Assembly (NCBI GenBank): GCA_028821605.1
Contig: JAPPFM010000036.1
Span: 1-62,703, forward strand
From: Candidatus Poribacteria bacterium
GTDB lineage: Bacteria; Poribacteria; WGA-4E; WGA-3G
Length of the DNA stretch: 62,703 nt
Direction of reading: 5' to 3'
The notes beneath the pieces were generated by a model. The model saw nothing but the letters and a program-made list of their open reading frames with translations, did no database searches and had not been told where the DNA came from. Positions within the stretch are counted from its first letter, which is position 1, and every line of letters begins with the position of its first letter. Both the position numbers and the translations under genes were made by a program. Positions 1 to 62,703 of this stretch are shown here, piece after piece.

Positions 1-846
1 GTAGAGTTTGTAGACGAGTTTGCCGATAAAGTCTTTACGTTTGTTTGTCGTTCGTTCATGGTGCAATGCGAGTTTATGTTGCTGTTTTTTCCTGCGGTTG
101 CTTCCTTTTTTCTTTCGGGAAAGGTCTTTAGAGTGTTTTCGGAGCAGTCCTTCTGCTTGGCGATACCAGCGGCGGTTATCTTCTTTTTCGCCTTCGGAAG
201 TCGTCAAGTAATGCGCAGTGCCAACGTCAACGGCGATTGCGTCTGTCGGTTCAACTTTCGGAGGGTCGGGTATCTCACAAGAGATGTGGGCATACCAGCC
301 ACTTGCTTTCTTGACGATTGTTACCTCTTTCGGGTCACCTTGTAGGGGACGGTGCATGCGTATCTTGACTTCGCCTAACTTCGGCACTTTTAAGCGATTG
401 TGCCTAAAATTGGTCTCTATTATCGGGTTCTCACGAATGCGTATTGTCTGCTTGTCAGTGTCTTTCGTCTTTTTACGAACAACTTGGGTATATTTGCGAA
501 GACTCCATGTTAGAGAACGCACACGCTTTTTATGGCGAGGATACCCTTTTTTGGCATCTCCGTTCTTACAACGTTTGCGGAATGCGGCAAAGGCTTTGTC
601 GGTTCTTCGCAACGTGTGGTTCTGGAAATCTTGTGGCACGGAGCGGAAATCATCATATTTCTCACGGGCACCTGTGAGAAGGGTTTGCTGCTCAGAGAGG
701 GAAACAAAAATACCTTCAGTCTCATACGCAACAAGCCTATCGTGGCGCGCAGAGTTCTGGAGTTCGCACAAGTGCTCAAACCACAGTAACAATGTTTGTT
801 CCTGTGTTTTCGTAGGATACATAGGATAGACAAAAGTTAATTTCAT
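1..846 (-). CDS. tnpB: TnpB/OrfB-family RNA-guided nuclease of an IS200/IS605-type element, 3' part outside the window
   Basis: Reading the minus strand from ATG at 846-844 gives 282 open codons that run off the left edge. The N-terminus (KLTFVYPMYPTKTQEQTLLL) matches the usual opening helix-turn-helix of OrfB/TnpB proteins, followed by a basic region (residues about 95-125). Residues about 203-220 (IAVDVGTAHYLTTSEGE) match the first RuvC-like motif, with Asp207 as the expected first catalytic acid; a Lys/Arg-rich stretch follows. The remaining RuvC acids and the zinc finger would lie beyond position 1 and cannot be checked. TnpB proteins are RNA-guided DNA nucleases that help IS200/IS605 elements persist. 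No TnpA gene is visible on this side. The reading frame contains no stop, so it could be functional, but its completeness is unknown. Confidence 0.85.
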   Translation of the reverse strand, partial: MKLTFVYPMYPTKTQEQTLLLWFEHLCELQNSARHDRLVAYETEGIFVSLSEQQTLLTGAREKYDDFRSVPQDFQNHTLRRTDKAFAAFRKRCKNGDAKKGYPRHKKRVRSLTWSLRKYTQVVRKKTKDTDKQTIRIRENPIIETNFRHNRLKVPKLGEVKIRMHRPLQGDPKEVTIVKKASGWYAHISCEIPDPPKVEPTDAIAVDVGTAHYLTTSEGEKEDNRRWYRQAEGLLRKHSKDLSRKKKGSNRRKKQQHKLALHHERTTNKRKDFIGKLVYKLY

Positions 847-856
847 GGTATATCAG

Positions 857-938
857 GTATCAGGCGTTTATCCCCTACGACGTGGGAGGCAAGCACGTTA
901 CCGAGGGGTAACGCGTCGTATGCTTGCCAACCTGATAC
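857..938. repeat. Nested inverted repeats just upstream of tnpB, possible transposon left end
   Basis: GTATCAGG (857-864) pairs with CCTGATAC (931-938). Inside, GGCAAGC (888-894) pairs with GCTTGCC (922-928), and CGTTACC (896-902) with GGTAACG (907-913) around a GAGG loop. A further pair, TACGACG (876-882) and CGTCGTA (914-920), crosses the second stem and would form an alternative or pseudoknotted fold. IS200/IS605 elements carry subterminal hairpins at their ends, so this may be the left end; an attenuator-like RNA leader for tnpB is the alternative. Confidence 0.5.
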
Positions 939-1094
939 TCTAATTATACTACATTTCGGACCGAACGTCAAATATATTTTCGCGTTCTGATCCTTTCCAA
1001 GAGGGCGGTTTTTCCTCCCAAACCTAAAGGATTGGGATTCCAAAACCGACTATTCCCTTGAAATTCTGCACATTCTTATACCGTAAAAAAAGAT

Positions 1095-1123
1095 TTGACT
1101 TTGGGCGGAAATTATGGCATGAT
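1095..1123 (+). promoter_or_regulatory. Candidate sigma-70-type promoter for katG
   Basis: TTGACT (1095-1100), a 17-base spacer and CATGAT (1118-1123). The -10 hexamer matches consensus at four of six bases, so this is only moderate. It lies about 105 bases before the katG start. No clear PerR/Fur or OxyR operator was recognised. Confidence 0.35.
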
Positions 1124-1211
1124 TAATACAACTTTTGGAGATCCATTTGGATTTTTTAAATAAGTTCTTAAAAAGTAAGGAATACTTCAAAGAATAGATG
1201 AGAAAATGTAG

Positions 1212-3419
<2,208 letters not shown>

Positions 3420-3494
3420 TCTCGGTGAGGTAAGGACAGTGGTAGTATGAAACCCTTATGCTTCCATTGTCCTCCAATTCGCTCTAAAATGGTA

Positions 3495-3519
3495 GGTGCG
3501 GTTTCCTCCTAACCGCACC
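3495..3519. repeat. GGTGCGGTT hairpin, possible katG terminator
   Basis: GGTGCGGTT (3495-3503) and AACCGCACC (3511-3519) form a perfect 9-bp stem with a 7-base loop. The same hairpin core recurs at 34905-34935 and 44607-44626, so it is a dispersed repeat; here it follows katG by about 75 bases and could also end transcription, though no U-tract follows. Confidence 0.6.
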
Positions 3520-3635
3520 GGTCTTCTCTAATCAACCATGTCAATCCACCAACTGACATGGGACTGCCTTTGCAAGAACGATTTCTGAATCGCGACTCCC
3601 CTTGACTTTTCCCTCAGATATGTTATCATTTTGAC

Positions 3636-3767
3636 AATTATAGTAGATTCCGTAATTACTTATACACCCTTAGGAGAAGTCGGGAATCGGAGTTCCCTCC
3701 TACAGGGTTCATGAAGGAGGGCGCGTTTTTTCAAAATGTAAACTTATTTTCGGATTTTACTATAATT
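3636..3767. repeat. MITE-like element, family A, copy 1
   Basis: A 132-bp segment bounded by imperfect 17-bp terminal inverted repeats: AATTATAGTAGATTCCG (3636-3652) and CGGATTTTACTATAATT (3751-3767). It contains no open frame. The same ends occur at 33696-33815, and the left half occurs at 7200-7285. Its size, terminal repeats and intergenic position fit a miniature inverted-repeat transposable element. Confidence 0.7.
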
Positions 3768-3795
3768 GCAATGGTGTGCTCCCTATTAGCTGAGT

Positions 3796-3827
3796 GTTGG
3801 GTTTCACTTGCGTTCAACCCAACCTAC
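3796..3827. repeat. GTTGGGTTTC/CAACCCAACCTAC repeat, family C, short form
   Basis: GTTGGGTT (3796-3803) pairs with AACCCAAC (3816-3823), followed by CTAC. It is an internally deleted version (32 bases) of the roughly 100-base element found at 6073, 9326 and 19601. The rest of the 3420-3941 gap holds, besides the repeats listed, only two copies of a short TCGGGATTCGGAGATCCCTC-like motif near 3678 and 3896. Confidence 0.55.
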
Positions 3828-3941
3828 GTTTGTAGGTATTATTCTTTGTTCACGGCTCAGGGGTAGCTGGTTTCTGTTGGTTGATATATGGAATAAGTCG
3901 GGATTCGGAGATCCCTCCTACCCCTTGCAGACAGGAGAGTT

Positions 3942-5255
3942 ATGAAAGACGATAAGAAAACGATTTTCGGTTGGTGCATGTATGACTGCGCGAATTCCGC
4001 CTATATCACCACTGTAATCGCCGCCATATTGCCGAATTATTTTGCGAAAGCCATTGTAGGCGAAGCAGGTGTGGACATTTTCGGCATGAATGTGAGTGCG
4101 ACGGCGTTGTGGGGCTATATGTTGGGAACCGCGGCGTTCTGCGTGTTCCTCTTTGCCCCCGTGCTTGGCGCGATTGCCGATTTCTCTGGCGCGAAAAAAC
4201 GGTTTCTTATGGGGTTCGCGTATATGGGCAGTATCTTCGCAACGATGCTCTATTTTTGCGGGTCCGGTGATGTCGGATTGACGATTGTGCTATTTCTCGG
4301 TTCTCAAATTTGCTTTGTCGGCGGTAATGTTTTCTACGATGCGTTCTTACCACAGATCGCCTCTGAGGACAAGATGGATTCCGTTTCTGCCAGAGGATAT
4401 GCGTTCGGGTATGTCGGCGGCTCGCTGCAATTTGCGATTGTGCTTGCCTTCGTCGCTATGCAAAAGACTCCAGCGGATCAAGCAATGGCGGCGCGCATCG
4501 GAATGGCGATGACGGGTATCTGGTGGGCAGGCTGGACCCTATTGACGCTGAAATACCTAAAAGAGGAAAAAACGTCATATCAACTTCCAGAGGCACACCG
4601 CAACAAACCCAAACCCATCGCCTATCTCATCCTCGGCATCAGTCGGACGCTTTCAACCGCGAAACGGGTCGGACGCTTTAAACACCTCACCCTCTTCCTC
4701 ATCGCCTATATGATATACAACGACGGGATCCACACCGTTACCAGCATGGCGACAATTTACGGCACAGAAGAATTAAATCTTTCGGCAACGGCACTCATGG
4801 TGACACTCCTGCTGGTGCAAGTCGTTGCAATAGGCGGTGCGTTAATCTTCAGTCGGCTCGCAAATCGCATTGGTGCGAAACGCTCCGTGATGTTTGCCTT
4901 AGTCTTATGGAGTGGGGTTGTTACGTATGGATATTTCATTCACACTGCAACGGAATTTTTTGTTTTGGGAATAGTTGTTGGTGTGGTCCTCGGTGGGACA
5001 CAGGCGTTGAGCCGTTCCTTCTATGGCGCGATGATTCCAGAGCAGGCAAGTGCGGAGTTTTACGGATTCTATTCTGTCTTCAGCAAGTTTTCCTCAATTT
5101 GGGGACCCGTAACGTTCGGTGTTATCGAACAGATCACCGGTAGTGCCCGTCTTGCCATCATTTCATTGATGGTTTTCTTTATTGTGGGATTGGTGCTGCT
5201 GGGTTTTGTGGATGAGGCGAAGGCGAAAGCGGATAGGGATAAGTTTACATTCTAA
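3942..5255 (+). CDS. MFS transporter of the UMF1 / Atg22-like family
   Basis: A 437-residue integral membrane protein. The opening IFGWCMYDCANSAYITTVI matches the W-x-x-YD-x-ANSA signature of the UMF1 family (bacterial relatives of the yeast vacuolar amino-acid effluxer Atg22). Alternating hydrophobic segments run the full length and fit 11-12 transmembrane helices, with a basic cytoplasmic loop around residues 205-250. The substrate is not known for most bacterial members and cannot be read from sequence. ATG at 3942 is preceded by AGGAGA (3933-3938). It stands alone between katG and a lipoprotein gene. Confidence 0.85.
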   Translation: MKDDKKTIFGWCMYDCANSAYITTVIAAILPNYFAKAIVGEAGVDIFGMNVSATALWGYMLGTAAFCVFLFAPVLGAIADFSGAKKRFLMGFAYMGSIFATMLYFCGSGDVGLTIVLFLGSQICFVGGNVFYDAFLPQIASEDKMDSVSARGYAFGYVGGSLQFAIVLAFVAMQKTPADQAMAARIGMAMTGIWWAGWTLLTLKYLKEEKTSYQLPEAHRNKPKPIAYLILGISRTLSTAKRVGRFKHLTLFLIAYMIYNDGIHTVTSMATIYGTEELNLSATALMVTLLLVQVVAIGGALIFSRLANRIGAKRSVMFALVLWSGVVTYGYFIHTATEFFVLGIVVGVVLGGTQALSRSFYGAMIPEQASAEFYGFYSVFSKFSSIWGPVTFGVIEQITGSARLAIISLMVFFIVGLVLLGFVDEAKAKADRDKFTF

Positions 5256-5432
5256 AATGTCTGGAACCTCGTCAGAAGGTCTTATAGATGCTGAAGGATT
5301 TGAGCGTCATGGGTTTTACTATAGGCAATCGAATTACCTTTATATTTCACAAGTATATTTAGGAAATTTGAAAGAAAAATCGGAAAAACAGTGAATTCTG
5401 AAAAAAAATTGTGAAAAAGTGTAAATTAGGAC

Positions 5433-5460
5433 TTAACTTTTGCAGTTTCATTTGTATATT
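5433..5460 (+). promoter_or_regulatory. Candidate promoter for the 5516 lipoprotein gene
   Basis: TTAACT (5433-5438), a 16-base spacer, TATATT (5455-5460), in an AT-rich leader about 55 bases before the start codon. Four and five of six consensus positions match. Confidence 0.35.
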
Positions 5461-5515
5461 AATATATTAAGAGGAAATAAAGTTTTCTCCGAAATTTCTC
5501 AAAGGAGACGAAAAG

Positions 5516-6004
5516 ATGAAATCTGTAAAATATCGCCAAGTGCTGCTAATGAACCTTTTAGCCATATTTGGATTCTCTATGATATGTGGGTGTTCGGCGT
5601 TCGGTCCGAAAAAAATTGAACGTCCCGAAGTTCCGCCCGATTTTCCGTTTCCTGTCGTTTGGCTGCAACCGAAAGAAAAGGCTGTGCGTATTGATGAGTT
5701 GACCCAGCGAGAATTGTGGGGGCTCGTTATGGTTAAGAAATGGAAGGAAGGAAACCGTTTTGTTGGGACCAGCATGGATATGGATACTGGGAAAGTGTAT
5801 TTGTACTATCCCAATGTTGTTTATGTGAAATGGGAGGATACCCAACTGCCTGATGGTACACTCACTAAATATGCCTCTGAGATTTCAGGACCAGGAGGTT
5901 ACTCAATTGTAGAGCAAGTCCGTGAGGGCATACTTCCGCCAGGCGTACTCGTATTAGACATGGATTCTTCGGGCATAGATCCGTATGCGTACCTATTAGA
6001 CTGA
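5516..6004 (+). CDS. Small lipoprotein of unknown function
   Basis: A 162-residue protein with an N-terminal signal segment (LLMNLLAIFGFSMICGCS) ending in a lipobox, I-C-G-C, with Cys26 as the expected lipidated residue. The mature part is soluble and hydrophilic with no repeat or domain that I recognise. AAGGAGA just before the ATG supports the start. It is separated from the following minus-strand genes by a dispersed repeat and is convergent with them. Location is probably the inner or outer membrane, facing the periplasm; the function is not known. Confidence 0.75.
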   Translation: MKSVKYRQVLLMNLLAIFGFSMICGCSAFGPKKIERPEVPPDFPFPVVWLQPKEKAVRIDELTQRELWGLVMVKKWKEGNRFVGTSMDMDTGKVYLYYPNVVYVKWEDTQLPDGTLTKYASEISGPGGYSIVEQVREGILPPGVLVLDMDSSGIDPYAYLLD

Positions 6005-6072
6005 CTCGGTGGATGCCCCGACGCTGGCAGATGGCAGCCTACCGTCATGCTTCCAGCGTTTCACGCAAAGGC

Positions 6073-6173
6073 GTTGGGTTTCACTCGGTTTCTGTTTGAT
6101 GTAATGTCTATGGAGTGGGTTCATCCTTCTATGGCTTTTCAGGATTTGGTGGTATCCGTTCAACCCAACCTAC
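6073..6173. repeat. Family C repeat, full-length copy
   Basis: Begins GTTGGGTTTCACT (6073-6085) and ends TTCAACCCAACCTAC (6159-6173), giving imperfect inverted ends around about 75 non-coding bases. Same ends and similar length as 9326-9429 and 19601-19704. It lies between two convergent genes. Confidence 0.6.
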
Positions 6174-6225
6174 AAACGGACATTTCTTAAATTGACATCT
6201 ATGGTGCGTTTCTGAAGCGCACTAC

Positions 6226-7101
6226 TTAATTCGCCAACTCGAAAATAATTGGGAGTTCCAGTCGCAGGCTGTTTCCCTCTTGTCCTTCGGGGAAGGGTGG
6301 ATATGGCACGGCGTTTCGGACAGCGGCGAGCGCGGCGTTATCCAATGCCTTTGAGCCGGAGGAATCCGTAACAACTGGGTTCTTGATAGTTCCGTCTCTG
6401 AAGAGTGTAAACCGAACTGTTGTGGTGCTACCATCGTCTAAATTGCGGACGCGTGGTGGGAAACGTTGGACCTGTTTTATGCGGTCCCGTACCGCTTTTA
6501 AGAATTCGTTAAACGACTGTTTCGCATCTCCTAAGTTGACAGAGGCGAGTTCAAGATTGCCCGGATCATTGAATTCTGTTTGTGCAAGGTTTGTTCCCAT
6601 ATCCATTCTGGTGACCAAACTTGTGGACTCAAATTTCGGTACCTCAAACTTTGGCATCGTTGTAACGATGTTTGCCTGTTGGCGAGTTGCCCTGAACAGA
6701 TTTTTGCCGATTCCAGTTACGTTAGGTGCCATCACCGGACGTGTGGAGACATCGCTCGTCGGCAGCGTGAAACGTGCGTTGCCCATCGGGATTTTAGCAT
6801 CCGTTGTGACGGGTTGTCCTTTGGGGGTCTGGAGCTTAGAAAACTTCGGTTTTCTTGGTTGTCGTGTTGTACGTGGGGGTGTGCGGCGTTTCGGCTGTGG
6901 TTTCTCGGCTTCCAAAACGACACTCTCTACTTTATCTTTGTTGTTATCTAACACTGTTTTATGAACAAAGTAGATAGCCCCGGCGATAATCCCGATTACG
7001 TGTAGCCCGATTGCAAAACTACCTGCAATCCGCATCGCTTTCCTTTTTCGTTTTTGAGCGGCTTCTCGGTTCTGCCTCTGAACGTCGGTCATTGTTAGCA
7101 T
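6226..7101 (-). CDS. TonB-family energy-transducing protein
   Basis: A single N-terminal transmembrane helix (residues about 25-48, rich in Ile, Ala and Gly), a Lys/Arg/Pro-rich periplasmic linker (QPKRRTPPRTTRQPRKPK), and a C-terminal TonB domain (last about 90 residues: RDRIKQVQRFPPRV, TVRFTLFRDGTIKNPVV, ALDNAALAAVRNAVPYPPFP). Such proteins pass inner-membrane proton-motive energy to outer-membrane receptors. I start at ATG 7101-7099 because GGGAG lies upstream; an in-frame ATG at 7158 has no ribosome binding site. ExbB and ExbD genes are not in the window. It lies downstream of the receptor and lipoprotein genes on the same strand, so it probably serves the receptor encoded at 9531-12392, though a repeat in the 190-base gap may separate transcription. 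Confidence 0.88.
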   Translation of the reverse strand: MLTMTDVQRQNREAAQKRKRKAMRIAGSFAIGLHVIGIIAGAIYFVHKTVLDNNKDKVESVVLEAEKPQPKRRTPPRTTRQPRKPKFSKLQTPKGQPVTTDAKIPMGNARFTLPTSDVSTRPVMAPNVTGIGKNLFRATRQQANIVTTMPKFEVPKFESTSLVTRMDMGTNLAQTEFNDPGNLELASVNLGDAKQSFNEFLKAVRDRIKQVQRFPPRVRNLDDGSTTTVRFTLFRDGTIKNPVVTDSSGSKALDNAALAAVRNAVPYPPFPEGQEGNSLRLELPIIFELAN

Positions 7102-7199
7102 ATTCTTTTTCTCCCGTTTCCTTAATTTGTTTGCCAGTGCCGTGGTTGGAAAGAGCATAACTGATCAAGTCAGTCTTCCTCAAACCCTATCAAAAATTG

Positions 7200-7285
7200 T
7201 TATAGTAAATCCCGTAACTATCTATGCATCAACGCAAGAGCAAGGATACAATCCTCGCCAGCGGCGGTGGGGTAGTTTAACTGAT
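7200..7285. repeat. Family A MITE-like element, left half only
   Basis: TTATAGTAAATCCCG (7200-7214) followed by an imperfect AAGGATACAATCCTCGCC hairpin, closely matching the left half of the 33696-33815 element. The expected right end (CGGATTTTACTATAA) is missing, so this is a truncated copy between the TonB-like gene and the 7292 lipoprotein gene. Confidence 0.55.
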
Positions 7286-7291
7286 AACCCT

Positions 7292-7822
7292 TTAGTCTTC
7301 ATAACTCAGTAACTTATATCTGCCGTTTTTAACAACTACCGAGCCGAGAATCTTCAATTCCCTGTTTTCACCAGCGACGTTCTGTAACGTCAAAACGGTT
7401 CCACGCAAAAGTTGGAACCCCTCATAAGTCTCCGGTGGTCGATCAAAGCGGATGTCAACAAACTTCAGGTTGTGCCCTCCGAAATGAGCGATCCATTTTT
7501 TCATACCTATATTGCACTTTTTATTAAGATTTGACCAAGCAAAATCACCCGGGAAGTTATTCGGTGGTCGGCTTGCAGGGAACGCGGGCCAAATCCAATC
7601 AAGATACGCATCGCGTTGTACACGCAGTCGGTCCAACTGTTCGATATCTTTTCGATTGAGCGCGTCTACGACTGCCAGACCGAGTTGGCGTGGCGAGTGT
7701 AGGGGTTGGGTTACCCAACCCTTACGATTCGCTTTCTCACATCCTACTGAACTGCTGTAGACAAACAGTGTCGTTAGCAGGATGTAAAAGGTGTAAACGG
7801 CGCGTGCATTACCTCTGCGCAC
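7292..7822 (-). CDS. Lipoprotein of unknown function in the TonB receptor gene cluster
   Basis: A 176-residue protein with a hydrophobic leader (VYTFYILLTTLFVYSSSVGC) and lipobox S-V-G-C, Cys28. The mature part contains WIWPAFPASRPPNNFPGDF and a C-terminal beta-rich section (LRGTVLTLQNVAG, LKILGSVVVKNGRYKLLSYED). It may be a binding or lid-like partner of the receptor, but that is only inferred from position. Its start overlaps the end of the upstream beta-helix lipoprotein gene by 14 bases, a sign of translational coupling. Oddly, a perfect 9-bp palindromic repeat related to the intergenic family C repeats lies within the reading frame just after the lipidation site (7703-7721), encoding about GWVTQPL. 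Confidence 0.75.
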   Translation of the reverse strand: MRRGNARAVYTFYILLTTLFVYSSSVGCEKANRKGWVTQPLHSPRQLGLAVVDALNRKDIEQLDRLRVQRDAYLDWIWPAFPASRPPNNFPGDFAWSNLNKKCNIGMKKWIAHFGGHNLKFVDIRFDRPPETYEGFQLLRGTVLTLQNVAGENRELKILGSVVVKNGRYKLLSYED

Positions 7823-9179
7823 TCGTTGTCCATCCTGTGGTCCAGTTGTTGCTTGGGCTCACGCCACCGATGAAGTCAACTTGTTCAAAGAAACCGTCAC
7901 TCGGAGGATTCGCAGGTGTTACGGCTTTCGCGCCTGCTCCAGGTGTGAAGTTCGGTGCGGACTTATTGAATGGTGCTACCAAACCCGGATCAGTTTCTTT
8001 ATTGTTGTTGGCGGCTGCAAAACCGGCTTCGTCGAAACCATCGTCGTCTTTTTCATCACCGAAATTGCCTTTTCCATTTTCAAAGAAGATACTGTTTTTA
8101 ACAACCAGTTTCCCACCCGTTGCTTGCGCGTGGGTTGCTTCGTTGTTGATATCGAGTCCGACTTTGTTAAATCCGGTAACGATGAAGTTTGCGAATGTGC
8201 CAGCAGCACCTTCGCGAATCAGCATACCGTTGTCGCTTTCCGGCCCGGCAGGATCACCAACGAGTGTCGCGTTGTAGATAGTCGCGGCGGAACGTGGCGT
8301 TGCCTCGTTATCTTTACTGCTGTTATCAACTTCAAAGCCGTTGTCTGCATCGTCGCCATATTGCTGCACGACGAGGAACTGCGCCTTACCTGTCCAGCCA
8401 TCTGTCCAGTCAAAGGAATCGTCTCGGGCACCCGTAACCATGACATATTTAAGGTTAACGGCGCCGCCGAACATTTCAACGCCATCATCTTGGTTCATGT
8501 GTACTTGGACGTGATCCACGACAGTACCAGATCCAACACCTTGGAAGGCGATGCCGTTCAATTCGTTATCAGGGCTGAATTCGATGCCTGCGTACTCGAC
8601 ACGGACATAGCGGAGAACACCGCTGCTGTCGGCAGGATTGTTTCCACCGAAGGCACCTGTATCGCCTTCACCGAAAGTTACGCCTTGATTCGTAGGGGCA
8701 CTACCGTTGATAATCAGACCGCCCCACTGTCCACGTGCGCGGGAACCTTCAAAGGCATCGCTTGACATAACGATGGGATCGGACGCTGTGCCTTCCGCCA
8801 TGATTTTAGAGCCTTGGGAAATAATAAGTGTGCCATTGCTTGCTTGTTCACCGTAAATTTTGACACCCGGCTCAATGGTTAATGTTGCGCCGCCTTCGAC
8901 GAACACTGCGCCTCGGAGAAGATAATCGTAAGATGCTGAGAGCATTTTATCGGCATTCAATCTGCCTTGAAGGATGATGACTTGACCTCCGTCAATATCG
9001 GTAACAATTTCTTCCGCGCTTTCTGTGTCTTCGCTGTGGTCGTGTTCATCTTCTTCGTCGCTACCACAACCGACATAAGCGAGTGCTAACCCAACCGTAA
9101 AAATAGCCGTTAGCAGAAACAGCCAATTATATAAACCCCTTCTTCCTGTGGATGCGGGGGCGGACCCGATATTTAACAT
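7809..9179 (-). CDS. Outer-surface lipoprotein with a right-handed beta-helix-like domain
   Basis: A 456-residue protein: basic N-terminus, transmembrane leader, lipobox Y-V-G-C (Cys38), then an acidic and His-containing stretch (EEDEHDHSEDTESAEE) that could bind cations. Residues about 75-400 are rich in Gly, Val, Ile and Asp with repeated turns (LTIEPGVKIYGE, GQWGGLIINGSAP, GIAFQGVGSGTVVDHVQVHM, DDGVEMFGGAVNLKYVMV), typical of parallel beta-helix proteins. It is immediately downstream (after a 351-base gap) of a TonB-dependent receptor and coupled to a second lipoprotein, so it probably belongs to the same uptake system, perhaps capturing substrate. AAGGAG precedes the start. The substrate cannot be told from sequence. 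Confidence 0.8.
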   Translation of the reverse strand: MLNIGSAPASTGRRGLYNWLFLLTAIFTVGLALAYVGCGSDEEDEHDHSEDTESAEEIVTDIDGGQVIILQGRLNADKMLSASYDYLLRGAVFVEGGATLTIEPGVKIYGEQASNGTLIISQGSKIMAEGTASDPIVMSSDAFEGSRARGQWGGLIINGSAPTNQGVTFGEGDTGAFGGNNPADSSGVLRYVRVEYAGIEFSPDNELNGIAFQGVGSGTVVDHVQVHMNQDDGVEMFGGAVNLKYVMVTGARDDSFDWTDGWTGKAQFLVVQQYGDDADNGFEVDNSSKDNEATPRSAATIYNATLVGDPAGPESDNGMLIREGAAGTFANFIVTGFNKVGLDINNEATHAQATGGKLVVKNSIFFENGKGNFGDEKDDDGFDEAGFAAANNNKETDPGLVAPFNKSAPNFTPGAGAKAVTPANPPSDGFFEQVDFIGGVSPSNNWTTGWTTSAQR

Positions 9180-9206
9180 TAGTAACTATGCTCCTTTTTT
9201 TATTTA

Positions 9207-9291
9207 GTTTTCAGTTGTCGGTTATCAGTTTTCAGTTAAAGAGGTATCTGATTTAACAAAAGCCGCTTGTTGCTGACAACTGATAACTAAC
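9207..9291. repeat. CAGTTATCAGTT-type dispersed repeat pair
   Basis: TCAGTTGTCGGTTATCAG (about 9211-9228) and CTGACAACTGATAAC (about 9273-9287) form an inverted pair. The motif also appears near 12634-12720, 13369-13475, 21896-21925 and 36925-37035, always between genes. Confidence 0.55.
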
Positions 9292-9325
9292 ACCTATAAA
9301 AACGTGAGTTTGATAAAAGTGGGAT

Positions 9326-9429
9326 GTTGGGTTTCGCTACCGGTATTGACGCAGAGAGCACTTTGAAAACGGCATATATGTCCAAATTTCGAGGTTTTTG
9401 ATGTATATTTACCGCTCAACCCAACCTAC
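9326..9429. repeat. Family C repeat, full-length copy
   Basis: GTTGGGTTTCGCT (9326-9338) to ACCGCTCAACCCAACCTAC (9411-9429). Together with the CAGTTATCAGTT-type pair it fills most of the 351-base gap between the receptor gene and the beta-helix lipoprotein gene; I see no coding sequence in the remainder. Confidence 0.6.
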
Positions 9430-9530
9430 ATATTTATTTTCAAGTTCACGTTATAAAAAGAATACCCGTAAATTGTTGCAAGAAAATGACAATATTATGA
9501 TTTTTTTGAACTTTGAAAGTTGCCGTTATA

Positions 9531-12392
9531 CTATAAGTTGTAGCTTACCCCAAACGAGAACGATCTACCCAACTTATACTCAAGATAGGTTGCTTCTCCG
9601 ATTTTGTAACGGACGTAGGGGTCAATCAGGTTTTTCGCCGAAATGCTGAATTTGAAATAATTTGCGACCATCCGACTAAAACTCACATCCAGTTGTCCGC
9701 GGGGCTGCTCATATACATCCGGCACACCGTGGTTACCGACTTCCGAAAGTCTACGCCCAAAGATGTTATACGCAAGCACACTGGAAATACCCCAGTTGGG
9801 ATCTTCAAAACCGATGGAGACATTGACGATGTAAGGACACTGGCCTTGGAGCGGACGCTCGGAAGAGGTCTGAATGCCAACATCCTCCGGTAAGACCACT
9901 TGCGAGGAGATCAGTGCAGCGTTTGTATTAATGGAGAATTTACGCAATGCCTCTGTGATAACACCTAAATTTTGACGAGCTTCCAACTCCAAGCCGTAAT
10001 TATTGGCACCTTCGGCGTTTTCGTAGGTGATTCTGACTTCTGCCTGCGGTTGGACGATCTGCTCGATCGGTTTTTGGAACCGTTTATAGAACGCACTTAC
10101 CGCCAAAATACCGCCTATCTGGGGAAAAGTTTCCCAGCGGAAATCGAAATTGTTGATCTGTGTCCGCTCCAAGTCTGGATTGCCAAGAATCGTTCTACCG
10201 CCGACGAAGTCTGTAAACTCAAACGGTGCGAGTTCACGGAAATCCGGGCGCGTAATCGTTCGAGAGGCAGCGAAACGCAGATTCATCCGTTCTGTTAGAC
10301 GGTATGTTACGTTCAGACCCGGCAACCAATCAAGTGTTTGCAAATTTGCTTCGATCTCTTTTCGAGAGGCAGAGAATGGATCGTAGGTCGTAACCGTTTG
10401 ATCCGAAGACTCCAATCGGACCCCGGTCATGACCTGCCATTTTGCGGTAATTGGTAGATCAAGCATCAAGTAACTTGAGTAGATATTGTGGTCTGCAAGA
10501 TAGTTATCGGTAGAGCGAGTGGATTCCCGCAATTCAAAAACACGCGGGGCTATGTTTTGCGTTTGGAAAAGGATTTCAGGTGGATCGGATAGATTGACGG
10601 TAGCGTCTACTTGGTCAGAAGGTAGGAATCTAAATCTACGTACATCAAATGTCCGCGCTCGATCTCGCAAGAGTCCACCGAATTTGAAGAGACCTTCGGC
10701 ACCAAGCGGAATTTTCCAGTCAACCCGTGCGTTGTATTCATCGTCCTCAAGATCAAAGAAGAACCTACTACCACTGTGTGTGACATCTCGGAAGGTGTAT
10801 GTTCCATCGCCTCTATCTTCGTAGATATTCTCACGTGTGTCGGGTTCATCGCGTGATGCCCGCGAATAGGTCAGTCGCCACTCCATAGAAACATCGGGTT
10901 GTTCTGGACCTTCTTCTGTGGTTTCTAATGCAGGCTCGCCAAAATTAAAGTTGTGTATTCCTGCGAGTTGTCCGGAGAAGAGTTGGCGTTCAACGTATCG
11001 GAGGCGGAAACTCCGCATATCTGTGTTTCTATCAGCGTTGAAGCCCTCCCATGTTCGCGTTTCGTCTTCAGCCGTATGTGTGAAAAGCGTCTTTATGCTG
11101 AGTAAGTGTTGTGGAGAGAAACGGAGGCTGGCATTTAGGACGCTACCCCAATCCACTTCGTTACCGCTCCGTTCAACGTTATACGAGGTTACAGGGGAAA
11201 GCGTCTCGTTCAAACCGATACGGAAGGCGTTGCGAACCTGTGTGCCGTAACTATGGCTATTGCCGTAAGAGATTACACCTAAATAGCCGAACTTTTGGTT
11301 TCCGAGAATCTTGTTACTATTACCGAGACTGAATTTATAACCTTGGTTGATTGGTACCGATTGTCGTTCTGGCGACCAGACATTGGAAAACGATTGACCG
11401 AACTCCTGAATTTCTTTGGGGGTGAATCCTAAGGGTGTAAACCGTCCTCGTTCACGAATTGGTACGTCTGCTGCCCGATTTTGGACAATGCTGGGCAAAT
11501 CGCGCGAGCCGTCGTCAAATCCTAAAAAATCCAAATCGCCACCTGGATATGTCAAGCCCTCTGCTCCTGTTGCCTGTGTGTTGAAACCGCTTGACATTGA
11601 TAGGGACATTGTCAATTCTTCTGGGAAGTCTTTGGTAAATACTTGAACGGAACCACCAGCAAAACCGCCCGGCTGGTCGGGGGAGAAGGTTTTGACTGTC
11701 TGTAAACTCGCGAGAAGGCTTGCCGGAAAAATATCCATCGGTACAACCCGACGGTTCGGCTCAGGACTCGGAATTTCGACATTATTAAGGAGTGTATTAC
11801 TGTAGCGTTCTCCCAACCCGCGGACGAACACGTACCGTCCACCGACAATACTGACCCCTGTCACCCGTTTAATAGCTTCACCGGCAGACGATGCGGGAAG
11901 TCGGCTAATTTCTTCTGTGCTGATGCTGTCTTCAATTCGTGAGCTGCGCATCCGCTTTTCAAGAAGACCGCGCTCGCTGGCTTGGCTCAGTCGGACCGGT
12001 AATTTGATTGCATCAAGTTTTACCACTTGTGGTGTCAGTTTGACTTGAAGTGTTTTCGGTGTCGCGTCTGTGCTCACTTGAACATCGGTAATGACATAAG
12101 TATTATAAAATGGCGCGCTTGCGTGAATTTTATAGGTGCCGCTCGGCAATTCCAGTGAAAACGCACCTGTCTCATCCGTTGTGGTTTGAATCTTGGTATC
12201 GGCAATCCGAATTGTCACCTCTGCTATCGGGACCTCGGTGTCGTTATCTACAACGGTTCCTGTTATTTTGACGAGCTGTTGCGTTTCATGGTTATCAGCA
12301 CCTACCTCTCCGAGTGCGATTCCTGCGCCAAGCACCAAAAGCAATGAACAGATGCGAAACCATTTCCCCAAAGGTGGAGTTTGCAAACCCAT
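9531..12392 (-). CDS. TonB-dependent outer-membrane receptor with N-terminal carboxypeptidase-regulatory-like domain
   Basis: A 953-residue outer-membrane protein. Residues 1-31 are a signal peptide. Residues about 40-120 form a CarboxypepD-regulatory-like beta sandwich (KITGTVVDNDTEVPIAEVTI, TTDETGAFSLELPSGTYKI). The plug domain follows (about 150-260: STEEISRLPASSAGEAIKRV, GGRYVFVRGLGERYSNTLLN, PSPEPNRRVVPMDIFPASLL), then a long beta barrel with many Tyr/Phe-Arg strands and a C-terminal strand ending SFSFGVSYNL. It imports an unidentified large or scarce substrate using TonB energy. AAGGAGAGG precedes the start. Genes for two lipoproteins and a TonB-like protein follow on the same strand and probably act with it. 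Confidence 0.93.
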   Translation of the reverse strand: MGLQTPPLGKWFRICSLLLVLGAGIALGEVGADNHETQQLVKITGTVVDNDTEVPIAEVTIRIADTKIQTTTDETGAFSLELPSGTYKIHASAPFYNTYVITDVQVSTDATPKTLQVKLTPQVVKLDAIKLPVRLSQASERGLLEKRMRSSRIEDSISTEEISRLPASSAGEAIKRVTGVSIVGGRYVFVRGLGERYSNTLLNNVEIPSPEPNRRVVPMDIFPASLLASLQTVKTFSPDQPGGFAGGSVQVFTKDFPEELTMSLSMSSGFNTQATGAEGLTYPGGDLDFLGFDDGSRDLPSIVQNRAADVPIRERGRFTPLGFTPKEIQEFGQSFSNVWSPERQSVPINQGYKFSLGNSNKILGNQKFGYLGVISYGNSHSYGTQVRNAFRIGLNETLSPVTSYNVERSGNEVDWGSVLNASLRFSPQHLLSIKTLFTHTAEDETRTWEGFNADRNTDMRSFRLRYVERQLFSGQLAGIHNFNFGEPALETTEEGPEQPDVSMEWRLTYSRASRDEPDTRENIYEDRGDGTYTFRDVTHSGSRFFFDLEDDEYNARVDWKIPLGAEGLFKFGGLLRDRARTFDVRRFRFLPSDQVDATVNLSDPPEILFQTQNIAPRVFELRESTRSTDNYLADHNIYSSYLMLDLPITAKWQVMTGVRLESSDQTVTTYDPFSASRKEIEANLQTLDWLPGLNVTYRLTERMNLRFAASRTITRPDFRELAPFEFTDFVGGRTILGNPDLERTQINNFDFRWETFPQIGGILAVSAFYKRFQKPIEQIVQPQAEVRITYENAEGANNYGLELEARQNLGVITEALRKFSINTNAALISSQVVLPEDVGIQTSSERPLQGQCPYIVNVSIGFEDPNWGISSVLAYNIFGRRLSEVGNHGVPDVYEQPRGQLDVSFSRMVANYFKFSISAKNLIDPYVRYKIGEATYLEYKLGRSFSFGVSYNL

Positions 12393-12482
12393 GTTAAGAA
12401 ATCCTCTCCTTTTGTTTCCTTAGCCGTGTGAGGAGCCTTAAAATCCTCTCGTGGTTTTGTCGGGTGCTTTCCACGCGCATAA

Positions 12483-12500
12483 GGACGGATTGGGAAATCC
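12483..12500. repeat. Small hairpin in the 5' leader between divergent genes
   Basis: ACGGATT pairs with AATCCGT around a GGGA loop (12483-12500). It lies in the 408-base region between the receptor gene and the 12801 gene, which otherwise shows a CAGTTATCAGTT-type repeat (about 12634-12720) and the promoter listed next. Confidence 0.4.
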
Positions 12501-12728
12501 GTCTTTACTTTATAGAACACGCAAATGGTGTTCCGTCAACGTTTTTATTCCCAACACTGTTCCAATGGTGGAAAAATTGTAATCCGCAAATGCAACAAAA
12601 ATGTGTTATTTTTTTGTTAAATTGTAAGAGTTATCAGAGGAATAGTTATCAGTTAAGAGATAATTTGTGGTGCGTACTTTCCTCGGAACTGCCACAAGAA
12701 TATGACTGAAAACTGAAAACCATTTTCC

Positions 12729-12757
12729 TTGATATTTTCTCTTGTAAGTCTTATAAT
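12729..12757 (+). promoter_or_regulatory. Near-consensus promoter for the 12801 gene
   Basis: TTGATA (12729-12734), 17-base spacer, TATAAT (12752-12757). Because the promoter overlaps the 5' end of the longest possible open frame, it supports a start further downstream. Confidence 0.65.
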
Positions 12758-12800
12758 TATTTACAGGACAGGCGATTATTGTTGTATGGAAGGTGAATTG

Positions 12801-13361
12801 ATGCTACGCGAGCTGCTTCGGAAAAGTATTCATTTATCAGGACTTACCCTACCGGTTATCTATTTCTTCTTGGATAAATCGACGATGTTGGTTTTAATCG
12901 GGATATTGACTGGGTTCGCGCTTGCCGTAGAATTGGTGAAGTGGCTCTCTCCACCTTTCGGTGATTTCTTTTTCCGAATTTTCAAACCTCTCCTCCGCAG
13001 ACATGAGCGCAAAGGTGCGATAACGGGTGCAACCTACTACCTCATCAGTGCTTTCTTGTGCATTTTCTTTTTTGCTAAGACGCTTGCTATTGTTTGCATT
13101 TTTTTCATGATATTGGGAGATCTGGCAGCTGCATTGGTAGGTAAACAGTGGGGTAAAACGAAACTCCTCGGCAGAAAGAGTTTGGAGGGGAGTGCTGCGT
13201 GTTTCATTGTCTGTGTCGCTATCGCTTTGGTTAAGTTGAATCCTGTTATAGCAATCATCGGTGCCTTGGTTGCAACAATCGTGGAACTCATGCCCTTCCC
13301 GATTGACGACAATCTCACAGTGCCGCTTATTTCCGGGGCAGTGATGCACTTTCTGATGTAA
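12801..13361 (+). CDS. Membrane CTP-dependent kinase / cytidylyltransferase-like protein (dolichol or phytol kinase family)
   Basis: A 186-residue polytopic membrane protein. It opens MLRELLRKSIHLSGLTLPV, where RKSIHLSG matches the conserved R-K-x-x-H motif of the SEC59/DGK1/VTE5 and CdsA-like group. The second signature is LGDLAAALVGKQWGKTKLLG followed by RKSLEGS. About six hydrophobic helices are visible. Relatives use CTP to phosphorylate polyprenols, phytol or diacylglycerol, or to activate phosphatidate; which one applies here cannot be decided. I start at ATG 12801 because AAGGTG lies five bases upstream; ATG at 12786 is the alternative. The gene seems single, with its own promoter. Confidence 0.8.
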   Translation: MLRELLRKSIHLSGLTLPVIYFFLDKSTMLVLIGILTGFALAVELVKWLSPPFGDFFFRIFKPLLRRHERKGAITGATYYLISAFLCIFFFAKTLAIVCIFFMILGDLAAALVGKQWGKTKLLGRKSLEGSAACFIVCVAIALVKLNPVIAIIGALVATIVELMPFPIDDNLTVPLISGAVMHFLM

Positions 13362-13483
13362 AGTAGCCGTCAGTTAACAACTTGTGGCTGTCGCTCTGTG
13401 AATTACTGCTATAAGATCCCTCTGGCTGAAAACCGACGGCTGATTGCCGAAAGCCATTCCTCTGATAACTGACAACTCATATT

Positions 13484-14605
13484 ATGGCGCATATCAAACT
13501 TGAGAATATTGTAAAACGCTTCGGCGATGTCGTCGCTGTCAAAGATTTTAACCTTGAAATTGAGGACAAAGAGTTCGTTGTCTTTCTCGGTCCCTCCGGT
13601 TGCGGTAAAACCACAACGCTCCGCCTCATCGCTGGCTTGGAAAACCCTGAAGAAGGCGACATCTTCATCGATGGACAGCGCGTCAACGATCTCTCGCCTG
13701 CTGACCGAGACATCGCTTTTGTGTTTCAATTCTACGCCCTCTACCCCCATCTGAGCGTCTACGATAACATCGCTTTTCCACTCAAAGCGGTGAAGGTCTC
13801 AAAATCGGAAATTGACACGCAAGTTAAGCGGGTTGCGGAAATCTTACAAATATCCAATATGCTTGATCGGAAACCGAATGTGCTTAGTGGGGGTGAGATG
13901 CAACGCGTCGCGCTTGGACGGGCAATGGTGCGTCAACCGAAAGTTTACCTCCTTGATGAGCCTATGGCGAATTTAGATACGAAGATTCGCGTTGATACGC
14001 GTGCCGAAATTAAACGGCTTCAACACGAAATCGGCGCGACGACTATCTTTGTAACGCATGACCAGGTTGAAGCGATGTCCCTTGCGGACAGAATTGCGGT
14101 TATCCATCAAGGTCTACTACAACAAATTGGTACACCATACGAGGTTTACAACAAGCCGGAAAGTCTCTTCGTAGCGGGGTTTATGGGAATGCCGACGATG
14201 AACCTCCTTGAGGCAGCGTTAACCAGTCAGGAAGGAGAATCTGTCCTACGTCTGAGCCACACTGATGTTTATCTTCGTCTCTCTCCAGAACAACAGGCGT
14301 GTATCAGTTCAGCTGCGCGGGAGAATGGTTTGGTATTCGGTATTCGACCTGAGCATATCACAGCCACAAATCAACCGAGTGGACAAAGCATTCCTGCTCA
14401 TCTGCATCTCATTGAACCTCTCGGTCCTGTAAACATTCTTGATATCCGCCTCGGTACGCACTCGGAGACACAGGAGCCGATTCTACTTCGGGTCAGGACA
14501 CATCCGACATTTCAAGTTGGAGTAGGGGATAGGATCTGGTTAAATTTTAGCGAAGAAGAGATGCACCTCTTTGACCGGGAAACGGAGCGAGCGGTTTGGC
14601 GGTAG
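13484..14605 (+). CDS. Sugar-type ABC transporter ATP-binding protein (UgpC/MalK/MsmK-like)
   Basis: A 373-residue cytoplasmic ATPase. Walker A is GPSGCGKTT (36-44), the Q-loop glutamine is Gln82 in FQFYALYP, the signature is LSGGEMQR (134-141; Glu in place of the usual Gln), Walker B is VYLLDEP with Asp158 and Glu159, and the switch histidine is His192 in VTHDQ. After residue about 240 there is the OB-fold/TOBE regulatory domain typical of carbohydrate importers (GIRPEHI, LHLIEPLGPVNILDIRL). No permease or binding protein lies nearby, so it probably serves permeases encoded elsewhere, as MsmK-type shared ATPases do. The start ATG follows a repeat-rich gap. Confidence 0.92.
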   Translation: MAHIKLENIVKRFGDVVAVKDFNLEIEDKEFVVFLGPSGCGKTTTLRLIAGLENPEEGDIFIDGQRVNDLSPADRDIAFVFQFYALYPHLSVYDNIAFPLKAVKVSKSEIDTQVKRVAEILQISNMLDRKPNVLSGGEMQRVALGRAMVRQPKVYLLDEPMANLDTKIRVDTRAEIKRLQHEIGATTIFVTHDQVEAMSLADRIAVIHQGLLQQIGTPYEVYNKPESLFVAGFMGMPTMNLLEAALTSQEGESVLRLSHTDVYLRLSPEQQACISSAARENGLVFGIRPEHITATNQPSGQSIPAHLHLIEPLGPVNILDIRLGTHSETQEPILLRVRTHPTFQVGVGDRIWLNFSEEEMHLFDRETERAVWR

Positions 14606-14799
14606 TTGTCAGCGGTCAGCATGAAGATTAGGAATTTAATGGGGTAATGTAGGTGTTCATCGTCTGAAGCAGGATTTACAGGATTTTAAGGATTCGCAGG
14701 ATTATGGAGTTTTCTTGCTCGAAAACTGTCCTTTATAGAATTACCCGAATATTTTATTAAACTTCATCAATCCTCGCGAGCGATGTGGGGTTTCGTTAG

Positions 14800-14820
14800 G
14801 GCGAGGATTCAATCCTCGCC
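14800..14820. repeat. GGCGAGGATT hairpin
   Basis: GGCGAGGATT (14800-14809) and AATCCTCGCC (14811-14820) form a perfect 10-bp palindrome with a one-base centre. The same core is inside the MITE-like elements at 33735-33755 and (imperfect) 7240-7258, and a variant is at 32571-32595. It lies 40 bases before the HAD gene. Confidence 0.6.
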
Positions 14821-14861
14821 AGCGTCGTGAAAGATCAGCGATTCAAACGAAAAGGGGAAGT

Positions 14862-15662
14862 ATGAAAATACCGTGTCGCTTGGCGGCTTTTGACTTAGAT
14901 GGGACGCTCCTGAATAGTGAGCATAAGTTAACAGAAAAAAACCGCGAGGCTCTTCGGGAGCTCGCGGCGAATGATATTCTCGTCGTGTTAGTATCTGGAA
15001 GGATGCACCGTTCGATTCAACCGATTAGCGATCAGATTGGACTCGAAAATCCTATCATTTCTTACAACGGGGGGATGGTGCAACATGCAACAACCGGGGA
15101 GGTGTATCATCACACGCCTGTTCCAGCAGATTACGCGATGGCAGTTGTCAACGACTGCGTAGAACAGAATGTACATCTCAATTTCTGTTTGAACGACGAA
15201 CTTTATGTGGCTGAACTGAACGCGTGGAGTGATCTCTACGAAACACGAACCGGTGTTCCCGCTATACCTGTCGGCGACCTGCGTGAATTAGCGGGTGAAA
15301 CACCGACGAAGATGCTTCTTATCCACACACCCGAAAAGTTACAGCCGCTCTTAGAAAGTTTTCAAACCAATTATGCGGAGAGACTTTACGTCACGCAGAC
15401 CCAAGCAGAATATATTGAGTTTATGAATCCAGCGGTTACCAAGGGACGCGCACTAACAGCCCTCGCCAATCAATTCAACATTCCAATGGATACGGTTGTT
15501 GCGTTTGGCGATAGTTACAACGATGAGAGTTTACTCAAAACAGCCGGGTTCGGCATAGCGATGGCAAACGCGGTTCCACCAATCCATGCCTGTGCTGACC
15601 ATATCACAACGACAAATGACGATAACGGAGTTGCAAAAGCCATTTGGGAATTGATCCTATGA
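14862..15662 (+). CDS. HAD-superfamily phosphatase, Cof type (subclass IIB)
   Basis: A 266-residue cytosolic hydrolase. Motif I FDLDGTLLNS carries the nucleophile Asp11 and acid/base Asp13; motif II is Ser45 in LVSGR; motif III is Lys194 in VTKGRALTALA; motif IV is GDSYND with Asp217 and Asp221 for Mg. The insert between motifs II and III fits the alpha/beta IIB cap. Family members dephosphorylate sugar phosphates, flavin mononucleotide or nucleotides; substrate is not predictable here. AAGGGGAA precedes the start. It is convergent with minE. Confidence 0.92.
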   Translation: MKIPCRLAAFDLDGTLLNSEHKLTEKNREALRELAANDILVVLVSGRMHRSIQPISDQIGLENPIISYNGGMVQHATTGEVYHHTPVPADYAMAVVNDCVEQNVHLNFCLNDELYVAELNAWSDLYETRTGVPAIPVGDLRELAGETPTKMLLIHTPEKLQPLLESFQTNYAERLYVTQTQAEYIEFMNPAVTKGRALTALANQFNIPMDTVVAFGDSYNDESLLKTAGFGIAMANAVPPIHACADHITTTNDDNGVAKAIWELIL

Positions 15663-15723
15663 TGTTTTCGCATTATATACCCGTGGCTTCTTTTTTCACT
15701 CCTACAACTTTATTGCCGGTTGG

Positions 15724-15996
15724 TCATTGACCTATATTGATGTCGTGAAACTTTTTATAAGGAAAGTCCGCGACAAGTACATAGGAATTCCCCTTCTGTT
15801 TCAAGGACACCTGAACAGAGTTGACCGAAAATTCAAAATACTTTGCCAGTACCTCTGCTAATTCGTTGTGTAACCTTGTCATGAAGCGATCGTCAACGTC
15901 CATCCTGTCTTGTGTAATGACAAGCTTCAGGCGTTGTTTGGCGATGTTACTTGATTTGGGTCTTCGCCCGAATAATTGTTTTATGCTTATATTCAT
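15724..15996 (-). CDS. minE: Cell division topological specificity factor MinE
   Basis: A 90-residue protein, near the usual 85-90. The N-terminal anti-MinCD helix/strand (NIAKQRLKLVITQDR) and the C-terminal beta-rich topological domain (VNSVQVSLKQKGNSYVLVAD) are present. MinE stimulates MinD ATPase and drives pole-to-pole oscillation so that Z-ring inhibition is lowest at midcell. It is the last gene of a minC-minD-minE series, 11 bases after minD. Confidence 0.95.
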   Translation of the reverse strand: MNISIKQLFGRRPKSSNIAKQRLKLVITQDRMDVDDRFMTRLHNELAEVLAKYFEFSVNSVQVSLKQKGNSYVLVADFPYKKFHDINIGQ

Positions 15997-16007
15997 CGGG
16001 GGACTCC

Positions 16008-16802
16008 TTATCTTTTTCTCGTAAACCAGTTTATAATACTCGTAAGCAAGCCTTTATGCTCTAAGTCGGGGATCGGGATTCGTTGACCTGTGAGCCGCCG
16101 TGCGATACGCATATAAGCCTGGGACCCCGGTGAAGCGTCTTCGTAGACCAAAGGAATCCCGCGGTTTGTAGAGGTAATCACACCACTATCTTCTGGGACA
16201 ATACCGAGCAGGTCTATGTTGAGGATGTCCAAGACATCGGCTTGATCCATCATACTACCGTTCCCTACGAGTTCTGGGGAGAAGCGGTTTAAGATGAGAT
16301 TGATCGGTTCAATTCTGGCGTTTTGCAACAAGCCGATAATCCGGTCAGCATCTCGGATTGCGGAGACATCGGGTGTCGTGACAACGATGGCTTCGTCGGC
16401 ACCTGCGGAAGCGTTACTAAAACCGCGCTCAATACCTGCAGGCGAATCGACCAACACAAAATCGTGGGATGTCCGCAAGTTGTCACAGATTGCTTTCATT
16501 TGTGCTGGTTGCATGTCGTCTTTATTGTTTTTCTGGGATGCTGCGAGTAGCATCAGCCCATCAACACGCCGGTCTTTGACGAGGGCTTTGCCGAGTTCGC
16601 ACTGCTTTTCAATGACATCCATAGAGGTGTAAACAATTCGGCTCTCAAGTCCCATGACGATATCCAGATTCCGAAGCCCAACATCTGCATCGACAACGGC
16701 GACTGTTTTACCGAGAAGTGCGAGTGCTGTCCCTAAATTGGCGGTAGAGGTCGTTTTTCCGACACCACCCTTTCCTGATGTCACTACGATTACTTTTCCC
16801 AT
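16008..16802 (-). CDS. minD: Septum-site-determining ATPase MinD
   Basis: A 264-residue peripheral membrane ATPase. The deviant Walker A is SGKGGVGKTT (residues 9-18) with the signature Lys11 and Lys16; the switch regions VDADVGLRNLD and LVDSPAGIE follow. The C-terminus (LLTSIINWFTRKR, about 252-264) is the amphipathic membrane-targeting helix. MinD recruits MinC to the membrane and is released by MinE. It sits 17 bases after minC, in the conventional order. Confidence 0.97.
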   Translation of the reverse strand: MGKVIVVTSGKGGVGKTTSTANLGTALALLGKTVAVVDADVGLRNLDIVMGLESRIVYTSMDVIEKQCELGKALVKDRRVDGLMLLAASQKNNKDDMQPAQMKAICDNLRTSHDFVLVDSPAGIERGFSNASAGADEAIVVTTPDVSAIRDADRIIGLLQNARIEPINLILNRFSPELVGNGSMMDQADVLDILNIDLLGIVPEDSGVITSTNRGIPLVYEDASPGSQAYMRIARRLTGQRIPIPDLEHKGLLTSIINWFTRKR

Positions 16803-16819
16803 AGCCGGGACCTCCTTTG

Positions 16820-17491
16820 TTAAAATTTAACGAATTTTTCAACAATGATTACATCTTCTACCCCAACGCGCGCGATTTCTGGATAGCCTCGGGGTTTTTG
16901 GCCAATCGGTCGGCGACTTACAAAGCTACCAATCTGAAGTTGGACAGGAATTAGTTCCATTGCTATAACTACAGCGGATAACCTACCATTGATTCCGGCA
17001 TGTGCGTTTCCACGCAACGCACCAAGGACAACAATATCTCCACCGGCTCTCACTTCACCACCCGAATTGACATCACCGTAGATAATGAGGCTCCCTTGTG
17101 GAAAATCTTCTGTTTGTCCTGAACGGATTGTGTATGGTACAACCTTTGAAGTTTCGCTGTCACGACTGTCCTGCACGTCTGCAATTTGTGAGATTGTGTG
17201 TGTTGTTGGCGCAGCAGCAATAGGCGGAGCGGGCTGTTCATCAAAAGATTCAATACTCCGCACTGTCAGATTATAGGTCTCTTGGAGTTTAGATTTTAAG
17301 TGCTCGATCTCCTCCTCCTTCAGGATTGGACACTTAAGATCAATCTGCACAGATGCACCAACTAAGGGACGATTCATCCGGGACATTTCCTGTTGAATAG
17401 CTGCTTCAATTTCCGTGATAGACAGGTGGGGCCTGATAATCAGGTGCAAGCCATCCCTATATGCTCTGAGTGCTACAATGGAGTTTGCCAT
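16820..17491 (-). CDS. minC: Septum-site-determining protein MinC
   Basis: A 223-residue FtsZ-assembly inhibitor. The N-terminal domain is about 1-85. An Ala/Pro/Thr linker (PAPPIAAAPTTHT) joins it to the C-terminal beta-helix domain, which carries the conserved IRSGQ, GSLIIYGDVNSGGEVRAGGD and VLGALRGNAHAG motifs that bind MinD and the membrane. It is followed by minD and minE; larA lies 83 bases upstream on the same strand and may be co-transcribed. Confidence 0.95.
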   Translation of the reverse strand: MANSIVALRAYRDGLHLIIRPHLSITEIEAAIQQEMSRMNRPLVGASVQIDLKCPILKEEEIEHLKSKLQETYNLTVRSIESFDEQPAPPIAAAPTTHTISQIADVQDSRDSETSKVVPYTIRSGQTEDFPQGSLIIYGDVNSGGEVRAGGDIVVLGALRGNAHAGINGRLSAVVIAMELIPVQLQIGSFVSRRPIGQKPRGYPEIARVGVEDVIIVEKFVKF

Positions 17492-17574
17492 TTTGCTACT
17501 TTCGTTTCAACTTTCACGTTATTGAGGGGTTTCCTCAGTAAATACGACCTTTCAATTGCTAATTCTATTTGCTG

Positions 17575-18852
17575 TTAATCCCCTGCCAGCTGTGCCAAAA
17601 CATAGGGTCCCTCAGGAATCACTGCGATTTGGGCATCTTCCCCATATCGGGTTAAGAGTTCTTCAACGCCTTCCTGCGCACTTTTCAAAGGATGCACGAA
17701 CAGTTTTGCACGCTGATGATAGGGAATCCCATCGGTATAGAAATAGATATCTGCCTTCCGTGCAACTTTCGCCAATTCTTCCAATTGCCACTGATCAATG
17801 ACAAAGTTTGCTGGATTGTAAAGACCTTGCACAAACGCAGTTAAATCATCTGTTTTGAAAATTAGGTCTGTGAAGGGTTTGCTACCGATACCCTCGCTGC
17901 ATGCCGCGACAAGCAAAATACTACCCCCCTGCTTTACAATCTCGACGGCAGTCAGTAAACCTTTGATCGCTTGATAGAAGGTTGTATCTAACGGGTAGCC
18001 TGCACTTGAAACGACAACGGCATCTGCTGCCGCAGGTAAGGTAACCTTGGCGTGTTTCTCGACAAACGCCGCGCCGTCACGGTGTGATTCGACCATGTCG
18101 CCCGCGAAAACCCCTGTGATCTGACGCTGCTTGTCAATTGCGACGTTCAGGTTAAAATCAGCCCCCGCCATCAGGGCGATTTCCGTGGCTTCTATATGAA
18201 ACGGATTTCCCTCCAGAATCCCGACAGCTGATTTCGGGTGCTCCATCAGTTCGGGTCCGTGCATCACCTTCATTGTCTCAACTGAGGCGATTCCTGGACA
18301 GATTGCCTTCCTACCGCCAGAATAGCCTGCCATCAGGTGAGGCTCAATCAATCCAGTGGTAATTTTCAGATCCGCTTCGAGATAAGTTTTGTCAATGTAG
18401 ACTGGGGTGCCGTTTTGTGTTTTGCCTAAATATGCGTGCGTCTCTGGTTTTTGTGAAAAATGGTTGACAATGCGATAGGTCTTCATAATATCGCGTCCAA
18501 CCATCGTTTCGAGTTCTTCCGCATCATTAGGACGGTGGATACCGGTCGCGATGAGGATCGTAATTTTTTCGCGTGGGATGCCGGTTTGTTCAAGCACTTC
18601 TAACATCGGGGGGAGAATGACTTTGTTAGGCACGGGTCGAGTTATGTCAGAGATCACAATACATGCTGACGCTCGACCTTTTCCTATCTCAGCCAAGGAT
18701 TGTGAGGCGATAGGTTGGGCAATCGCCTCCCGAACGGCTCCGGCTTCGTCCGGCAACGGAGTGCTTTCCGAAATTTCGAGAACCTTGGCTACATTCTTAT
18801 CCGGAATTTCGATAGGTAAAATTCCGGTGCCATATCTCATTTCCACTTTCAT
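17575..18852 (-). CDS. larA: LarA-family nickel-pincer racemase/epimerase
   Basis: A 425-residue protein of the lactate racemase family (formerly DUF2088). Residues that in Lactiplantibacillus LarA hold the nickel-pincer nucleotide cofactor align with a constant offset of two: His106 (TGIHRP), His172 (EPHLMAG), Lys182 (SGGRKAICPG) and His198 (KVMHGP). The family interconverts 2-hydroxy-acid enantiomers using a covalently attached cofactor made by LarB, LarC and LarE; none of these genes is in this window. The substrate may be lactate or another hydroxy acid. It is upstream of minC on the same strand with an 83-base gap. Confidence 0.88.
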   Translation of the reverse strand: MKVEMRYGTGILPIEIPDKNVAKVLEISESTPLPDEAGAVREAIAQPIASQSLAEIGKGRASACIVISDITRPVPNKVILPPMLEVLEQTGIPREKITILIATGIHRPNDAEELETMVGRDIMKTYRIVNHFSQKPETHAYLGKTQNGTPVYIDKTYLEADLKITTGLIEPHLMAGYSGGRKAICPGIASVETMKVMHGPELMEHPKSAVGILEGNPFHIEATEIALMAGADFNLNVAIDKQRQITGVFAGDMVESHRDGAAFVEKHAKVTLPAAADAVVVSSAGYPLDTTFYQAIKGLLTAVEIVKQGGSILLVAACSEGIGSKPFTDLIFKTDDLTAFVQGLYNPANFVIDQWQLEELAKVARKADIYFYTDGIPYHQRAKLFVHPLKSAQEGVEELLTRYGEDAQIAVIPEGPYVLAQLAGD

Positions 18853-18933
18853 GTTGAAAAGTTAACCCCTCAGCCTAATTGAACGCGACGCGGATACAGA
18901 CACACCACTGGGTAAAAACCACTCCCTATCAGT

Positions 18934-18962
18934 ATTATACCAATTTTTCATAAAAAATGCAA
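18934..18962 (-). promoter_or_regulatory. Candidate extended -10 promoter for larA (and perhaps minCDE)
   Basis: On the minus strand, TTGCAT (18962-18957), 17-base spacer and TATAAT (18939-18934), the latter preceded by TGG as an extended -10 element. It is about 85 bases before larA. The 354-base gap 18853-19206 holds this and a divergent promoter at 19088; nothing else was recognised. Confidence 0.5.
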
Positions 18963-19087
18963 ATTTATTTTGTTTATACGTTAATTTTGTCAAATTTTAC
19001 GGGGCTTTTGTGCACTTCATGCAGTGAAAGTAATCTTTTAGATGTGGAAACCGGAACTAAATCGCCCAGAATTCGTGATTTAGAGAC

Positions 19088-19116
19088 TTGACTTTTTTGA
19101 CACAACATGTTAAAAT
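19088..19116 (+). promoter_or_regulatory. Promoter for the 19207 gene
   Basis: TTGACT (19088-19093), 17-base spacer, TAAAAT (19111-19116), five of six matches in each hexamer. Confidence 0.6.
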
Positions 19117-19206
19117 TTTTGAACAAAACATGCATATCCAACCGATGAAATTCTTAAGACGGATTGCCGACAAAAATTTACGATTGAAACGGAGAGAAAG
19201 ACTGAT

Positions 19207-19590
19207 ATGCACCGCATTGAAATTACCACCAAACCTAACGGCGCGGGACGCAATTGGTTAGAAGTTGGACGTTTTGAAATAGACGCGCTTGGTCGCAAAC
19301 AGTGGGTTAAAAAAAACGTGCCGCATCAGGAATCAAAGTTAACCGTTGATAGGCAGTATTCTGCGCGTGGTGAAACGATTGATTGGATTGTTATTATTCC
19401 TGAAAACTATCCGTTCACACTTGTCAAGGTTAATTATGATCGGCTCAATCCGAAGGAGCTTGAGGTGCTCTGGGATCCGGATGGAGCAGCGTCGCAATCC
19501 GAAACCGACCGTGAGGAGAAAATTAAACGCGTCTTTGAACTCGCCGATGGCAACGATGAACTCACTACGCTGCTAAAGGAGCTGCTCTAA
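19207..19590 (+). CDS. Conserved-looking protein of unknown function
   Basis: A 127-residue soluble protein without signal peptide or membrane segment. It begins with a beta-rich part (HRIEITTKPNGAGRNWLEVG, TIDWIVIIPENYPFTLVKVN) and ends with a charged helix (REEKIKRVFELADGNDELTT LLKELL). I do not recognise a domain. GGAGAGAAAG upstream of ATG and a good promoter at 19088 show it is a real gene. It lies alone between larA (divergent) and a minus-strand sugar nucleotidyltransferase (convergent), with a family C repeat downstream. Confidence 0.7.
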   Translation: MHRIEITTKPNGAGRNWLEVGRFEIDALGRKQWVKKNVPHQESKLTVDRQYSARGETIDWIVIIPENYPFTLVKVNYDRLNPKELEVLWDPDGAASQSETDREEKIKRVFELADGNDELTTLLKELL

Positions 19591-19600
19591 CCCTTTTATT

Positions 19601-19704
19601 GTTGGGTTTCGCTATAGCCCATTTACACCAGTGGGACATCGAAAATCAAATTTCTCTGTATGAACGAAATAAATCTTTGTCTTTCACCGCTCAACCCAAC
19701 CTAC
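19601..19704. repeat. Family C repeat, full-length copy
   Basis: GTTGGGTTTCGCT (19601-19613) to CACCGCTCAACCCAACCTAC (19685-19704). It sits between two convergent genes, as the 6073 copy does. Confidence 0.6.
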
Positions 19705-19755
19705 ATTGACTAACTAAGTTTGCGCAATTAGTGAATATTTTCTTAACTTCTTCGT

Positions 19756-21156
19756 CTACCATCCGTACCGCTCCGGTCCCCAAGGTTTCGTCACCAATTC
19801 CTGTTTCGCTATTATCATTGTTTTGCTTGGGACATCGTCGTATAGGATGACACCGGGTCCTACAACGCTGTAAGATCCGATGCGTCTACCCGGCATTATT
19901 ATCGCATTCACCCCGGTCCGGCAATAATCTCCCATATAGGTGGCATTTGCTCCGTAAGGTGGAACTTCGTAACGTCCTTCTACCTGCATCGGTGTGTCTC
20001 TGTCGTCGAATCGGAGGGTGCCACATACTGTCGCCGCGCCGATATCGGTGGCACATCCGAAAACGCCGGACATCTCACAGTAGTGATAGAGATAAACTTT
20101 GTCAAATAGGACACCCGCCATCTCAGCACCGTGTCCAATGATACATCGGTTTCCGATGGCACTGCTGCCGACATCGCAATAGTCGCTGATCCTGCACTGA
20201 TCTCCGACGAAAATATTGCCGTGTAGAATGGCACCGTTCGTTATGTTGTTGTTCGCGCCTGCGATGAGGGTTCCATTAATGACGACGCGGGGACCAATCA
20301 CGGAGTTTTTTCCTAAAACGACGTGTCCATTGATTTCAGCGGCATCCGAGATTTTGGCACCTGTCGCAATCTGATCTTCCGTAACCTGTTTGGCAAGGTA
20401 GTCAACCAAACGTTTGTTTGCCTCTAATACGTGCCACGGCTTGTCAACGTCAACGAAGAAATCTTCCGCTTGAACCGTCAGCACTGTACGCCCATCGTCA
20501 ACCATGAGTTGCATAGATTGCGCGATTTCGGACTCTGGGGGCGGCATCCCACCGACGGGGACCCGTGTAACAATTCCGGGGTTTTTTAAGAGGTAAGGTG
20601 TTACAGTCGGACGAAAGGCGTAGACCCCACAGAGTCGGTGTGAACCGCCACGCGGGTGTCCCTCAATACCAGTAAGTGTTGAGACGCTTTTGCCTTCTGA
20701 TTTCGCCGTGCCGACACCGGCACAAAGCCAGTCGCTTGCGTCTTCATTACCGAGGGGTTGCACCAGTGCTGCCGCTTCTGCATTATGCAAACAAACCCCA
20801 TTAATTAAGTTACGAAAATTATCAGGAATGGTTACAATATCACCGTGAACGACGAGATAAGGTTCATCTCCAAGCAGGTCTAATGTACTCAAGACAGCAC
20901 TTGCAGTGCCGTCAATGGGGTTTTGTGTAACGAAGGCAACGTTTGGTATATCGGCAAGAACGCCACGTACCTGTTGGGCGTAATGTCCCACCACAACGAT
21001 AATTCGCTGGCATCCGACCTCAATCAGATTCTCGACGACTCGACGGACTATCGGTGTGTTGGCAACAGGAATCGTGCATTTCTGCCGAAATTCCCCGTAG
21101 GGCCACACCTTCCGTCCTAATCCTGCGGCGAGCACAATCGCCGTTTTTATTTCCAT
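19756..21156 (-). CDS. Sugar-phosphate nucleotidyltransferase with left-handed beta-helix domain
   Basis: A two-domain cytosolic enzyme of about 466 residues. The N-terminal nucleotidyltransferase has AIVLAAGLGRKVWPYGEFRQ and KCTIPVANTPIVRRVVENL, a divergent form of the G-x-G-T-R...PK...P motif, plus VVHGDIV for metal binding. The C-terminal half shows hexapeptide turns (GKNSVIGPRVVI, GNRCIIGHGAEM, MPGRRIGSYSVVGPGVI) of a left-handed beta helix. It resembles GlmU-like and archaeal dual sugar-1-phosphate nucleotidyltransferases; the sugar is not determined, so the product is some NDP-sugar for glycan synthesis. I start at ATG 21156, two bases after bioD ends; an upstream ATG at 21183 would overlap bioD by 25 bases. 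Confidence 0.82.
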   Translation of the reverse strand: MEIKTAIVLAAGLGRKVWPYGEFRQKCTIPVANTPIVRRVVENLIEVGCQRIIVVVGHYAQQVRGVLADIPNVAFVTQNPIDGTASAVLSTLDLLGDEPYLVVHGDIVTIPDNFRNLINGVCLHNAEAAALVQPLGNEDASDWLCAGVGTAKSEGKSVSTLTGIEGHPRGGSHRLCGVYAFRPTVTPYLLKNPGIVTRVPVGGMPPPESEIAQSMQLMVDDGRTVLTVQAEDFFVDVDKPWHVLEANKRLVDYLAKQVTEDQIATGAKISDAAEINGHVVLGKNSVIGPRVVINGTLIAGANNNITNGAILHGNIFVGDQCRISDYCDVGSSAIGNRCIIGHGAEMAGVLFDKVYLYHYCEMSGVFGCATDIGAATVCGTLRFDDRDTPMQVEGRYEVPPYGANATYMGDYCRTGVNAIIMPGRRIGSYSVVGPGVILYDDVPSKTMIIAKQELVTKPWGPERYGW

Positions 21157-21158
21157 AT

Positions 21159-21863
<705 letters not shown>

Positions 21864-21892
21864 CTACGCGAGAAAGCGTTTTTCGTCAAGGG

Positions 21893-21948
21893 TTCAGTTT
21901 TCAGTTATCGGTTGTCAGTTGTCAGTCCCATAGGTTGGGTTGAGCGGT
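21893..21948. repeat. CAGTTATCGGTT-type repeat and solo family C end
   Basis: GTTCAGTTTTCAGTTATCGG starting at about 21892 and TAGGTTGGGTTGAGCGGT (21931-21948), the latter being the reverse complement of the right end of family C elements. No partner end is nearby. Confidence 0.45.
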
Positions 21949-21962
21949 GTTGGTGTTTTGAC

Positions 21963-21990
21963 TTGATTTTTTCTTGAAATCTGTTATTAT
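21963..21990 (+). promoter_or_regulatory. Candidate promoter for the hsd locus
   Basis: TTGATT (21963-21968), 16-base spacer and TATTAT (21985-21990), about 40 bases before hsdM. An overlapping TTGACT lies at 21958. Confidence 0.4.
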
Positions 21991-22028
21991 TTTAATCCAT
22001 AAATAGTATTACAGAGAGAAGGAAATGC

Positions 22029-23774
22029 ATGGCGAATTATCAAGAATTGGCAAATCTGGTTTGGAATGTAGCGGATGATGTTCTTAGAGGACTTTTCAAA
22101 CCGCACGAATACGGCGATATCACCCTCCCATTTCTGGTGCTGCGCCGATTAGACTGCATCTTAGACGGGGACGGACGAAAAGAGAAAGCCATTGATACCT
22201 ACAACGAGTTTAAGGACAAAGTGTCCGAAGAAATGCTACCGCCAATTATCCTGAGAGCGGTAAACACCAGTTTCTACAACACCTCCCAGTACGACCTATC
22301 CCGACTGACAGAAGATCCGACCAATATCCGCCTCAATTTTGAGAATTACCTCAACGGATTCAGTCAAGACGTGCGCGACATCATTGAAAACTTCAATCTC
22401 GACGGTTTTATTGAGCGACTGGACAGAAACAACCGTCTGTTCATCTTCTGCGATAAATTTACCGAAATCGATTTACATCCCGATAAGGTGGATAACCATA
22501 CGATGGGACAGGTCTTTGAGGAGCTGCTCCGTCGATTCTCGGAGATGTCCAACGAAACCAGCGGGGAACACTACACGCCACGGGATGTGGTGCGGTTATT
22601 GGTCTCGCTATTGTTTGCGGAACACCGTGAGGACCTACGCGGGCAGGGAGTTATCCGCAGTATCTTTGATCCGTGTTGTGGGACAGGCGGTATGTTGACC
22701 GTTGGAAAGGAGTACTTCCGCGAGCAGATTAATCCGAATGCTGACATTCGGTTGTTGGGTCAGGAACTGAACGCACAGACCTACGCAATCTGCAAGTCGG
22801 ATATGCTCATCATTGGCGAGGACCCCGACAATATTCGACACGGTTCCAGTCTCTCCGAGGATCAATTTCAAGGGCAACGTTTTGATTATATGATAACGAA
22901 TCCACCCTTCGGCGTGAGTTGGAAGTCCGATGAAGCGGCAGTGAAAGCGGACGCGCAAACCGTCAACGGCAGATTCTCAGCAGGTACGCCTCGCGCCTCC
23001 GATGGGGCGTTGCTGTTCCTGCAACACATGCTCTCCAAGATGGAGGACCGTGGGAGTCGAGTCGGAATTGTCTTTAACGGGTCGCCGCTCTTTACGGGGG
23101 ATGCCGGTAGCGGTGAGAGTGAAATCCGACGCTGGATCATTGAAAACGACTGGTTGGAGTGTATTATTGCGCTCCCTGAAAAGTTGTTCTTCAACACCAG
23201 TATTGCCACCTATATCTGGATCTTAACGAACCGAAAATCGGCGGCACGACAGGGGAAGGTTCAACTGATCAACGCTGTTGACTTCCGCGACGAGATGAAA
23301 AGGAACCTCGGAGATAAGAACGTTTTTGTTTCCGATAGCCATATCCGTCAACTGGTAGAATTGTACACCAACTTTGAAGAGACCGAACACTGCAAAATCT
23401 ATCCAAATGAGTTTTTCGGCTACACGAAGGTGACGGTTGAAAGACCGCTCATCGAAAAGCAGGAAATTTTGGGTAAGGAGATGGAGGTTGTCGTTCGGGA
23501 CAAGCAGCGGAAGCCAAAACCGGATCCCAAGCTGCGAGACTTTGAGCGCGTTCCCCTCACAGCGGATATTGATGATTATTACCAACAAGAAGTGAAACCG
23601 CACGTGCCGGACAGTTGGATAGACAGAAAGAAGGATAAGGTGGGTTACGAGATTAACTTCAATCGGTATTTCTATCAGTACACGCCACTGCGTTCGCTGG
23701 AAGAGATTGCAGAGGAAATACTGGCTCTTGAGCGGAAAAGTGAAGGCTTGTTGAATGAGGTGTTATCGATTTGA
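22029..23774 (+). CDS. hsdM: Type I restriction-modification methyltransferase subunit HsdM
   Basis: A 581-residue N6-adenine methyltransferase subunit. The N-terminal helical region (NLVWNVADDVLRGLFKPHEY) is typical of HsdM. Residues 178-190 read SGEHYTPRDVVRL; the S-adenosylmethionine motif is DPCCGTGG (214-221) and the catalytic motif IV is NPPF (291-294). With HsdS it methylates the recognition sequence and, with HsdR, forms the restriction complex. AAGGAAA precedes the start. hsdS does not follow directly: about 3 kb of other genes is interposed, which is unusual because hsdM and hsdS are normally adjacent. Confidence 0.97.
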   Translation: MANYQELANLVWNVADDVLRGLFKPHEYGDITLPFLVLRRLDCILDGDGRKEKAIDTYNEFKDKVSEEMLPPIILRAVNTSFYNTSQYDLSRLTEDPTNIRLNFENYLNGFSQDVRDIIENFNLDGFIERLDRNNRLFIFCDKFTEIDLHPDKVDNHTMGQVFEELLRRFSEMSNETSGEHYTPRDVVRLLVSLLFAEHREDLRGQGVIRSIFDPCCGTGGMLTVGKEYFREQINPNADIRLLGQELNAQTYAICKSDMLIIGEDPDNIRHGSSLSEDQFQGQRFDYMITNPPFGVSWKSDEAAVKADAQTVNGRFSAGTPRASDGALLFLQHMLSKMEDRGSRVGIVFNGSPLFTGDAGSGESEIRRWIIENDWLECIIALPEKLFFNTSIATYIWILTNRKSAARQGKVQLINAVDFRDEMKRNLGDKNVFVSDSHIRQLVELYTNFEETEHCKIYPNEFFGYTKVTVERPLIEKQEILGKEMEVVVRDKQRKPKPDPKLRDFERVPLTADIDDYYQQEVKPHVPDSWIDRKKDKVGYEINFNRYFYQYTPLRSLEEIAEEILALERKSEGLLNEVLSI

Positions 23775-23853
23775 GGCACAGCCCAACCGATTCGGTGCAC
23801 CCGCGCCACAACTGAACTTTGGACGTTAAGGGACTATTGTAGGGAGATTTAAA

Positions 23854-24675
23854 ATGATTTTATCTACTGTTTACAGTATTCTGATCCTTGTTTTCCTCGT
23901 AATATTTCTGATAAATAGCATTCGGCATAGAAAAGAGATAAAAATTTATCTGAAATATGGCGTTTTGTTTGCTGTCATTGCTATTGCGCTTGACATTATT
24001 GTTGTGGTATTGATTCCGAATTTCTTTGAAATAATGCCTCTTCCGGCGTTGCTCGCAATAGATGCGGTTGTTTTTGTGCGAACCCTAATATTCACGTGCT
24101 TGGGGATCTATTATTGTACGAAACTGGGAATCGTAGAGATTCCACTGCTAAGAAGGCTTTCCCGTAAAATTGATAATTTTGAAATGATTACGTGGCGGAG
24201 TTACATGACCGCCGTAATCTTAGTGGTCGCTGGGGCTATACTGTTTTCTGTTCTTCTGTTTAAATTGACTTCTCCACAGTTATCGGAGGCTATGAAGCAA
24301 TTATCCAAAGATCAGGGTGCCAGATTGGGCATTAGTAGCGAGCCAACAGTGCTGACAGCTTTCGTTGTTATAGCCTTTGCGTTTGGTGAAGAAATACTTT
24401 TTCGGCTTGGTATTCAGAACTATTTGGCACAGCAATTTCGACTCAATGGAAATAAGTATTGGGTCGCTGTTGTTTTAACTTCAGCGATCTGGGCACTGGC
24501 GCATGCGAATATTCTCACGCCTGAATGGATAAAGATTGTTCAAATTTTCCCATTCGGAATAGCATTGGGGTTCCTTTTCAAAAAATATGGCTTAGAGAGT
24601 TGTATATTTGCGCACGGAATTTTCAATCTTAGTATGATGGGTATAGGTCCGTATCTCATCACATATACAGGTTGA
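23854..24675 (+). CDS. CPBP-family intramembrane glutamic protease
   Basis: A 273-residue polytopic membrane protein of the CAAX protease/bacteriocin-processing (Abi) family. The three catalytic motifs are intact: EEILFR with Glu179, Glu180 and Arg184; His217 in ALAHANI; and His254 in FAHGIFNLS. Eight or so hydrophobic helices are visible. Relatives cleave membrane-bound peptides or proteins; in defence contexts some have abortive-infection roles. It is more AT-rich than hsdM. It lies between hsdM and a duplicated remnant of the hsdM 3' end, indicating that it arrived by recombination at the hsd locus. GGGAGA precedes the start. Its role with the restriction system is inference only. Confidence 0.88.
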   Translation: MILSTVYSILILVFLVIFLINSIRHRKEIKIYLKYGVLFAVIAIALDIIVVVLIPNFFEIMPLPALLAIDAVVFVRTLIFTCLGIYYCTKLGIVEIPLLRRLSRKIDNFEMITWRSYMTAVILVVAGAILFSVLLFKLTSPQLSEAMKQLSKDQGARLGISSEPTVLTAFVVIAFAFGEEILFRLGIQNYLAQQFRLNGNKYWVAVVLTSAIWALAHANILTPEWIKIVQIFPFGIALGFLFKKYGLESCIFAHGIFNLSMMGIGPYLITYTG

Positions 24676-24691
24676 AAGAACGGATCAGAGG

Positions 24692-24739
24692 TTGGCGTGG
24701 AAAAGTGAAGGTTTGCTGAATGAGGTTTTGGGGTTCTGA
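24692..24739 (+). pseudogene. Duplicated remnant of the hsdM 3' end
   Basis: Codons here read LAWKSEGLLNEVLGF-stop, against LERKSEGLLNEVLSI-stop at the true end of hsdM (23730-23774). About four fifths of the last 42 nucleotides are the same, with mostly third-base differences, so this is the tail of a related but not identical hsdM gene. It marks the right border of a segment, containing the CPBP gene, inserted or swapped by recombination. Confidence 0.65.
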
Positions 24740-24865
24740 AGTCTCTGGTATAACGAAGGGAGCAGAGTAGATCGGGATTCATAATTTACGTGGTAAACAG
24801 TAGAAAATGTGGTATAATATCTCAAGGTTAAAAATTTTTAATCTTGATCCGCGTCTGGGGAAAGA

Positions 24866-25372
24866 ATGACTGTGGAGGAGATGTCTAAGGAATACCCGAA
24901 CGAATGGTTGTTTATTATGGGGGGAAATAATATGATAAAATCAGCAGCAGAAACGCTTTTTGAAAAAGGCTTTGAGCAAGGATTTGAAGTAGGATTTGAG
25001 GAAGGCAGAATAATAGGCAAAACAAAAGTTATTCAGCAAGACATTACAAAAAATATTGCAAAAATTGTTGAACAGGGCATTGCAATAAATATTGAGCAAG
25101 ACATTGAAAAAGACATTGAAAAAGTTATTGAGCAAGCCAAGGTAAAAGTTATTCAGATGGGCATTGCAAAAGACATTGAAAAAGTTATTGAGCAAGCCAA
25201 AGCAATAGGTGTTGAGCGAGACATTGCAGAAAACACTGATAAAACTATTGAACAGGGCATTTTAATGGGTATTGAGCAGGGCATTGAAAAAATTATTGAG
25301 CAAGTCAAAGTCGAGGTATATCGTGCTTGGCACACAGATTGGGAAAATGAAGACAGGCAGCAGATGCCATAA
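24866..25372 (+). CDS. Repeat-rich helical protein of unknown function
   Basis: A 168-residue protein. The first 16 residues (MTVEEMSKEYPNEWLFI) look like a small domain I have seen heading other short proteins of this type of organism, but this is from memory and uncertain. Residues about 32-155 consist of degenerate units such as IEKDIEKVIEQAK, GIAKDIEKVIEQAK and GILMGIEQGIEK, predicted as a long charged helix or coiled coil. At DNA level a 33-base stretch is exactly repeated at 25108-25140 and 25168-25200. A TGGTATAAT extended -10 sits at 24810-24818. The internal tail resembles in style the tandem-repeat tails of Rpn proteins. No enzymatic motif is seen. Confidence 0.65.
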   Translation: MTVEEMSKEYPNEWLFIMGGNNMIKSAAETLFEKGFEQGFEVGFEEGRIIGKTKVIQQDITKNIAKIVEQGIAINIEQDIEKDIEKVIEQAKVKVIQMGIAKDIEKVIEQAKAIGVERDIAENTDKTIEQGILMGIEQGIEKIIEQVKVEVYRAWHTDWENEDRQQMP

Positions 25373-25429
25373 TAGCACCTTAAGTAAATGCAGACTTCAT
25401 TAACATAGTTCTTACGGCAGAGTACCCAA

Positions 25430-25759
25430 ATGAAAAAGCCAAAACTTGTCGTTGAACACCTCATGAACGACCGATTACTCGTCCAATCTGTTGCGACCTC
25501 AAAGTCTTTTGATTGGCTCAAATGGTTAGAGACAGAAGAGCTTGTCGAATTTTTTGCTGAGTTGTTCAAGCTGCTAACGCGAATCTCAGAAGGCAAAAAA
25601 GACGCTGAAACACTTTCAATTTTTCTCTCCGAATGGCGTGAAACCGCATTGATTAATTCAGAACCAGATGTCTTAGCAGATATTGTTGAAGCACAACAAG
25701 AGTTAGCCGCAGACGGTGGCAAAGAGTGGGCACAGATCAAAAAGGAAATTGGACTGTGA
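25430..25759 (+). CDS. Probable antitoxin of a RelE-type toxin-antitoxin pair
   Basis: A 109-residue acidic protein. The C-terminus (IVEAQQELAADGGKEWAQIKKEIGL) is of a kind seen at the ends of type II antitoxins, and a RelE-like toxin frame begins within its last bases. The N-terminal part is helical; no clear DNA-binding fold is visible, so identification rests mainly on position. Its frame is intact whereas the toxin carries a stop. It may still bind related toxins encoded elsewhere. Confidence 0.55.
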   Translation: MKKPKLVVEHLMNDRLLVQSVATSKSFDWLKWLETEELVEFFAELFKLLTRISEGKKDAETLSIFLSEWRETALINSEPDVLADIVEAQQELAADGGKEWAQIKKEIGL

Positions 25760-26036
25760 ATTCCATACCATATCCACTTGCACGCTTCCAAAAAAGGTGG
25801 AAAATTTTATCAGAAGGTTGGAACAAGAAACACAAGTGCGAATTAGTACTGCTTTTGAGTACATCCTTGGATCTCCCTTTCGGCATGAAAATCCTACAAC
25901 CATCAAACCATTACATGGACAGAAGAAAGGGCTTTATCGTTATCGGATAGGGTATCTCCGTTTCATTTAACAAGTCGACAGAGAAGAACGAATAATCCAT
26001 ATTGTACAAATTGACAATCGTGGTGATATTTATTAA
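25749..26036 (+). pseudogene. RelE/ParE-like toxin gene broken by an in-frame stop
   Basis: Reading from TTG 25749, which overlaps the antitoxin end by 11 bases, gives LPKKVENFIRRLEQETQVR, IKPLHGQKKGLYRYRIGYLRFI, then TAA at 25968-25970, then in the same frame QVDREERIIHIVQIDNRGDIY and a normal stop at 26034. RelE/HigB-type toxins have a continuous R-I-G-x-x-R-x-I-Y-x-V...H-R-G-D-V-Y ending, so the TAA replaces the expected Tyr codon (one base change). The lost 22 residues include the conserved C-terminal strand, so the product should be inactive. Confidence 0.75.
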
Positions 26037-26064
26037 GCGTTGTACTGCCATAAAAGGATAAACT

Positions 26065-26667
26065 ATGTTCAATCAATTTTTTAATTTCCTTTTTATGTTT
26101 TGTGTTCCTTTTATGATTATTGGTTGTAGCACAATTTTTTCAGCGCAGGAATGGAGTGATAACTACGCGCTAATGGATGGAGTGCAATCAACAAGCCCGC
26201 AAATGATTGATGGAAATCTTGAAACTATAGGAGAAGCAGCGTTTACATCAGATAACACAATATATGCATTAAATGATGAAGGAGATTTTGTCCGAAATGA
26301 TTCTATAGTGGTTGTTTCATTACCAGAAAAGAAAAAAATTTATAGGATTATACTTCATTCGGATAATTTAAAACATTTTATCGTATACGTGGATAAAGGT
26401 AGAAAAACAAAAAGTGAAGATTGGCATCGTATTATAGAGATGCGAGATGTAATATCAAAAAAAATTGATCTCAAACTCAAGATGCCCTATTATACACATC
26501 AGATTAAGATTCGTATATTGAAGACTCATCCACAAGTTCAAAAATATGGAATAGCCACAATAGGATCTGGAAGGCTTGATAGAACAATATTTACCAATCG
26601 TAGATCTATTCATTTACCGGGCAGAATACAGGAAATTGAGATTTATGGTTTTAAAACTATAGAATAG
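26065..26667 (+). CDS. Lipoprotein with a discoidin-like region, function unknown
   Basis: A 200-residue protein with a hydrophobic leader and lipobox I-I-G-C (Cys21). The mature part (ALMDGVQSTSPQMIDGNLET, IVVVSLPEKKKIYRIILHSD, RIQEIEIYGFK) has the order of a galactose-binding/discoidin beta sandwich: ligand loop, central strands and a last I-E-I-Y-G strand. Such folds bind carbohydrate or act as adhesion modules. The gene is AT-rich compared with hsdM and hsdR. AAGGA precedes the start. It is an odd neighbour for a restriction system and probably came with the inserted segment. Confidence 0.65.
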   Translation: MFNQFFNFLFMFCVPFMIIGCSTIFSAQEWSDNYALMDGVQSTSPQMIDGNLETIGEAAFTSDNTIYALNDEGDFVRNDSIVVVSLPEKKKIYRIILHSDNLKHFIVYVDKGRKTKSEDWHRIIEMRDVISKKIDLKLKMPYYTHQIKIRILKTHPQVQKYGIATIGSGRLDRTIFTNRRSIHLPGRIQEIEIYGFKTIE

Positions 26668-26740
26668 TATGAACAGTATTAAGAAAAATAAAAAATCCGA
26701 GATGTTCTCGCGAAATGAAGTTGACATGGGAAAAAGAAAA

Positions 26741-26777
26741 ATCCGCGTCATCCGTGTAATCCGCATAATCCGCGATT
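26741..26777. repeat. ATCCGCGT-type microrepeat upstream of hsdS
   Basis: Four approximate 10-base units (ATCCGCGTC, ATCCGTGTA, ATCCGCATA, ATCCGCGAT). Just outside coding sequence; purpose unknown. Confidence 0.5.
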
Positions 26778-26799
26778 CAGACAAAGAGGTGTTGGGATT

Positions 26800-28140
26800 A
26801 TGAAACGTTACCCTGAATATAAAGAGAGTGGTGTGGAGTGGATTGGGGGGATGCCGAAACATTGGGAAGTCTTGAAAGTGAAACGTGTTGGTTTGAGTAA
26901 TCCTTCCAAGAATAATCCTAAGACGACTTGTCTTAAAGATCAGCAGGTGGTTTTCCTTCCAATGGAGCGGGTTCATACTGATGGGACGATTGACCAAGAA
27001 TTAAGGTTGCCTTACTCTCAACTGAAAAATGGCTACACCTATTTTGAGGAAGGTGATATTCTCATAGCAAAAGTAACTCCTTGTTTTGAAAATGGAAAGA
27101 TTGTCCACATAAAGAATTTGGCAACTTCAGTTGGGTTTGGCTCGACTGAGTTTATTGTCATTCGTCCTGATCTGCAAACGGTATTTCCACCTTTTTTGTA
27201 TTATATTTTCCGTAGTAAACCACTTCGTAGCATTGGTAAACATTTTATGACCAGTGCGGTTGGTCTGAAACGAGTCCCAACTGAGTTTGTTGAAAATTTT
27301 CGGGTTCCAATACCGGCTTACCAAGAACAAACCCAAATCGCCAACTTTCTTGACCGGAAGACCGGACAGATTGACGAGCTCATCCGCATTAAAGAACGAC
27401 AGATAGAACTGCTGCAGGAACAACGCACGGTGCTGATAAATCAGGCAGTGACAAAAGGACTTGACCCGAATGTGGACATGAAACTGTCGGGTATGGAGTG
27501 GATTGGGGAGATACCAGCGCATTGGGAAGTCAATAGACTCAAATACGTTGCGAAGATACTACCAAGTAATGTTGATAAACATATCTATCCAGATGAGATC
27601 CAGGTCAGATTATGCAATTATACCGATGTTTATTACAACGATTATATTACAGTTGATACCGTTTTGAAAAAGGGTAGTTGTAAGGAAAGTGAGTTTGTGC
27701 AATTTGTTTTGAGGAAAGGCGATGTTATAATTACCAAAGACTCTGAAACCCCAGATGATATTGGCGTTCCAACTTATGTCAAAGACGATTTAAACGATGT
27801 TGTGTGTGGGTATCATTTAACATTGATTAGACCACTTGCTTGTCGTGGCGAGTTCATTTTTAGGTTTATTCAATCCGATAGGACGAGAAGATATTTTGCG
27901 GTGAATTCAAATGGAATTACCAGATATGGCTTGGGAAAAGCATCAATTGAAAATCTGCTCTTACCCATACCCCCTGATTCCGAACAACGCCAAATCGCCA
28001 ATTTCCTTGACGACAAAACCGAGCAGATTGACGAACTGATAGCCGCGGAGCAGCGAAAGATCGAACTCCTCAAAGAATACCGTCAATCCCTCATCTCCGA
28101 AGCGGTGACCGGCAAGATAGATGTACGAAATGAGGTTTAG
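26800..28140 (+). CDS. hsdS: Type I restriction-modification specificity subunit HsdS
   Basis: A 446-residue DNA-recognition subunit with two target-recognition domains separated by conserved helical spacers. Each half starts with a related motif (SGVEWIGGMPKHWEVLKVKR and LSGMEWIGEIPAHWEVNRLK) and ends with a coiled-coil spacer (IANFLDRKTGQIDELIRIKE; IANFLDDKTEQIDELIAAEQ). The internal duplication is the normal HsdS design and lets each domain bind half of a bipartite site. The sequence recognised cannot be read. The gene is more than 3 kb downstream of hsdM and 1.3 kb upstream of hsdR. The start ATG has only a weak GAGGTG in front. Confidence 0.95.
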   Translation: MKRYPEYKESGVEWIGGMPKHWEVLKVKRVGLSNPSKNNPKTTCLKDQQVVFLPMERVHTDGTIDQELRLPYSQLKNGYTYFEEGDILIAKVTPCFENGKIVHIKNLATSVGFGSTEFIVIRPDLQTVFPPFLYYIFRSKPLRSIGKHFMTSAVGLKRVPTEFVENFRVPIPAYQEQTQIANFLDRKTGQIDELIRIKERQIELLQEQRTVLINQAVTKGLDPNVDMKLSGMEWIGEIPAHWEVNRLKYVAKILPSNVDKHIYPDEIQVRLCNYTDVYYNDYITVDTVLKKGSCKESEFVQFVLRKGDVIITKDSETPDDIGVPTYVKDDLNDVVCGYHLTLIRPLACRGEFIFRFIQSDRTRRYFAVNSNGITRYGLGKASIENLLLPIPPDSEQRQIANFLDDKTEQIDELIAAEQRKIELLKEYRQSLISEAVTGKIDVRNEV

Positions 28141-28185
28141 ATCCTATCTTGTTATTTTCTGAGTTGGCGTGTGATACATATCGCG

Positions 28186-28215
28186 TTGATTTTTTCGGTG
28201 TTTCTATGCTATACT
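28186..28215 (+). promoter_or_regulatory. Candidate promoter for the Rpn-family gene
   Basis: TTGATT (28186-28191), 18-base spacer and TATACT (28210-28215), about 40 bases before the gene. Confidence 0.4.
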
Positions 28216-28256
28216 TTGCAAAACGTTTTTTCAACACTTGGAAGTTATAGACATCT

Positions 28257-29375
28257 ATGCCCGAAACCCAAGAGACTCAGATAGAACACTTCCCTGACCG
28301 TAGCCTCAGACGCTTGCTTCAAGACAGGGAATATGTGCGGGGGTTAGTCCAAATTATCGCACCGGACATCGAGGTGTTTCTCGACTTCAGCCGGATTACA
28401 TACGAAAAAAGAAGTTTTATCTCTAAAGCCCTGCAAGAACGCGAGTCAGATGTCCTACTGAGTGTCCCGTTTCAAGAAGGCACGGATGCCACAGATACCG
28501 ATGCGCTGCTCATCTATATCCTCATTGAACATCAATCTACAGTGGATAAAACGATGGGGTTTCGGTTATTGTCTTACATGATGCAAATCTGGGAGTCGCA
28601 ACGGCGGGAATGGGAAACGGCGAAGATTCCAGAAAATGAAAGATTTTTACAGCCGATCCTGCCAATTCTGCTTTATACGGGCGACCGTCCGTGGACAGTG
28701 CCGGTGTCCCTGACGACGCTTATGGATGTTCCTGAAATTTTGGAGCGTTTCGTCCCGAGTTTTGACACGCTGTTTTTAGGGGTCAAGGAGACTGAGGCGG
28801 AGGCATTGACGCGATCCGGACATCCGTTGGGCTGGTTGTTGCATGTGCTTCAAAAGGAGCATTCGGACAAGACAGAGATAAGCGAAGCACTAACAGATGC
28901 CGTGTCGCATTTAGCGTCAGTAGATGAGGATTTCGCACCGCAAATTGCGGAGGCACTCCGGTATTTTGTGCAGTTGATATTCCATCGGCGTTCTCTTGAC
29001 GAGCGCGATGCGTTAGTAGATATTATTAGACAACATATTCAAGACGATAAGGAGTTAGAGACAATGGCACAGACAACGGCTGAGTTTCTCATAGAACAAG
29101 GCAAAGCGGAAGGTAAAGTGGAAGGCAAAGCGGAAGGTAAAGCAGAAGGCATAGAACAAGGCAAAGCAGAAGGTAAAGCGGAAGGTAAAGTGGAAGGTAA
29201 ACAGGACGCGGTCCTCAAACTCCTGCAGCTCCGATTTCAGAACGTGCCTGAAGTGCTTTCACGTGAAATCAGCAATATCCACAATTTACTGCTCCTCGAC
29301 GCGCTTTTAGAGCAAGCGATGACCGCGCAAAGTTTAGATGAAATAGATACGCATTTCTCCTTAAACTCTCCCTGA
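28257..29375 (+). CDS. Rpn-family PD-(D/E)XK nuclease with variable-repeat tail
   Basis: A 372-residue protein of the recombination-promoting nuclease / transposase_31 family. The nuclease core shows Asp65 in RESDVLLSVPF, and Glu91-His-Gln93 in YILIEHQSTVD, the family's D...E-x-Q form of the PD-(D/E)XK site. After residue about 275 comes a low-complexity run of K-A-E-G and K-V-E-G units, then a helical C-terminal domain (AVLKLLQLRFQNVPEVLSRE). In E. coli, Rpn genes also make a short C-terminal product from an internal start that restrains the nuclease and acts in phage defence. A good internal start is present here (29049-29066). It sits between hsdS and hsdR, so a defence role is likely. Confidence 0.88.
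   Translation: MPETQETQIEHFPDRSLRRLLQDREYVRGLVQIIAPDIEVFLDFSRITYEKRSFISKALQERESDVLLSVPFQEGTDATDTDALLIYILIEHQSTVDKTMGFRLLSYMMQIWESQRREWETAKIPENERFLQPILPILLYTGDRPWTVPVSLTTLMDVPEILERFVPSFDTLFLGVKETEAEALTRSGHPLGWLLHVLQKEHSDKTEISEALTDAVSHLASVDEDFAPQIAEALRYFVQLIFHRRSLDERDALVDIIRQHIQDDKELETMAQTTAEFLIEQGKAEGKVEGKAEGKAEGIEQGKAEGKAEGKVEGKQDAVLKLLQLRFQNVPEVLSREISNIHNLLLLDALLEQAMTAQSLDEIDTHFSLNSP
29049..29066 (+). promoter_or_regulatory. Internal ribosome binding site and ATG within the Rpn gene
   Basis: AAGGAG (29049-29054) lies nine bases before an in-frame ATG (29064-29066, codon 270, reading MAQTTAEFLIEQG). Translation from here would yield a 103-residue C-terminal protein comprising the repeat tail and last domain, like the short RpnS antitoxins. 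The match to the ribosome binding consensus is direct; its use is inference. Confidence 0.55.
29091..29200 (+). repeat. 12-bp coding tandem repeat (KAEG units) with 60-bp higher-order copy
   Basis: Units of the form GGCAAAGCGGAA / GGTAAAGTGGAA are repeated in frame about eight times. ATAGAACAAGGCAAAGC occurs at both 29091 and 29151, showing a 60-bp block duplication. Whole-unit gain or loss would keep the frame and change tail length. Confidence 0.85.
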
Positions 29376-29447
29376 AATGGACGATTCGGAGTTACGTGAT
29401 TCACGGGGTCCAGAAAGAACTCTTATCTATTGCACGAGGTGTAGACC

Positions 29448-32441
29448 GTGCCGACGTATACAGAACAAAATTTTGAGGACCACATTGAAGCACATCTGAA
29501 TCGGTCGGGCTACCAGTCATTACAATCTTCCCATTACAATAAATCCCGTTGTCTGATACCCAATGAGACGCTGAAGTTTATTCAGGACACGCAACCGGAA
29601 GTGTATCAGAGACTGGAACGCCAGTACGACGCGGATACACCAGATAAATTCCTTGATCGTGTCAGCAGAGAGATTAAAAATCGCGGGGTATTGGACGTGC
29701 TTCGGAAAGGGATTAGGGATAGAGGTTGTCATTTTAAGCTGACCTACTTCCTACCATCAAGTGGCATGAACCCCGACCACCAGCAACTTTACGCGCAGAA
29801 TCGATTCTCCCTCATTCGACAGTTAAAGTATTCAGAGAAGAACGAGAAATCCCTTGATATGACCTTGTTCCTCAATGGGTTGCCGTTGGTGACAATGGAA
29901 CTGAAAAATAGCCTCACCGGTCAGACGGTAGCAGATGCGGAGAAACAGTATCGGACGGATCGCGATCGAAGAGAACCGTTGTTCCGATTCAAGCGGTGTC
30001 TGGTGCACTTTGCGGTGGGTAACGAGAAGGTTTCCATGACGACCCACTTGCAAGCGGGTGGGACACGATTCTTTCCGTTTAACAAAGACATCGAAAACCC
30101 TGTGAATCCGAACGGACACAAGACCGCTTATCTGTGGGAGGACATCCTACAGCCCGATAACCTGATTGAACTCATCAACAACTTCATTCATGAGCAGGAG
30201 ACCACGGAGAAGGTCTACGACCCTAACAGTCGGATGGTGACAGATAAGAAGTCCCGCGTGCTTGTTTTCCCGCGATACCATCAGTTGGACGTGATTCGCC
30301 AGTTAAAAGAGGCTGTTATCGCAGAGAAGGTCAGAAATGACTACCTCATCCAACACACCACCGGTAGCGGCAAATCCAACTCCATCGCATGGTTGGCGCA
30401 CCTACTGACGCATCTGTATAGTTCTTTGGACACTACAAATCGGATCTTTGATTCCATCATTGTCGTGACAGATCGACGCGTGCTTGACAGGCAGCTGCAG
30501 AACACAATCAGGCAAGTCGCACAAGTTGAAGGCGTTGTGCATGCTGCTGATAAGAACTCTGCCCAACTTAGGGAGTTCCTTGAATTCGGCAAAGACATCA
30601 TTATCTCTACAATTCAGAAGTTCAGCGTGATAGCGGAGGAAATTGGTAAGCTCAAAAGCAAAACCTTCGCTGTGATTATCGACGAAGCGCACTCCTCGCA
30701 GACCGGTGAATCTGCAAAAAACCTCAGAGTTTCGCTTTCAAAAGGGATTGAGAAAGACATAGAAGATGATGACCCCGACGAGGTAGAATCAGATATAGAC
30801 GCTAAAATCCTTGAGGTGATCGAACAGCGAAGAATGCGGGATCATATCTCTTATTTCGGTTTCAGCGGTACACCAAAGAACAAGACTTTAGAATTGTTTG
30901 GGCGGAAGAACGAAGAAGGAATATTTGTCCCGTTTCATACCTACTCGATGCACCAGAGTATCAGCGAAGGGTTTACGTTGGACGTGCTGCAGAACTACAC
31001 CACCTTTAAAAGATATTTTGAGCTGGTTAAAAGTGTGTCGGAGGATAAAGAGTACGAGAAGGCGCGAACGCTGCGAGCATTGACCAATTACGTTGATCTG
31101 CAACCGCACAGCATTGAGACCAAGACCCGGATTATGTTGGAACACTTCACCGAACACACTGCAAAGACGATTGAAGGGAAAGGACGGGCGATGTTGGTTA
31201 CGCCGTCCCGACTGCACTGCGTTAGATACAAGCAGGAATTCGATAAACAAATGAAGGAGATGGGGCTTCCCTACGGGTGTCTGGTGGCATTCAGCGACAC
31301 GGTGCACGACACTGATAACGGGGTAGATTACACGGAAAACGGGATGAATAAATTGCCACCAAGCACTTCGATTGAGCACAGTTTCAAGGAGCCGCAGTAT
31401 CGGATTCTAATTGTCGCGAGCAAGTTCCAGACGGGTTTTGATGAGCCGCTGCTACAGACAATGTACGTTGATAAGCGGTTGGATGGGCTGCAATGTGTCC
31501 AGACCTTGAGCCGTTTGAATCGCGTCGCCAAGGGTAAGACAGATACGCTGGTACTCGATTTTGTGAACGAACCTGAGCAGATACAAGCAGCGTTTCAGCA
31601 ATACTACCAGACTACGACACTCGCCGAGGAGACCGACCCGAATCGGTTGTATGACCTACAGCGTCAGTTGGAGGCGTTTGATCTCTATGATGAAGGTACC
31701 ATCGATCAATTCTGTCGTATCTTTTATGACCCTGATCAGCCCGCCGAACTTTTACAGGGCATTCTTGATCGCGTTGTTGGGAGATGGTCAGAACTTGAAA
31801 CAGATGATAGAGAAGAATTTCGTTCTACCTTACAGGGTTACATTCGCCTCTACGGATACATCTCACAGTTGATTACCTTTACGGATGTAGCGTTGGAAAA
31901 GTTGTATATCTTCAGTCACAGCCTCAACAAGAAGCTGCCGAAACGGGAGCACCCCGACCTACAAGATGTCCTTGATTCTGTGGACTTGGATTCGTTTCGC
32001 GTGCAGAGGATACATGAGGAATTACAACTCTCCCTTGAAGAGGAAGATAGCGAGGTCGAAGGATTTGGGGGTGATGTCGCTCCCCGCAGGGACCCCGAAC
32101 AGGATTTCCTCTCCAATATCATTGACACGCTGAACAGTACCCATCACACGGATTTTACTGCAGAAGATAAGGTTGACCTTGCGAGCATTCACCAAAAAAT
32201 GCACGAAAACGAGGAACTTCGACAGGTAATCGCCGGAGATAATACGGAGACCAACAAAGAATATAAGTTTAATCAGGTGTTTGATGAGATTTTATTGAGT
32301 TTCGTCAATAGTAGGTTGGATCTCTTCACGAAATTATCACAACCAGAGATCAATAAGGATCTCAAGCGCCAACTCTATCAAGCCTATCTTGAGCAATCGT
32401 CCTCTTCTGTAGAAGCGACCTCCCCGTCGCGATCTTCCTAA
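29448..32441 (+). CDS. hsdR: Type I restriction enzyme motor/nuclease subunit HsdR
   Basis: A 997-residue protein that translocates and cuts unmodified DNA. The N-terminal PD-(D/E)XK nuclease has Asp137 (LDMTLFLNG) and the E-x-K pair Glu151/Lys153 (VTMELKN), followed by the conserved QYRTDR. The helicase has Walker A TGSGKS (305-310), DEAH (412-415) and a downstream SKFQTGFDEP and QTLSRLNR region. The C-terminal helical domain binds HsdM/HsdS. GTG at 29448 is chosen because GAGGTG lies seven bases upstream and the next ATG is far inside the nuclease domain. It ends the hsd locus; no frameshift is seen. Confidence 0.96.
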   Translation: MPTYTEQNFEDHIEAHLNRSGYQSLQSSHYNKSRCLIPNETLKFIQDTQPEVYQRLERQYDADTPDKFLDRVSREIKNRGVLDVLRKGIRDRGCHFKLTYFLPSSGMNPDHQQLYAQNRFSLIRQLKYSEKNEKSLDMTLFLNGLPLVTMELKNSLTGQTVADAEKQYRTDRDRREPLFRFKRCLVHFAVGNEKVSMTTHLQAGGTRFFPFNKDIENPVNPNGHKTAYLWEDILQPDNLIELINNFIHEQETTEKVYDPNSRMVTDKKSRVLVFPRYHQLDVIRQLKEAVIAEKVRNDYLIQHTTGSGKSNSIAWLAHLLTHLYSSLDTTNRIFDSIIVVTDRRVLDRQLQNTIRQVAQVEGVVHAADKNSAQLREFLEFGKDIIISTIQKFSVIAEEIGKLKSKTFAVIIDEAHSSQTGESAKNLRVSLSKGIEKDIEDDDPDEVESDIDAKILEVIEQRRMRDHISYFGFSGTPKNKTLELFGRKNEEGIFVPFHTYSMHQSISEGFTLDVLQNYTTFKRYFELVKSVSEDKEYEKARTLRALTNYVDLQPHSIETKTRIMLEHFTEHTAKTIEGKGRAMLVTPSRLHCVRYKQEFDKQMKEMGLPYGCLVAFSDTVHDTDNGVDYTENGMNKLPPSTSIEHSFKEPQYRILIVASKFQTGFDEPLLQTMYVDKRLDGLQCVQTLSRLNRVAKGKTDTLVLDFVNEPEQIQAAFQQYYQTTTLAEETDPNRLYDLQRQLEAFDLYDEGTIDQFCRIFYDPDQPAELLQGILDRVVGRWSELETDDREEFRSTLQGYIRLYGYISQLITFTDVALEKLYIFSHSLNKKLPKREHPDLQDVLDSVDLDSFRVQRIHEELQLSLEEEDSEVEGFGGDVAPRRDPEQDFLSNIIDTLNSTHHTDFTAEDKVDLASIHQKMHENEELRQVIAGDNTETNKEYKFNQVFDEILLSFVNSRLDLFTKLSQPEINKDLKRQLYQAYLEQSSSSVEATSPSRSS

Positions 32442-32549
32442 CTCCGATTCCCGACATCTTCCCTTGACCCTTTTTACCAAATCGGTTATGATGATAGACG
32501 TTTATTGCAGCATCAAAATAGAGTGTATTCCAAATAATAAATGTCAAAC

Positions 32550-32640
32550 AGGACCTACGCAGCTCCGTTGCTGGCGAGGTTTGAAACCTCGCCAGCGGCG
32601 TGTAGAATGTCCATAGTCATCGGAAAATTGCGTAAGTCCT
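32550..32640. repeat. MITE-like element, family B, copy 1
   Basis: AGGACCTACGCA (32550-32561) and TGCGTAAGTCCT (32629-32640) form 12-bp inverted ends with one mismatch; a strong CTGGCGAGGTTT / AAACCTCGCCAG hairpin lies in the middle (32571-32595). A second copy of the ends is at 57929-58054. Confidence 0.6.
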
Positions 32641-32667
32641 ATCAAAAATAAAAAAGGAGAAGTTCTT

Positions 32668-33636
32668 GTGCAAGACCTCCAAGATTTGATTACACGGCAA
32701 CCCTACACGCATCTTATCACACCCAAACGGATTTTGTTTGTGATTCTCGGTGTGATAGTCTTAGGGTGCTTAGCAACGAGTTTTTATACGGTTGAGGCGG
32801 ACGAGATCGCTGTTGTGCTGATGTTCGGCAAATCCGTCCGGCAAGCCGAACCCGGACTCCACTTCAAGCTGCCGCTCGGTATTGAGAGGGCGATTAACGT
32901 GCCTGTCCGTAAAGTTTTCAAAGAGGAATTCGGTTTTCGGACGCTGCGAGCTGGGGTTCGGACGCAGTATGACACCCGCGACTATTCGGAGGAATCCCTC
33001 TTATTGTCGGGGGACCTGAGTATCGCTGATGTCGAATGGGTGGTTCAGTATAAAATTAAAGATCCGAAAATGTTCCTGTTCTCTGTGAGGAATCCGCAAC
33101 GGGCTTTGCGCGACCTTTCAGAATCGGTCATGAGTCGGGTCGTAGGCGATCGGACTGTTACCGAGGTGTTGACTGTCGGTCGTATTGAAATCGCGGCAGA
33201 AGTTGAAGAACATCTTCAGCGATTGTTGGATCTCTACCAAACCGGATTAGATGTGGCGACCGTGACCTTGCAGGATGTGAATCCACCGGAAACGGTGAAG
33301 TCTGCTTTTAACGCTGTTAACGAGGCGAAACAGGAGAAAGAGCGGTTAATCAACGAGGCGTGGCGCGATTACAACCAATCCGTCCCAAAAGAGAAAGGCG
33401 TGGCGGCACAGCGAATTTCGGAGGCACAAGGGTACGCGCTGAAGCGGGTGAACGAAGCGCAAGGCGATGCGGACCGGTTCAAAGCGATTCGCACGGAATA
33501 TCAGAAGGCGAAAGAGGTTACCCGTCGCCGACTCTATCTGGAGGCGATGCGAGAAGTGTTGCCACAGGTGAAAGAGATTTATGTCATTGACGGTAAAGCC
33601 AACGCACCTATCCCACTTTTGCAACTCAAGGAATAA
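32668..33636 (+). CDS. hflK: HflK-like stomatin/prohibitin-family membrane protein
   Basis: A 322-residue protein with a short cytoplasmic N-terminus, one membrane helix (about 22-40) and a periplasmic SPFH/prohibitin domain (VEADEIAVVLMFGKSVRQAE PGLHFKLPLG begins it), then a coiled-coil region and FKAIRTEYQKAKEVTRRRLY LEAM. HflK and HflC assemble into a large cage around the FtsH protease and limit its access to membrane substrates. The GTG start is supported by AAGGAGA eight bases upstream. hflC follows, but 284 bases away with a MITE-like element between, which is unusual since the two are normally coupled. Confidence 0.92.
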   Translation: MQDLQDLITRQPYTHLITPKRILFVILGVIVLGCLATSFYTVEADEIAVVLMFGKSVRQAEPGLHFKLPLGIERAINVPVRKVFKEEFGFRTLRAGVRTQYDTRDYSEESLLLSGDLSIADVEWVVQYKIKDPKMFLFSVRNPQRALRDLSESVMSRVVGDRTVTEVLTVGRIEIAAEVEEHLQRLLDLYQTGLDVATVTLQDVNPPETVKSAFNAVNEAKQEKERLINEAWRDYNQSVPKEKGVAAQRISEAQGYALKRVNEAQGDADRFKAIRTEYQKAKEVTRRRLYLEAMREVLPQVKEIYVIDGKANAPIPLLQLKE

Positions 33637-33695
33637 AAACCGTCCGGTAAAATTAGAAGTCGGTGAAGAGGTGTTCGTCTCACAAAAGTTTCCTT

Positions 33696-33815
33696 TTATA
33701 GTAAATCCCGTAATTACCTATACACCAAAGCAAGGGCGAGGATACAATCCTCGCCAGCGGCCGTGGGGCTCTTGTTCACTGACGAACTGTAACATATTTT
33801 CGGATTTTACTATAA
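33696..33815. repeat. MITE-like element, family A, copy 2, between hflK and hflC
   Basis: TTATAGTAAATCCCG (33696-33710) and CGGATTTTACTATAA (33801-33815) are inverted ends; a perfect GGCGAGGAT/ATCCTCGCC hairpin (33735-33755) lies inside. It is about 120 bp, without coding capacity, and similar to 3636-3767 in its ends. Confidence 0.75.
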
Positions 33816-33920
33816 GAGGGCATTGAAACTTGTAGCCCGTAATGTAATGGAGGGCGGATATACGAAGAAGCACGTTATTCTTCAAACCCGCCTAACCGAA
33901 CCGCAAGGAAAATTAAAAAT

Positions 33921-34886
33921 ATGAAGTCAAAAATAGTTCTCATCCCGTTAATTATCGTTATAGTGCTGGTGTTGCTGGTTGTGTCCGGTGTGTTCTATAC
34001 CGTCTATGAAGGTGAACAGGTCATCATTACCGAGTTTGGTCGTCCTGTTGGGCAACCGATCGTCACCGCTGGGTTGAAAATAAAAACACCCTTTATTCAG
34101 CAGGTGCACCGTTTTGAAAAGCGGGTGCTTGAATGGGATGGATCCCCGAACCAGATTCCGACGAAGGACAAGAGATTCATCTGGTTGGATACTACGGCGC
34201 GGTGGCGTATTACAGATGCACTCAAATTCTATCAAGCACTCGGCACAGAACAATTCGCGCAGTCCCGCTTGGATGACATTATCGATTCCGCAGCGCGGGA
34301 TTTAGTTACAGCACAACTCTTGATTGAAGTCGTGCGGGATTCAAATCGGGTCTTAACCTTGGATCTGGAAGTCCTTGAAGGTGAGGAGGGACAGACGGGT
34401 GACCCCTTGGAGGAGATTCAGATTGGCAGGGAACGGATTACACGCATGATCCTTGAGAAGGTACAAGAAACCGTTCCGCAATTCGGCATTGAACTCGTCG
34501 ATGTTCAGATAAAACGGATCAACTATGTGGACGAGGTCCGAAAGAAAGTCTTTGACCAAATGATTTCGGAGCGTCAACGTATCTCTGAGAAGTACAAATC
34601 GGAGGGTGCGGGTGAAGCCGCTGACATCATGGGGCAGAAACAGAAGGAGTTAGAGCGGATTCAATCGGAAGCATATAAGGAGGCGGAACAGATTAAGGGG
34701 GATGCAGACGCACAAGCCATCCAAATCTATGCGGAGGCACACGGTCAAGATCCGGAGTTTTTCGCCTTTATCCAAACCTTGGAGACATATCGAAAGACGG
34801 TAGGTGAAAGTACGAAACTCATTTTAACAACGGATAGCGACCTCTATCGGTATCTCAAAAGCAGTAGTTTATTCGGGGGGCGTTGA
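33921..34886 (+). CDS. hflC: HflC-like stomatin/prohibitin-family membrane protein
   Basis: A 321-residue partner of HflK. It has an N-terminal membrane helix (VLIPLIIVIVLVLLVVSGVF), then the SPFH domain (YTVYEGEQVIITEFGRPVGQ, IKTPFIQQVHRFEKRVLEWD, WLDTTARWRITDALKFYQAL), and the characteristic C-terminal SEAYKEAEQIKGDADAQAIQ and FFAFIQTLETYRKTV. In the complex it acts with HflK to modulate FtsH. An insertion of acidic residues (about 155-172, EVLEGEEGQTGDPLEEI) lengthens the domain, as also seen in other HflC proteins. The start has only a weak purine-rich upstream stretch. Confidence 0.92.
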   Translation: MKSKIVLIPLIIVIVLVLLVVSGVFYTVYEGEQVIITEFGRPVGQPIVTAGLKIKTPFIQQVHRFEKRVLEWDGSPNQIPTKDKRFIWLDTTARWRITDALKFYQALGTEQFAQSRLDDIIDSAARDLVTAQLLIEVVRDSNRVLTLDLEVLEGEEGQTGDPLEEIQIGRERITRMILEKVQETVPQFGIELVDVQIKRINYVDEVRKKVFDQMISERQRISEKYKSEGAGEAADIMGQKQKELERIQSEAYKEAEQIKGDADAQAIQIYAEAHGQDPEFFAFIQTLETYRKTVGESTKLILTTDSDLYRYLKSSSLFGGR

Positions 34887-34904
34887 GTCTCGCGAATCAA
34901 TACA

Positions 34905-34935
34905 GGTAGGTGCGGTTTCCCCAACCACACCTACC
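34905..34935. repeat. GGTGCGGTT-type hairpin after hflC
   Basis: GGTAGGTGCGGTT (34905-34917) pairs with AACCACACCTACC (34923-34935) around TTCCC-like loop bases, with one mismatch. Same family as 3495-3519 and 44607-44626. It could also stop hflC transcription. Confidence 0.5.
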
Positions 34936-35028
34936 GGACCTGCAGAAGCATAAAATTATCAAATTTATTATGAGATTTGCTTTTGTTGATATTATCATAA
35001 ACACAAGTCGTGACACATTCCCGAATCT

Positions 35029-36918
35029 GTGAAGCGTCAACGCTCTCCTCTCAGTTTGAAAGCGGTTTGCATCGGGCTATTGCTGATTCCGATGAATGCG
35101 ATGTGGCAGATGATGGGACTGCGCTGGGACATCGCGCACATGTCGATGATCTCCCTGCTCTATAACACGATCACACTGCTCTTCGCACTGACAATCGTAA
35201 ACCGCTTCACGAAAAAAGTCTCGCCGCAACTCTCTCTTTCCACCGCTGAACTCCTAACAATTTATGTGATGCTGTGCCTCTCGACGGCTATCGGTGGGCA
35301 CATGTGCGTACAGATTCTCCTCCCGATTATCAGCTACGCCTTCGCCTACGCGACACCGGAGAACGATTGGCAATCCTTGTTCTGGCACTATATCCCGTCA
35401 TGGACATCGGTGACCGATAAACGCGGGCTTGCCAATTTTTTCGACGGTGGTTCCACGTTTTATCCACATTTGGTGGCATGGAGCACCCCGTTGTTGTGGT
35501 GGGGACTCTTTCTCGCTGTGCTGTTTTCGGTGATGCTCAGTATCAACTTCATTTTCCGAAGGCAGTGGACCGAGAATGAGAAGTTGAGTTATCCGTTGAT
35601 CCAATTGCCACTGGCGATGGCGAATCCGAGGAGTGGGTTTTTCCGTAGCAAAGCGATGTGGATTGGGTTCGCAGTTGCGGCTGGTATAGATCTCCTCAAC
35701 GGGGTTAATTACCTGTTCCCGCAAGTGCCGCGACTGAGCGGTATCCGTGCTTACGACATCGCCGATTTCTTTACCGTCCGTCCGTGGAATGCGATCACGT
35801 GGTTTCCAGTTGGTATCTATCCTTTCGCTGTTGGCTTGGCGTTTTTCATGCCGCTGGAATTGTCGTTTTCTTGTTGGTTCTTTTATCTGTATTGGCAAGC
35901 ACTCCGTGTGTTGGGCAGTGCGGTTGGTTTGTCGGCACCCTTCCCGTATGCGGCGGAACAATCCTTCGGTGCCTATATCGGTATCGGTATCATTGCGGTG
36001 TGGAGTGCGCGCCGATACTTGACACAAGTGCTTCGTCGGTTGTTTGGTATGCAATCTTCATTCACAGACAGGGACGAACCGATCTCTTACCGTGCGGCGG
36101 TTGTGTGGATGGTGTTGAGTGTGGTGTTCCTTGTCGGGTTCTGCTACAAGCTCGGAATGTCGTTGTGGGTGATCGCGACCTTCTTTGGACTTTTCTTCGG
36201 GTTGGCGACGGGGATTACGCGGATGCGTGCCGAACTCGGTTCACCCGTTCACGACCAGCATTACGCCGGTCCTGACAGGATGATGTATTCGGTTTTTGGG
36301 GCGAAACAGCTCGGTGCGAGCAATCTGACGGGGTTGGCATATCTCTATTTTTTTAATCGTGCGTACGATTGCCTATTGATGCCGCACCATCTTGAGGGAT
36401 TGAAAATAGCCGAGCGTGCCAGCATCGAAAACAAGACCTTCGCACGGGCAGTGATCGTTGCTATCGGGGTGAGTATCGTCGCGACGATTTGGGCATATCT
36501 GCATGTCTCTTATCAGGACGGTGTTTATACGGCGTGGGCGGGCAGAGAGACGTTTAGTCGGCTCGGTAGAAGGTTGGTACAACCCGCGGGTCCTGATACC
36601 GCAGTGCTGAGTGCAGTCAGTGTCGGAACAGTTGTCGCTGTGCTGTTGGCGTTTCTACGGGGACGGTGGATGTGGATGCCGTTCCATCCAGCGGGTTATG
36701 CGGTTACCAGTACCTTCACGATGAATTTCTTTTGGTTTTCGCTCCTTGTGAGTTTCATCCTGAAATGGATTATTACGAAACATGGCGGAATCGGTGGTTT
36801 TCGGCGGGCGGCACCCTTTTTCCTCGGTCTCGTGTTGGGCGAATTCGTCGTGACGACCTTCTGGAGCACAGTGGCGATTCTGTTCCGAGTGGAGACGTAT
36901 ATAACGATTAATTTGTAA
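35029..36918 (+). CDS. Large polytopic membrane protein, DUF6785/DUF6784-like
   Basis: A 629-residue integral membrane protein with roughly 12-14 hydrophobic segments. Features include ELLTIYVMLCLSTAIGGH near residue 75, a motif NFIFRRQWTENEKLSYPLIQ LP near 182, and GITRMRAELGSPVHDQHYAG P near 400, a pattern that I associate with the DUF6785/DUF6784 family of planctomycetes and Poribacteria, distantly like OPT-type transporters. Function is unknown. The start is taken as GTG 35029, without a clear ribosome binding site, so the N-terminus is uncertain. It is followed by a convergent Gfo/Idh/MocA gene; such membrane proteins often sit near sugar catabolic genes, but no direct link is visible. 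Confidence 0.75.
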   Translation: MKRQRSPLSLKAVCIGLLLIPMNAMWQMMGLRWDIAHMSMISLLYNTITLLFALTIVNRFTKKVSPQLSLSTAELLTIYVMLCLSTAIGGHMCVQILLPIISYAFAYATPENDWQSLFWHYIPSWTSVTDKRGLANFFDGGSTFYPHLVAWSTPLLWWGLFLAVLFSVMLSINFIFRRQWTENEKLSYPLIQLPLAMANPRSGFFRSKAMWIGFAVAAGIDLLNGVNYLFPQVPRLSGIRAYDIADFFTVRPWNAITWFPVGIYPFAVGLAFFMPLELSFSCWFFYLYWQALRVLGSAVGLSAPFPYAAEQSFGAYIGIGIIAVWSARRYLTQVLRRLFGMQSSFTDRDEPISYRAAVVWMVLSVVFLVGFCYKLGMSLWVIATFFGLFFGLATGITRMRAELGSPVHDQHYAGPDRMMYSVFGAKQLGASNLTGLAYLYFFNRAYDCLLMPHHLEGLKIAERASIENKTFARAVIVAIGVSIVATIWAYLHVSYQDGVYTAWAGRETFSRLGRRLVQPAGPDTAVLSAVSVGTVVAVLLAFLRGRWMWMPFHPAGYAVTSTFTMNFFWFSLLVSFILKWIITKHGGIGGFRRAAPFFLGLVLGEFVVTTFWSTVAILFRVETYITINL

Positions 36919-36966
36919 AAATCAGTTTTCAGTACGATTTTTCTGCGAAAAATCTTTCAGTTATTA

Positions 36967-37017
36967 GTTATCAGTTAAGAGGTGTCCTGGTCAAAGAACC
37001 TCTCTTTAACTGACAAC
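36967..37017. repeat. Inverted repeat of the CAGTTATCAGTT type between convergent genes
   Basis: GTTATCAGTTAAGAGGT (36967-36983) pairs with ACCTCTCTTTAACTGACAAC (36998-37017). A smaller GATTTTT/AAAAATC hairpin is at 36936-36954. Placed between two converging genes, it could act as a two-way terminator. Confidence 0.5.
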
Positions 37018-37045
37018 TGAGTACTAACAACCAGCAACTAAAAAT

Positions 37046-38125
37046 CTAATCTATTTCCCATTCTTTTAAACCGAATGGGACAGGATCAGGGCGTTCCGTT
37101 GTGCTTTCGATGATGACGTGTTCACCGGTTTCCGAGGACTTATCGAAGGCGAGCATGACTTCAAGTACATGATATGCCAATGCGCCATTTGCCCGGTGTG
37201 TGCGCCCTGAACGGATTGCGGACACCATATCGATAACTCCAATCATTCGAGCGTTGTTCGGGAAAGGAATTTCCTCTTGTTCCCAATCACCACTGGCTGG
37301 ACAGACATTTACGGGTCCGCCGAATCCGTTCGGATCGGGGACCGTCATCGAACCGGTTTCGCCGTAGATTTCAATACAGGGTAAACTCTGCCGCCACATA
37401 TCGAAACTCATGATTGTCGTGACAATTGTTCCATTTTCAAACTCCATCACACCTGTCAGATGCGTTGTGATGTTGACGGGGATACGCACGCTATTCAATG
37501 CTTGACTCGTTGCAATTCGCTCCTCAAATCCCTTTGTCGTAATCGCTGCGACGCGCTTGACGGGGCCGAGGATGTTAACGAGTGCCGTCACGTAGTATGG
37601 TCCCATGTCCAGCATCGGACCGCCGCCGATGTCGTAAAAGAAAGCGGGATTCGGGTGCCAGCCTTCCGGCCCGTGTCCACACATGAACGCACTGCCAGCG
37701 ATGGGTCTCCCAATTTTCCCGGCATCCAGCACTTGCCGTGAGGTCTGGATCCCGGCACCAAGGAAGGTGTCTGGGGCGGAACCGACACGAAGTCCTTTTT
37801 CTGCTGCGGTATCAATGAGCTGCTTTCCACTTTCGATGTCCACGCCAAGTGGTTTTTCGCTGTAGACGTGTTTGCCTGCGTCCAAGACTTGGAGTCCAAC
37901 ATCTACGTGTGCCCGCGGAATAGTGAGATTCACGACGAGTTCAATTTCACTATCTGCCAGCAATTCATCGACGGTGCGTGCCTCGCAGTTGTATCTTTCA
38001 GATTGCGCTTGTGCGGCTTCCATTCGGAGGTCTGCGCAGGCTTTGATTTCTAAGATGTCGGTTTTTCGTGCGCCTTCAAAATAGGCACTGCTGATTGTTC
38101 CACAGCCAATAATTCCAATTTTCAT
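37046..38125 (-). CDS. Gfo/Idh/MocA-family NAD(P)-dependent oxidoreductase
   Basis: A 359-residue cytosolic dehydrogenase. The Rossmann motif is IGIIGCGTISSAY at the N-terminus. The catalytic Lys lies in YSEKPLGVD (E-K-P-x-G, about residues 93-98). The C-terminal substrate domain includes GGGPMLDMGPYYVTALVNIL, equivalent to the D-x-x-x-H region, with Tyr where His is common. Members oxidise or reduce sugars, inositols or related hydroxyl compounds; the substrate cannot be set. GAAAGG lies upstream of the start. It is alone on this strand. Confidence 0.92.
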   Translation of the reverse strand: MKIGIIGCGTISSAYFEGARKTDILEIKACADLRMEAAQAQSERYNCEARTVDELLADSEIELVVNLTIPRAHVDVGLQVLDAGKHVYSEKPLGVDIESGKQLIDTAAEKGLRVGSAPDTFLGAGIQTSRQVLDAGKIGRPIAGSAFMCGHGPEGWHPNPAFFYDIGGGPMLDMGPYYVTALVNILGPVKRVAAITTKGFEERIATSQALNSVRIPVNITTHLTGVMEFENGTIVTTIMSFDMWRQSLPCIEIYGETGSMTVPDPNGFGGPVNVCPASGDWEQEEIPFPNNARMIGVIDMVSAIRSGRTHRANGALAYHVLEVMLAFDKSSETGEHVIIESTTERPDPVPFGLKEWEID

Positions 38126-38311
38126 GTATACTATTTGCCTTTCAGATGCTTATCACTTTCGATTCAATATGGTATTGGTGACCTTGTTCCTTCTTTTCCG
38201 CTATCCCTTCAGTGAGAAAGGTAAGTTTCTATTCCGGTTAACATACTAACACAAGCCCTACATTTTCGCAAGTCGCATGAGAAGGGTGTGGGTGCTTCGG
38301 TCAAAGAGGAG

Positions 38312-38340
38312 TTGGCAATTACCTATAAGTGTAGTATAAT
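38312..38340 (+). promoter_or_regulatory. Promoter for the 38394 gene
   Basis: TTGGCA (38312-38317), 17-base spacer, TATAAT (38335-38340). Close to consensus; 53 bases before the chosen start. Confidence 0.65.
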
Positions 38341-38393
38341 CTGATATTGAAACCGTCTTGAGCTCGACACAAAATTGCCCGGAGGTATACAGC

Positions 38394-39161
38394 ATGAAAC
38401 AGCAAAAGCATCGGAAACCCGCTCGTAATTTTACGATCAGAAAAGGTGGATACATCACCAAATCCCAACTCGGCAAACGTGGGACGATTCTCTCTGAATC
38501 CCAACTTCATGACTTTGAAGTCAAAAGAAAATTAGGGAGAACGGTAGATGGTATTACTGTGATTACGTTAGAAGATTTAAACACGGTTCGGCTATTTCGT
38601 TACAAGGATATTGAGAAAGCAGAAAAAGAATTGATGCTTGAGAATATCCACGATGTCTCAATGCGGAGAACATTCTGTGAGATTTGGGGTATAGAAATAG
38701 AAGAGCATCCCGACACCCACTTTTCGCACGAAGAGTTGTTGAGGCGTGGACATTGGACCCCCGAACGCGTGGAGAGATTCTTGTCGTTTGAGTCTTTCTC
38801 TCTGACCTTTTTAGGAGGACGTTTAACCTATCCAATTTATCTAAAATCCGATGTTCGCAAAGTTGAACGTTCAGACGATTACAAAATGTTGTGGCAAACC
38901 GAAAAGCAGCAGAAGGCTGCAGCACGCAAGGCAATCCGTGAAAAAGAAAAAATCACCCAGACACGGCTCATCTCTGAACGTGGCTGGACAAAAGGTCTTA
39001 TCACCGAATTGTTAGGCGAACCAGATGTTTTTCTGGATAACCCGCATTATAAATCTGCGGCTCCCATGCGCTTGTACTTCCTGGATCGTGTTAAACATAT
39101 TGAACAGACGAGCGATGTGTTTAAATCGCGGCGGAAGGATCGGCGAAAATCCGCAAACTAA
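38394..39161 (+). CDS. Conserved-looking basic protein of unknown function, possibly nucleic-acid binding
   Basis: A 255-residue soluble, Lys/Arg-rich protein. I choose ATG 38394 because GGAGG (38381-38385) lies eight bases upstream; an ATG at 38358 would extend it by 12 residues without such a site. Two regions stand out: FTIRKGGYITKSQLGKRGTI near the start, and TQTRLISERGWTKGLITELL with GEPDVFLDNPHYKSAAPMRL near the end. The second has the look of a helix-turn-helix or winged-helix unit, a R-G-W-T followed by helix and a G-E-P-D turn, but I cannot name a family. No enzymatic motif is seen. It is flanked by well-formed promoters on both sides and is transcribed alone. Confidence 0.7.
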   Translation: MKQQKHRKPARNFTIRKGGYITKSQLGKRGTILSESQLHDFEVKRKLGRTVDGITVITLEDLNTVRLFRYKDIEKAEKELMLENIHDVSMRRTFCEIWGIEIEEHPDTHFSHEELLRRGHWTPERVERFLSFESFSLTFLGGRLTYPIYLKSDVRKVERSDDYKMLWQTEKQQKAAARKAIREKEKITQTRLISERGWTKGLITELLGEPDVFLDNPHYKSAAPMRLYFLDRVKHIEQTSDVFKSRRKDRRKSAN

Positions 39162-39187
39162 AAAGCCACACTTTATCAAAAAAACAA

Positions 39188-39216
39188 TTGACAAACTATA
39201 GGTATATTGCTATGAT
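39188..39216 (+). promoter_or_regulatory. Strong promoter for malate synthase gene
   Basis: TTGACA (39188-39193), 17-base spacer, TATGAT (39211-39216): 11 of 12 consensus positions. About 100 bases before the start codon. Confidence 0.75.
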
Positions 39217-39315
39217 AAATGGCAACTCAGGCGGAATTGTTTGTCGGTGCAACGAAGCATCGGTTGACGGAGAATCCAACACCCTATAAAAGCACCTTAG
39301 AATGGAGAGAATAGC

Positions 39316-41499
39316 ATGGGAAACCGAATTGAAATCGGTAACCTCAGGATAGATGGAGATTTGTACGCATTGGTGCGAGATGAGATCGCACCCGGCACGG
39401 GAATAGAAGCAGATGCCTTCTGGAAAGCGTTTGGCGACATCGTTGCGGCGTTCGCACCTGAAAACAAGGTGTTATTGGAAAAACGGGATGTGCTTCAGCA
39501 ACAGATCGACGCGTGGCATCTGGCACGCGAAGGTGAACCGATTGACGGCGAGGCGTATGCAGCGTTCCTTACCGAGATAGGCTATCTGCTCCCTGAAGGA
39601 CGGGATTTTACTGTGATTACCGAGGACGTTGACACAGAGATTTCGCTCATCTCAGGTCCGCAGTTGGTTGTGCCGACCGATAACGCTCGCTATGCGCTGA
39701 ACGCGGCGAACGCTCGCTGGGGAAGCCTCTACGATGCACTCTACGGCACCGATGTTATTGATGAGTCGGACGGTGCTACACGGGGGACTACCTATAACCC
39801 TGTCCGGGGTGCAAAGGTCATCGCGTACACCGAACAGTTTTTAGATGAGATGACGGGGCTTGAAACTGGGGGTTTCTCTGACGTTACGCACTTCTCTCTC
39901 GAAACCGTTCGGGGTGAGCAACAGTTACGCGCTACACTCCGGGATGGCAGTGAAGTCGGTTTAGCAGATCCAACTAAATTTGTAGGTTTTACCCAAGACA
40001 ACGGTGAACTCAGTGCTGTCCTACTTCGGAACCACGGACTACACATTGAGATTCGGATAGACCGAGAACATCCGGTAGGGAAAGCACATCCTGCTGGTGT
40101 TGTTGATGTTATCCTTGAATCCGCAATCACGACGATTCAGGATTGCGAGGATTCCGTGGCGGCAGTAGATGCGGCAGATAAGGTGCGCGTCTATAGCAAC
40201 TGGAACGGTATCATGAAGGGGACGCTGGAGACGACGTTTGAGAAAAACGGCGAAATGCTGACCCGTCGCCTCGCGCCGGATAAGACGTTTACCGCCCTCG
40301 ATGGAAGCACGCTGACGTTACCGGGTAGGAGTCTTCTCTTAATTCGGAACGTTGGTCTCCACATGTACACGGATGCCGTCACGACAGCAGAGGGCGACGA
40401 AATTCCCGAAGGCATCCTTGATGCCATGGTAACGAGTTTCGCCGCAATGCATGACCTCCAAGGCAATGGTCTCCATACCAATAGTAAAACGGGTAGTATC
40501 TACATCGTCAAGCCGAAGTTCCACGGACCCGAAGAAGTGGATATGACAATTCGGATGTTTGAGTGGATGGAGTCTGCACTCGGGCTTCCGACGAATACTA
40601 TTAAAATTGGGATTATGGATGAAGAACGGCGCACGACTGTCAACCTCAAAGAAGCGATCCGGGTGGCACATGAGCGACTCGTCTTTATTAACACCGGATT
40701 TTTGGATAGAACCGGTGATGAAATCCATACGAGTATGGAAGCGGGACCCATGACCCCCAAAATGGACATTCGCAACGAGCCGTGGATGCTTGCTTATGAG
40801 GATTGGAACGTTGATATTGGAATTGAAACCGCTTTGCTTGGTACTGCACAGATTGGGAAGGGGATGTGGACGAAACCTGACCACATGGCGGAGATGGTTG
40901 AAACGAAGGTGAATCATCCGTTAGCGGGTGCGACAACCGCATGGGTGCCGTCGCCGACAGCCGCAACGCTTCATGCGATGCACTACCACCGGGTTGATGT
41001 TGGAAACTGGATAAAGGAATTGTCCGCGAGGCAGCGCGCGAGTATGGCAGATCTGTTGACACCACCCCTATTAAGGGAACGCCAGTTGCAACCCGATGAG
41101 ATTCAGCAAGAATTGGATAACAACGCACAGGGTATCTTAGGATACGTTGTCCGGTGGGTGGATCAGGGTATTGGCTGCTCAAAGGTACCAGATATTAACG
41201 ATGTCGGCTTGATGGAGGATCGGGCGACCCTACGGATTTCGAGTCAACACATTGCGAATTGGCTGCACCACGGGATCGTTACGAAGGAGCAGGTAACCGA
41301 GACGTTCCAACGGATGGCAAAGATTGTTGACGGACAAAACGCCGGTGACTCGAATTATCGGGACATGTCTGCAAACTATGACGAGAGTGTCGCATTTCAG
41401 GCGGCTTTGGATCTGGTTTTCAAAGGGTGTGAGCTGCCGAACGGATATACGGAGTTTGTGCTGCATCCGCGCCGACGGGAGGTTAAATCTGGCAGTTAG
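39316..41499 (+). CDS. glcB: Malate synthase G
   Basis: A 727-residue cytosolic enzyme condensing glyoxylate with acetyl-CoA to malate. Length and motifs fit the G isoform: [80 protein letters not shown] with the Mg-binding Glu, and [20 protein letters not shown]. The late [17 protein letters not shown] part is a bit diverged but continuous. A near-consensus promoter (39188) is upstream. Isocitrate lyase and the glycolate oxidase genes are not in the window, so whether it works in the glyoxylate shunt or in glycolate use is open. Confidence 0.96.
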
Positions 41500-41569
41500 C
41501 GAGAAAGATTACGACAAAAGGGGAAGCATGGGAGATCTATCCTTCTGTGCTTCCCCTTTCCTTTTTCCT

Positions 41570-42427
41570 CTATGAATCGAGCCTGTAGAATTTGATGGCG
41601 TTGTCACGGAAGAGGTTACGCAATTCCTCGGATGAACATCCTGATACAGCCTCTTTCAATGTCTGCACCCATCGTGGATAATCAGTCGCTTGCGTGGAGA
41701 CGGGCCAGTCACTGCCGTATATGACGCGGTCAAAACCGAAACAGGCGATGATGTGTTCAATATAGGGGTGTAGGTCGTCGGGTGTCCACGTGTCAAGGTC
41801 CGCCTCTGTTACCAGACCTGATATTTTGCAGTGAACGTTCGGTAACGCTGCAAGTGTCTGGATTTCCTGCTTCCACGGATCAAAAAGTTGGTTTTTGATG
41901 TCGGGTTTGCCGATATGATCCAAGATGAATTGGACATGCGGACACTGTTCGACTAACCGAATTGCATTGGCGAGTTGGGGATGGAAAATACAGATGTCAA
42001 AACTCAATCCGTAGCGAGACAGCACTTTGACACCGCTTACAAAGTTCGGTTGAACGCAGAAATCAACGCTTTCGGATTGGATGAGGCGACGGATACCTTT
42101 GACGATCGGGTTTTGTGCCAATTTTTCGACGAAAGGGGCTACCTGTTTGCCTTCTTCGAGCGGTGCCCATGCGACGATGCCTTGAATCCGTGGCTCTACT
42201 GTCGTCGCGAGATCGGTAACCCACGCTGTCTCTTTCAAGCCGTCATCGGGATGTGTATCGCACTGCACGAAGACCATGGATTCGATTTCCAGTTCGCCGG
42301 ACGCGTCGGTGTAATCTTTTAGGAGATAAGGTCTGTTTAGGGCTGGTACTTCCGTAAGCCATGGGTATCGCAGTTGTTTGGGGTGCCAGAGGTGAACGTG
42401 TGTGTCAACGATTGGAAATTTCTCCAT
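41570..42427 (-). CDS. Amidohydrolase_2-family metal hydrolase, lactonase-like
   Basis: A 285-residue TIM-barrel hydrolase. The first metal site is VDTHVHLWHP (residues about 7-16); a later His in FILDHIGKPDI and Asp in VIYGSDWPVSTQ complete the site. This pattern matches the COG3618 group, which includes L-rhamnono- and L-fucono-lactonases. The exact sugar lactone is not known. AAGGAGC precedes the start. It is convergent with glcB after 70 bases. Confidence 0.88.
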   Translation of the reverse strand: MEKFPIVDTHVHLWHPKQLRYPWLTEVPALNRPYLLKDYTDASGELEIESMVFVQCDTHPDDGLKETAWVTDLATTVEPRIQGIVAWAPLEEGKQVAPFVEKLAQNPIVKGIRRLIQSESVDFCVQPNFVSGVKVLSRYGLSFDICIFHPQLANAIRLVEQCPHVQFILDHIGKPDIKNQLFDPWKQEIQTLAALPNVHCKISGLVTEADLDTWTPDDLHPYIEHIIACFGFDRVIYGSDWPVSTQATDYPRWVQTLKEAVSGCSSEELRNLFRDNAIKFYRLDS

Positions 42428-42502
42428 TATGATGCTCCTTCATTAGTATTGCGTTTGGGAGTATTTTAGTGTTTCCTTCTGCGATTGTCAAGCATTAAAA
42501 AA

Positions 42503-42531
42503 TTGACATCCACAACGAGAACGTGTATAAT
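42503..42531 (+). promoter_or_regulatory. Consensus promoter upstream of the HEPN-like/PIN pair
   Basis: TTGACA (42503-42508), 17-base spacer, TATAAT (42526-42531): a perfect match. It overlaps the 5' end of the longest open frame, supporting the internal start at 42640. Confidence 0.8.
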
Positions 42532-42639
42532 ACTTTAGCGTTGCGATACAGAAATTTTTCTGTTTTTCACAGTTTTTCACATTTGAATCTGCTGGATCCC
42601 ACTGCAAATGTGCTTTCTCTTTGTAATGAGGACTTGATT

Positions 42640-43317
42640 ATGAGTGAGAAGAAGCTGATAAATTCAAAACTTCAGAAGTGGCGTGAATGGATGACGACTA
42701 TTGAACCAGAGATCCGGTTACTGCTTCGGGATGCCAGAGTGTTCTGGGAGATCCGAATCATAATTGATGGACATCGACGCACCCAAGATTTCCACTATGG
42801 ATATCTCGAACGCTCGTATCTTGATCATGTGATCGCAAGTCTGCGTCGGCAAATTAAGCGATGTAAGGGGCGTATCTCCTTTGTAGGATTACTCCATGAG
42901 ATTGCTGAAAATCCGCAAGAATTGCCCCACACCTCCTGTGATTCTGACCGTTCAGGTCCGAATGATATGTTCGACTCCGCATCATGCTCAGATGTTATAG
43001 GTAAGCATATTTGTCCAGAGATGGTAACTGAAGACATAGGACAACTTACATCGGCGTTAGAAGCATGCGAAACGTTTGTTGGTGAACGGCTTGCCTATCT
43101 GGAAAAGCACGAAATGAAAACTGCACCAGCGTTCAAGGAATTCAAGGACTGTTTGAAATTATTAGATAAAACGTACGTGAAATACCACGCGCTGTTTTAT
43201 GGAGATGGGTTAAAGACATTGCAGCCGCCCCGTCAAGCAGGAACTCTCAAAGGACTTATCAAGATCGCTGACGATTTTGACGCTGATCTCCCAGAATTCA
43301 GGGAGTATATGTGGTGA
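42640..43317 (+). CDS. HEPN/AbiU2-like protein, possible partner of the PIN toxin
   Basis: A 225-residue, mostly helical, soluble protein. I start at ATG 42640 (TGAGGA seven bases upstream); the region before it holds the promoter. The central section (YLDHVIASLRRQIKRCKGRI SFVGLLHEIAENPQ) resembles a widespread uncharacterised family with R-R-Q...I-S-x-x-x-L-L-x-E-I-x-x-x-P, which I relate to AbiU2/HEPN-like proteins, with low confidence. The R-x4-6-H motif of active HEPN RNases is not clear. Its stop overlaps the PIN gene start by seven bases, so they are translationally coupled and likely act as a pair. Confidence 0.6.
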   Translation: MSEKKLINSKLQKWREWMTTIEPEIRLLLRDARVFWEIRIIIDGHRRTQDFHYGYLERSYLDHVIASLRRQIKRCKGRISFVGLLHEIAENPQELPHTSCDSDRSGPNDMFDSASCSDVIGKHICPEMVTEDIGQLTSALEACETFVGERLAYLEKHEMKTAPAFKEFKDCLKLLDKTYVKYHALFYGDGLKTLQPPRQAGTLKGLIKIADDFDADLPEFREYMW

Positions 43318-43700
43318 GATACTTGCTGGATACACATACGCTGCTTTGGTTTATTACCGAAGATGAAGAACTCAGTGACAGAGCACGCCGGTTGATTCTG
43401 GATTCTAACAATGAAATTTTCCTCAGCATCGCGAGCCTCTGGGAGAGAGCAATCAAGGTCAATATAGGAAAACTCGCTTTGGACCAACCTTTTGAACAAT
43501 TATTTCCGAAGGAGCTGCATTTCCATAAGATGAGAATTTTGGATATTACAGTTGACAACCTCGTCCGATTGATTACGCTACCTTCCCATCACCGGGATCC
43601 GTTTGACCGTTTGATAATCGCTCAAGCACTTGATGAAAAAATTCCAATAATTAGCGTAGACACCAGATTTGATCGTTACGGCGTAAATAGAGAATGGTGA
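43311..43700 (+). CDS. PIN-domain ribonuclease (VapC-like toxin)
   Basis: A 129-residue PIN protein of the COG3744 type. The acidic site is complete: Asp7 in RYLLDTHTLLWF, Glu45 in SLWERAIKV, Asp96/Asp99 in HHRDPFDRLIIAQA and Asp117 in ISVDTRFDRYG. Such proteins cut tRNA or mRNA. The GTG start lies within the last codons of the upstream gene, giving an overlap of seven bases, as in toxin-antitoxin operons. The upstream protein does not look like a usual VapB, being larger and helical, so this would be a non-standard pair. Confidence 0.85.
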   Translation: MVRYLLDTHTLLWFITEDEELSDRARRLILDSNNEIFLSIASLWERAIKVNIGKLALDQPFEQLFPKELHFHKMRILDITVDNLVRLITLPSHHRDPFDRLIIAQALDEKIPIISVDTRFDRYGVNREW

Positions 43701-43784
43701 CAGTTTGGCAGGCACTCTTTGAAGGGTGGCAGAAAGACATCGGATATGATACACTGACAGATATTCCAAACGGAGGGTTAAAAT

Positions 43785-44588
43785 ATGGCGAAAAAATCTC
43801 GAATTGTTATGGTAGCAGGAAGCGCAAGTCATGGTGGTGGTTCGCATGAACATCCCGCTGGGTGTGCTTTTTTCGCGGATCAATTGAACAAAAATGTGGA
43901 CGGTGTGGAAGCCGTCGTCTCTCAAGGGTGGCCCGAAGATCCAGCAACTTTCGCCGATACGGATGCAATTATTGTTTATTCAGATGGCGGTGCTGGGCAT
44001 CTTAGCATTCCACACCTTGAACAGATATCTGGGTTAATGAATCAGGGCATGGGACTTGCGATGTTGCACTATGCAGTCGAAGTGCCGAAGGGTGAACCGG
44101 GAGATCGCTTCTTGGATTGGATCGGTGGCTACTTTGAGACGCACCTTTCAGTCAATCCGTACTGGACTGCGACCTTTACTGGCTTTCCTGACCATCCGAT
44201 AACACGCGGGGTAGAGCCGTTTTCGTTGGAAGATGAGTGGTATTATCACATGCGGTTTCGTGAAAATATGGAAGGTGTGACACCTGTGCTGAGCGCAATC
44301 GCACCTGAATCAACACTCGAAAGACCCGATGGACCGCATAGCGGCAACCCGCATGTCCGAGAATCAGTGGCAAAAGGTGAGTCACAGCACTTAGGATGGT
44401 GTGTGGAGCGTCCAGATGGTGGGCGTGGCTTTGGATTTACTGGTGGACATCTCCATAGCAATTGGGCGGATGACACACTCCGTAAGTTCATTCTCAACGC
44501 GATTGCGTGGACAGCAAAAATGGATGTCCCTGAAGGGGGTATCTCTACGCCAACCCCGACGGAAGCAGAATTGAACGCGTATCTGTAG
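43785..44588 (+). CDS. ThuA-domain protein
   Basis: A 267-residue soluble protein of the trehalose-utilisation ThuA family, with a class I glutamine amidotransferase-like fold (IVMVAGSASHGGGSHEHPAG, ADTDAIIVYSDGGAGHLS, GMGLAMLHYAVEVP, FTGGHLHSNWADDTLRKFIL). The role of ThuA is poorly known; in related organisms it often sits with oxidoreductases for sugars. The PhyH-like gene follows 59 bases later, after a short hairpin repeat. GGAGGG is before ATG. Confidence 0.85.
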   Translation: MAKKSRIVMVAGSASHGGGSHEHPAGCAFFADQLNKNVDGVEAVVSQGWPEDPATFADTDAIIVYSDGGAGHLSIPHLEQISGLMNQGMGLAMLHYAVEVPKGEPGDRFLDWIGGYFETHLSVNPYWTATFTGFPDHPITRGVEPFSLEDEWYYHMRFRENMEGVTPVLSAIAPESTLERPDGPHSGNPHVRESVAKGESQHLGWCVERPDGGRGFGFTGGHLHSNWADDTLRKFILNAIAWTAKMDVPEGGISTPTPTEAELNAYL

Positions 44589-44606
44589 TTGTGGTGGTAT
44601 TCTATG

Positions 44607-44626
44607 GGTGCGGTTAAAACCGCACC
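44607..44626. repeat. GGTGCGGTT hairpin between thuA-like and phyH-like genes
   Basis: GGTGCGGTT (44607-44615), two bases, AACCGCACC (44618-44626): a perfect 9-bp stem. Third copy of this hairpin family. Confidence 0.65.
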
Positions 44627-44647
44627 TATCGGCTGAGGAGACGGAAC

Positions 44648-45502
44648 ATGGATCAAGAGATACAAGATTATCTATTCGACTTGCAAGGCTATCTGGTTTT
44701 AGAAAATGCGATCTCGGAAGACGACTTGGAGAAGATGAACGCGTGGATTGATAAACATTGGGAGTACGTTGAGCATCCGTGGGAGGAAAACGGAGACGAC
44801 AGACGGATTCCGCGTTGGATTGGGAACATTGAAACGCATACTTACAACATTGAAAATGGCGTGAATTTCCAGAATATCATTGAGGGTGGTGAGGTTTTTC
44901 AGAAGTTGATTGACCATCCCGCATGGGTTGGGCTGGTACGGAAATACGTCCATGAAGTCAATGGGCTTTCTATCCACGAGAATTTCCTTAACGTCCGCGG
45001 TCCCGGCGGTTTCATTCATATCCACTGTGGTGGACACGTCCCGCTGAGTTATCTGACCTTCCGGCAAGAAAACACAGGTGAATGGATGGTGGGACAGATT
45101 AACGTCCTAATGGCACTGAACGATATTGGACCGGGAGATGGCGCGCCGGTACTCGTTCCGGGAAGCCATAAATGTACTGAGATACATCCGCGTTTGAAGC
45201 ACGACGGGAAAGGCTTGGTTTATGATGGCATAACCGGTAAACCCGCAGGAACAGCTTTTGGAACAAAAGAAATCTATCTCAAGGCAGGCGATGTCGTCAT
45301 GTTCACAGACGCGATTACACACGGCTCGGCAGAACGGACGAATGAAGGGTATCGTCGATCAATTGTCTACCGCTATTCTCCGAGGTATGTCCGTGAACGT
45401 TTCGACTATCCACATTCAGAGGCGTTATTGGCACGTTTAACCCCAGATCAACGCAAGATTATCCAACCAATGTCGCTACGTCGTCCGCCGCAGGTTGTGT
45501 GA
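44648..45502 (+). CDS. Phytanoyl-CoA dioxygenase (PhyH)-family protein with altered iron motif
   Basis: A 284-residue protein with the double-stranded beta-helix fold of Fe(II)/2-oxoglutarate oxygenases. PhyH enzymes use an H-x-D...H triad. Here the first motif reads FIHIHCGGH (residues 122-130), so His126 is followed by Cys127-Gly128, with no Asp. The distal His is His225 in DAITHGS, and the 2-oxoglutarate arginine is Arg236 or Arg237 (YRRSIVYRY). Other landmarks are LNDIGPGDGAPVLVPGSHK. Glycine at the Asp position occurs in some Fe/2OG halogenases, but many PhyH relatives in similar bacteria also read H-x-G-G, so halogenase activity is not implied. GAGGAGAC precedes ATG. Confidence 0.85.
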   Translation: MDQEIQDYLFDLQGYLVLENAISEDDLEKMNAWIDKHWEYVEHPWEENGDDRRIPRWIGNIETHTYNIENGVNFQNIIEGGEVFQKLIDHPAWVGLVRKYVHEVNGLSIHENFLNVRGPGGFIHIHCGGHVPLSYLTFRQENTGEWMVGQINVLMALNDIGPGDGAPVLVPGSHKCTEIHPRLKHDGKGLVYDGITGKPAGTAFGTKEIYLKAGDVVMFTDAITHGSAERTNEGYRRSIVYRYSPRYVRERFDYPHSEALLARLTPDQRKIIQPMSLRRPPQVV

Positions 45503-45534
45503 TTTGGCGGTGTCGCATGCGACTTCTGTCTGCC

Positions 45535-45563
45535 TTAACTTCTGGGTTACAATAGGATATAAT
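45535..45563 (+). promoter_or_regulatory. Promoter for the 45590 membrane protein gene
   Basis: TTAACT (45535-45540), 17-base spacer, TATAAT (45558-45563). Confidence 0.6.
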
Positions 45564-45589
45564 AGAGAGCGTTAAAGGAGTTTTTTTCT

Positions 45590-46042
45590 GTGAAGAAACA
45601 GAGATCTCCGCTCTTATCGACGCGGCAAGATTGGATAAGTGTGGAGATTTTCACGCTGTTTGTCGTAACGGTTATTTATGCTATTATCGTGTGGCGATAT
45701 CAGAGTGGTAAAGCACAAGAGACGATGGAAACGGTGTTTGTCACGATGCGACATGTTTCCGCCGCGATCTTGCCTATGATTGTTGGGATTGTAGGCACTT
45801 TTGAGATAGTAGGTGAAATCATGATTAGATTGACAAGTCTGATAGAAAAAACGAGAGCCGAAGGGAAGGCAGAAGGCAAAGCCGAAGGTATTGCTGAAGG
45901 GAAGGCAGAAGGCAGAGCGGAAACGATTGCCGAATTCCGTCAGTATTTGGCATGGGAGAAGCGGCGAGATGAGGCGGCTGCTAACAACCAACCTTTTAAC
46001 GAACCACCACCGCCCAAGCCCGAAGGTTATCCTGAAGAGTAG
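45590..46042 (+). CDS. Two-helix membrane protein with Rpn-type AEG repeat tail
   Basis: A 150-residue protein. GTG 45590 follows AAAGGAG by nine bases. Two hydrophobic helices are at about 18-36 and 58-78; then a run of A-E-G units (RAEGKAEGKAEGIAEGKAEG, about 88-110) and a charged, Pro-rich C-terminus (NEPPPPKPEGYPEE). The repeat is similar to that in the Rpn nuclease at 28257, but there is no nuclease domain. Function is unknown; the tail could associate with Rpn-like tails or simply extend into the cytoplasm. It has its own promoter and stands before a toxin-antitoxin remnant region. Confidence 0.7.
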   Translation: MKKQRSPLLSTRQDWISVEIFTLFVVTVIYAIIVWRYQSGKAQETMETVFVTMRHVSAAILPMIVGIVGTFEIVGEIMIRLTSLIEKTRAEGKAEGKAEGIAEGKAEGRAETIAEFRQYLAWEKRRDEAAANNQPFNEPPPPKPEGYPEE

Positions 46043-46089
46043 CCAATTGACTCCCCGGGAACATAGGTGTATTTATAAGGAGGTTCATA

Positions 46090-46338
46090 ATGCGAAAAGT
46101 TGATTTGCAACAGCAGGTGGTTGCTTTAATCGAACAACTCTCTACTGAAAAACTCAGAGCAGCTGTTGACTATCTTTCTTATCTTCAGGATAAGGATGCC
46201 CAAAACAACTTGCCTAATCAGGATATTCCATCGCGGGGTCTTGGGACGATGATCCATGAGATGTTCAAACCCTTCGGGGGCGTGGAACTTGAGATACCGC
46301 CACGGGAACCGGCGCGAGAACCGCCTCGCTTTGACTAA
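46090..46338 (+). CDS. VapB-like antitoxin of a broken VapBC pair
   Basis: An 82-residue protein: N-terminal helical part (QQQVVALIEQLSTEKLRAAV DYLSYLQDKD) like DUF2281-type antitoxins, C-terminal ...EPPRFD tail of the kind that contacts a toxin. AAGGAGG precedes ATG. A toxin start lies 9 bases after its end, but only the first part of the toxin remains (46348). Hence it is an antitoxin whose partner has been lost. Confidence 0.7.
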   Translation: MRKVDLQQQVVALIEQLSTEKLRAAVDYLSYLQDKDAQNNLPNQDIPSRGLGTMIHEMFKPFGGVELEIPPREPAREPPRFD

Positions 46339-46347
46339 ATACCAACC

Positions 46348-46467
46348 ATGATTGTTCCCGACACTAATGTTATCTCGGAATTCATGACGGATAATCCTAA
46401 CCAAATAGTTAAGGAGATTCATAATGCTTACGGCTCAAGAGATAGAAGCGTCGTTGACGAACCTTAG
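46348..46467 (+). pseudogene. Truncated VapC/PIN toxin, N-terminal fragment
   Basis: ATG 46348 begins MIVPDTNVISEFMTDNPNQI V, matching the PIN opening with its first catalytic Asp5. After about 18-21 codons the frame runs into the leader of the next gene and stops at 46465-46467. The rest of a PIN domain (about 110 residues) is missing, so this is a deletion remnant. Confidence 0.75.
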
Positions 46468-46627
46468 TACTGATGAACTGCGACACATTGAACAGGTTAT
46501 TCGCGATTTATATCGGGCTCGTCATGAAATTATCATTTACGATGATGACTACGGAATCTGGACGGAACGAGATCAAAATTCACTGGCGGCGGAGGTCTTT
46601 GCATTGCTTGAGAAAGCGGAAAACTGA
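46424..46627 (+). CDS. Small antitoxin-like protein without a toxin partner
   Basis: A 67-residue protein (LTAQEIEASLTNLSTDELRH, IEQVIRDLYRARHEIIIYDD) resembling small helical proteins found as antitoxins before PIN or RelE toxins. AAGGAG precedes ATG. The gene following six bases later is argH, not a toxin, so the partner is absent. Its leader is fused to the truncated vapC fragment, suggesting that a deletion joined two antitoxin loci. Confidence 0.6.
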   Translation: MLTAQEIEASLTNLSTDELRHIEQVIRDLYRARHEIIIYDDDYGIWTERDQNSLAAEVFALLEKAEN

Positions 46628-46633
46628 TGGAAT

Positions 46634-48130
46634 ATGGGAAAACCGGAAAAAACGCTTTGGGGTGGACGTTTTAGCACAAACCTCACTACAGAAACTATAG
46701 CCTTTACGCACTCCATTGAAGCCGATACACGCCTCATCGGATACGATATTTGGGGAAGCCAAGCGCATGCGATTATGCTCGCTCAGCAAGGGATTATCTC
46801 CGATGCCGATCTACGCGAGATTTTGCGCTGGCTCCGGAAAGCAGAGACAGATTTCCAGAACGGTGATTTTACCCTTGATCCGAATAAAGAGGACGTGCAC
46901 ATGAACGTCGAATCGTATCTGATTGAGAACGCTGGACGCGAATTCGGGGGCAAACTCCACACTGCCCGTTCTCGCAACGATCAAGTACTTGTGGATGCAC
47001 ACCTCTACATCCGCGATGAGATTCTCAATATCCAACGTGGACTCTCTGCACTCTGCGATGCCTTCCTACAAATTGCGAAAGAACATACTGACACTGTCAT
47101 GCCGGGTTATACGCACACACAACACGCGCAGCCGATTAGTCTCGGTTTCTGGGCGACGGCTTATGTGAGTATGTTCCTACGGGATCAGAAACGTCTACAG
47201 TCTGCATACACACTCGCCAATATGAATCCGCTCGGTGCTTGTGCTTTGGCTGGCACAACCTTCCCTATTGACCGAGAACTGACAACAAAACTGCTCGGTT
47301 TCGACGCGCCACACGAACACGCACTTGATGTTATCAGCAGTCGGGATTTTATTGCAGAGGTGCTTTTCGCGTTATCGCTCGTGATGGCGAATCTCTCACG
47401 GATTAGCGAGGAGTTGGTCTATTGGACGACCTACGAATTTGGGATGGCGGTGCTTGACGATGCGTATAGTTTCGGAAGCTCCATCATGCCGCAGAAGAAG
47501 AACCCTGACATCGCGGAGCTTACACGAGGTCGTACGGGACGCGTCTATGGGGCATTGCTTGATCTGTTGACAAACCTCAAGGGGTTGCCGATGGGCTACA
47601 ACCGCGATTTCCAAGAGGATAAGCCGCCGCTGTGGGAGGCTTTTGATGTCGTGAAGGCGTGCCTCGGTCTACTACCAGAACTCCTCAAGACAACGGATTT
47701 CAAGACGGAACGGATGGCTGAATTGGCGAATGCGAACTTCGCAACCGCAACGGAGTTGGCGAACTATCTCGTTAAGGAGCATCAGATGAGTTTTCGAGAG
47801 TGCCACGAAGTTGTGGGATGGCTTGTCGGCGAATTGGTACACCGAGAAAAAACGTTTGCCGATTGGGAACTAACGCAGGAACTCTTGAGAGAAAAAAATA
47901 TTGACATACCGATTTCGCGGCTGAAACAGATTTTGGATGCAAAGTTAGCGATTCAGAACAACCAAAGCCTCGGCGGCACGTCCCCCGCGGAAGTTCGTCG
48001 GATGATAGATAATTTTGAGGAACAACTCAATAATATTGCGCTGAATATCTATAATTGCCAGACACAGATTGGGGAGGCACACCGAGAAACGCTCCGAATC
48101 ATTGATGAAGTTTTAAAAGTGCCGGTTTAG
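46634..48130 (+). CDS. argH: Argininosuccinate lyase
   Basis: A 498-residue cytosolic enzyme (usual length about 460) that splits argininosuccinate to arginine and fumarate in arginine biosynthesis. The signature GSSIMPQKKNPD (281-292) includes the catalytic Ser283; ARSRNDQV (111-118) and GYTHTQHAQP (158-167) with the conserved His are present. It starts at ATG 46634 with a poor ribosome binding site, just after the small antitoxin-like gene, and may depend on its translation. No other arg gene is nearby. Confidence 0.96.
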   Translation: MGKPEKTLWGGRFSTNLTTETIAFTHSIEADTRLIGYDIWGSQAHAIMLAQQGIISDADLREILRWLRKAETDFQNGDFTLDPNKEDVHMNVESYLIENAGREFGGKLHTARSRNDQVLVDAHLYIRDEILNIQRGLSALCDAFLQIAKEHTDTVMPGYTHTQHAQPISLGFWATAYVSMFLRDQKRLQSAYTLANMNPLGACALAGTTFPIDRELTTKLLGFDAPHEHALDVISSRDFIAEVLFALSLVMANLSRISEELVYWTTYEFGMAVLDDAYSFGSSIMPQKKNPDIAELTRGRTGRVYGALLDLLTNLKGLPMGYNRDFQEDKPPLWEAFDVVKACLGLLPELLKTTDFKTERMAELANANFATATELANYLVKEHQMSFRECHEVVGWLVGELVHREKTFADWELTQELLREKNIDIPISRLKQILDAKLAIQNNQSLGGTSPAEVRRMIDNFEEQLNNIALNIYNCQTQIGEAHRETLRIIDEVLKVPV

Positions 48131-48163
48131 ATAATAGTGTAAGCGAAGGAATATAAAGGATCA

Positions 48164-48445
48164 ATGCATACAGGTCCGTACACACTACTGCGGGATTTTG
48201 CACAGAAGCATCCGAATACCAGATCGGCACTTGATCATTAGTATAGATTGATAAGCGGGAGAAATTTTCGTTCGATTGCAGAATTGCGTGAGGTTTTTCC
48301 TCACGCTGATCAAGTTGAGGGTTGGACTGTTTTCAATATCGGAGGGAACAAGGCTCGCCTTATAGCATTCATCCACTATGGGCGGCAAACGGTTTCTATC
48401 CATCGTGTGTTGACACACCCCGAATATGATAGATGGAGGCCTTGA
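48164..48445 (+). pseudogene. HigB-like toxin gene interrupted by TAG
   Basis: From ATG 48164 the frame reads MHTGPYTLLRDFAQKHPNTR SALDH, TAG (48239-48241), then YRLISGRNFRSIAELREVF, PHADQVEGWTVFNIGGNKAR and LIAFIHYGRQTVSIHRVLTH, ending PEYDRWRP-stop (48443-48445). This is the full HigB family pattern (ADQV...TVFNIGGNKxRLI, VLTHxEYD). Most members have Trp where the TAG lies, so TGG to TAG is the simplest cause. All other landmarks are intact. The gene is not expected to give a toxin. Confidence 0.85.
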
Positions 48446-48484
48446 GAGAGTGAAATCTATTACTGAAAATGTTAGGAGTAAATT

Positions 48485-48892
48485 ATGGTAACTGAAGAAC
48501 GCCGTATACCTGACGTATCGCGAGTAGAGTTAACGCACGACCCGCATAGCAATCCGCAATCACTTGCGGCAGCCTTAGAAGTTTTAATTCACGCGGTTGG
48601 TGCTTACAAAGACGACAATATCCCGACTGTGACCGAAGATGACTACGAACACCTTGTAATCCTGCTTGGTGACTTAACCGATGTCGTGCGTGAAGACGAA
48701 AATCACATTTTCGCGCCATTGATGGAATTTGCTATCCTGCTTATTGAAAAATATGACCATGTACAGATGCCAGAACTGGCTGCGCATATTGAAAACTGTA
48801 GAGCACAACAGGTCCCTAACGCGAAATCCGGTCCCACTCACTACTCGGAAGCGCAAGATCCAGAAAACACCAATACTCTTAAACACGGATAA
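48485..48892 (+). CDS. Probable HigA-like antitoxin lacking the helix-turn-helix part
   Basis: A 135-residue acidic protein just after the HigB-like pseudogene. Its central part (TEDDYEHLVILLGDLTDVV and FAPLMEFAILLIEKYDHVQM PEL) resembles the COG5499 HigA N-terminal region, which normally is followed by a DNA-binding helix-turn-helix; here the C-terminus is short and polar (NCRAQQVPNAKSGPTHYSEA) instead. It might be a decayed antitoxin or a different type. AGGAGTAAATT precedes ATG. pyrF starts 11 bases later, so it is at the head of the pyrF transcript. Confidence 0.5.
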   Translation: MVTEERRIPDVSRVELTHDPHSNPQSLAAALEVLIHAVGAYKDDNIPTVTEDDYEHLVILLGDLTDVVREDENHIFAPLMEFAILLIEKYDHVQMPELAAHIENCRAQQVPNAKSGPTHYSEAQDPENTNTLKHG

Positions 48893-48903
48893 GGAGGCGA
48901 AAA

Positions 48904-49617
48904 TTGAGAGACAGGTTGATCGTCGCATTGGATACGGATGATGGTGAGGATATTGATTGGTTATCTGGAACGCTTATTGAAGTAGTCCCATGGGTTAAGA
49001 TCGGTTTTCAGGCGTTTAGTACCCTTGGAACCGAGGCTTTTCCATGGCTCAGTGCGAGAGGGCATAAAGTTTTTCTTGATTTAAAATTCCACGATATTCC
49101 CAACACAGTGGCGCGCGATGTCGGCACGATGACGAAACACGGCGCAAATATGATTAATATGCACGCCTCCGGTGGGCTTGAGATGATGCAAACCGCAAGA
49201 AACAGCGCAGATGATGCCGCATACAAAGCAGATATTCCGAGACCTATTCTGCTCGGTGTGACCCTTCTGACGAGTATTGATGAGACCGGATTCCAGCAGA
49301 ATTTCGGTTCAGAACGGCAACTTACAGACCAAGTCGTCTATCTTGCACAGTCAGCACAAGAAGCCGGATTAGACGGTGTCGTTGCATCGCCCTTGGAAAT
49401 TGAATCAATTCGGAAAGCGTGCGGCGATAACTTTTTGATTGTGACACCGGGCATTCGACCAGAATGGGCAGAGAGCGGTGATCAACGTCGTATCACTACA
49501 CCAGCAGAGGCGATTCGACGAGGCGCAGATTACATTGTCGTCGGCAGACCCATTATTGAAGCAGAGGATCCTCTGGAAGCTGCCGAAATGATCCTTGATG
49601 AAATGAGAGGGACTTAA
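48904..49617 (+). CDS. pyrF: Orotidine-5'-phosphate decarboxylase
   Basis: A 237-residue enzyme of pyrimidine synthesis converting OMP to UMP. The catalytic set is Lys33 (VKIGFQAF), Asp59, Lys61 and Asp64 (FLDLKFHDIPNT). The phosphate-binding end VTPGIRP and RGADYIVVGRPIIEA are present. TTG at 48904 is the likely start: AAGGAGG at 48891-48897 is six bases before it. The sulfatase-like gene begins four bases after the stop, so the two are an operon. Confidence 0.96.
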   Translation: MRDRLIVALDTDDGEDIDWLSGTLIEVVPWVKIGFQAFSTLGTEAFPWLSARGHKVFLDLKFHDIPNTVARDVGTMTKHGANMINMHASGGLEMMQTARNSADDAAYKADIPRPILLGVTLLTSIDETGFQQNFGSERQLTDQVVYLAQSAQEAGLDGVVASPLEIESIRKACGDNFLIVTPGIRPEWAESGDQRRITTPAEAIRRGADYIVVGRPIIEAEDPLEAAEMILDEMRGT

Positions 49618-49621
49618 AAAT

Positions 49622-51058
49622 ATGAACATCGTCTGTATCTGTTTAGACACCTTTCGCGCCGACATTATCGGCGACGGCAAGAAATATAGTCACGTGCAAA
49701 CGCCTAACCTCGATGCATTGGCATCGGAGAGTGTCCGTTTCACGCGAGCGTTTGGTGAAGGGCAACCGACACTTCAGATCCGTCGTGGCAACTTTACAGG
49801 GATGCGGAGTTTTCCGTGGCGGTATAACTTTGATCGGCGTGGACATTGGCACCACGCACCGGGTTGGCATAAAATTCCGCCGGAGCAAGATACGATTGCC
49901 GAAGTCCTGCTCGAACGCGGTTACCTCACTGCGCTTATTGCTGATACCTATCACATGTTCAAGCCGACGATGAATTTCTCGCGTGGATTTGCGCATTTCG
50001 ATTTTATCCGCGGACAGGAATCGGATAACTGGCACAGTGGCGATCCGAGACTGATTGAAGCGCAGCTCCGAGAACATGTCCGTGAACCGATCAATTGGCA
50101 GCGACATGCTGGACTCATCAACTACTTGTTGTCGCAACGACATCGCCAATCGGAGGATGATTATAGTTGTGCGCGCGTCTTTCGTGCTGCTTCTGACTGG
50201 CTTGAGGATAATCATACTGTCGGTCCATTCTTCTTATGGGTGGATAGTTTCGATCCGCATGAACCGTGGGATCCGCCGAAGTCTTACGCAGACATCTATT
50301 TTTCGGACTATTCGGGCAAGGATTTCATTACGCCGGGCGGTGCGAATGAAGGCGATGGTCCTACAGAAGATGAACTCCGCCGCATTGAGGCACTCTATCT
50401 CGGGGAGGTTACGTTTGTTGATAAATGGGTCGGCGTGCTACTTGACAAGATAGAACAGTTGAACATCAAGGACGAAACTTTAGTTGTTTTGATGTCCGAT
50501 CACGGCACACAACTTCGGGATCACGGGAGTTTCGGAAAGGGCGCGAACAAACTGCATCCTTTCAATACGCAACTCAATCTCATGATACGGCATCCGGAAG
50601 GACCGAACGACAAAGAGATTTTCGCGTTTGTGCAGAACCACGATTTAATGCCGACGCTTCTAAGTCTGCTTGACGTTCCGTGCGGTTGGACGGATGGTGA
50701 GAATATGTGGCAACTCGTTACACAAGAGAAAGCATATCTTCGTCAACGGATTATCACCGGTTGGGCGGGCTTTGCTACGGGCAATGCGCGTGGACGCGTC
50801 AGTGTGCGCGATGACCATTGGAACTTCTGTACTTCGGTAGGCTATAACGATGAAAAAGGTGATGAACTCTTTGATATTCGGAACGATCCCGAAGAGAAAG
50901 TAAACGTGGCGAGTGAGCATCCGACGGTTCTCGCGGAACGGCGGCGGGACGTTGAGGCGTTGATTGGTCAACCCTTACCGGGACATTTCATTGAGGTCTG
51001 TGATCCTGGGCATGCACCGATGACGCGGTGGCTTCAGAAAAAATTGGCTGAGATGTAG
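49622..51058 (+). CDS. Sulfatase / alkaline-phosphatase-superfamily hydrolase with Thr at the nucleophile position
   Basis: A 478-residue enzyme. N-terminal metal site VCICLDTFRADIIG (Asp9), second metal site VVLMSDHGTQLRDHG, and RFTRAFGEGQPTLQIRRGNFTG at 39-60. In true sulfatases the latter region has C/S-x-P-x-R, whose Cys or Ser becomes formylglycine. Here it reads Thr50-Leu-Gln-Ile-Arg53, lacking both. Thr is used as nucleophile in phosphodiesterases and some phosphonate hydrolases of this fold, so a phosphoester is as likely a substrate as a sulfate ester. No signal peptide is seen, so a cytoplasmic location is expected. It is cotranscribed with pyrF. Confidence 0.85.
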   Translation: MNIVCICLDTFRADIIGDGKKYSHVQTPNLDALASESVRFTRAFGEGQPTLQIRRGNFTGMRSFPWRYNFDRRGHWHHAPGWHKIPPEQDTIAEVLLERGYLTALIADTYHMFKPTMNFSRGFAHFDFIRGQESDNWHSGDPRLIEAQLREHVREPINWQRHAGLINYLLSQRHRQSEDDYSCARVFRAASDWLEDNHTVGPFFLWVDSFDPHEPWDPPKSYADIYFSDYSGKDFITPGGANEGDGPTEDELRRIEALYLGEVTFVDKWVGVLLDKIEQLNIKDETLVVLMSDHGTQLRDHGSFGKGANKLHPFNTQLNLMIRHPEGPNDKEIFAFVQNHDLMPTLLSLLDVPCGWTDGENMWQLVTQEKAYLRQRIITGWAGFATGNARGRVSVRDDHWNFCTSVGYNDEKGDELFDIRNDPEEKVNVASEHPTVLAERRRDVEALIGQPLPGHFIEVCDPGHAPMTRWLQKKLAEM

Positions 51059-51062
51059 AAGT

Positions 51063-51087
51063 GGCTATCAGCAATCAGCCAATAGCC
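51063..51087. terminator. Small inverted repeat between convergent genes
   Basis: GGCTAT (51063-51068) pairs with ATAGCC (51082-51087); inside is CAGCAATCAGCC. It lies in the 32-base gap between two converging genes and may end transcription both ways; no long U-tract is seen. Confidence 0.35.
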
Positions 51088-51090
51088 AAA

Positions 51091-53184
51091 TCATTTGTCA
51101 TTTACGTTTTTGAATTCCTCCCAATGCCAGAGGAGGATTGTGCCATCGGTACTTCCACTTGCGAGTGTTTTTCCATCTGGGGATAGTAGCAGCATCTGTA
51201 TTAAATCTGTGTGCCCTGCGTGTGAGGATAACAGTCTGTCCGTGTGGATATCCCACAGTTGGAGTATACCGCTTCCGTCTCCACTAACAAGGATTTTGCC
51301 ATCCGGCGAAAATAGCAACTGGCTCACTGTTACCCGCGGCTCGACGATATTGGTGCTATTTTGCTTACCGTTTTCTGTATCCCATAAGATGATTTTCCCA
51401 TTTGCACTCCCACTTGCGAGTGTTTTTCCGTCCGGCGAGAATGCCAGTGCTCGAATCCTGTTGCTATGTGCTTTGAGTGTGAAAAGTTTTGTGCCTGTGT
51501 GTGCATCCCACAAATGAACGGCTCCCAAGTTACTACCACCTGCGAGCATTTTTCCGTCGGGTGAAAATGCCAATGTGCGGACGTGAACCGGGTGTCCTTG
51601 GATCGTCAGTTGAGGGTGCCGTGTGTCGGCAAAGCCGAAAAATTTCTTAAGGCCTGAGGGTTGCCGCGCAGTGGCATCCCATAAACGGACCACATTATCC
51701 TGACCGCCGCTTGCTACGGTTGTGCTGTCAGGAGAGAAAGTGAATCCTGCTCGGAAGGACGATGCACCTGCACCCTTTCGCTTCTCCTTCGGTGGTCCTT
51801 TCAGGGTGGCACACACGCGTTTTGCGTTCACATCCGACAACTGTGTTATGTTCCTTTCCCAGTAGTCGTGAGCGACAATTGTTTTACCATCAGGTGAAAT
51901 CGCCGCAAACCCGTTCTCTATATTCAAGAAGCGAACGGATATTCGGTTTCCTGTGTTGACATCCCAATCTTTCAGTTGAACGCTGTTCCAAGTAAGATGA
52001 TACACACTTGTAAAAGTGGAACCCGTTTCAGAAAAGACCAGCCCCAACGGATTTCCGAAGTGTCCTGAGCAGGTGAAGCGTTCACTTCCAGTGGTAGTAT
52101 CCCATACTCGGATGTTACCGTAGCGACTGGCTGTGATAAGCGTTTTTCCGTTCGGCGAAAATGCTAACGCGGAGACTTGATTCTTATGTCCTTTGAGCGT
52201 TAGCAGAGGGGTATAATGTCCGAGCGTACCCGATCCGCCCTGTTTTTTGACGGTAGCATCCCACAACCGAATTTTTCCGTCACTACCTCCACTTGCGAGG
52301 AGTTTGCCGTTCGGTGAGAAGGTTAACGCGTCAAAGCTGCCTGTAGATGTTTTGAAGATTGCGCGAAAGGTCCCGGTATCCACATTCCACAACCGAATTC
52401 TGTTGCCTGTATCACCACTTGCGAGTGTTTTGCTATCGGGTGAAAATGCCAATATCTTAACCGGTAGCGTGTGCTTCTCCAAACTAAACAACGGTTCCCC
52501 GGTATTCGCATCCCATATCTGAATCGGATGAATTCCATATTCCGGTGATGAAGCGGTTGCAAGGCGCGTAGCATTCGGTGAGAGTGCTATGACAACTCCG
52601 TATCCCAATTTAGAATCCGATTTTGTATCCGTAATAATGGGTTCAGTTGTGTTGGGTCTGAACTTCCATAAACGAATCTGTCTGTTTTGCTCGTTGGCAA
52701 GCGTGATTCCATCTGCCGAGACGGAGGAGACTGCATTCGTGATTCTTTTCGGACCTCGGAAGGTTGCGCGAAGCTTGGTTGTGGGTATGTCCCACGTCTG
52801 GATGTTTCCTGTATAATCGCTACTCGTCAGTGTTTTTCCGTCTGGAGAGAAGGCTACGGTTTTGATATTTCTCACTTTTTTGTTGAGGCGTGCGATTTCT
52901 ACGCCGGTGTGCGCATCGTATAACCAAATACCGATACTCGTCCGTACGACGAACTGTGTACTGTCCGGGACAAACTTTATGTCCCTGATATGCCCCTTCC
53001 CGATACGTAGTGTCGCACCCTCGGGCAGTTGCCACTGGGCATAAGCAGGAGCCGCTACTTGTGTTTGGGAGTCTGGTGGGGTTTCTTCTAAATACTGTGA
53101 ACCTATCCAACGGAGCAGCAGACTGAGCAACAGCACGCCGCACATGAACAACAGGGGTATAAGGAGAAAGCGTGATTTTTTCAT
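51091..53184 (-). CDS. WD40-repeat protein, membrane anchored, second of a tandem pair
   Basis: A 697-residue protein with an N-terminal membrane segment (SRFLLIPLLFMCGVLLLSLL) and about a dozen WD40 units, for example LAFSPNGKTLITASRYGNIR and LAFSPDGKTLASGSANGKII LWD. Two seven-bladed propellers could be built. WD40 propellers are interaction scaffolds; no enzymatic domain is attached. Its start region (QWQLPEGATLRIGKGHIRDI) is closely like that of the gene before it, so the two are duplicated paralogues. It begins 9 bases after that gene's end. Confidence 0.92.
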   Translation of the reverse strand: MKKSRFLLIPLLFMCGVLLLSLLLRWIGSQYLEETPPDSQTQVAAPAYAQWQLPEGATLRIGKGHIRDIKFVPDSTQFVVRTSIGIWLYDAHTGVEIARLNKKVRNIKTVAFSPDGKTLTSSDYTGNIQTWDIPTTKLRATFRGPKRITNAVSSVSADGITLANEQNRQIRLWKFRPNTTEPIITDTKSDSKLGYGVVIALSPNATRLATASSPEYGIHPIQIWDANTGEPLFSLEKHTLPVKILAFSPDSKTLASGDTGNRIRLWNVDTGTFRAIFKTSTGSFDALTFSPNGKLLASGGSDGKIRLWDATVKKQGGSGTLGHYTPLLTLKGHKNQVSALAFSPNGKTLITASRYGNIRVWDTTTGSERFTCSGHFGNPLGLVFSETGSTFTSVYHLTWNSVQLKDWDVNTGNRISVRFLNIENGFAAISPDGKTIVAHDYWERNITQLSDVNAKRVCATLKGPPKEKRKGAGASSFRAGFTFSPDSTTVASGGQDNVVRLWDATARQPSGLKKFFGFADTRHPQLTIQGHPVHVRTLAFSPDGKMLAGGSNLGAVHLWDAHTGTKLFTLKAHSNRIRALAFSPDGKTLASGSANGKIILWDTENGKQNSTNIVEPRVTVSQLLFSPDGKILVSGDGSGILQLWDIHTDRLLSSHAGHTDLIQMLLLSPDGKTLASGSTDGTILLWHWEEFKNVNDK

Positions 53185-53193
53185 CGGTTGTTC

Positions 53194-55185
53194 CTACTGT
53201 TTCATATCCCAGAGGAGAATTGTGCCATCGGCACTTCCGCTTGCGAGGGTTTTGCCATCTGGAGAGAACCGCAGTACATGAATGGATCCTTGATGACTTC
53301 TGAAGGTAATTCGTATCTTGCGCTTGGAGTCTAATTCCCATACCTGAATTGATCCTTCCCCGTCCCCGCCTCCAATTGCAAGTGTCTTTCCATCTGGAGA
53401 AAAGGCTAATGCATGCCCGTTTTCCCGAACACCGATGGTGCCCATCGGATCGCCAATGTGGGCGTTCCATAGATGAATCTTATTTCCACCTCCGCTTGCG
53501 AGGGTTTTGCTATCTGCGGAGAAGGCTAACGCACTGATAGGCTTCGCGCGTCCCGTGATGAGGTTCAATAGGCTTTTGCCCGTTTCGACATCCCATAAAG
53601 TGATGGTTCCGTCTTCACCACCGGTCGCGAAGACCTTGCTGTTTGGCGAGAATGTATATCTGCTCACTGCCCCTTTGTGCCCTCCAAGTGTGAACAGTTG
53701 ATCCCCGGTGTCTGTCTTCCAAATTCGGACCTTGTTGCCCAAAGCTCCTACTCTACGCCTACCTGCAAGCATTGTACCGTCTGGTGAAAATACGAGGGGC
53801 CAGTAACCAGCCATCCGCTCTGTTCCCCTCAAAGTAGACATGTGTGCTTTTGTTGTGGAATCCCACACATGAATTCCGTGGCGCAAGGCACGTCCCGCAA
53901 GTTTTTTGAGGTCCGCGGAGAACGCGAGTTCCACAACATCTTGAGGTGGTGTAAGGACAGCCTCTTGTGTGAAGGTTTCTACGCTCCAGACGCGCACCCT
54001 CCCTTCAAGGGCGTTATCACTGACAAGATGTTTACCGTTTGCGGAAAAGGCGAGAGCACTTACCCAATTCGCGTACGCACCAAGAGAGAAGGATAGTTGG
54101 TAGCGTCCGGTGTCAACATCCCAGAGATGGAGGCTCCCGTCGCTACTAACGCTGATGAGTTGGCTGCCGTCTTTAGAGAATTTCACGCTATAAACGTCAT
54201 CCCGTTTTTTGGGAAGGATACCCTGCTCAAGCAGCTTGAGCATTCGGTTTGCTGCCACAAGTAGTGGATTGATTGCATCATCAGGCGTAGGGAGGCTTTT
54301 CTGTTCGGTGCCGGTGTTAACGTCCCAGAGCCGCATTGTTTTATCGTGACTCGCGGTGATAAGTGTACTACTATCTGGTGAAAACGCCATATCACGAATT
54401 TTGCCGGTGTGTCCTTTGAGACCTATCCGGAGAGTACCCATTTTGACATCCCACAAATGCACCGTGTGATCCCATCCACCGCCGGTTGCGAGTGTTTTAC
54501 CGTCTGGTGAAAATGCAAGCAGGCTGATGGATCCCAGATCTTTACTATCTGCGTGTAGCAATTCGCCGGTATCGGCATCCCATAGGCGGAGCGTACTTCC
54601 TGCACTCGCAAGAATCTTACCGTCGGGTGAGAACGCGACTGCGTTTACTGCGCTCGGATGTCCCGTTAGGCTTTTGATATATTTGCCGGTGTTGACCTCC
54701 CAGAGATGCACCGTCCAATCTCCACCTGCGGTGGCAAGTTTCGTGCCGTCCGGTGAAAGTGCGAGTGCGTTGATTGAATCTGGGTGTTCATCGAGCATGG
54801 CGAACGCGTTGCCTGTGAAGGTATCCCAGACGTAGATACTGTTTCCATGAGCAGTCGCGATAATTAATGCGTCAGTTGAGAAGGTCAGTGTCTCTGGTGG
54901 TGTCTTGATAAAGAAACCATCTTTTTTCTCAGCTTGTTTTTCTGTGAACAGTGAAACGACTTCGCCGGTTTGGGCATCATAAATCCAGATGCCGACAGTT
55001 GTTGAGGCGACGACTCGGGTACTGTCCGGTGACAGTTTGATGTTAATCAATTTACCTCTTCCGAGACGCGCTTTTGCACCTTCGGGTAGGTGCCACTGTG
55101 CTGCGAAGTCTTGTGCAAGACTGTCTAATAGTAGTATGTTGGAAAGTAAAAGGCATACGATATAGAGAAGATGTGTCTTTTTCAT
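53194..55185 (-). CDS. WD40-repeat protein, secreted, first of a tandem pair
   Basis: A 663-residue protein with a signal peptide (KKTHLLYIVCLLLSNILLLD SLAQ) and, from residue about 45, a dozen WD40 units such as LALSPDGTKLATAGGDWTVH LWE and LRFSPDGKTLASGSADGTIL LWD. The mature start QWHLPEGAKARLGRGKLINI resembles its neighbour at 51091-53184. Because there is an export signal, the propellers are extracytoplasmic, unusual compared with eukaryotic WD40 proteins and characteristic of this type of bacterium. AAAGGAG precedes ATG. Its function is unknown. The 259 bases upstream of it (55186-55444) hold no recognised feature. Confidence 0.92.
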   Translation of the reverse strand: MKKTHLLYIVCLLLSNILLLDSLAQDFAAQWHLPEGAKARLGRGKLINIKLSPDSTRVVASTTVGIWIYDAQTGEVVSLFTEKQAEKKDGFFIKTPPETLTFSTDALIIATAHGNSIYVWDTFTGNAFAMLDEHPDSINALALSPDGTKLATAGGDWTVHLWEVNTGKYIKSLTGHPSAVNAVAFSPDGKILASAGSTLRLWDADTGELLHADSKDLGSISLLAFSPDGKTLATGGGWDHTVHLWDVKMGTLRIGLKGHTGKIRDMAFSPDSSTLITASHDKTMRLWDVNTGTEQKSLPTPDDAINPLLVAANRMLKLLEQGILPKKRDDVYSVKFSKDGSQLISVSSDGSLHLWDVDTGRYQLSFSLGAYANWVSALAFSANGKHLVSDNALEGRVRVWSVETFTQEAVLTPPQDVVELAFSADLKKLAGRALRHGIHVWDSTTKAHMSTLRGTERMAGYWPLVFSPDGTMLAGRRRVGALGNKVRIWKTDTGDQLFTLGGHKGAVSRYTFSPNSKVFATGGEDGTITLWDVETGKSLLNLITGRAKPISALAFSADSKTLASGGGNKIHLWNAHIGDPMGTIGVRENGHALAFSPDGKTLAIGGGDGEGSIQVWELDSKRKIRITFRSHQGSIHVLRFSPDGKTLASGSADGTILLWDMKQ

Positions 55186-55444
55186 GAACCTAAACTCCTT
55201 TTGGGAAATGGTTTTATTGTTGAAATATCTATATCGTATTTGTTAGCAAATTCCGTGCCGCTTTGAGCGATACCGCATTGGTGGATCTCTTAGCGAAATA
55301 CACAGGAAGCGCTGCACAAAATTGGACATACCTTATACTGAAATTGCACGAAATGGGGCAGATTTAATTTGTTGCTTGTATTTCAGTTTATCACGAAAAA
55401 TGTCTGAAATCAAGCACAGAAGCGTTAGAATAAAATAAAAAGAC

Positions 55445-55473
55445 TTGACCTTGATTTTCGTTTTCAGTATAAT
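55445..55473 (+). promoter_or_regulatory. Promoter for the ferredoxin-NADP-reductase-like gene
   Basis: TTGACC (55445-55450), 17-base spacer, TATAAT (55468-55473), 11 of 12 consensus positions. It lies over the 5' end of a longer open frame and so supports a start at 55592. Confidence 0.7.
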
Positions 55474-55591
55474 ATGTGAGAAGGTCATCAAAATTTCATC
55501 ATTTTTATTTGGTGTAGTTTGCTACGCCGGGGTTCCTACTTGTTACTGGGAACGGACTGAACTTGTTATAGAAAATTTGAAGGGAACAATT

Positions 55592-56365
55592 ATGCAAAGA
55601 AGACGCGCCAGGACGCAATATTGTAAAGGTGAGTTAATTGAACGTGAGGATTTTTCTGAAGATTTAGCCGCGTTCAAATTCCGTGTTGATAAAGAGTTGC
55701 CATTTATACCAGGACAATATGCGACTATCGGCTTTGAGGTTGATGGAAAGATTGTCCAACGTCCCTATTCAATCGTCTCTTCACCACACGAACCGTTTAT
55801 GGAGGTTTTCGTCGAATTGGTGCCAGAGGGGGCAACCACGCCTCTATTTTGGGCATTGGAATTAGGTGACACCGTGTTTTTTCGGGAACGCCTCGTCGGG
55901 AAATTCGTGATGGACACGGAGAGCGGAATGACGCGCCATGTTATGGCAGGCACTGTAACCGGAGCTGCGCCGTATATTAGCATTGCGCGAACGCAAAAAA
56001 TTGAGCAGGAACAGGGCAAGACGAGTCCGCATCAGATCTTGGCGATTGTCGGTGCGAGCCGTTCGTGGGAACTTGGGTATTACATGGATGAACTCAATGA
56101 CCTCGCAGCGCAGGAAGAGTGGTTCACATTCGTCCCGACGGTGAGTCGTCCGTGGGAGGATCCAGAGTGGCAAGGCGAGAGCGGACGTGCTGAAGATGTG
56201 ATCCGAAAGTACGGCGATCAACTCGGTTATGATCACACCAATGCTGTTGTCTATGCGTGTGGACATCCGCAGATGATTGAGAATGCGAAGGCGATCTGGG
56301 CGCGTGCGCGTTACCCTGAAGAGCGGATTAAAGAGGAAAAATTCTTTGTGATTAAGGAAGAATAA
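55592..56365 (+). CDS. Ferredoxin/flavodoxin-NADP(+) reductase-like flavoprotein
   Basis: A 257-residue cytosolic enzyme. I start at ATG 55592: AAGGGA is six bases upstream and a promoter lies before it. The FAD-binding motif is RPYSIVSSP (about residues 57-65), preceded by FIPGQYATIGFEV. The NAD(P) domain has AGTVTGAAPYISIARTQ and YACGHPQMIENAKAIW. The C-terminus ends EEKFFVIKEE, consistent with bacterial Fpr-type enzymes. It probably passes electrons between NADPH and ferredoxin or flavodoxin. Followed by two hairpins. Confidence 0.88.
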   Translation: MQRRRARTQYCKGELIEREDFSEDLAAFKFRVDKELPFIPGQYATIGFEVDGKIVQRPYSIVSSPHEPFMEVFVELVPEGATTPLFWALELGDTVFFRERLVGKFVMDTESGMTRHVMAGTVTGAAPYISIARTQKIEQEQGKTSPHQILAIVGASRSWELGYYMDELNDLAAQEEWFTFVPTVSRPWEDPEWQGESGRAEDVIRKYGDQLGYDHTNAVVYACGHPQMIENAKAIWARARYPEERIKEEKFFVIKEE

Positions 56366-56374
56366 TGGATAAAT

Positions 56375-56397
56375 AATCCACGCTTACGGCGTGGATT
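56375..56397. terminator. Hairpin after the reductase gene
   Basis: AATCCACGC (56375-56383) pairs with GCGTGGATT (56389-56397) around TTACG, followed by TTG. It is 9 bases after the stop codon. Confidence 0.6.
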
Positions 56398-56418
56398 TTG
56401 CAAGGTTTTAGTTGGATT

Positions 56419-56441
56419 GGGCGCGCTTTGTAAGCGCGCCC
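56419..56441. terminator. Strong bidirectional-looking terminator
   Basis: GGGCGCGCTT (56419-56428) pairs perfectly with AAGCGCGCCC (56432-56441), then GTTTTTG. It is between two converging genes (55592 plus, 56452 minus) and can serve the plus strand; for the minus strand the U-tract is weak. Confidence 0.8.
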
Positions 56442-56451
56442 GTTTTTGTTA

Positions 56452-57840
56452 TTATTTTTTGTTTACTGCTCTCTGTCGCATTTGGTAAATAAACATATTT
56501 GTCATGAACCGATAGACATCCGAAGAGCGTCGTGATGCGAGTGGCGCGCGGCTATCAACCTCGGCGGTTTCCATGCTGCATAGGTAATCGAGCGGGCAAA
56601 ATACGACTGCCAATCGAGGCTTGCCTAACCGCCCTGGTACCAAGATACCTTTGATATATTGCCATTGGGTGTTCCCGCCCTTGTACCCTGTTCCCCAGAA
56701 CGTTGAGCCGCCGACAGGCGTTTTTTTCAGTTTGAAATAGGACTGAAAAATCTCATGTCGCATATCGTCCAGGGTTTTCATCGGATACTCAGGGAACACC
56801 GTGCGCAACTCGTTTTCTACGAGCCTTGCAAACGATTTCTCGTTCCCACCGTCACCACAGTAGTCGAAAAACAGCATGCCGTTGTAATCGAGAATATATT
56901 TCCGAAGGGCTGCGCGCTCCTCACTGCTGAACCCTGATGCTTGTGAATTGCGGTCGGCTAACCGTTGATAGGATACGGACATCGCCTGGTCGTGCCCCGT
57001 CATTATCAGGAGTGGTGCATTCATGATGTCTTCGTCTGTTAGCGATAATGCGCCACCGGCGTATTTCATATCAGCGGTAATCGTGGGTGTATGCTCGCGT
57101 AACCATTTTATTAGGGAGGGGATCGCTGTCGGGTCTTGCCACCAGTCGCTCATTTGATGCTTTAGACGGATCAACCGAATATGCCCTCGCACGATGCCGT
57201 CCTCTTCATCAAGAATGCTGCCGAGTTGATCGCCGATTTCGTCTTCGTAAGTACCAACAATATCCGAGATTCCTTCACCGAATGCGTCTTGTCCTGTGCC
57301 TCCTGATTGTGTTAAAGTTCCAAGACCTTTTCCCGAACCTCCTCCTCCTGTGCCTTTACCAGGGGTGTTTCCGTAGCCAGAGCCTGTTCCGTCCTGACTA
57401 TAACCTCGTCCGTCCTCAATTTCTCCACTTCCTCTTTCTATTGTTGCTGAGTTCGCTTTAGTGGCTGCAAGGATGGACTCCGGTGAAGGCGCGAGTTTTA
57501 CCACTGTCGAAAGCGGTGGTGCTTCTAACTTCGGTTCTTCGTTGACTTTCGGAATTGAGGACATTAATGACGGTAGCCGCTTCGCTGCTGGACTCTGAAT
57601 GGATGCAGCGGCAGCGGCATTGCTCTGTTCGACTTCTCGGATTACCTTTTTTGGTTTATGTATCCGAGGCGGTGGTGGAACAAAATCCACAGCAATCGTA
57701 TCTTCTATCTGTTCTACCAACGGTTTCAATAACCATATCGCTGTGAAAATAATTGCGATTGCATGTGCTACCAAAGAGAATATTAGTGCCCTATTTCTAC
57801 GTTGTTTGGCGTAGTATTTTTCGATCATACGTGTGTTCAT
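56452..57840 (-). CDS. TonB-like membrane anchor fused to a DUF4159 domain
   Basis: A 462-residue protein. One membrane helix (residues about 19-40), then V-P-P-P-P and Lys/Pro-rich parts, then Gly-rich (GSGYGNTPGKGTGGGGSGKG) spacer, as in TonB-like proteins. From residue about 225 the C-terminal half is a DUF4159 domain (HIRLIRLKHQMSDWWQDPTA, LLIMTGHDQAMSV, LRKYILDYNGMLFFDYCGD), related in fold to class I glutamine amidotransferase-like proteins. DUF4159 proteins are often near MoxR/BatA operons; none is visible here. The combination is uncommon. The function is unknown; the soluble domain should lie in the periplasm. Confidence 0.8.
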   Translation of the reverse strand: MNTRMIEKYYAKQRRNRALIFSLVAHAIAIIFTAIWLLKPLVEQIEDTIAVDFVPPPPRIHKPKKVIREVEQSNAAAAASIQSPAAKRLPSLMSSIPKVNEEPKLEAPPLSTVVKLAPSPESILAATKANSATIERGSGEIEDGRGYSQDGTGSGYGNTPGKGTGGGGSGKGLGTLTQSGGTGQDAFGEGISDIVGTYEDEIGDQLGSILDEEDGIVRGHIRLIRLKHQMSDWWQDPTAIPSLIKWLREHTPTITADMKYAGGALSLTDEDIMNAPLLIMTGHDQAMSVSYQRLADRNSQASGFSSEERAALRKYILDYNGMLFFDYCGDGGNEKSFARLVENELRTVFPEYPMKTLDDMRHEIFQSYFKLKKTPVGGSTFWGTGYKGGNTQWQYIKGILVPGRLGKPRLAVVFCPLDYLCSMETAEVDSRAPLASRRSSDVYRFMTNMFIYQMRQRAVNKK

Positions 57841-57928
57841 GTTTTTTACCTTATTTTTTTTTAAGTTGTGATGTTAAAGACGGTATACTGAAACAGACTC
57901 GATTTATAGTAAAGTTTAGAATTTAAAC

Positions 57929-58054
57929 AGGACTTACGCACTGGGCAAGGAATTGCGCTACTACGAACTATACTACTTTTGAGAAATGCACGTATTTCCG
58001 AGATGTATCTGTTTGTAGTAAGGAAATCCTTTATCACCCGTTCGCGTAAGTCCT
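57929..58054. repeat. MITE-like element, family B, copy 2
   Basis: AGGACTTACGCA (57929-57940) with GCGTAAGTCCT (58044-58054) as inverted ends. Similar ends are at 32550-32640. There is no open frame inside. It fills the gap between the DUF4159 gene and the large secreted protein gene. Confidence 0.6.
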
Positions 58055-58070
58055 AACTGGCACATAGAAA

Positions 58071-61000
58071 TTACTTCTGTATTAGCATTTTCTTCGTAGC
58101 CGAGAAATCACCTGCCTTTAATGTATAAAAATAAACACCGCTTGCGACGGGCTCCCCTTGGGCGTTTCTGCCATTCCAATACGCCGCACGCGCCTTGCTC
58201 TGATAGAATCCCGCACGCTGGTGCCCCAAGTCCAAATACCGCACGACGCGCCCGTTGATGTCATAGATTGTCACTCGGACATCCGCAGACTCCGCTAACT
58301 GATAGGGTATCCATGTTTCTGGATTAAACGGATTCGGATAGTTCGGAAGCAGGAGATTCTCGTCTGGTGCCGCGACACCCCTTGCCGGGGCGGCGGCAAT
58401 TGTTGTGGTATCGGTATCCGCACCACCGATAGCAACAGCACTCGGTGCCATCAAGTTAGAGACGATTTCTTCGTACCCCATGCCGTCAAGATTCCTTCGC
58501 CGGATATTCCCCGCGCCGTCTGACCAATAGACTTTGCCAGCTGCCGTGTCAACAGCAATACCGTAGGGGACGGCTTTCATGGTGAATGCATCTTCGACAC
58601 CAGAGCCGTCGAGGTTCGCGCTTCGGACGCTGCCACCGTTGTCTGTCTGTTCTGTCCAATAGACCTTATCATTACCGGCGGCGATGCCACCGAGGGTACC
58701 TGTGCCTGTTGCGAGGGTGCGAACGACTTTCGGGTTTCCTGTAACGTTCGCAAACCGAACGTTACCCTCTGCCTCTGTCCAATAGACTCTCCCCGAGGCA
58801 ACGGCGATGCTCATCGGCGCACTCACATTTGGAATGAAGTTGTATTCAAACCCTGTGCCATCGACGTTTATCCGTTGGATCCTATTCTGACTGTTTGATA
58901 GATACAGTTTACCGTTAGCACTATCATAAGCGATGCCGAGCGGTACGCTTCGGAGCTCCCGAAGCACCTGTGCGTTTGTGCCATCAAGGTTTGCTCTATT
59001 AATCGTCCTGGCATTTTCATCGGTTTGCGCTGTCCAATAGATTTTCCCGCCAGCGGTATCAACGGCAACATCGTTCGCACGTGCAGCGATCCGTTCCACT
59101 TCCGTACCCGCGAGACGATAGAGTGTGCCCCCATCTATCCAATACATCGGGGGTCTGTCGGCTGCATCTACGTGGATCTGTGTCGTTTTTCTCACCGCTG
59201 CGGGCGAGGCATCGTCCGCCGGTGCTTGGGACGGAATTAAGACAAAGGTCCCTCCGAATACTGTGATGTCTTCAATGTTTGAACCGTCAAGATTCGCACG
59301 CCAGATTTTAAAGCGAAAGCTATCTACGTCCCGACCTGCCCAATACATCTTCCCACCTGGGACATCTAAGGCAAGTTGCCGTATGGACGCTTGCGTCACA
59401 AGGGTTTGTACGTTTGATCCGTCGAGGTTCGCACATTGGATTATAGACATCCACGGACTCTTCGAGTGTCTCCAATATATCTTCCTGCCTGACACATCTA
59501 CGGTAAATTCATGTGTGTGGCTTACCTTGATTGTCCCGAGAGTTTCTACGCGAGTGCCATCAAGATTGGCACGCCGAATAGGCAAATTCTCATTTTCGGG
59601 CTTGCCTATCCAATACATCTTCCCACCTGATATATTTAAGGTGCTCTCGCGCGCCCACAATAGGTCGTTCAGCGTTCTTAGCTTTTCTACGTTTGATCCG
59701 TCGAGATTTGCACGATGGATTCCAAGCCCACTAGTGTCCACCCAATATATCTTTCCACCTGATACGTCTAAGATAAGGTCCGAGAAGCCGTGGCCGTACT
59801 TGCTTTCCACGAGCGTTTGTACGTTTGATCCGTCGAGGTTCGCACGCCGGATCTTAGTAGAGACTAATGAATAATGTGATGGGCGTATTTGCTTGTACTC
59901 CTTTTCTATCCAATATATCTTCCCGCCTGACACATCTACGGTAAGATGCGATATGGTTCCCTTTCCTACTACGAGCGTTTGTACGTTTGATCCGTCGAGA
60001 TTCGCACGATGAATGTTAGATGAATTACTACCGATAGTATCGTATGTCCAGTACATTTTCCCGCCTGACACATATAATCTACCAGGACGCCATGCATCTA
60101 CATGATCCCCTACCTTTTCTGTCGGCACAAGGGTTGTGACGTTTGAACTATCAAGGTTTGTACGTTGAATGCCCTCCCTGGTCTCGTAATATATGGCTGG
60201 TTGTGACGGATCTATTGGTCCAGTGGGTCTGCGGTTGTCAAACAAGACCTGAGTGCCGTTTGCTTGGATGGCGGGGATATGCGTGTTGATGGCAGCAGCA
60301 TTCAACGGATTACCCCTAAGGTCCAAGTACTTGAGTTGTGTCAGCCTTGTGAGTGGTGATATATCTGAGATGCTATTGTTACTAAGAAGCAACTCTACCA
60401 GTTGTGTGAGTCCAGCGAGTCGGGATACATCCGAGATGCTATTGTTACCCAGAATCAAACTCGTCAGTTGTGTAAGTCCAGCCAGTGGGGATACATCCGA
60501 GATGCTACTGCCCCAAATATCCAATTCCCTGAGGTTTCTGGCGTGTTCAAACCCAGTGAGGTCTCTTATCTCGGTCCCGGGGTCGGGCCTATGATAAATA
60601 TAAAAACCTGTCAGCTTCAGCATTGTGTTCGTTGTGATTTCGTTGCCAATCCTTAACTGGACAGCTGCCCTTAAGTTCGCATCGGGTATATGGACCGGCC
60701 GGGAGGGCAGGGAGAACCAAACCTGAGTGCCGTTTGCTTGGATGGCGGGGATATGCGTGTTGATGGCAGCGTCGTTCAGCGGATTGTTCAGAAGCCCCAG
60801 AAATATCAAATGTGTTAATCCCACGAGAGGAGACACATCCGAAATAGAATTGTCCCTAAGACCCAGGGACCTTAAGTTCGTCAATCCTGCGAGAGGAGAT
60901 ACATTTGAAATAGAAGTGTTGGGAAGAGTCAGATGCTCTAAGTTCGTCAATCCTGTGAGAGGAGATACATTTGAAATAGAAGTGTCCCTAAGATCCAATA

Positions 61001-62354
61001 CTTGTAGGTTTGTCATTCCAGCCAGGTCGGATATATCCAAAATAGAACTGGAACTAAGAATCAAACCTGTTAGATTGGTCAGCCCAGCCAAGGGAGACAC
61101 ATCCGAAATAGAAGTGTTGTGAAGAATCAGAGTTCTTAGGTTTGTCATTCCAGCCAAGGGAGACACATCCGAAATAGAGGGAGTATTACCCAAATTTAAT
61201 AATGTCAGATTGCTTGCCTGTTCAAGACCCGTGAGATCTCTTATTGGAACATCCCCCGGAACATAAAGGGCTCGTAAGCCCAGCATCGCCTCCTTGGTGA
61301 GCACGTCATCAGGCCCCAAACCAATGGTTTTCCGCACGGCATCGGCTAAATTCCGATCCAAGATTGACTCAATACCGGTACTCGGTAGTAAGTCAGAGAT
61401 ATCAAGATCAAAATAGAAATTAGCAATATTTCCATGGCTGTTAATAATGGAAAGTTGTACAGTGTCTATCGGGCGTAAGTTGGTGGTGATAAAATTAACT
61501 GTGTCGCTGCGGCTGCCGTTTAATGTTTGGTAGTCCATCAAAGTCCCATCAAAGGTGGGGATCCATTTTATCAACTGGACTTGATGGAGACCGTCAGGAT
61601 CGGTTACCTCAAAACGCAAACGTATAGCATTGGGTGGAGCTGCAAGGCTTGGGGGAAGCATTTTAACTTCTGGGTACCCAGCGTTCACAGCAGTTTGGTT
61701 AGGGTTGAAAGCAGGGTGAACATCCAGCCACTCCGCAGCAGAGAAAGAGGTTGTCATTGGATCTGAAACATGTAAAGATGTCTTCCAATTACCATCTGGA
61801 CGAACAGAATCATGGCTGAGCCCAAAACAATGTCCGAGTTCGTGGGCAGCAAGAGTGGCATCAGCGATATCCGCCGAAGTATTATAAGTATAAACCGTTG
61901 CTATTCGGCCACCTCCTGTAGGTGTGAAATCAACGCTGTGATCTATGAATACAAGATAATAGTCATCCTGTGACACATCACCCGATGACACATCAGCCCA
62001 CTCAGCGATTTCATCCTTTACTCTGGAGTGCTCATCCCCTTCTCCATCATAATGCGAAGAAGCAAATTTTCCCTTCACACGGTGCAAAACTGCCTGCCCA
62101 TTGGCATCGGTTTCAATCTCGAAAGTTTTTGGGCCAAACCCGTGGTTCTCCATATGCTCTGCATAGAACCGTTGTGTGTCTTTTATCAACTTATCCATTG
62201 TCGCCTCTATGTTCTCTATAGGTCGGTAATTTGGGGGCAGTTCGCGCGGAACAAAGTGAACCGCTTTCACAATCGGTGAACGCGCTTGCGTAGAACCAAG
62301 CGGCAGGAAACTGAATAGAACAATTAGCGTGAGAAATAAGCGTTTGAGCTGCAT
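58071..62354 (-). CDS. Large secreted mosaic protein: metzincin protease, leucine-rich repeats, YWTD propellers, sorting tail
   Basis: A 1427-residue protein. Residues 1-24 are a signal peptide. A zinc protease domain follows, with HELGHCFGLSHD at 171-182 (His171, Glu172, His175, His181) and a Met-turn DPMTTSF with Met200, the metzincin layout. Two blocks of internalin-like leucine-rich repeats (about 375-550 and 600-710; SISDVSPLAGLTNLRSLGLR) flank a linker. Then come many YWTD/LY-type units (GGKIYWVDTSGLGIHRANLD) to about residue 1330, enough for two beta propellers. The last 90 residues (LLPNYPNPFNPETWIPYQLA, GVYFYTLKAGDFSATKKMLI) are a type IX-like C-terminal sorting domain. AGGAGG precedes the start. 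It is probably a surface or secreted adhesin-protease. Confidence 0.92.
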   Translation of the reverse strand: MQLKRLFLTLIVLFSFLPLGSTQARSPIVKAVHFVPRELPPNYRPIENIEATMDKLIKDTQRFYAEHMENHGFGPKTFEIETDANGQAVLHRVKGKFASSHYDGEGDEHSRVKDEIAEWADVSSGDVSQDDYYLVFIDHSVDFTPTGGGRIATVYTYNTSADIADATLAAHELGHCFGLSHDSVRPDGNWKTSLHVSDPMTTSFSAAEWLDVHPAFNPNQTAVNAGYPEVKMLPPSLAAPPNAIRLRFEVTDPDGLHQVQLIKWIPTFDGTLMDYQTLNGSRSDTVNFITTNLRPIDTVQLSIINSHGNIANFYFDLDISDLLPSTGIESILDRNLADAVRKTIGLGPDDVLTKEAMLGLRALYVPGDVPIRDLTGLEQASNLTLLNLGNTPSISDVSPLAGMTNLRTLILHNTSISDVSPLAGLTNLTGLILSSSSILDISDLAGMTNLQVLDLRDTSISNVSPLTGLTNLEHLTLPNTSISNVSPLAGLTNLRSLGLRDNSISDVSPLVGLTHLIFLGLLNNPLNDAAINTHIPAIQANGTQVWFSLPSRPVHIPDANLRAAVQLRIGNEITTNTMLKLTGFYIYHRPDPGTEIRDLTGFEHARNLRELDIWGSSISDVSPLAGLTQLTSLILGNNSISDVSRLAGLTQLVELLLSNNSISDISPLTRLTQLKYLDLRGNPLNAAAINTHIPAIQANGTQVLFDNRRPTGPIDPSQPAIYYETREGIQRTNLDSSNVTTLVPTEKVGDHVDAWRPGRLYVSGGKMYWTYDTIGSNSSNIHRANLDGSNVQTLVVGKGTISHLTVDVSGGKIYWIEKEYKQIRPSHYSLVSTKIRRANLDGSNVQTLVESKYGHGFSDLILDVSGGKIYWVDTSGLGIHRANLDGSNVEKLRTLNDLLWARESTLNISGGKMYWIGKPENENLPIRRANLDGTRVETLGTIKVSHTHEFTVDVSGRKIYWRHSKSPWMSIIQCANLDGSNVQTLVTQASIRQLALDVPGGKMYWAGRDVDSFRFKIWRANLDGSNIEDITVFGGTFVLIPSQAPADDASPAAVRKTTQIHVDAADRPPMYWIDGGTLYRLAGTEVERIAARANDVAVDTAGGKIYWTAQTDENARTINRANLDGTNAQVLRELRSVPLGIAYDSANGKLYLSNSQNRIQRINVDGTGFEYNFIPNVSAPMSIAVASGRVYWTEAEGNVRFANVTGNPKVVRTLATGTGTLGGIAAGNDKVYWTEQTDNGGSVRSANLDGSGVEDAFTMKAVPYGIAVDTAAGKVYWSDGAGNIRRRNLDGMGYEEIVSNLMAPSAVAIGGADTDTTTIAAAPARGVAAPDENLLLPNYPNPFNPETWIPYQLAESADVRVTIYDINGRVVRYLDLGHQRAGFYQSKARAAYWNGRNAQGEPVASGVYFYTLKAGDFSATKKMLIQK

Positions 62355-62703
62355 ACTTTACCTCCTGAGGATATTGTATAAGGTAACCTAAGTTGTCAGT
62401 TAGTAGAGGGTATTCGACACCTGTGGAATTTCAACGACAATACTTGTCTTAAATTTGCTAAATTTTGGTCTGAATAAACGTTGGCACTTCAAACCACCGC
62501 TTTATCAAGTCAGACACGGATTGCTTTCTGAATATCTCTGTCAACAATCCAAATCTCCTCTGATAAAAATTGCGGATGCCTAAGTTATTCAGTTATAATG
62601 AGGGTGGTTCATTATTCACGGTATTTCCATAGCGTCCATTGTGAGTTGGCGTGCTTAGAGGGATCATCTAACAGATTCTGCTACAAAAGATGCTCGCTTG
62701 CCG
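62355..62703. other. Non-coding right end of the window
   Basis: 349 bases upstream of the large secreted protein gene. It contains its AGGAGG ribosome binding site and, on the minus strand, a weak TATAC-type -10 candidate. I found no gene, tRNA or repeat in it that I can support. Confidence 0.5.

What the first reader, a model, noticed from the sequence alone, without database searches (positions are those of the whole stretch)
22029..32441. Type I restriction locus expanded with a protease, an Rpn nuclease and toxin-antitoxin genes
hsdM, hsdS and hsdR are all intact and in one direction, but hsdM and hsdS are separated by about 3 kb and hsdS and hsdR by 1.3 kb. In the gaps lie a CPBP-family protease, a helical repeat protein, an antitoxin with a dead RelE-like toxin, a lipoprotein and an Rpn-family nuclease. 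CPBP and Rpn families are each known from defence contexts, so this could be a defence island built inside one operon, or a composite system in which the extra proteins modify restriction.
Basis: partly seen in the sequence, partly recalled or inferred. Interest (0 to 1): 0.7.

Follow-up and report, generated by a model that had tools for sequence, protein, structure and literature searches.

The report
Nuclease toxin inside restriction operon
In a genus of sponge-dwelling bacteria, a DNA-cutting restriction operon carries a second, self-restrained DNA-cutting toxin gene lodged between two of its genes, plus a slot where other anti-virus genes come and go; the arrangement is a new variant of a layout already known in other bacteria.

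Summary
An intact type I operon (hsdM 22029-23774, hsdS 26800-28140, hsdR 29448-32441) of a Candidatus Poribacteria genome has a 3.0-kb M-S gap and a 1.3-kb S-R gap holding the listed genes. Comparison with about 45 loci of relatives shows two different things. (1) The S-R gap is a conserved module. A YhgA-like Rpn gene, or its remnant, sits there in 22 of 32 same-genus genomes. It has its own promoter, an intact nuclease motif, and an internal Shine-Dalgarno plus ATG that starts a 103-residue C-terminal protein. That matches the RpnL toxin/RpnS antitoxin of E. coli. Exact 4-residue repeats, separate rpnS copies and toxin-only deletions with rpnS kept fit this. The module persists where hsdM, hsdS or hsdR has decayed, so it is self-contained rather than a restriction subunit. 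(2) The M-S gap is a turnover slot. Relatives carry none, or known defence genes (Argonaute pair, HEC-03, PD-Lambda-4). The window's CPBP, dead RelE pair and lipoprotein are transient cargo with no defence-model match. So it is a defence island built in one operon, not a composite enzyme. Precedents: PrrC, DarTG2 and TgvAB in type I operons.

The parts
22029..23774 (+). hsdM, type I methyltransferase subunit
   Evidence: PF12161 and PF02384; PADLOC MTase_I 3e-246; orthologues 77-94% identical at the same site
23854..24675 (+). CPBP/Rce1-like membrane protease, M-S gap cargo
   Evidence: PF02517 6e-17; EE..R motif in EEILFR read directly; at this place in 3 genomes only
24866..25372 (+). E/Q-rich repeat protein, damaged copy; conserved part starts at Met 24929, C-terminal end lost
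   Evidence: relatives 80-84% identical, 166-217 aa ORFs with a longer C end; in 9 of 38 genomes, single copy, at the hsd locus in the 8 that were placed
25430..25759 (+). antitoxin-like ORF of a RelE-type pair
   Evidence: no family match; homologues in 28 of 38 genomes, mostly elsewhere
25760..26036 (+). dead RelE-like toxin remnant
   Evidence: in-frame TAA 25968-25970 followed by RelE-like end; start in another frame
26065..26667 (+). lipoprotein-like ORF, M-S gap cargo
   Evidence: signal and Cys read directly; 90% relative only in L034 and a piece in L080
26800..28140 (+). hsdS, specificity subunit
   Evidence: PF01420 two stretches; PADLOC 1.3e-128; target domains differ between near relatives
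28131..28144 (+). end of hsdS with the GAGGT that serves as hsdR ribosome site in empty junctions; left copy of the duplicated junction
   Evidence: TGAGGTTTAGATCC; empty junctions read CGAGGTNTAGACC-ATG
28186..28215 (+). own promoter of the Rpn gene: TTGATT-18-TATACT with TG before the second box
   Evidence: conserved upstream of 21 of 23 copies
28257..29375 (+). rpnL: YhgA-like PD-(D/E)XK nuclease, predicted toxin
   Evidence: PF04754 6e-30; D65, E91-x-Q93 conserved in 20 copies; AlphaFold2 model pLDDT 78
29049..29054 (+). internal Shine-Dalgarno AAGGAG for rpnS
   Evidence: 39 of 39 Rpn genes have one here against 9 of 216 other internal Met codons
29064..29375 (+). rpnS: internal start, predicted 103-residue antitoxin with 4-residue repeats
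   Evidence: M270 invariant; separate rpnS genes with the same start in relatives
29380..29434 (+). remnant of the C end of an ATPase gene that once filled this junction
   Evidence: matches the end (..IRSYVIPVIQEQPSSI*) of the ATPase gene still present in L040 and L060
29435..29447 (+). right copy of the duplicated hsdS-end/hsdR ribosome site
   Evidence: CGAGGTGTAGACC before GTG
29448..32441 (+). hsdR, restriction/translocation subunit
   Evidence: PF04313, PF18766, PF22679; EcoR124 HsdR 8e-18; 73-87% identical orthologues

Best explanation
This is an ordinary type I restriction-modification operon used as a chassis for further defence genes, with two insertion points. Between hsdS and hsdR lies a self-contained Rpn toxin-antitoxin module: RpnL, a PD-(D/E)XK DNA nuclease, and RpnS, its C-terminal domain made from an internal start, which binds and restrains RpnL until infection upsets the balance. 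Entry of genes at this junction duplicated the end of hsdS, which carries the hsdR ribosome site, so hsdR stayed translatable. Between hsdM and hsdS lies a second, fast-turnover slot where whole defence genes and other cargo are swapped together with the specificity gene. In this genome that slot holds a CPBP protease, a damaged repeat protein, a dead RelE pair and a lipoprotein, none of which need act in restriction. Shown: gene content, conservation, internal start signal, repeats, scar, persistence without restriction. Inferred: toxicity, inhibition by RpnS, phage trigger, swapping by homologous recombination.
For: Rpn or its remnant at the S|R junction in 22 of 32 same-genus genomes, empty in 10, and the junction empty in outgroup family f4. 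Internal SD at the RpnS start in 39/39 Rpn genes against 9/216 other internal Met (Fisher 4e-17 and 1e-22), although the residues there vary in the paralogues. All 40 RpnS N-terminal stretches differ by exact multiples of 4 residues. Catalytic D65, E91, Q93 kept. dN/dS of the nuclease 0.13 with hsdR intact and 0.12 with hsdR broken; of stand-alone rpnS 0.11. Promoter fused straight to rpnS after loss of the nuclease in L032, L037, L045, L048, L040. M-S gap of relatives: HEC-03, REase-APAZ plus short Argonaute, PD-Lambda-4. Duplicated junction. Biology of RpnL/RpnS: PMC10327210.
Against: No experiment on any Poribacteria Rpn. The extra rpnS copies never match the repeat number of the neighbouring RpnL (0 of 8; chance alone gives none 30% of the time), so they may not be its antitoxin. 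dN/dS contrasts mostly reflect history before hsdR was lost. The Rpn copies are related by descent, so 22 of 32 are not independent events. Foldseek found no confident PDB match for the model, and RpnA-S (7TH0) was not hit. The M-S cargo of the window itself has no defence match.
Confidence: 0.76

Rival explanations
1. PrrC-like guard: the Rpn nuclease is held silent by the type I enzyme and released when a phage protein blocks restriction, so the two form one coupled system.
For: Same kind of place as toxins embedded in other type I operons; PrrC is silenced by EcoprrI; Rpn is kept at the junction in most of the genus.
Against: Rpn is intact where hsdR is a fragment (L060, L061, L062, L065) and where hsdM and hsdS are largely gone (L062, L065). 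It carries its own restrainer with a conserved start signal and its own promoter.
Confidence: 0.1
2. Chance passenger: Rpn genes are mobile and one simply landed here and was inherited, without any benefit of the position.
For: Rpn genes are numerous in these genomes; all hsd-linked copies form one 77-92% group, so a single arrival explains them; junction empty in 10 genomes.
Against: Purifying selection and no broken frame in the 20 full copies examined; retained while neighbouring cargo turned over and restriction decayed.
Confidence: 0.2
3. Recombination engine: RpnL cuts DNA and drives the swapping of hsdS and cargo at this locus.
For: The family was named for promoting RecA-independent recombination (PMC12707154 reference list); the locus is full of duplicated hsdS ends and hsdR deletions.
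Against: M-S cargo and varied hsdS also occur where no Rpn is at the junction (L043, L051, L052, L055); Zhong et al. find no sign of transposase action.
Confidence: 0.07
4. Composite enzyme: CPBP, repeat protein and Rpn are working parts of this restriction system.
For: One direction, short spacers, single block.
Against: Compact M-S-R operons with no extra genes in L042, L049, L050; different genes in most other relatives; hsdM, hsdS and hsdR conserved without them.
Confidence: 0.03

Closest known systems
E. coli RpnL/RpnS toxin-antitoxin genes (rpnA-E, rpnP2; PMC10327210)
   Same: YhgA-like nuclease, internal start for the C-terminal antitoxin preceded by a Shine-Dalgarno, variable 4-residue repeats, occasional separate downstream rpnS gene
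   Different: Here the gene lies inside a type I operon; separate rpnS copies never match the neighbouring RpnL repeat number; orphan rpnS behind the rpnL promoter is common
DarTG2 between hsdS and hsdR in enteropathogenic E. coli (RRDM island, PMC12255303)
   Same: A toxin-antitoxin pair that acts on DNA placed between hsdS and hsdR; the authors call this site a potential recombination hotspot
   Different: Unrelated toxin (ADP-ribosyltransferase), two separate genes, an RptR repressor upstream
EcoprrI with PrrC (PMC3874165, PMC2610378)
   Same: A toxin gene embedded in a type I operon
   Different: PrrC is an anticodon nuclease silenced by the type I enzyme; Rpn is a predicted DNA nuclease with its own antitoxin and survives loss of restriction
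TgvAB in the type I operon of Vibrio cholerae VPI-2 (PMC11411939) and GmrSD/RloF-type inserts
   Same: A second anti-phage system embedded in an hsd operon at the S-R side
   Different: Modification-dependent restriction enzyme, not a toxin-antitoxin

Membership tests
Type I restriction-modification system | HsdM, HsdS and HsdR with their conserved domains, complete and in one operon-like block | tested here: met
   DPCCGTGG, NPPF, TTGSGKS, DEAH and E-L-K motifs read directly
Type I restriction-modification system | Sequence-specific methylation and restriction activity | not testable with these tools
   needs methylome or plasmid assay
Rpn (YhgA-like) toxin-antitoxin | PF04754 nuclease domain with D and E-x-Q active site | tested here: met
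   PF04754 6.4e-30, cut-off 21 bits, score 104.7; D65, E91, Q93 invariant in hsd-linked copies; D65 and Q93 invariant, E91 nearly so, across 22 diverse copies
Rpn (YhgA-like) toxin-antitoxin | Internal translation start for the C-terminal RpnS | tested here: met
   SD plus ATG in 39 of 39 genes, 9 of 216 at other Met; translation itself not shown
Rpn (YhgA-like) toxin-antitoxin | Four-residue repeats of variable number in the first helix of RpnS | tested here: met
   40 of 40 stretches equal 1 modulo 4 in length; one long helix 264-326 in the model, though residues 281-307 are of low confidence
Rpn (YhgA-like) toxin-antitoxin | RpnS three-helix fold as in RpnA-S (7TH0) | tested here: inconclusive
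   Model has one long and two short helices but no PDB match to 7TH0 was found
Rpn (YhgA-like) toxin-antitoxin | RpnL toxic, RpnS neutralises it, phage protection | not testable with these tools
   needs expression in a laboratory strain
PrrC-type toxin guarded by its type I enzyme | Toxin is an anticodon nuclease with ABC ATPase domain | tested here: not met
   only PF04754 found
PrrC-type toxin guarded by its type I enzyme | Toxin depends on the restriction enzyme to stay silent | tested here: inconclusive
   intact Rpn beside broken hsd genes argues against it; a trans effect of other hsd loci is not excluded
Defence-in-defence embedding (HEC, TgvAB, DarTG2) | Recognised defence gene placed inside another defence operon | tested here: met
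   Rpn module in the S-R gap of the window; HEC-03, Argonaute pair and PD-Lambda-4 in M-S gaps of relatives; M-S cargo of the window itself has no PADLOC match

The most novel reading that the evidence does not exclude
RpnL in the S|R junction works as a second line tied to the type I enzyme: it is freed when a phage blocks restriction, while orphan rpnS genes in strains that lost the nuclease protect them from the RpnL of relatives or incoming DNA, so the locus carries both a weapon and its separately inherited immunity.
Probability: 0.12. Interest if true: 0.78.

Novelty: new variant of a known kind. Interest (0 to 1): 0.5.

Why it matters
It shows in one uncultured genus, with some 45 aligned loci, how a restriction operon gathers further defences without being destroyed: one slot holds a toxin-antitoxin module that outlives the restriction enzyme, the other is refilled again and again. 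The duplicated hsdS end that carries the hsdR ribosome site explains how a gene can enter the junction without silencing hsdR. The internal-start signal extends the RpnL/RpnS gene-within-gene from E. coli and Clostridioides to Poribacteria, on controlled sequence evidence, and the orphan antitoxins make a testable case of immunity without the toxin.

Tried and rejected
Codon choice at the internal KE site: AAGGAG in 20 of 20, but also in 37 of 45 other KE pairs, so not evidence by itself; replaced by the Met-wide control. First AlphaFold2 model with 7 near-identical sequences was useless (pLDDT 45). PDB sequence searches with Rpn and RpnS gave nothing useful; Foldseek gave no confident match, and middling VIA-align rows to restriction-like nucleases (EndoMS, Shedu, LmuA) are within noise; RpnA-S 7TH0 not listed. 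Matching of repeat numbers between RpnL and the adjacent extra RpnS: none of 8, but shuffles give none in 30%, so no conclusion. A strict pattern scan for the duplicated junction caught both copies in only 12 loci; the rest were read by eye, and L056 lacks the second copy in that form. Small PADLOC control on ten flank proteins gave only partial or generic domain matches, too small for a rate. The idea that the 24866 ORF is an RpnS relative (similar start MIKSAAETLFEKG) was not pursued: no support beyond the first residues. Rpn-hsd linkage outside Poribacteria was not surveyed here.

Full report
What is there. The window is a whole contig of a 5.99-Mb genome in 60 contigs whose relatives are Candidatus Poribacteria, known as sponge symbionts (habitat from general knowledge). 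The block 22029-32441 reads, all on the + strand: hsdM, CPBP protease, repeat protein, antitoxin, dead RelE, lipoprotein, hsdS, Rpn, hsdR. The three hsd genes are complete and carry the expected domains. PADLOC sees only hsdM, hsdS and hsdR; none of the extra proteins matches a defence model.

Orthologous loci. HsdR has 73-87% identical, near full-length orthologues in most genomes of the genus. I fetched the surrounding DNA from about 35 genomes and mapped the window genes on it. Where contigs are long enough the flanks are the same (dethiobiotin-synthetase-like gene upstream, hflK and hflC downstream), so this is one chromosomal site, with a few relocated or duplicated copies. hsdM is 77-94% identical and hsdR 73-87%, while hsdS target domains differ strongly even between close relatives, as expected for a specificity gene.

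M-S gap. In L042, L049 and L050 hsdM runs straight into hsdS. In most others 1 to 7 kb of cargo lies between them, and the cargo differs. Recognised defence genes are frequent: the ATPase plus 168-residue HEC-03A/B pair in L033, L041, L044, L052, L055 and L057 (8e-141 and 2e-26 for the L041 copies); a REase-APAZ protein plus short Argonaute in L037 and L045 (2e-159 and 8e-169 for L037); PD-Lambda-4_A in L052 and L055 (1e-38 for L055); DUF4268 and DUF2971 proteins (other members assigned by clustering). The window's own cargo is poorer. CPBP is in 5 of 38 genomes, 3 times after hsdM. The RelE-type antitoxin is a common family found mostly elsewhere, and its toxin here is dead. The repeat protein is in 9 of 38 genomes, and in the 8 of them placed here it lies at the hsd locus, but the window copy has lost its C end. 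So this gap is a slot with turnover, and the window caught it with mostly non-defence content.

S-R gap. Here the picture is opposite. A Rpn gene or its remnant occupies the junction in 22 of 32 same-genus genomes where at least one side can be read; in 10 hsdS is followed by hsdR after a few bases, as in the outgroup family f4. These Rpn copies form one group (77-92% identical) clearly set off from the many other Rpn genes of these genomes (66% or less). Counts are of genomes, not of independent events: the group is related by descent, and the hsdR tree shows full, reduced and absent states intermixed. The window, its nearest relative G008 (rpnS only) and G006 (rpnL plus extra rpnS) make a trio with three states.

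The junction. An empty junction reads CGAAACGAGGTTTAGACC-ATG: the ribosome site of hsdR (GAGGT) is inside the last codons of hsdS. In occupied loci that element appears twice, at the end of hsdS and again before hsdR (window 28131 and 29435), so hsdR keeps its ribosome site. The 55 bases before the second copy match the end of an ATPase gene that still stands at this place in L040 and L060, and in those two genomes the ATPase gene itself begins with a copy of the first codons of hsdR. I infer that a gene entered by duplicating the junction, and that Rpn later took over most of the space.

Rpn as toxin and antitoxin. Zhong and colleagues showed that E. coli Rpn genes make a toxic nuclease (RpnL) and, from an internal start, its C-terminal domain (RpnS), which binds and blocks it; RpnS carries variable 4-residue repeats, and separate rpnS genes occur downstream of some rpn genes (PMC10327210). 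Almost every part that can be tested in sequence is met here. The active-site residues D65 and E91-x-Q93 are kept. An ATG at residue 270 is preceded by a Shine-Dalgarno sequence in all 20 hsd-linked genes and in all 19 diverse paralogues (about 30-66% identical), against 0 of 94 and 9 of 122 other internal methionines (Fisher 1e-22 and 4e-17); in the paralogues the residues spelled there vary while the signal stays. M270 is invariant. The stretch between this Met and the conserved core varies only by exact multiples of 4 residues in 40 of 40 cases. Separate rpnS ORFs stand behind rpnL in L033, L034, L035, L041, L042, L047, L077 and L085. In L032, L037, L040, L045 and L048 only rpnS is left, and in these the rpnL promoter is joined almost directly to the rpnS start. 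No hsd-linked copy kept the nuclease and lost the tail, contig ends aside. Stand-alone rpnS evolves under the same constraint as the tail of rpnL (dN/dS 0.11 and 0.14). A model built on 22 sequences (pLDDT 78) shows the two active-site residues on adjacent strands and a long helix 264-326 followed by two short ones, as described for RpnA-S; structure searches were not decisive.

Coupled to restriction or not. The Rpn gene has a promoter-like site of its own (28186-28215), conserved in 21 of 23 copies. The gene is intact in loci whose hsdR is a fragment (L060, L061, L062, L065), two of which have also lost most of hsdM and hsdS. Nuclease dN/dS is 0.13 beside intact and 0.12 beside broken hsdR, with the caveat that most of this divergence predates the breakage. 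A toxin that needed the restriction enzyme to stay silent, as PrrC does, should not survive so. I therefore hold it for a self-contained module in a favoured place. Coupling in intact loci is not excluded.

Known or new. Toxins and defence genes inside type I operons are known: PrrC in EcoprrI (PMC3874165), DarTG2 between hsdS and hsdR with the remark that this site may be a recombination hotspot (PMC12255303), TgvAB and RloF (PMC11411939); rpn accompanies hsd genes in the enterobacterial immigration control region (PMC12707154). I found no report of Rpn placed between hsdS and hsdR in the papers searched. The finding is a new variant of a known kind.

Noticed in passing
L037:9207-12055 and L045 (hsdM-hsdS gap): A REase-APAZ protein plus short Argonaute pair sits inside the type I operon of two Poribacteria.
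   Followed up: partly
L060:4191-5891 and L040: An ATPase gene (AAA_35 type with a possible nuclease end) lies directly before hsdR and begins with a copy of the first hsdR codons, a sign of insertion by junction duplication.
   Followed up: partly
L085:4403-11160 and L037: Genome G004 has two hsd sites: an operon with full-length hsdR at 1.44 Mb and, at the old hflK site, hsdS-Rpn-rpnS with only residues 915-988 of hsdR left.
   Followed up: no
L034:8660-11179, L048, L057: A protein of about 810-839 residues in the hsdM-hsdS gap of three genomes has no Pfam or PADLOC match; by position a candidate new defence gene.
   Followed up: no
L059:1873-3078, L060:15001-16197, L061:1328-1995 (coordinates in hsdR orientation): hsdR has internal deletions that join its first codons to its last hundred or so, repeatedly and with different ends.
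   Followed up: no
window 24866-24920 and L036, L041, L043, L051, L060: A 75-residue ORF family starting MTVEEMSKKYPNEWLFI recurs in the hsdM-hsdS gaps; its first codons are fused to the damaged repeat protein in the window.
   Followed up: no
window 45839-45943: A stretch with the same KAEG-type repeats as the Rpn tail in another ORF of the window.
   Followed up: no
window 58071-62354: A 1427-residue protein with leucine-rich repeats and a secretion-type C-terminal domain.
   Followed up: no

Follow-up and report, generated by a model that had tools for sequence, protein, structure and literature searches.

Does a nuclease gene that sits within a restriction locus also encode the protein that holds its product in check? 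The question is raised by an rpn-like gene of a sponge-associated bacterium, located at positions 28257–29375 (forward strand) of the stretch of 62,703 nucleotides analysed here (the window). Its 372-amino-acid product, RpnL, consists of an N-terminal PD-(D/E)XK nuclease domain (Transposase_31) followed by a repeat tail, and just ahead of the repeats a first-pass annotation had noticed an internal ribosome-binding site (RBS) and ATG from which the tail could be produced as a short protein, RpnS. A toxin–antitoxin design of this kind was described by Zhong et al. (2023) for E. coli RpnA–E and RpnP2 and in C. difficile; there, RpnS is made separately and blocks RpnL in vivo and in vitro, for which the same repeat number is required (PMC10327210), in agreement with what the annotation had stated of the short E. 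coli products. For the window gene, the comparison with many relatives presented below makes it very probable that the tail is additionally produced as a small protein of its own, which, by analogy with E. coli, likely holds the nuclease in check. As a whole, the reading of the gene as a Poribacterial rpnLS unit, with RpnS holding the RpnL nuclease off, is considered probable.

The nuclease gene and its restriction locus

The 372-amino-acid protein is matched by PF04754 (Transposase_31, YhgA-like, Rpn) with an E-value of 6.4e-30 and 104.7 bits against a cut-off of 21, and the 19 named loci that match it all belong to Candidatus or uncultured Poribacteria MAGs (19/19), which places the window in a Poribacterial genome. 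The narrower NCBIfam model TIGR01784, which represents one subfamily, scores 40.4 bits, under its cut-off of 52.1; this counts against the rpnLS reading, and family membership is claimed at the PF04754/Rpn-like level only. No PADLOC model matched protein P0001. In a profile alignment with E. coli Rpn (hhalign; probability 99, E-value 6e-20), which defines the nuclease domain (residues 14–221; 28296–28919, forward strand), residues D14, D65, E91, Q93 and R103 correspond to RpnA D11, D63, E82, Q84 and R94, and the region around M270 aligns with that around RpnA M244. Each of these catalytic residues is intact in the window protein and invariant in 61 of 61 homologues (among the matches listed), and a passage of an earlier report on RpnA states that mutants of the corresponding residues lose some or all phenotypes (PMC5350276).

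As the annotation had pointed out, the gene lies inside a restriction locus; this is of type I, with hsdM (methyltransferase; 22029–23774), hsdS (specificity subunit; 26800–28140) and hsdR (restriction subunit; 29448–32441) around it, all on the forward strand. The gene lies between hsdS and hsdR, and its placement within a type I locus counts in favour of the rpnLS reading. hsd genes or hsd remnants are found near 21 of 24 close orthologous loci among the matches listed (L001, L008–L027 and L037–L039, the neighbourhoods of the last three being taken from their longer versions L109, L105 and L107), and no hsd genes lie within the stretch examined at L017, L019 and L020. At L097, L100, L101, L110 and L112, hsdM, hsdS or hsdR is in fragments and rpn is still open, which indicates that the unit can outlast the restriction system. 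In a passage of a review on E. coli type I restriction defence islands, rpn is named among the toxin–antitoxin systems that accompany type I families (PMC12707154). Association with type I systems is thus common to both, whereas, compared with the islands in that passage, the Poribacterial gene lies between hsdS and hsdR and outlasts damaged hsd genes at several loci.

Between hsdM and hsdS, an ORF of 168 amino acids (24866–25372), about 80% conserved in relatives, has an IEQ/IEK-rich repeat tail resembling Rpn tails. Two small adjoining ORFs of 109 and 84 amino acids (25430–25970) have no Pfam match; the shorter has the look of what we presume to be a RelE/ParE-type toxin, and the longer has two further copies in the genome. 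Elsewhere in the window, an ORF at 45839–45943 (L006) contains AEGK-type 4-residue repeats and has otherwise no similarity to Rpn.

The internal start and its conservation

The full-length gene is preceded by a sigma-70-like promoter (TTGATT-18-TATACT; 28186–28215, forward strand), which in relatives also precedes orphan rpnS genes. The coordinates proposed for the internal site were confirmed: a Shine–Dalgarno (SD) sequence, TAAGGAG (29048–29054, of which AAGGAG occupies 29049–29054), is separated by a 9-nt spacer (29055–29063) from an in-frame ATG (29064–29066; codon 270) that opens an internal ORF, rpnS, of 103 amino acids (29064–29375), all on the forward strand. The 4-residue (12-nt) repeats AEGK/VEGK/IEQGK (29103–29204, forward strand), present in varying number in the relatives (steps of four), begin about 12 residues past the internal Met, within the range of 8–20 residues seen in described RpnL/RpnS pairs (PMC10327210). 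The C-terminal part (residues 309–362; 29181–29342, forward strand) is DUF4351-like: the model (PF14261) scores 16 bits in the window protein and does not reach the Pfam cut-off of 25, which counts against the rpnLS reading, and it matches 25 of 26 RpnS sequences at E ≤ 0.1 (best 3.7e-5). A candidate internal promoter upstream of the internal start (TTGACG-17-GATATT; 28996–29024, forward strand) is a weak consensus match only: 3 promoter-like sites were counted in the stretch, where 1.5 would be expected. For RpnS, structure prediction gave a model of only moderate confidence (mean pLDDT 69), with helices at residues 6–17, 34–57, 63–70 and 75–87; it has no significant match in the PDB, RpnAS (7TH0, a three-helix bundle) included, and a profile of the window tail has no sequence match to 7TH0, both of which also count against the rpnLS reading. 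E. coli RpnAS as query does find 7TH0. A full-length structure prediction with 16 close sequences (mean pLDDT 48) was too poor for use.

The annotation had suggested that the site and its ATG be checked in homologues, and both proved to be kept. Matches were found in 38 of 38 genomes of the genus searched, and from 96 loci among the matches listed, 61 full-length ORFs (38.5–100% identity; query covered from residue ≤60 to residue ≥330 in one frame) were aligned, identical proteins being counted once; 32 standalone and 13 partial ORFs were kept apart, and at least 12 weaker full-length matches in the genus stand outside this count. An SD and an ATG are present at the internal site in 61/61 of these full-length homologues (among the matches listed): in 60, the ATG falls in the M270 column and its SD measures 4 nt or more; in L067 the same arrangement occurs one codon later. 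The same SD and ATG are found in 12 of the 13 partial ORFs (among the matches listed), with the SD lying more than 12 nt upstream of the ATG in four of the 12; the 13th is the N-terminal piece of a frameshifted gene whose C-terminal piece carries both. In other Poribacterial genera (64 ORFs from the 61 genomes, out of 84 of the phylum, that have PF04754), SD and ATG are found in 63 of 64, a count which, unlike that for the genus, takes the best ATG per tail and so favours the result: 62 come from this choice, L190 has the site ahead of a frameshift within its repeats, and the remaining one, L202, is truncated at a contig end. One of the other loci, L193 (G060:C1:550800-556300), holds four full-length rpn genes in direct tandem and one more partial copy.

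The motif is retained by codon choice. The Glu codon at position −4 is GAG in all 61 genes, compared with 841 of 2050 Glu codons (41%) elsewhere in the same genes. An SD of at least 5 nt is present at the internal site in 58/61 and at only 5 of the 388 other in-frame ATGs of these genes, and the mean anti-SD pairing energy is −9.57 at the former against −2.66 at the latter. When synonymous codons were shuffled (200 sets), the mean energy was −5.40 (sd 0.37; best −6.43), and an SD of at least 5 nt arose in a mean of 23 and a maximum of 34 of the 61 genes. The 61 homologues share ancestry and are therefore not independent trials; yet different codons and residues keep the SD, which is retained despite changes in the encoded residues (KEL, SEV, MEV, EEG, QEI) and a shifting spacing. 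The 16S rRNA of a genus mate contains the anti-SD on which these energies are based (...ggatcacctccttt), and no 16S rRNA was found in the window's own assembly. Applied to E. coli, the same procedure locates the internal starts of RpnA, RpnB, RpnC and RpnE, that of RpnA being M244, as reported (PMC10327210). At the main start, SD pairing is weak (mean −2.6, against −8.5 at the internal site), and in each of the 21 close orthologues compared (21/21) the internal site pairs more strongly; RpnS is therefore predicted to outnumber RpnL among the products of one mRNA.

Free-standing copies of the tail

The window gene itself has no adjoining free-standing copy of rpnS. At no fewer than nine loci of the genus (L008, L011, L013, L016, L017, L022, L023, L025 and L027), a second copy of the tail lies directly downstream of the full-length gene, with a gap of 17–123 nt from stop to ATG. 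In L011, L013, L016, L022, L023, L025 and L027, the match to the query starts at residue 264–265, that is, at the RBS, and in L008 and L017 further upstream; the SD is weakened in L017, L022 and L023. In addition, at least eight orphan copies occur without a nuclease (L082–L086 and L088–L090), and in these the promoter of the parent gene (TTGATT..TATACT) has been fused immediately ahead of the RBS, in three types of junction (L082/L083/L086/L088/L090; L084; L085/L089). Seven of the eight adjoin hsdS or hsdR, and L090 adjoins a band-7 gene, which in the window comes after hsdR. The genome to which the window belongs also contains an orphan of another subtype (L005), in which a TATATAA box immediately precedes the RBS and ATG and which scores above the DUF4351 cut-off. 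The duplicated and orphan tails of the relatives, mostly cut at the RBS, show the site acting as the start of a separate gene.

Median dN/dS is 0.11 for tandem (n=8), 0.15 for orphan (n=7) and 0.15 for internal sequences (n=18); the calculation used 18 of 21 close internal and seven of eight orphan sequences, the core motif having missed the rest, and left out L027, L077, L078 and L079. The standalone copies thus look to be under purifying selection, though part of the divergence may predate their separation. In G031 (89% complete), which carries orphans L085 and L089, no PF04754 gene was found, so RpnS there is without a visible partner, and this counts against the rpnLS reading. No relatives were found in viral contigs with either of two queries.

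The repeats vary in a regular manner. Where the core motif occupies its usual place, the spacing between the internal Met and the tail core equals 21+4n (21–69 in internal and 21–49 in standalone tails); the exceptions are L067, where the Met is shifted, L033, where the pattern is matched elsewhere, and some distant homologues in which the motif was not found. Tandem copies differ in repeat number from the neighbouring full-length gene in nine of nine pairs, which counts against the rpnLS reading, since under the E. coli rule such copies would not be expected to act as its cognate antitoxin. Active avoidance of the neighbour's repeat number was considered and rejected as not significant, a mismatch in 9/9 pairs arising in 26% of shuffles. 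In L017 (G001:C21), the full-length gene bears the tail of another paralogue type: its tail is 91% identical in DNA to L052 and its front 91% identical to the window gene, while the standalone copy downstream retains the original tail type. To judge from these identities, the L017 gene has exchanged its tail at a point within or close to the repeats.

Proposed function of the short protein and rival readings

According to the rpnLS reading, one mRNA would be transcribed from the promoter at 28186–28215. The first ATG, with its weak SD, would be used rarely and would yield RpnL (372 amino acids), a presumed DNA nuclease; initiation at the strong internal site would be frequent and would yield RpnS (103 amino acids, from the ATG at 29064). 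RpnS, which shares its repeat helix and tail with RpnL, would bind it through a matching count of 4-residue repeats and keep the nuclease off, until a trigger such as phage infection frees RpnL to cut DNA. A toxin–antitoxin role is suggested by the 4-residue repeats, by the homology to E. coli RpnA and by catalytic residues that are all intact, and it is from the E. coli work that we infer the separate synthesis of RpnS in the source organism, the toxicity of RpnL, its inhibition by RpnS and a role in defence. The first-pass observation is factually correct, and its interpretation holds to the extent that sequence can show. Its argument from an unrelated lineage adds little, because Rpn occurs in 34 bacterial phyla and RpnS had already been reported from C. 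difficile (PMC10327210).

Other explanations of the internal site and of the free tails can be weighed against this reading. If the SD-like motif merely slowed ribosomes or reflected a protein constraint, with no second protein being made, its presence would accord with the commonness of Lys-Glu and Met in helices and with the occurrence of SD-like words inside genes; codon choice, however, holds the motif while the residues vary, and in the promoter-linked orphans the same ATG follows a promoter and an RBS at normal spacing, and we regard this explanation as extremely improbable. Alternatively, the internal start could be real and RpnS a structural subunit that forms the active nuclease with RpnL, as Cas11d does with Cas10d. 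In both cases, a small C-terminal protein would come from an internal start of a defence gene; Cas11d is a partner subunit, not an inhibitor, and the protein is unrelated to Rpn. This idea draws on the repeat helix common to RpnL and RpnS and on Cas10d/Cas11d as a cited precedent for internal starts (PMC10327210), but it is quite improbable when set against E. coli, where RpnAS prevents RpnAL from cleaving and RpnL is more toxic on its own (PMC10327210), and orphan RpnS without a nuclease suits an inhibitor better than a subunit.

It is also conceivable, if somewhat unlikely, that the internal start alone matters and that the tandem and orphan tails are functionless debris of recombination at the repeats. 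Repeats favour unequal exchange, frameshifts (L027, L190), gene fragments and numerous changes of the repeats are seen among the relatives, the RBS is weakened in three of the tandem copies, and the orphan dN/dS includes time spent inside full-length genes; yet dN/dS is low in both tandem and orphan copies, their reading frames are uninterrupted, and both RBS and promoter persist across three junction types. A further proposal, which we hold to be unlikely, would make RpnS an immunity gene in its own right: the nuclease would be repeatedly deleted while promoter, RBS and RpnS are kept in the hsdS–hsdR slot, mismatched copies would protect against other Rpn alleles (of resident paralogues or incoming), and the 12-nt repeats would be the place of exchange for length and tail type.

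Taken as an rpnLS unit, the Poribacterial gene has in common with its E. coli and C. difficile counterparts the nuclease domain and catalytic residues, an RBS and ATG ahead of a 4-residue repeat tail, downstream second RpnS copies and a defence neighbourhood (PMC10327210); the E. coli copy ypaA likewise starts at its KERLM RBS. It differs in its longer, DUF4351-like tail (103 amino acids against 49 in E. coli RpnAS), in its position between hsdS and hsdR, in the orphans that retain the parental promoter and in the differing repeat numbers of neighbouring copies. The RpnL/RpnS kind has already been described as widespread (PMC10327210), and no Poribacterial case is named in the titles and abstract openings listed for Rpn and internal-start toxin–antitoxins. 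The added value lies in evolutionary evidence and natural variants: repeated losses of the nuclease that leave RpnS in the hsdS–hsdR slot, the repeat-number mismatch of neighbouring copies and one tail swap all go beyond the main text of that study. That Poribacteria retain the internal start by codon choice across many genera, and that the tail has repeatedly been cut free at the RBS, argues strongly, on comparative grounds, for the internal start being a general device of Rpn genes, and the natural repeat-length variants, the tail swap and the nuclease-free orphans provide material with which the repeat-number specificity rule of E. coli may be tested.
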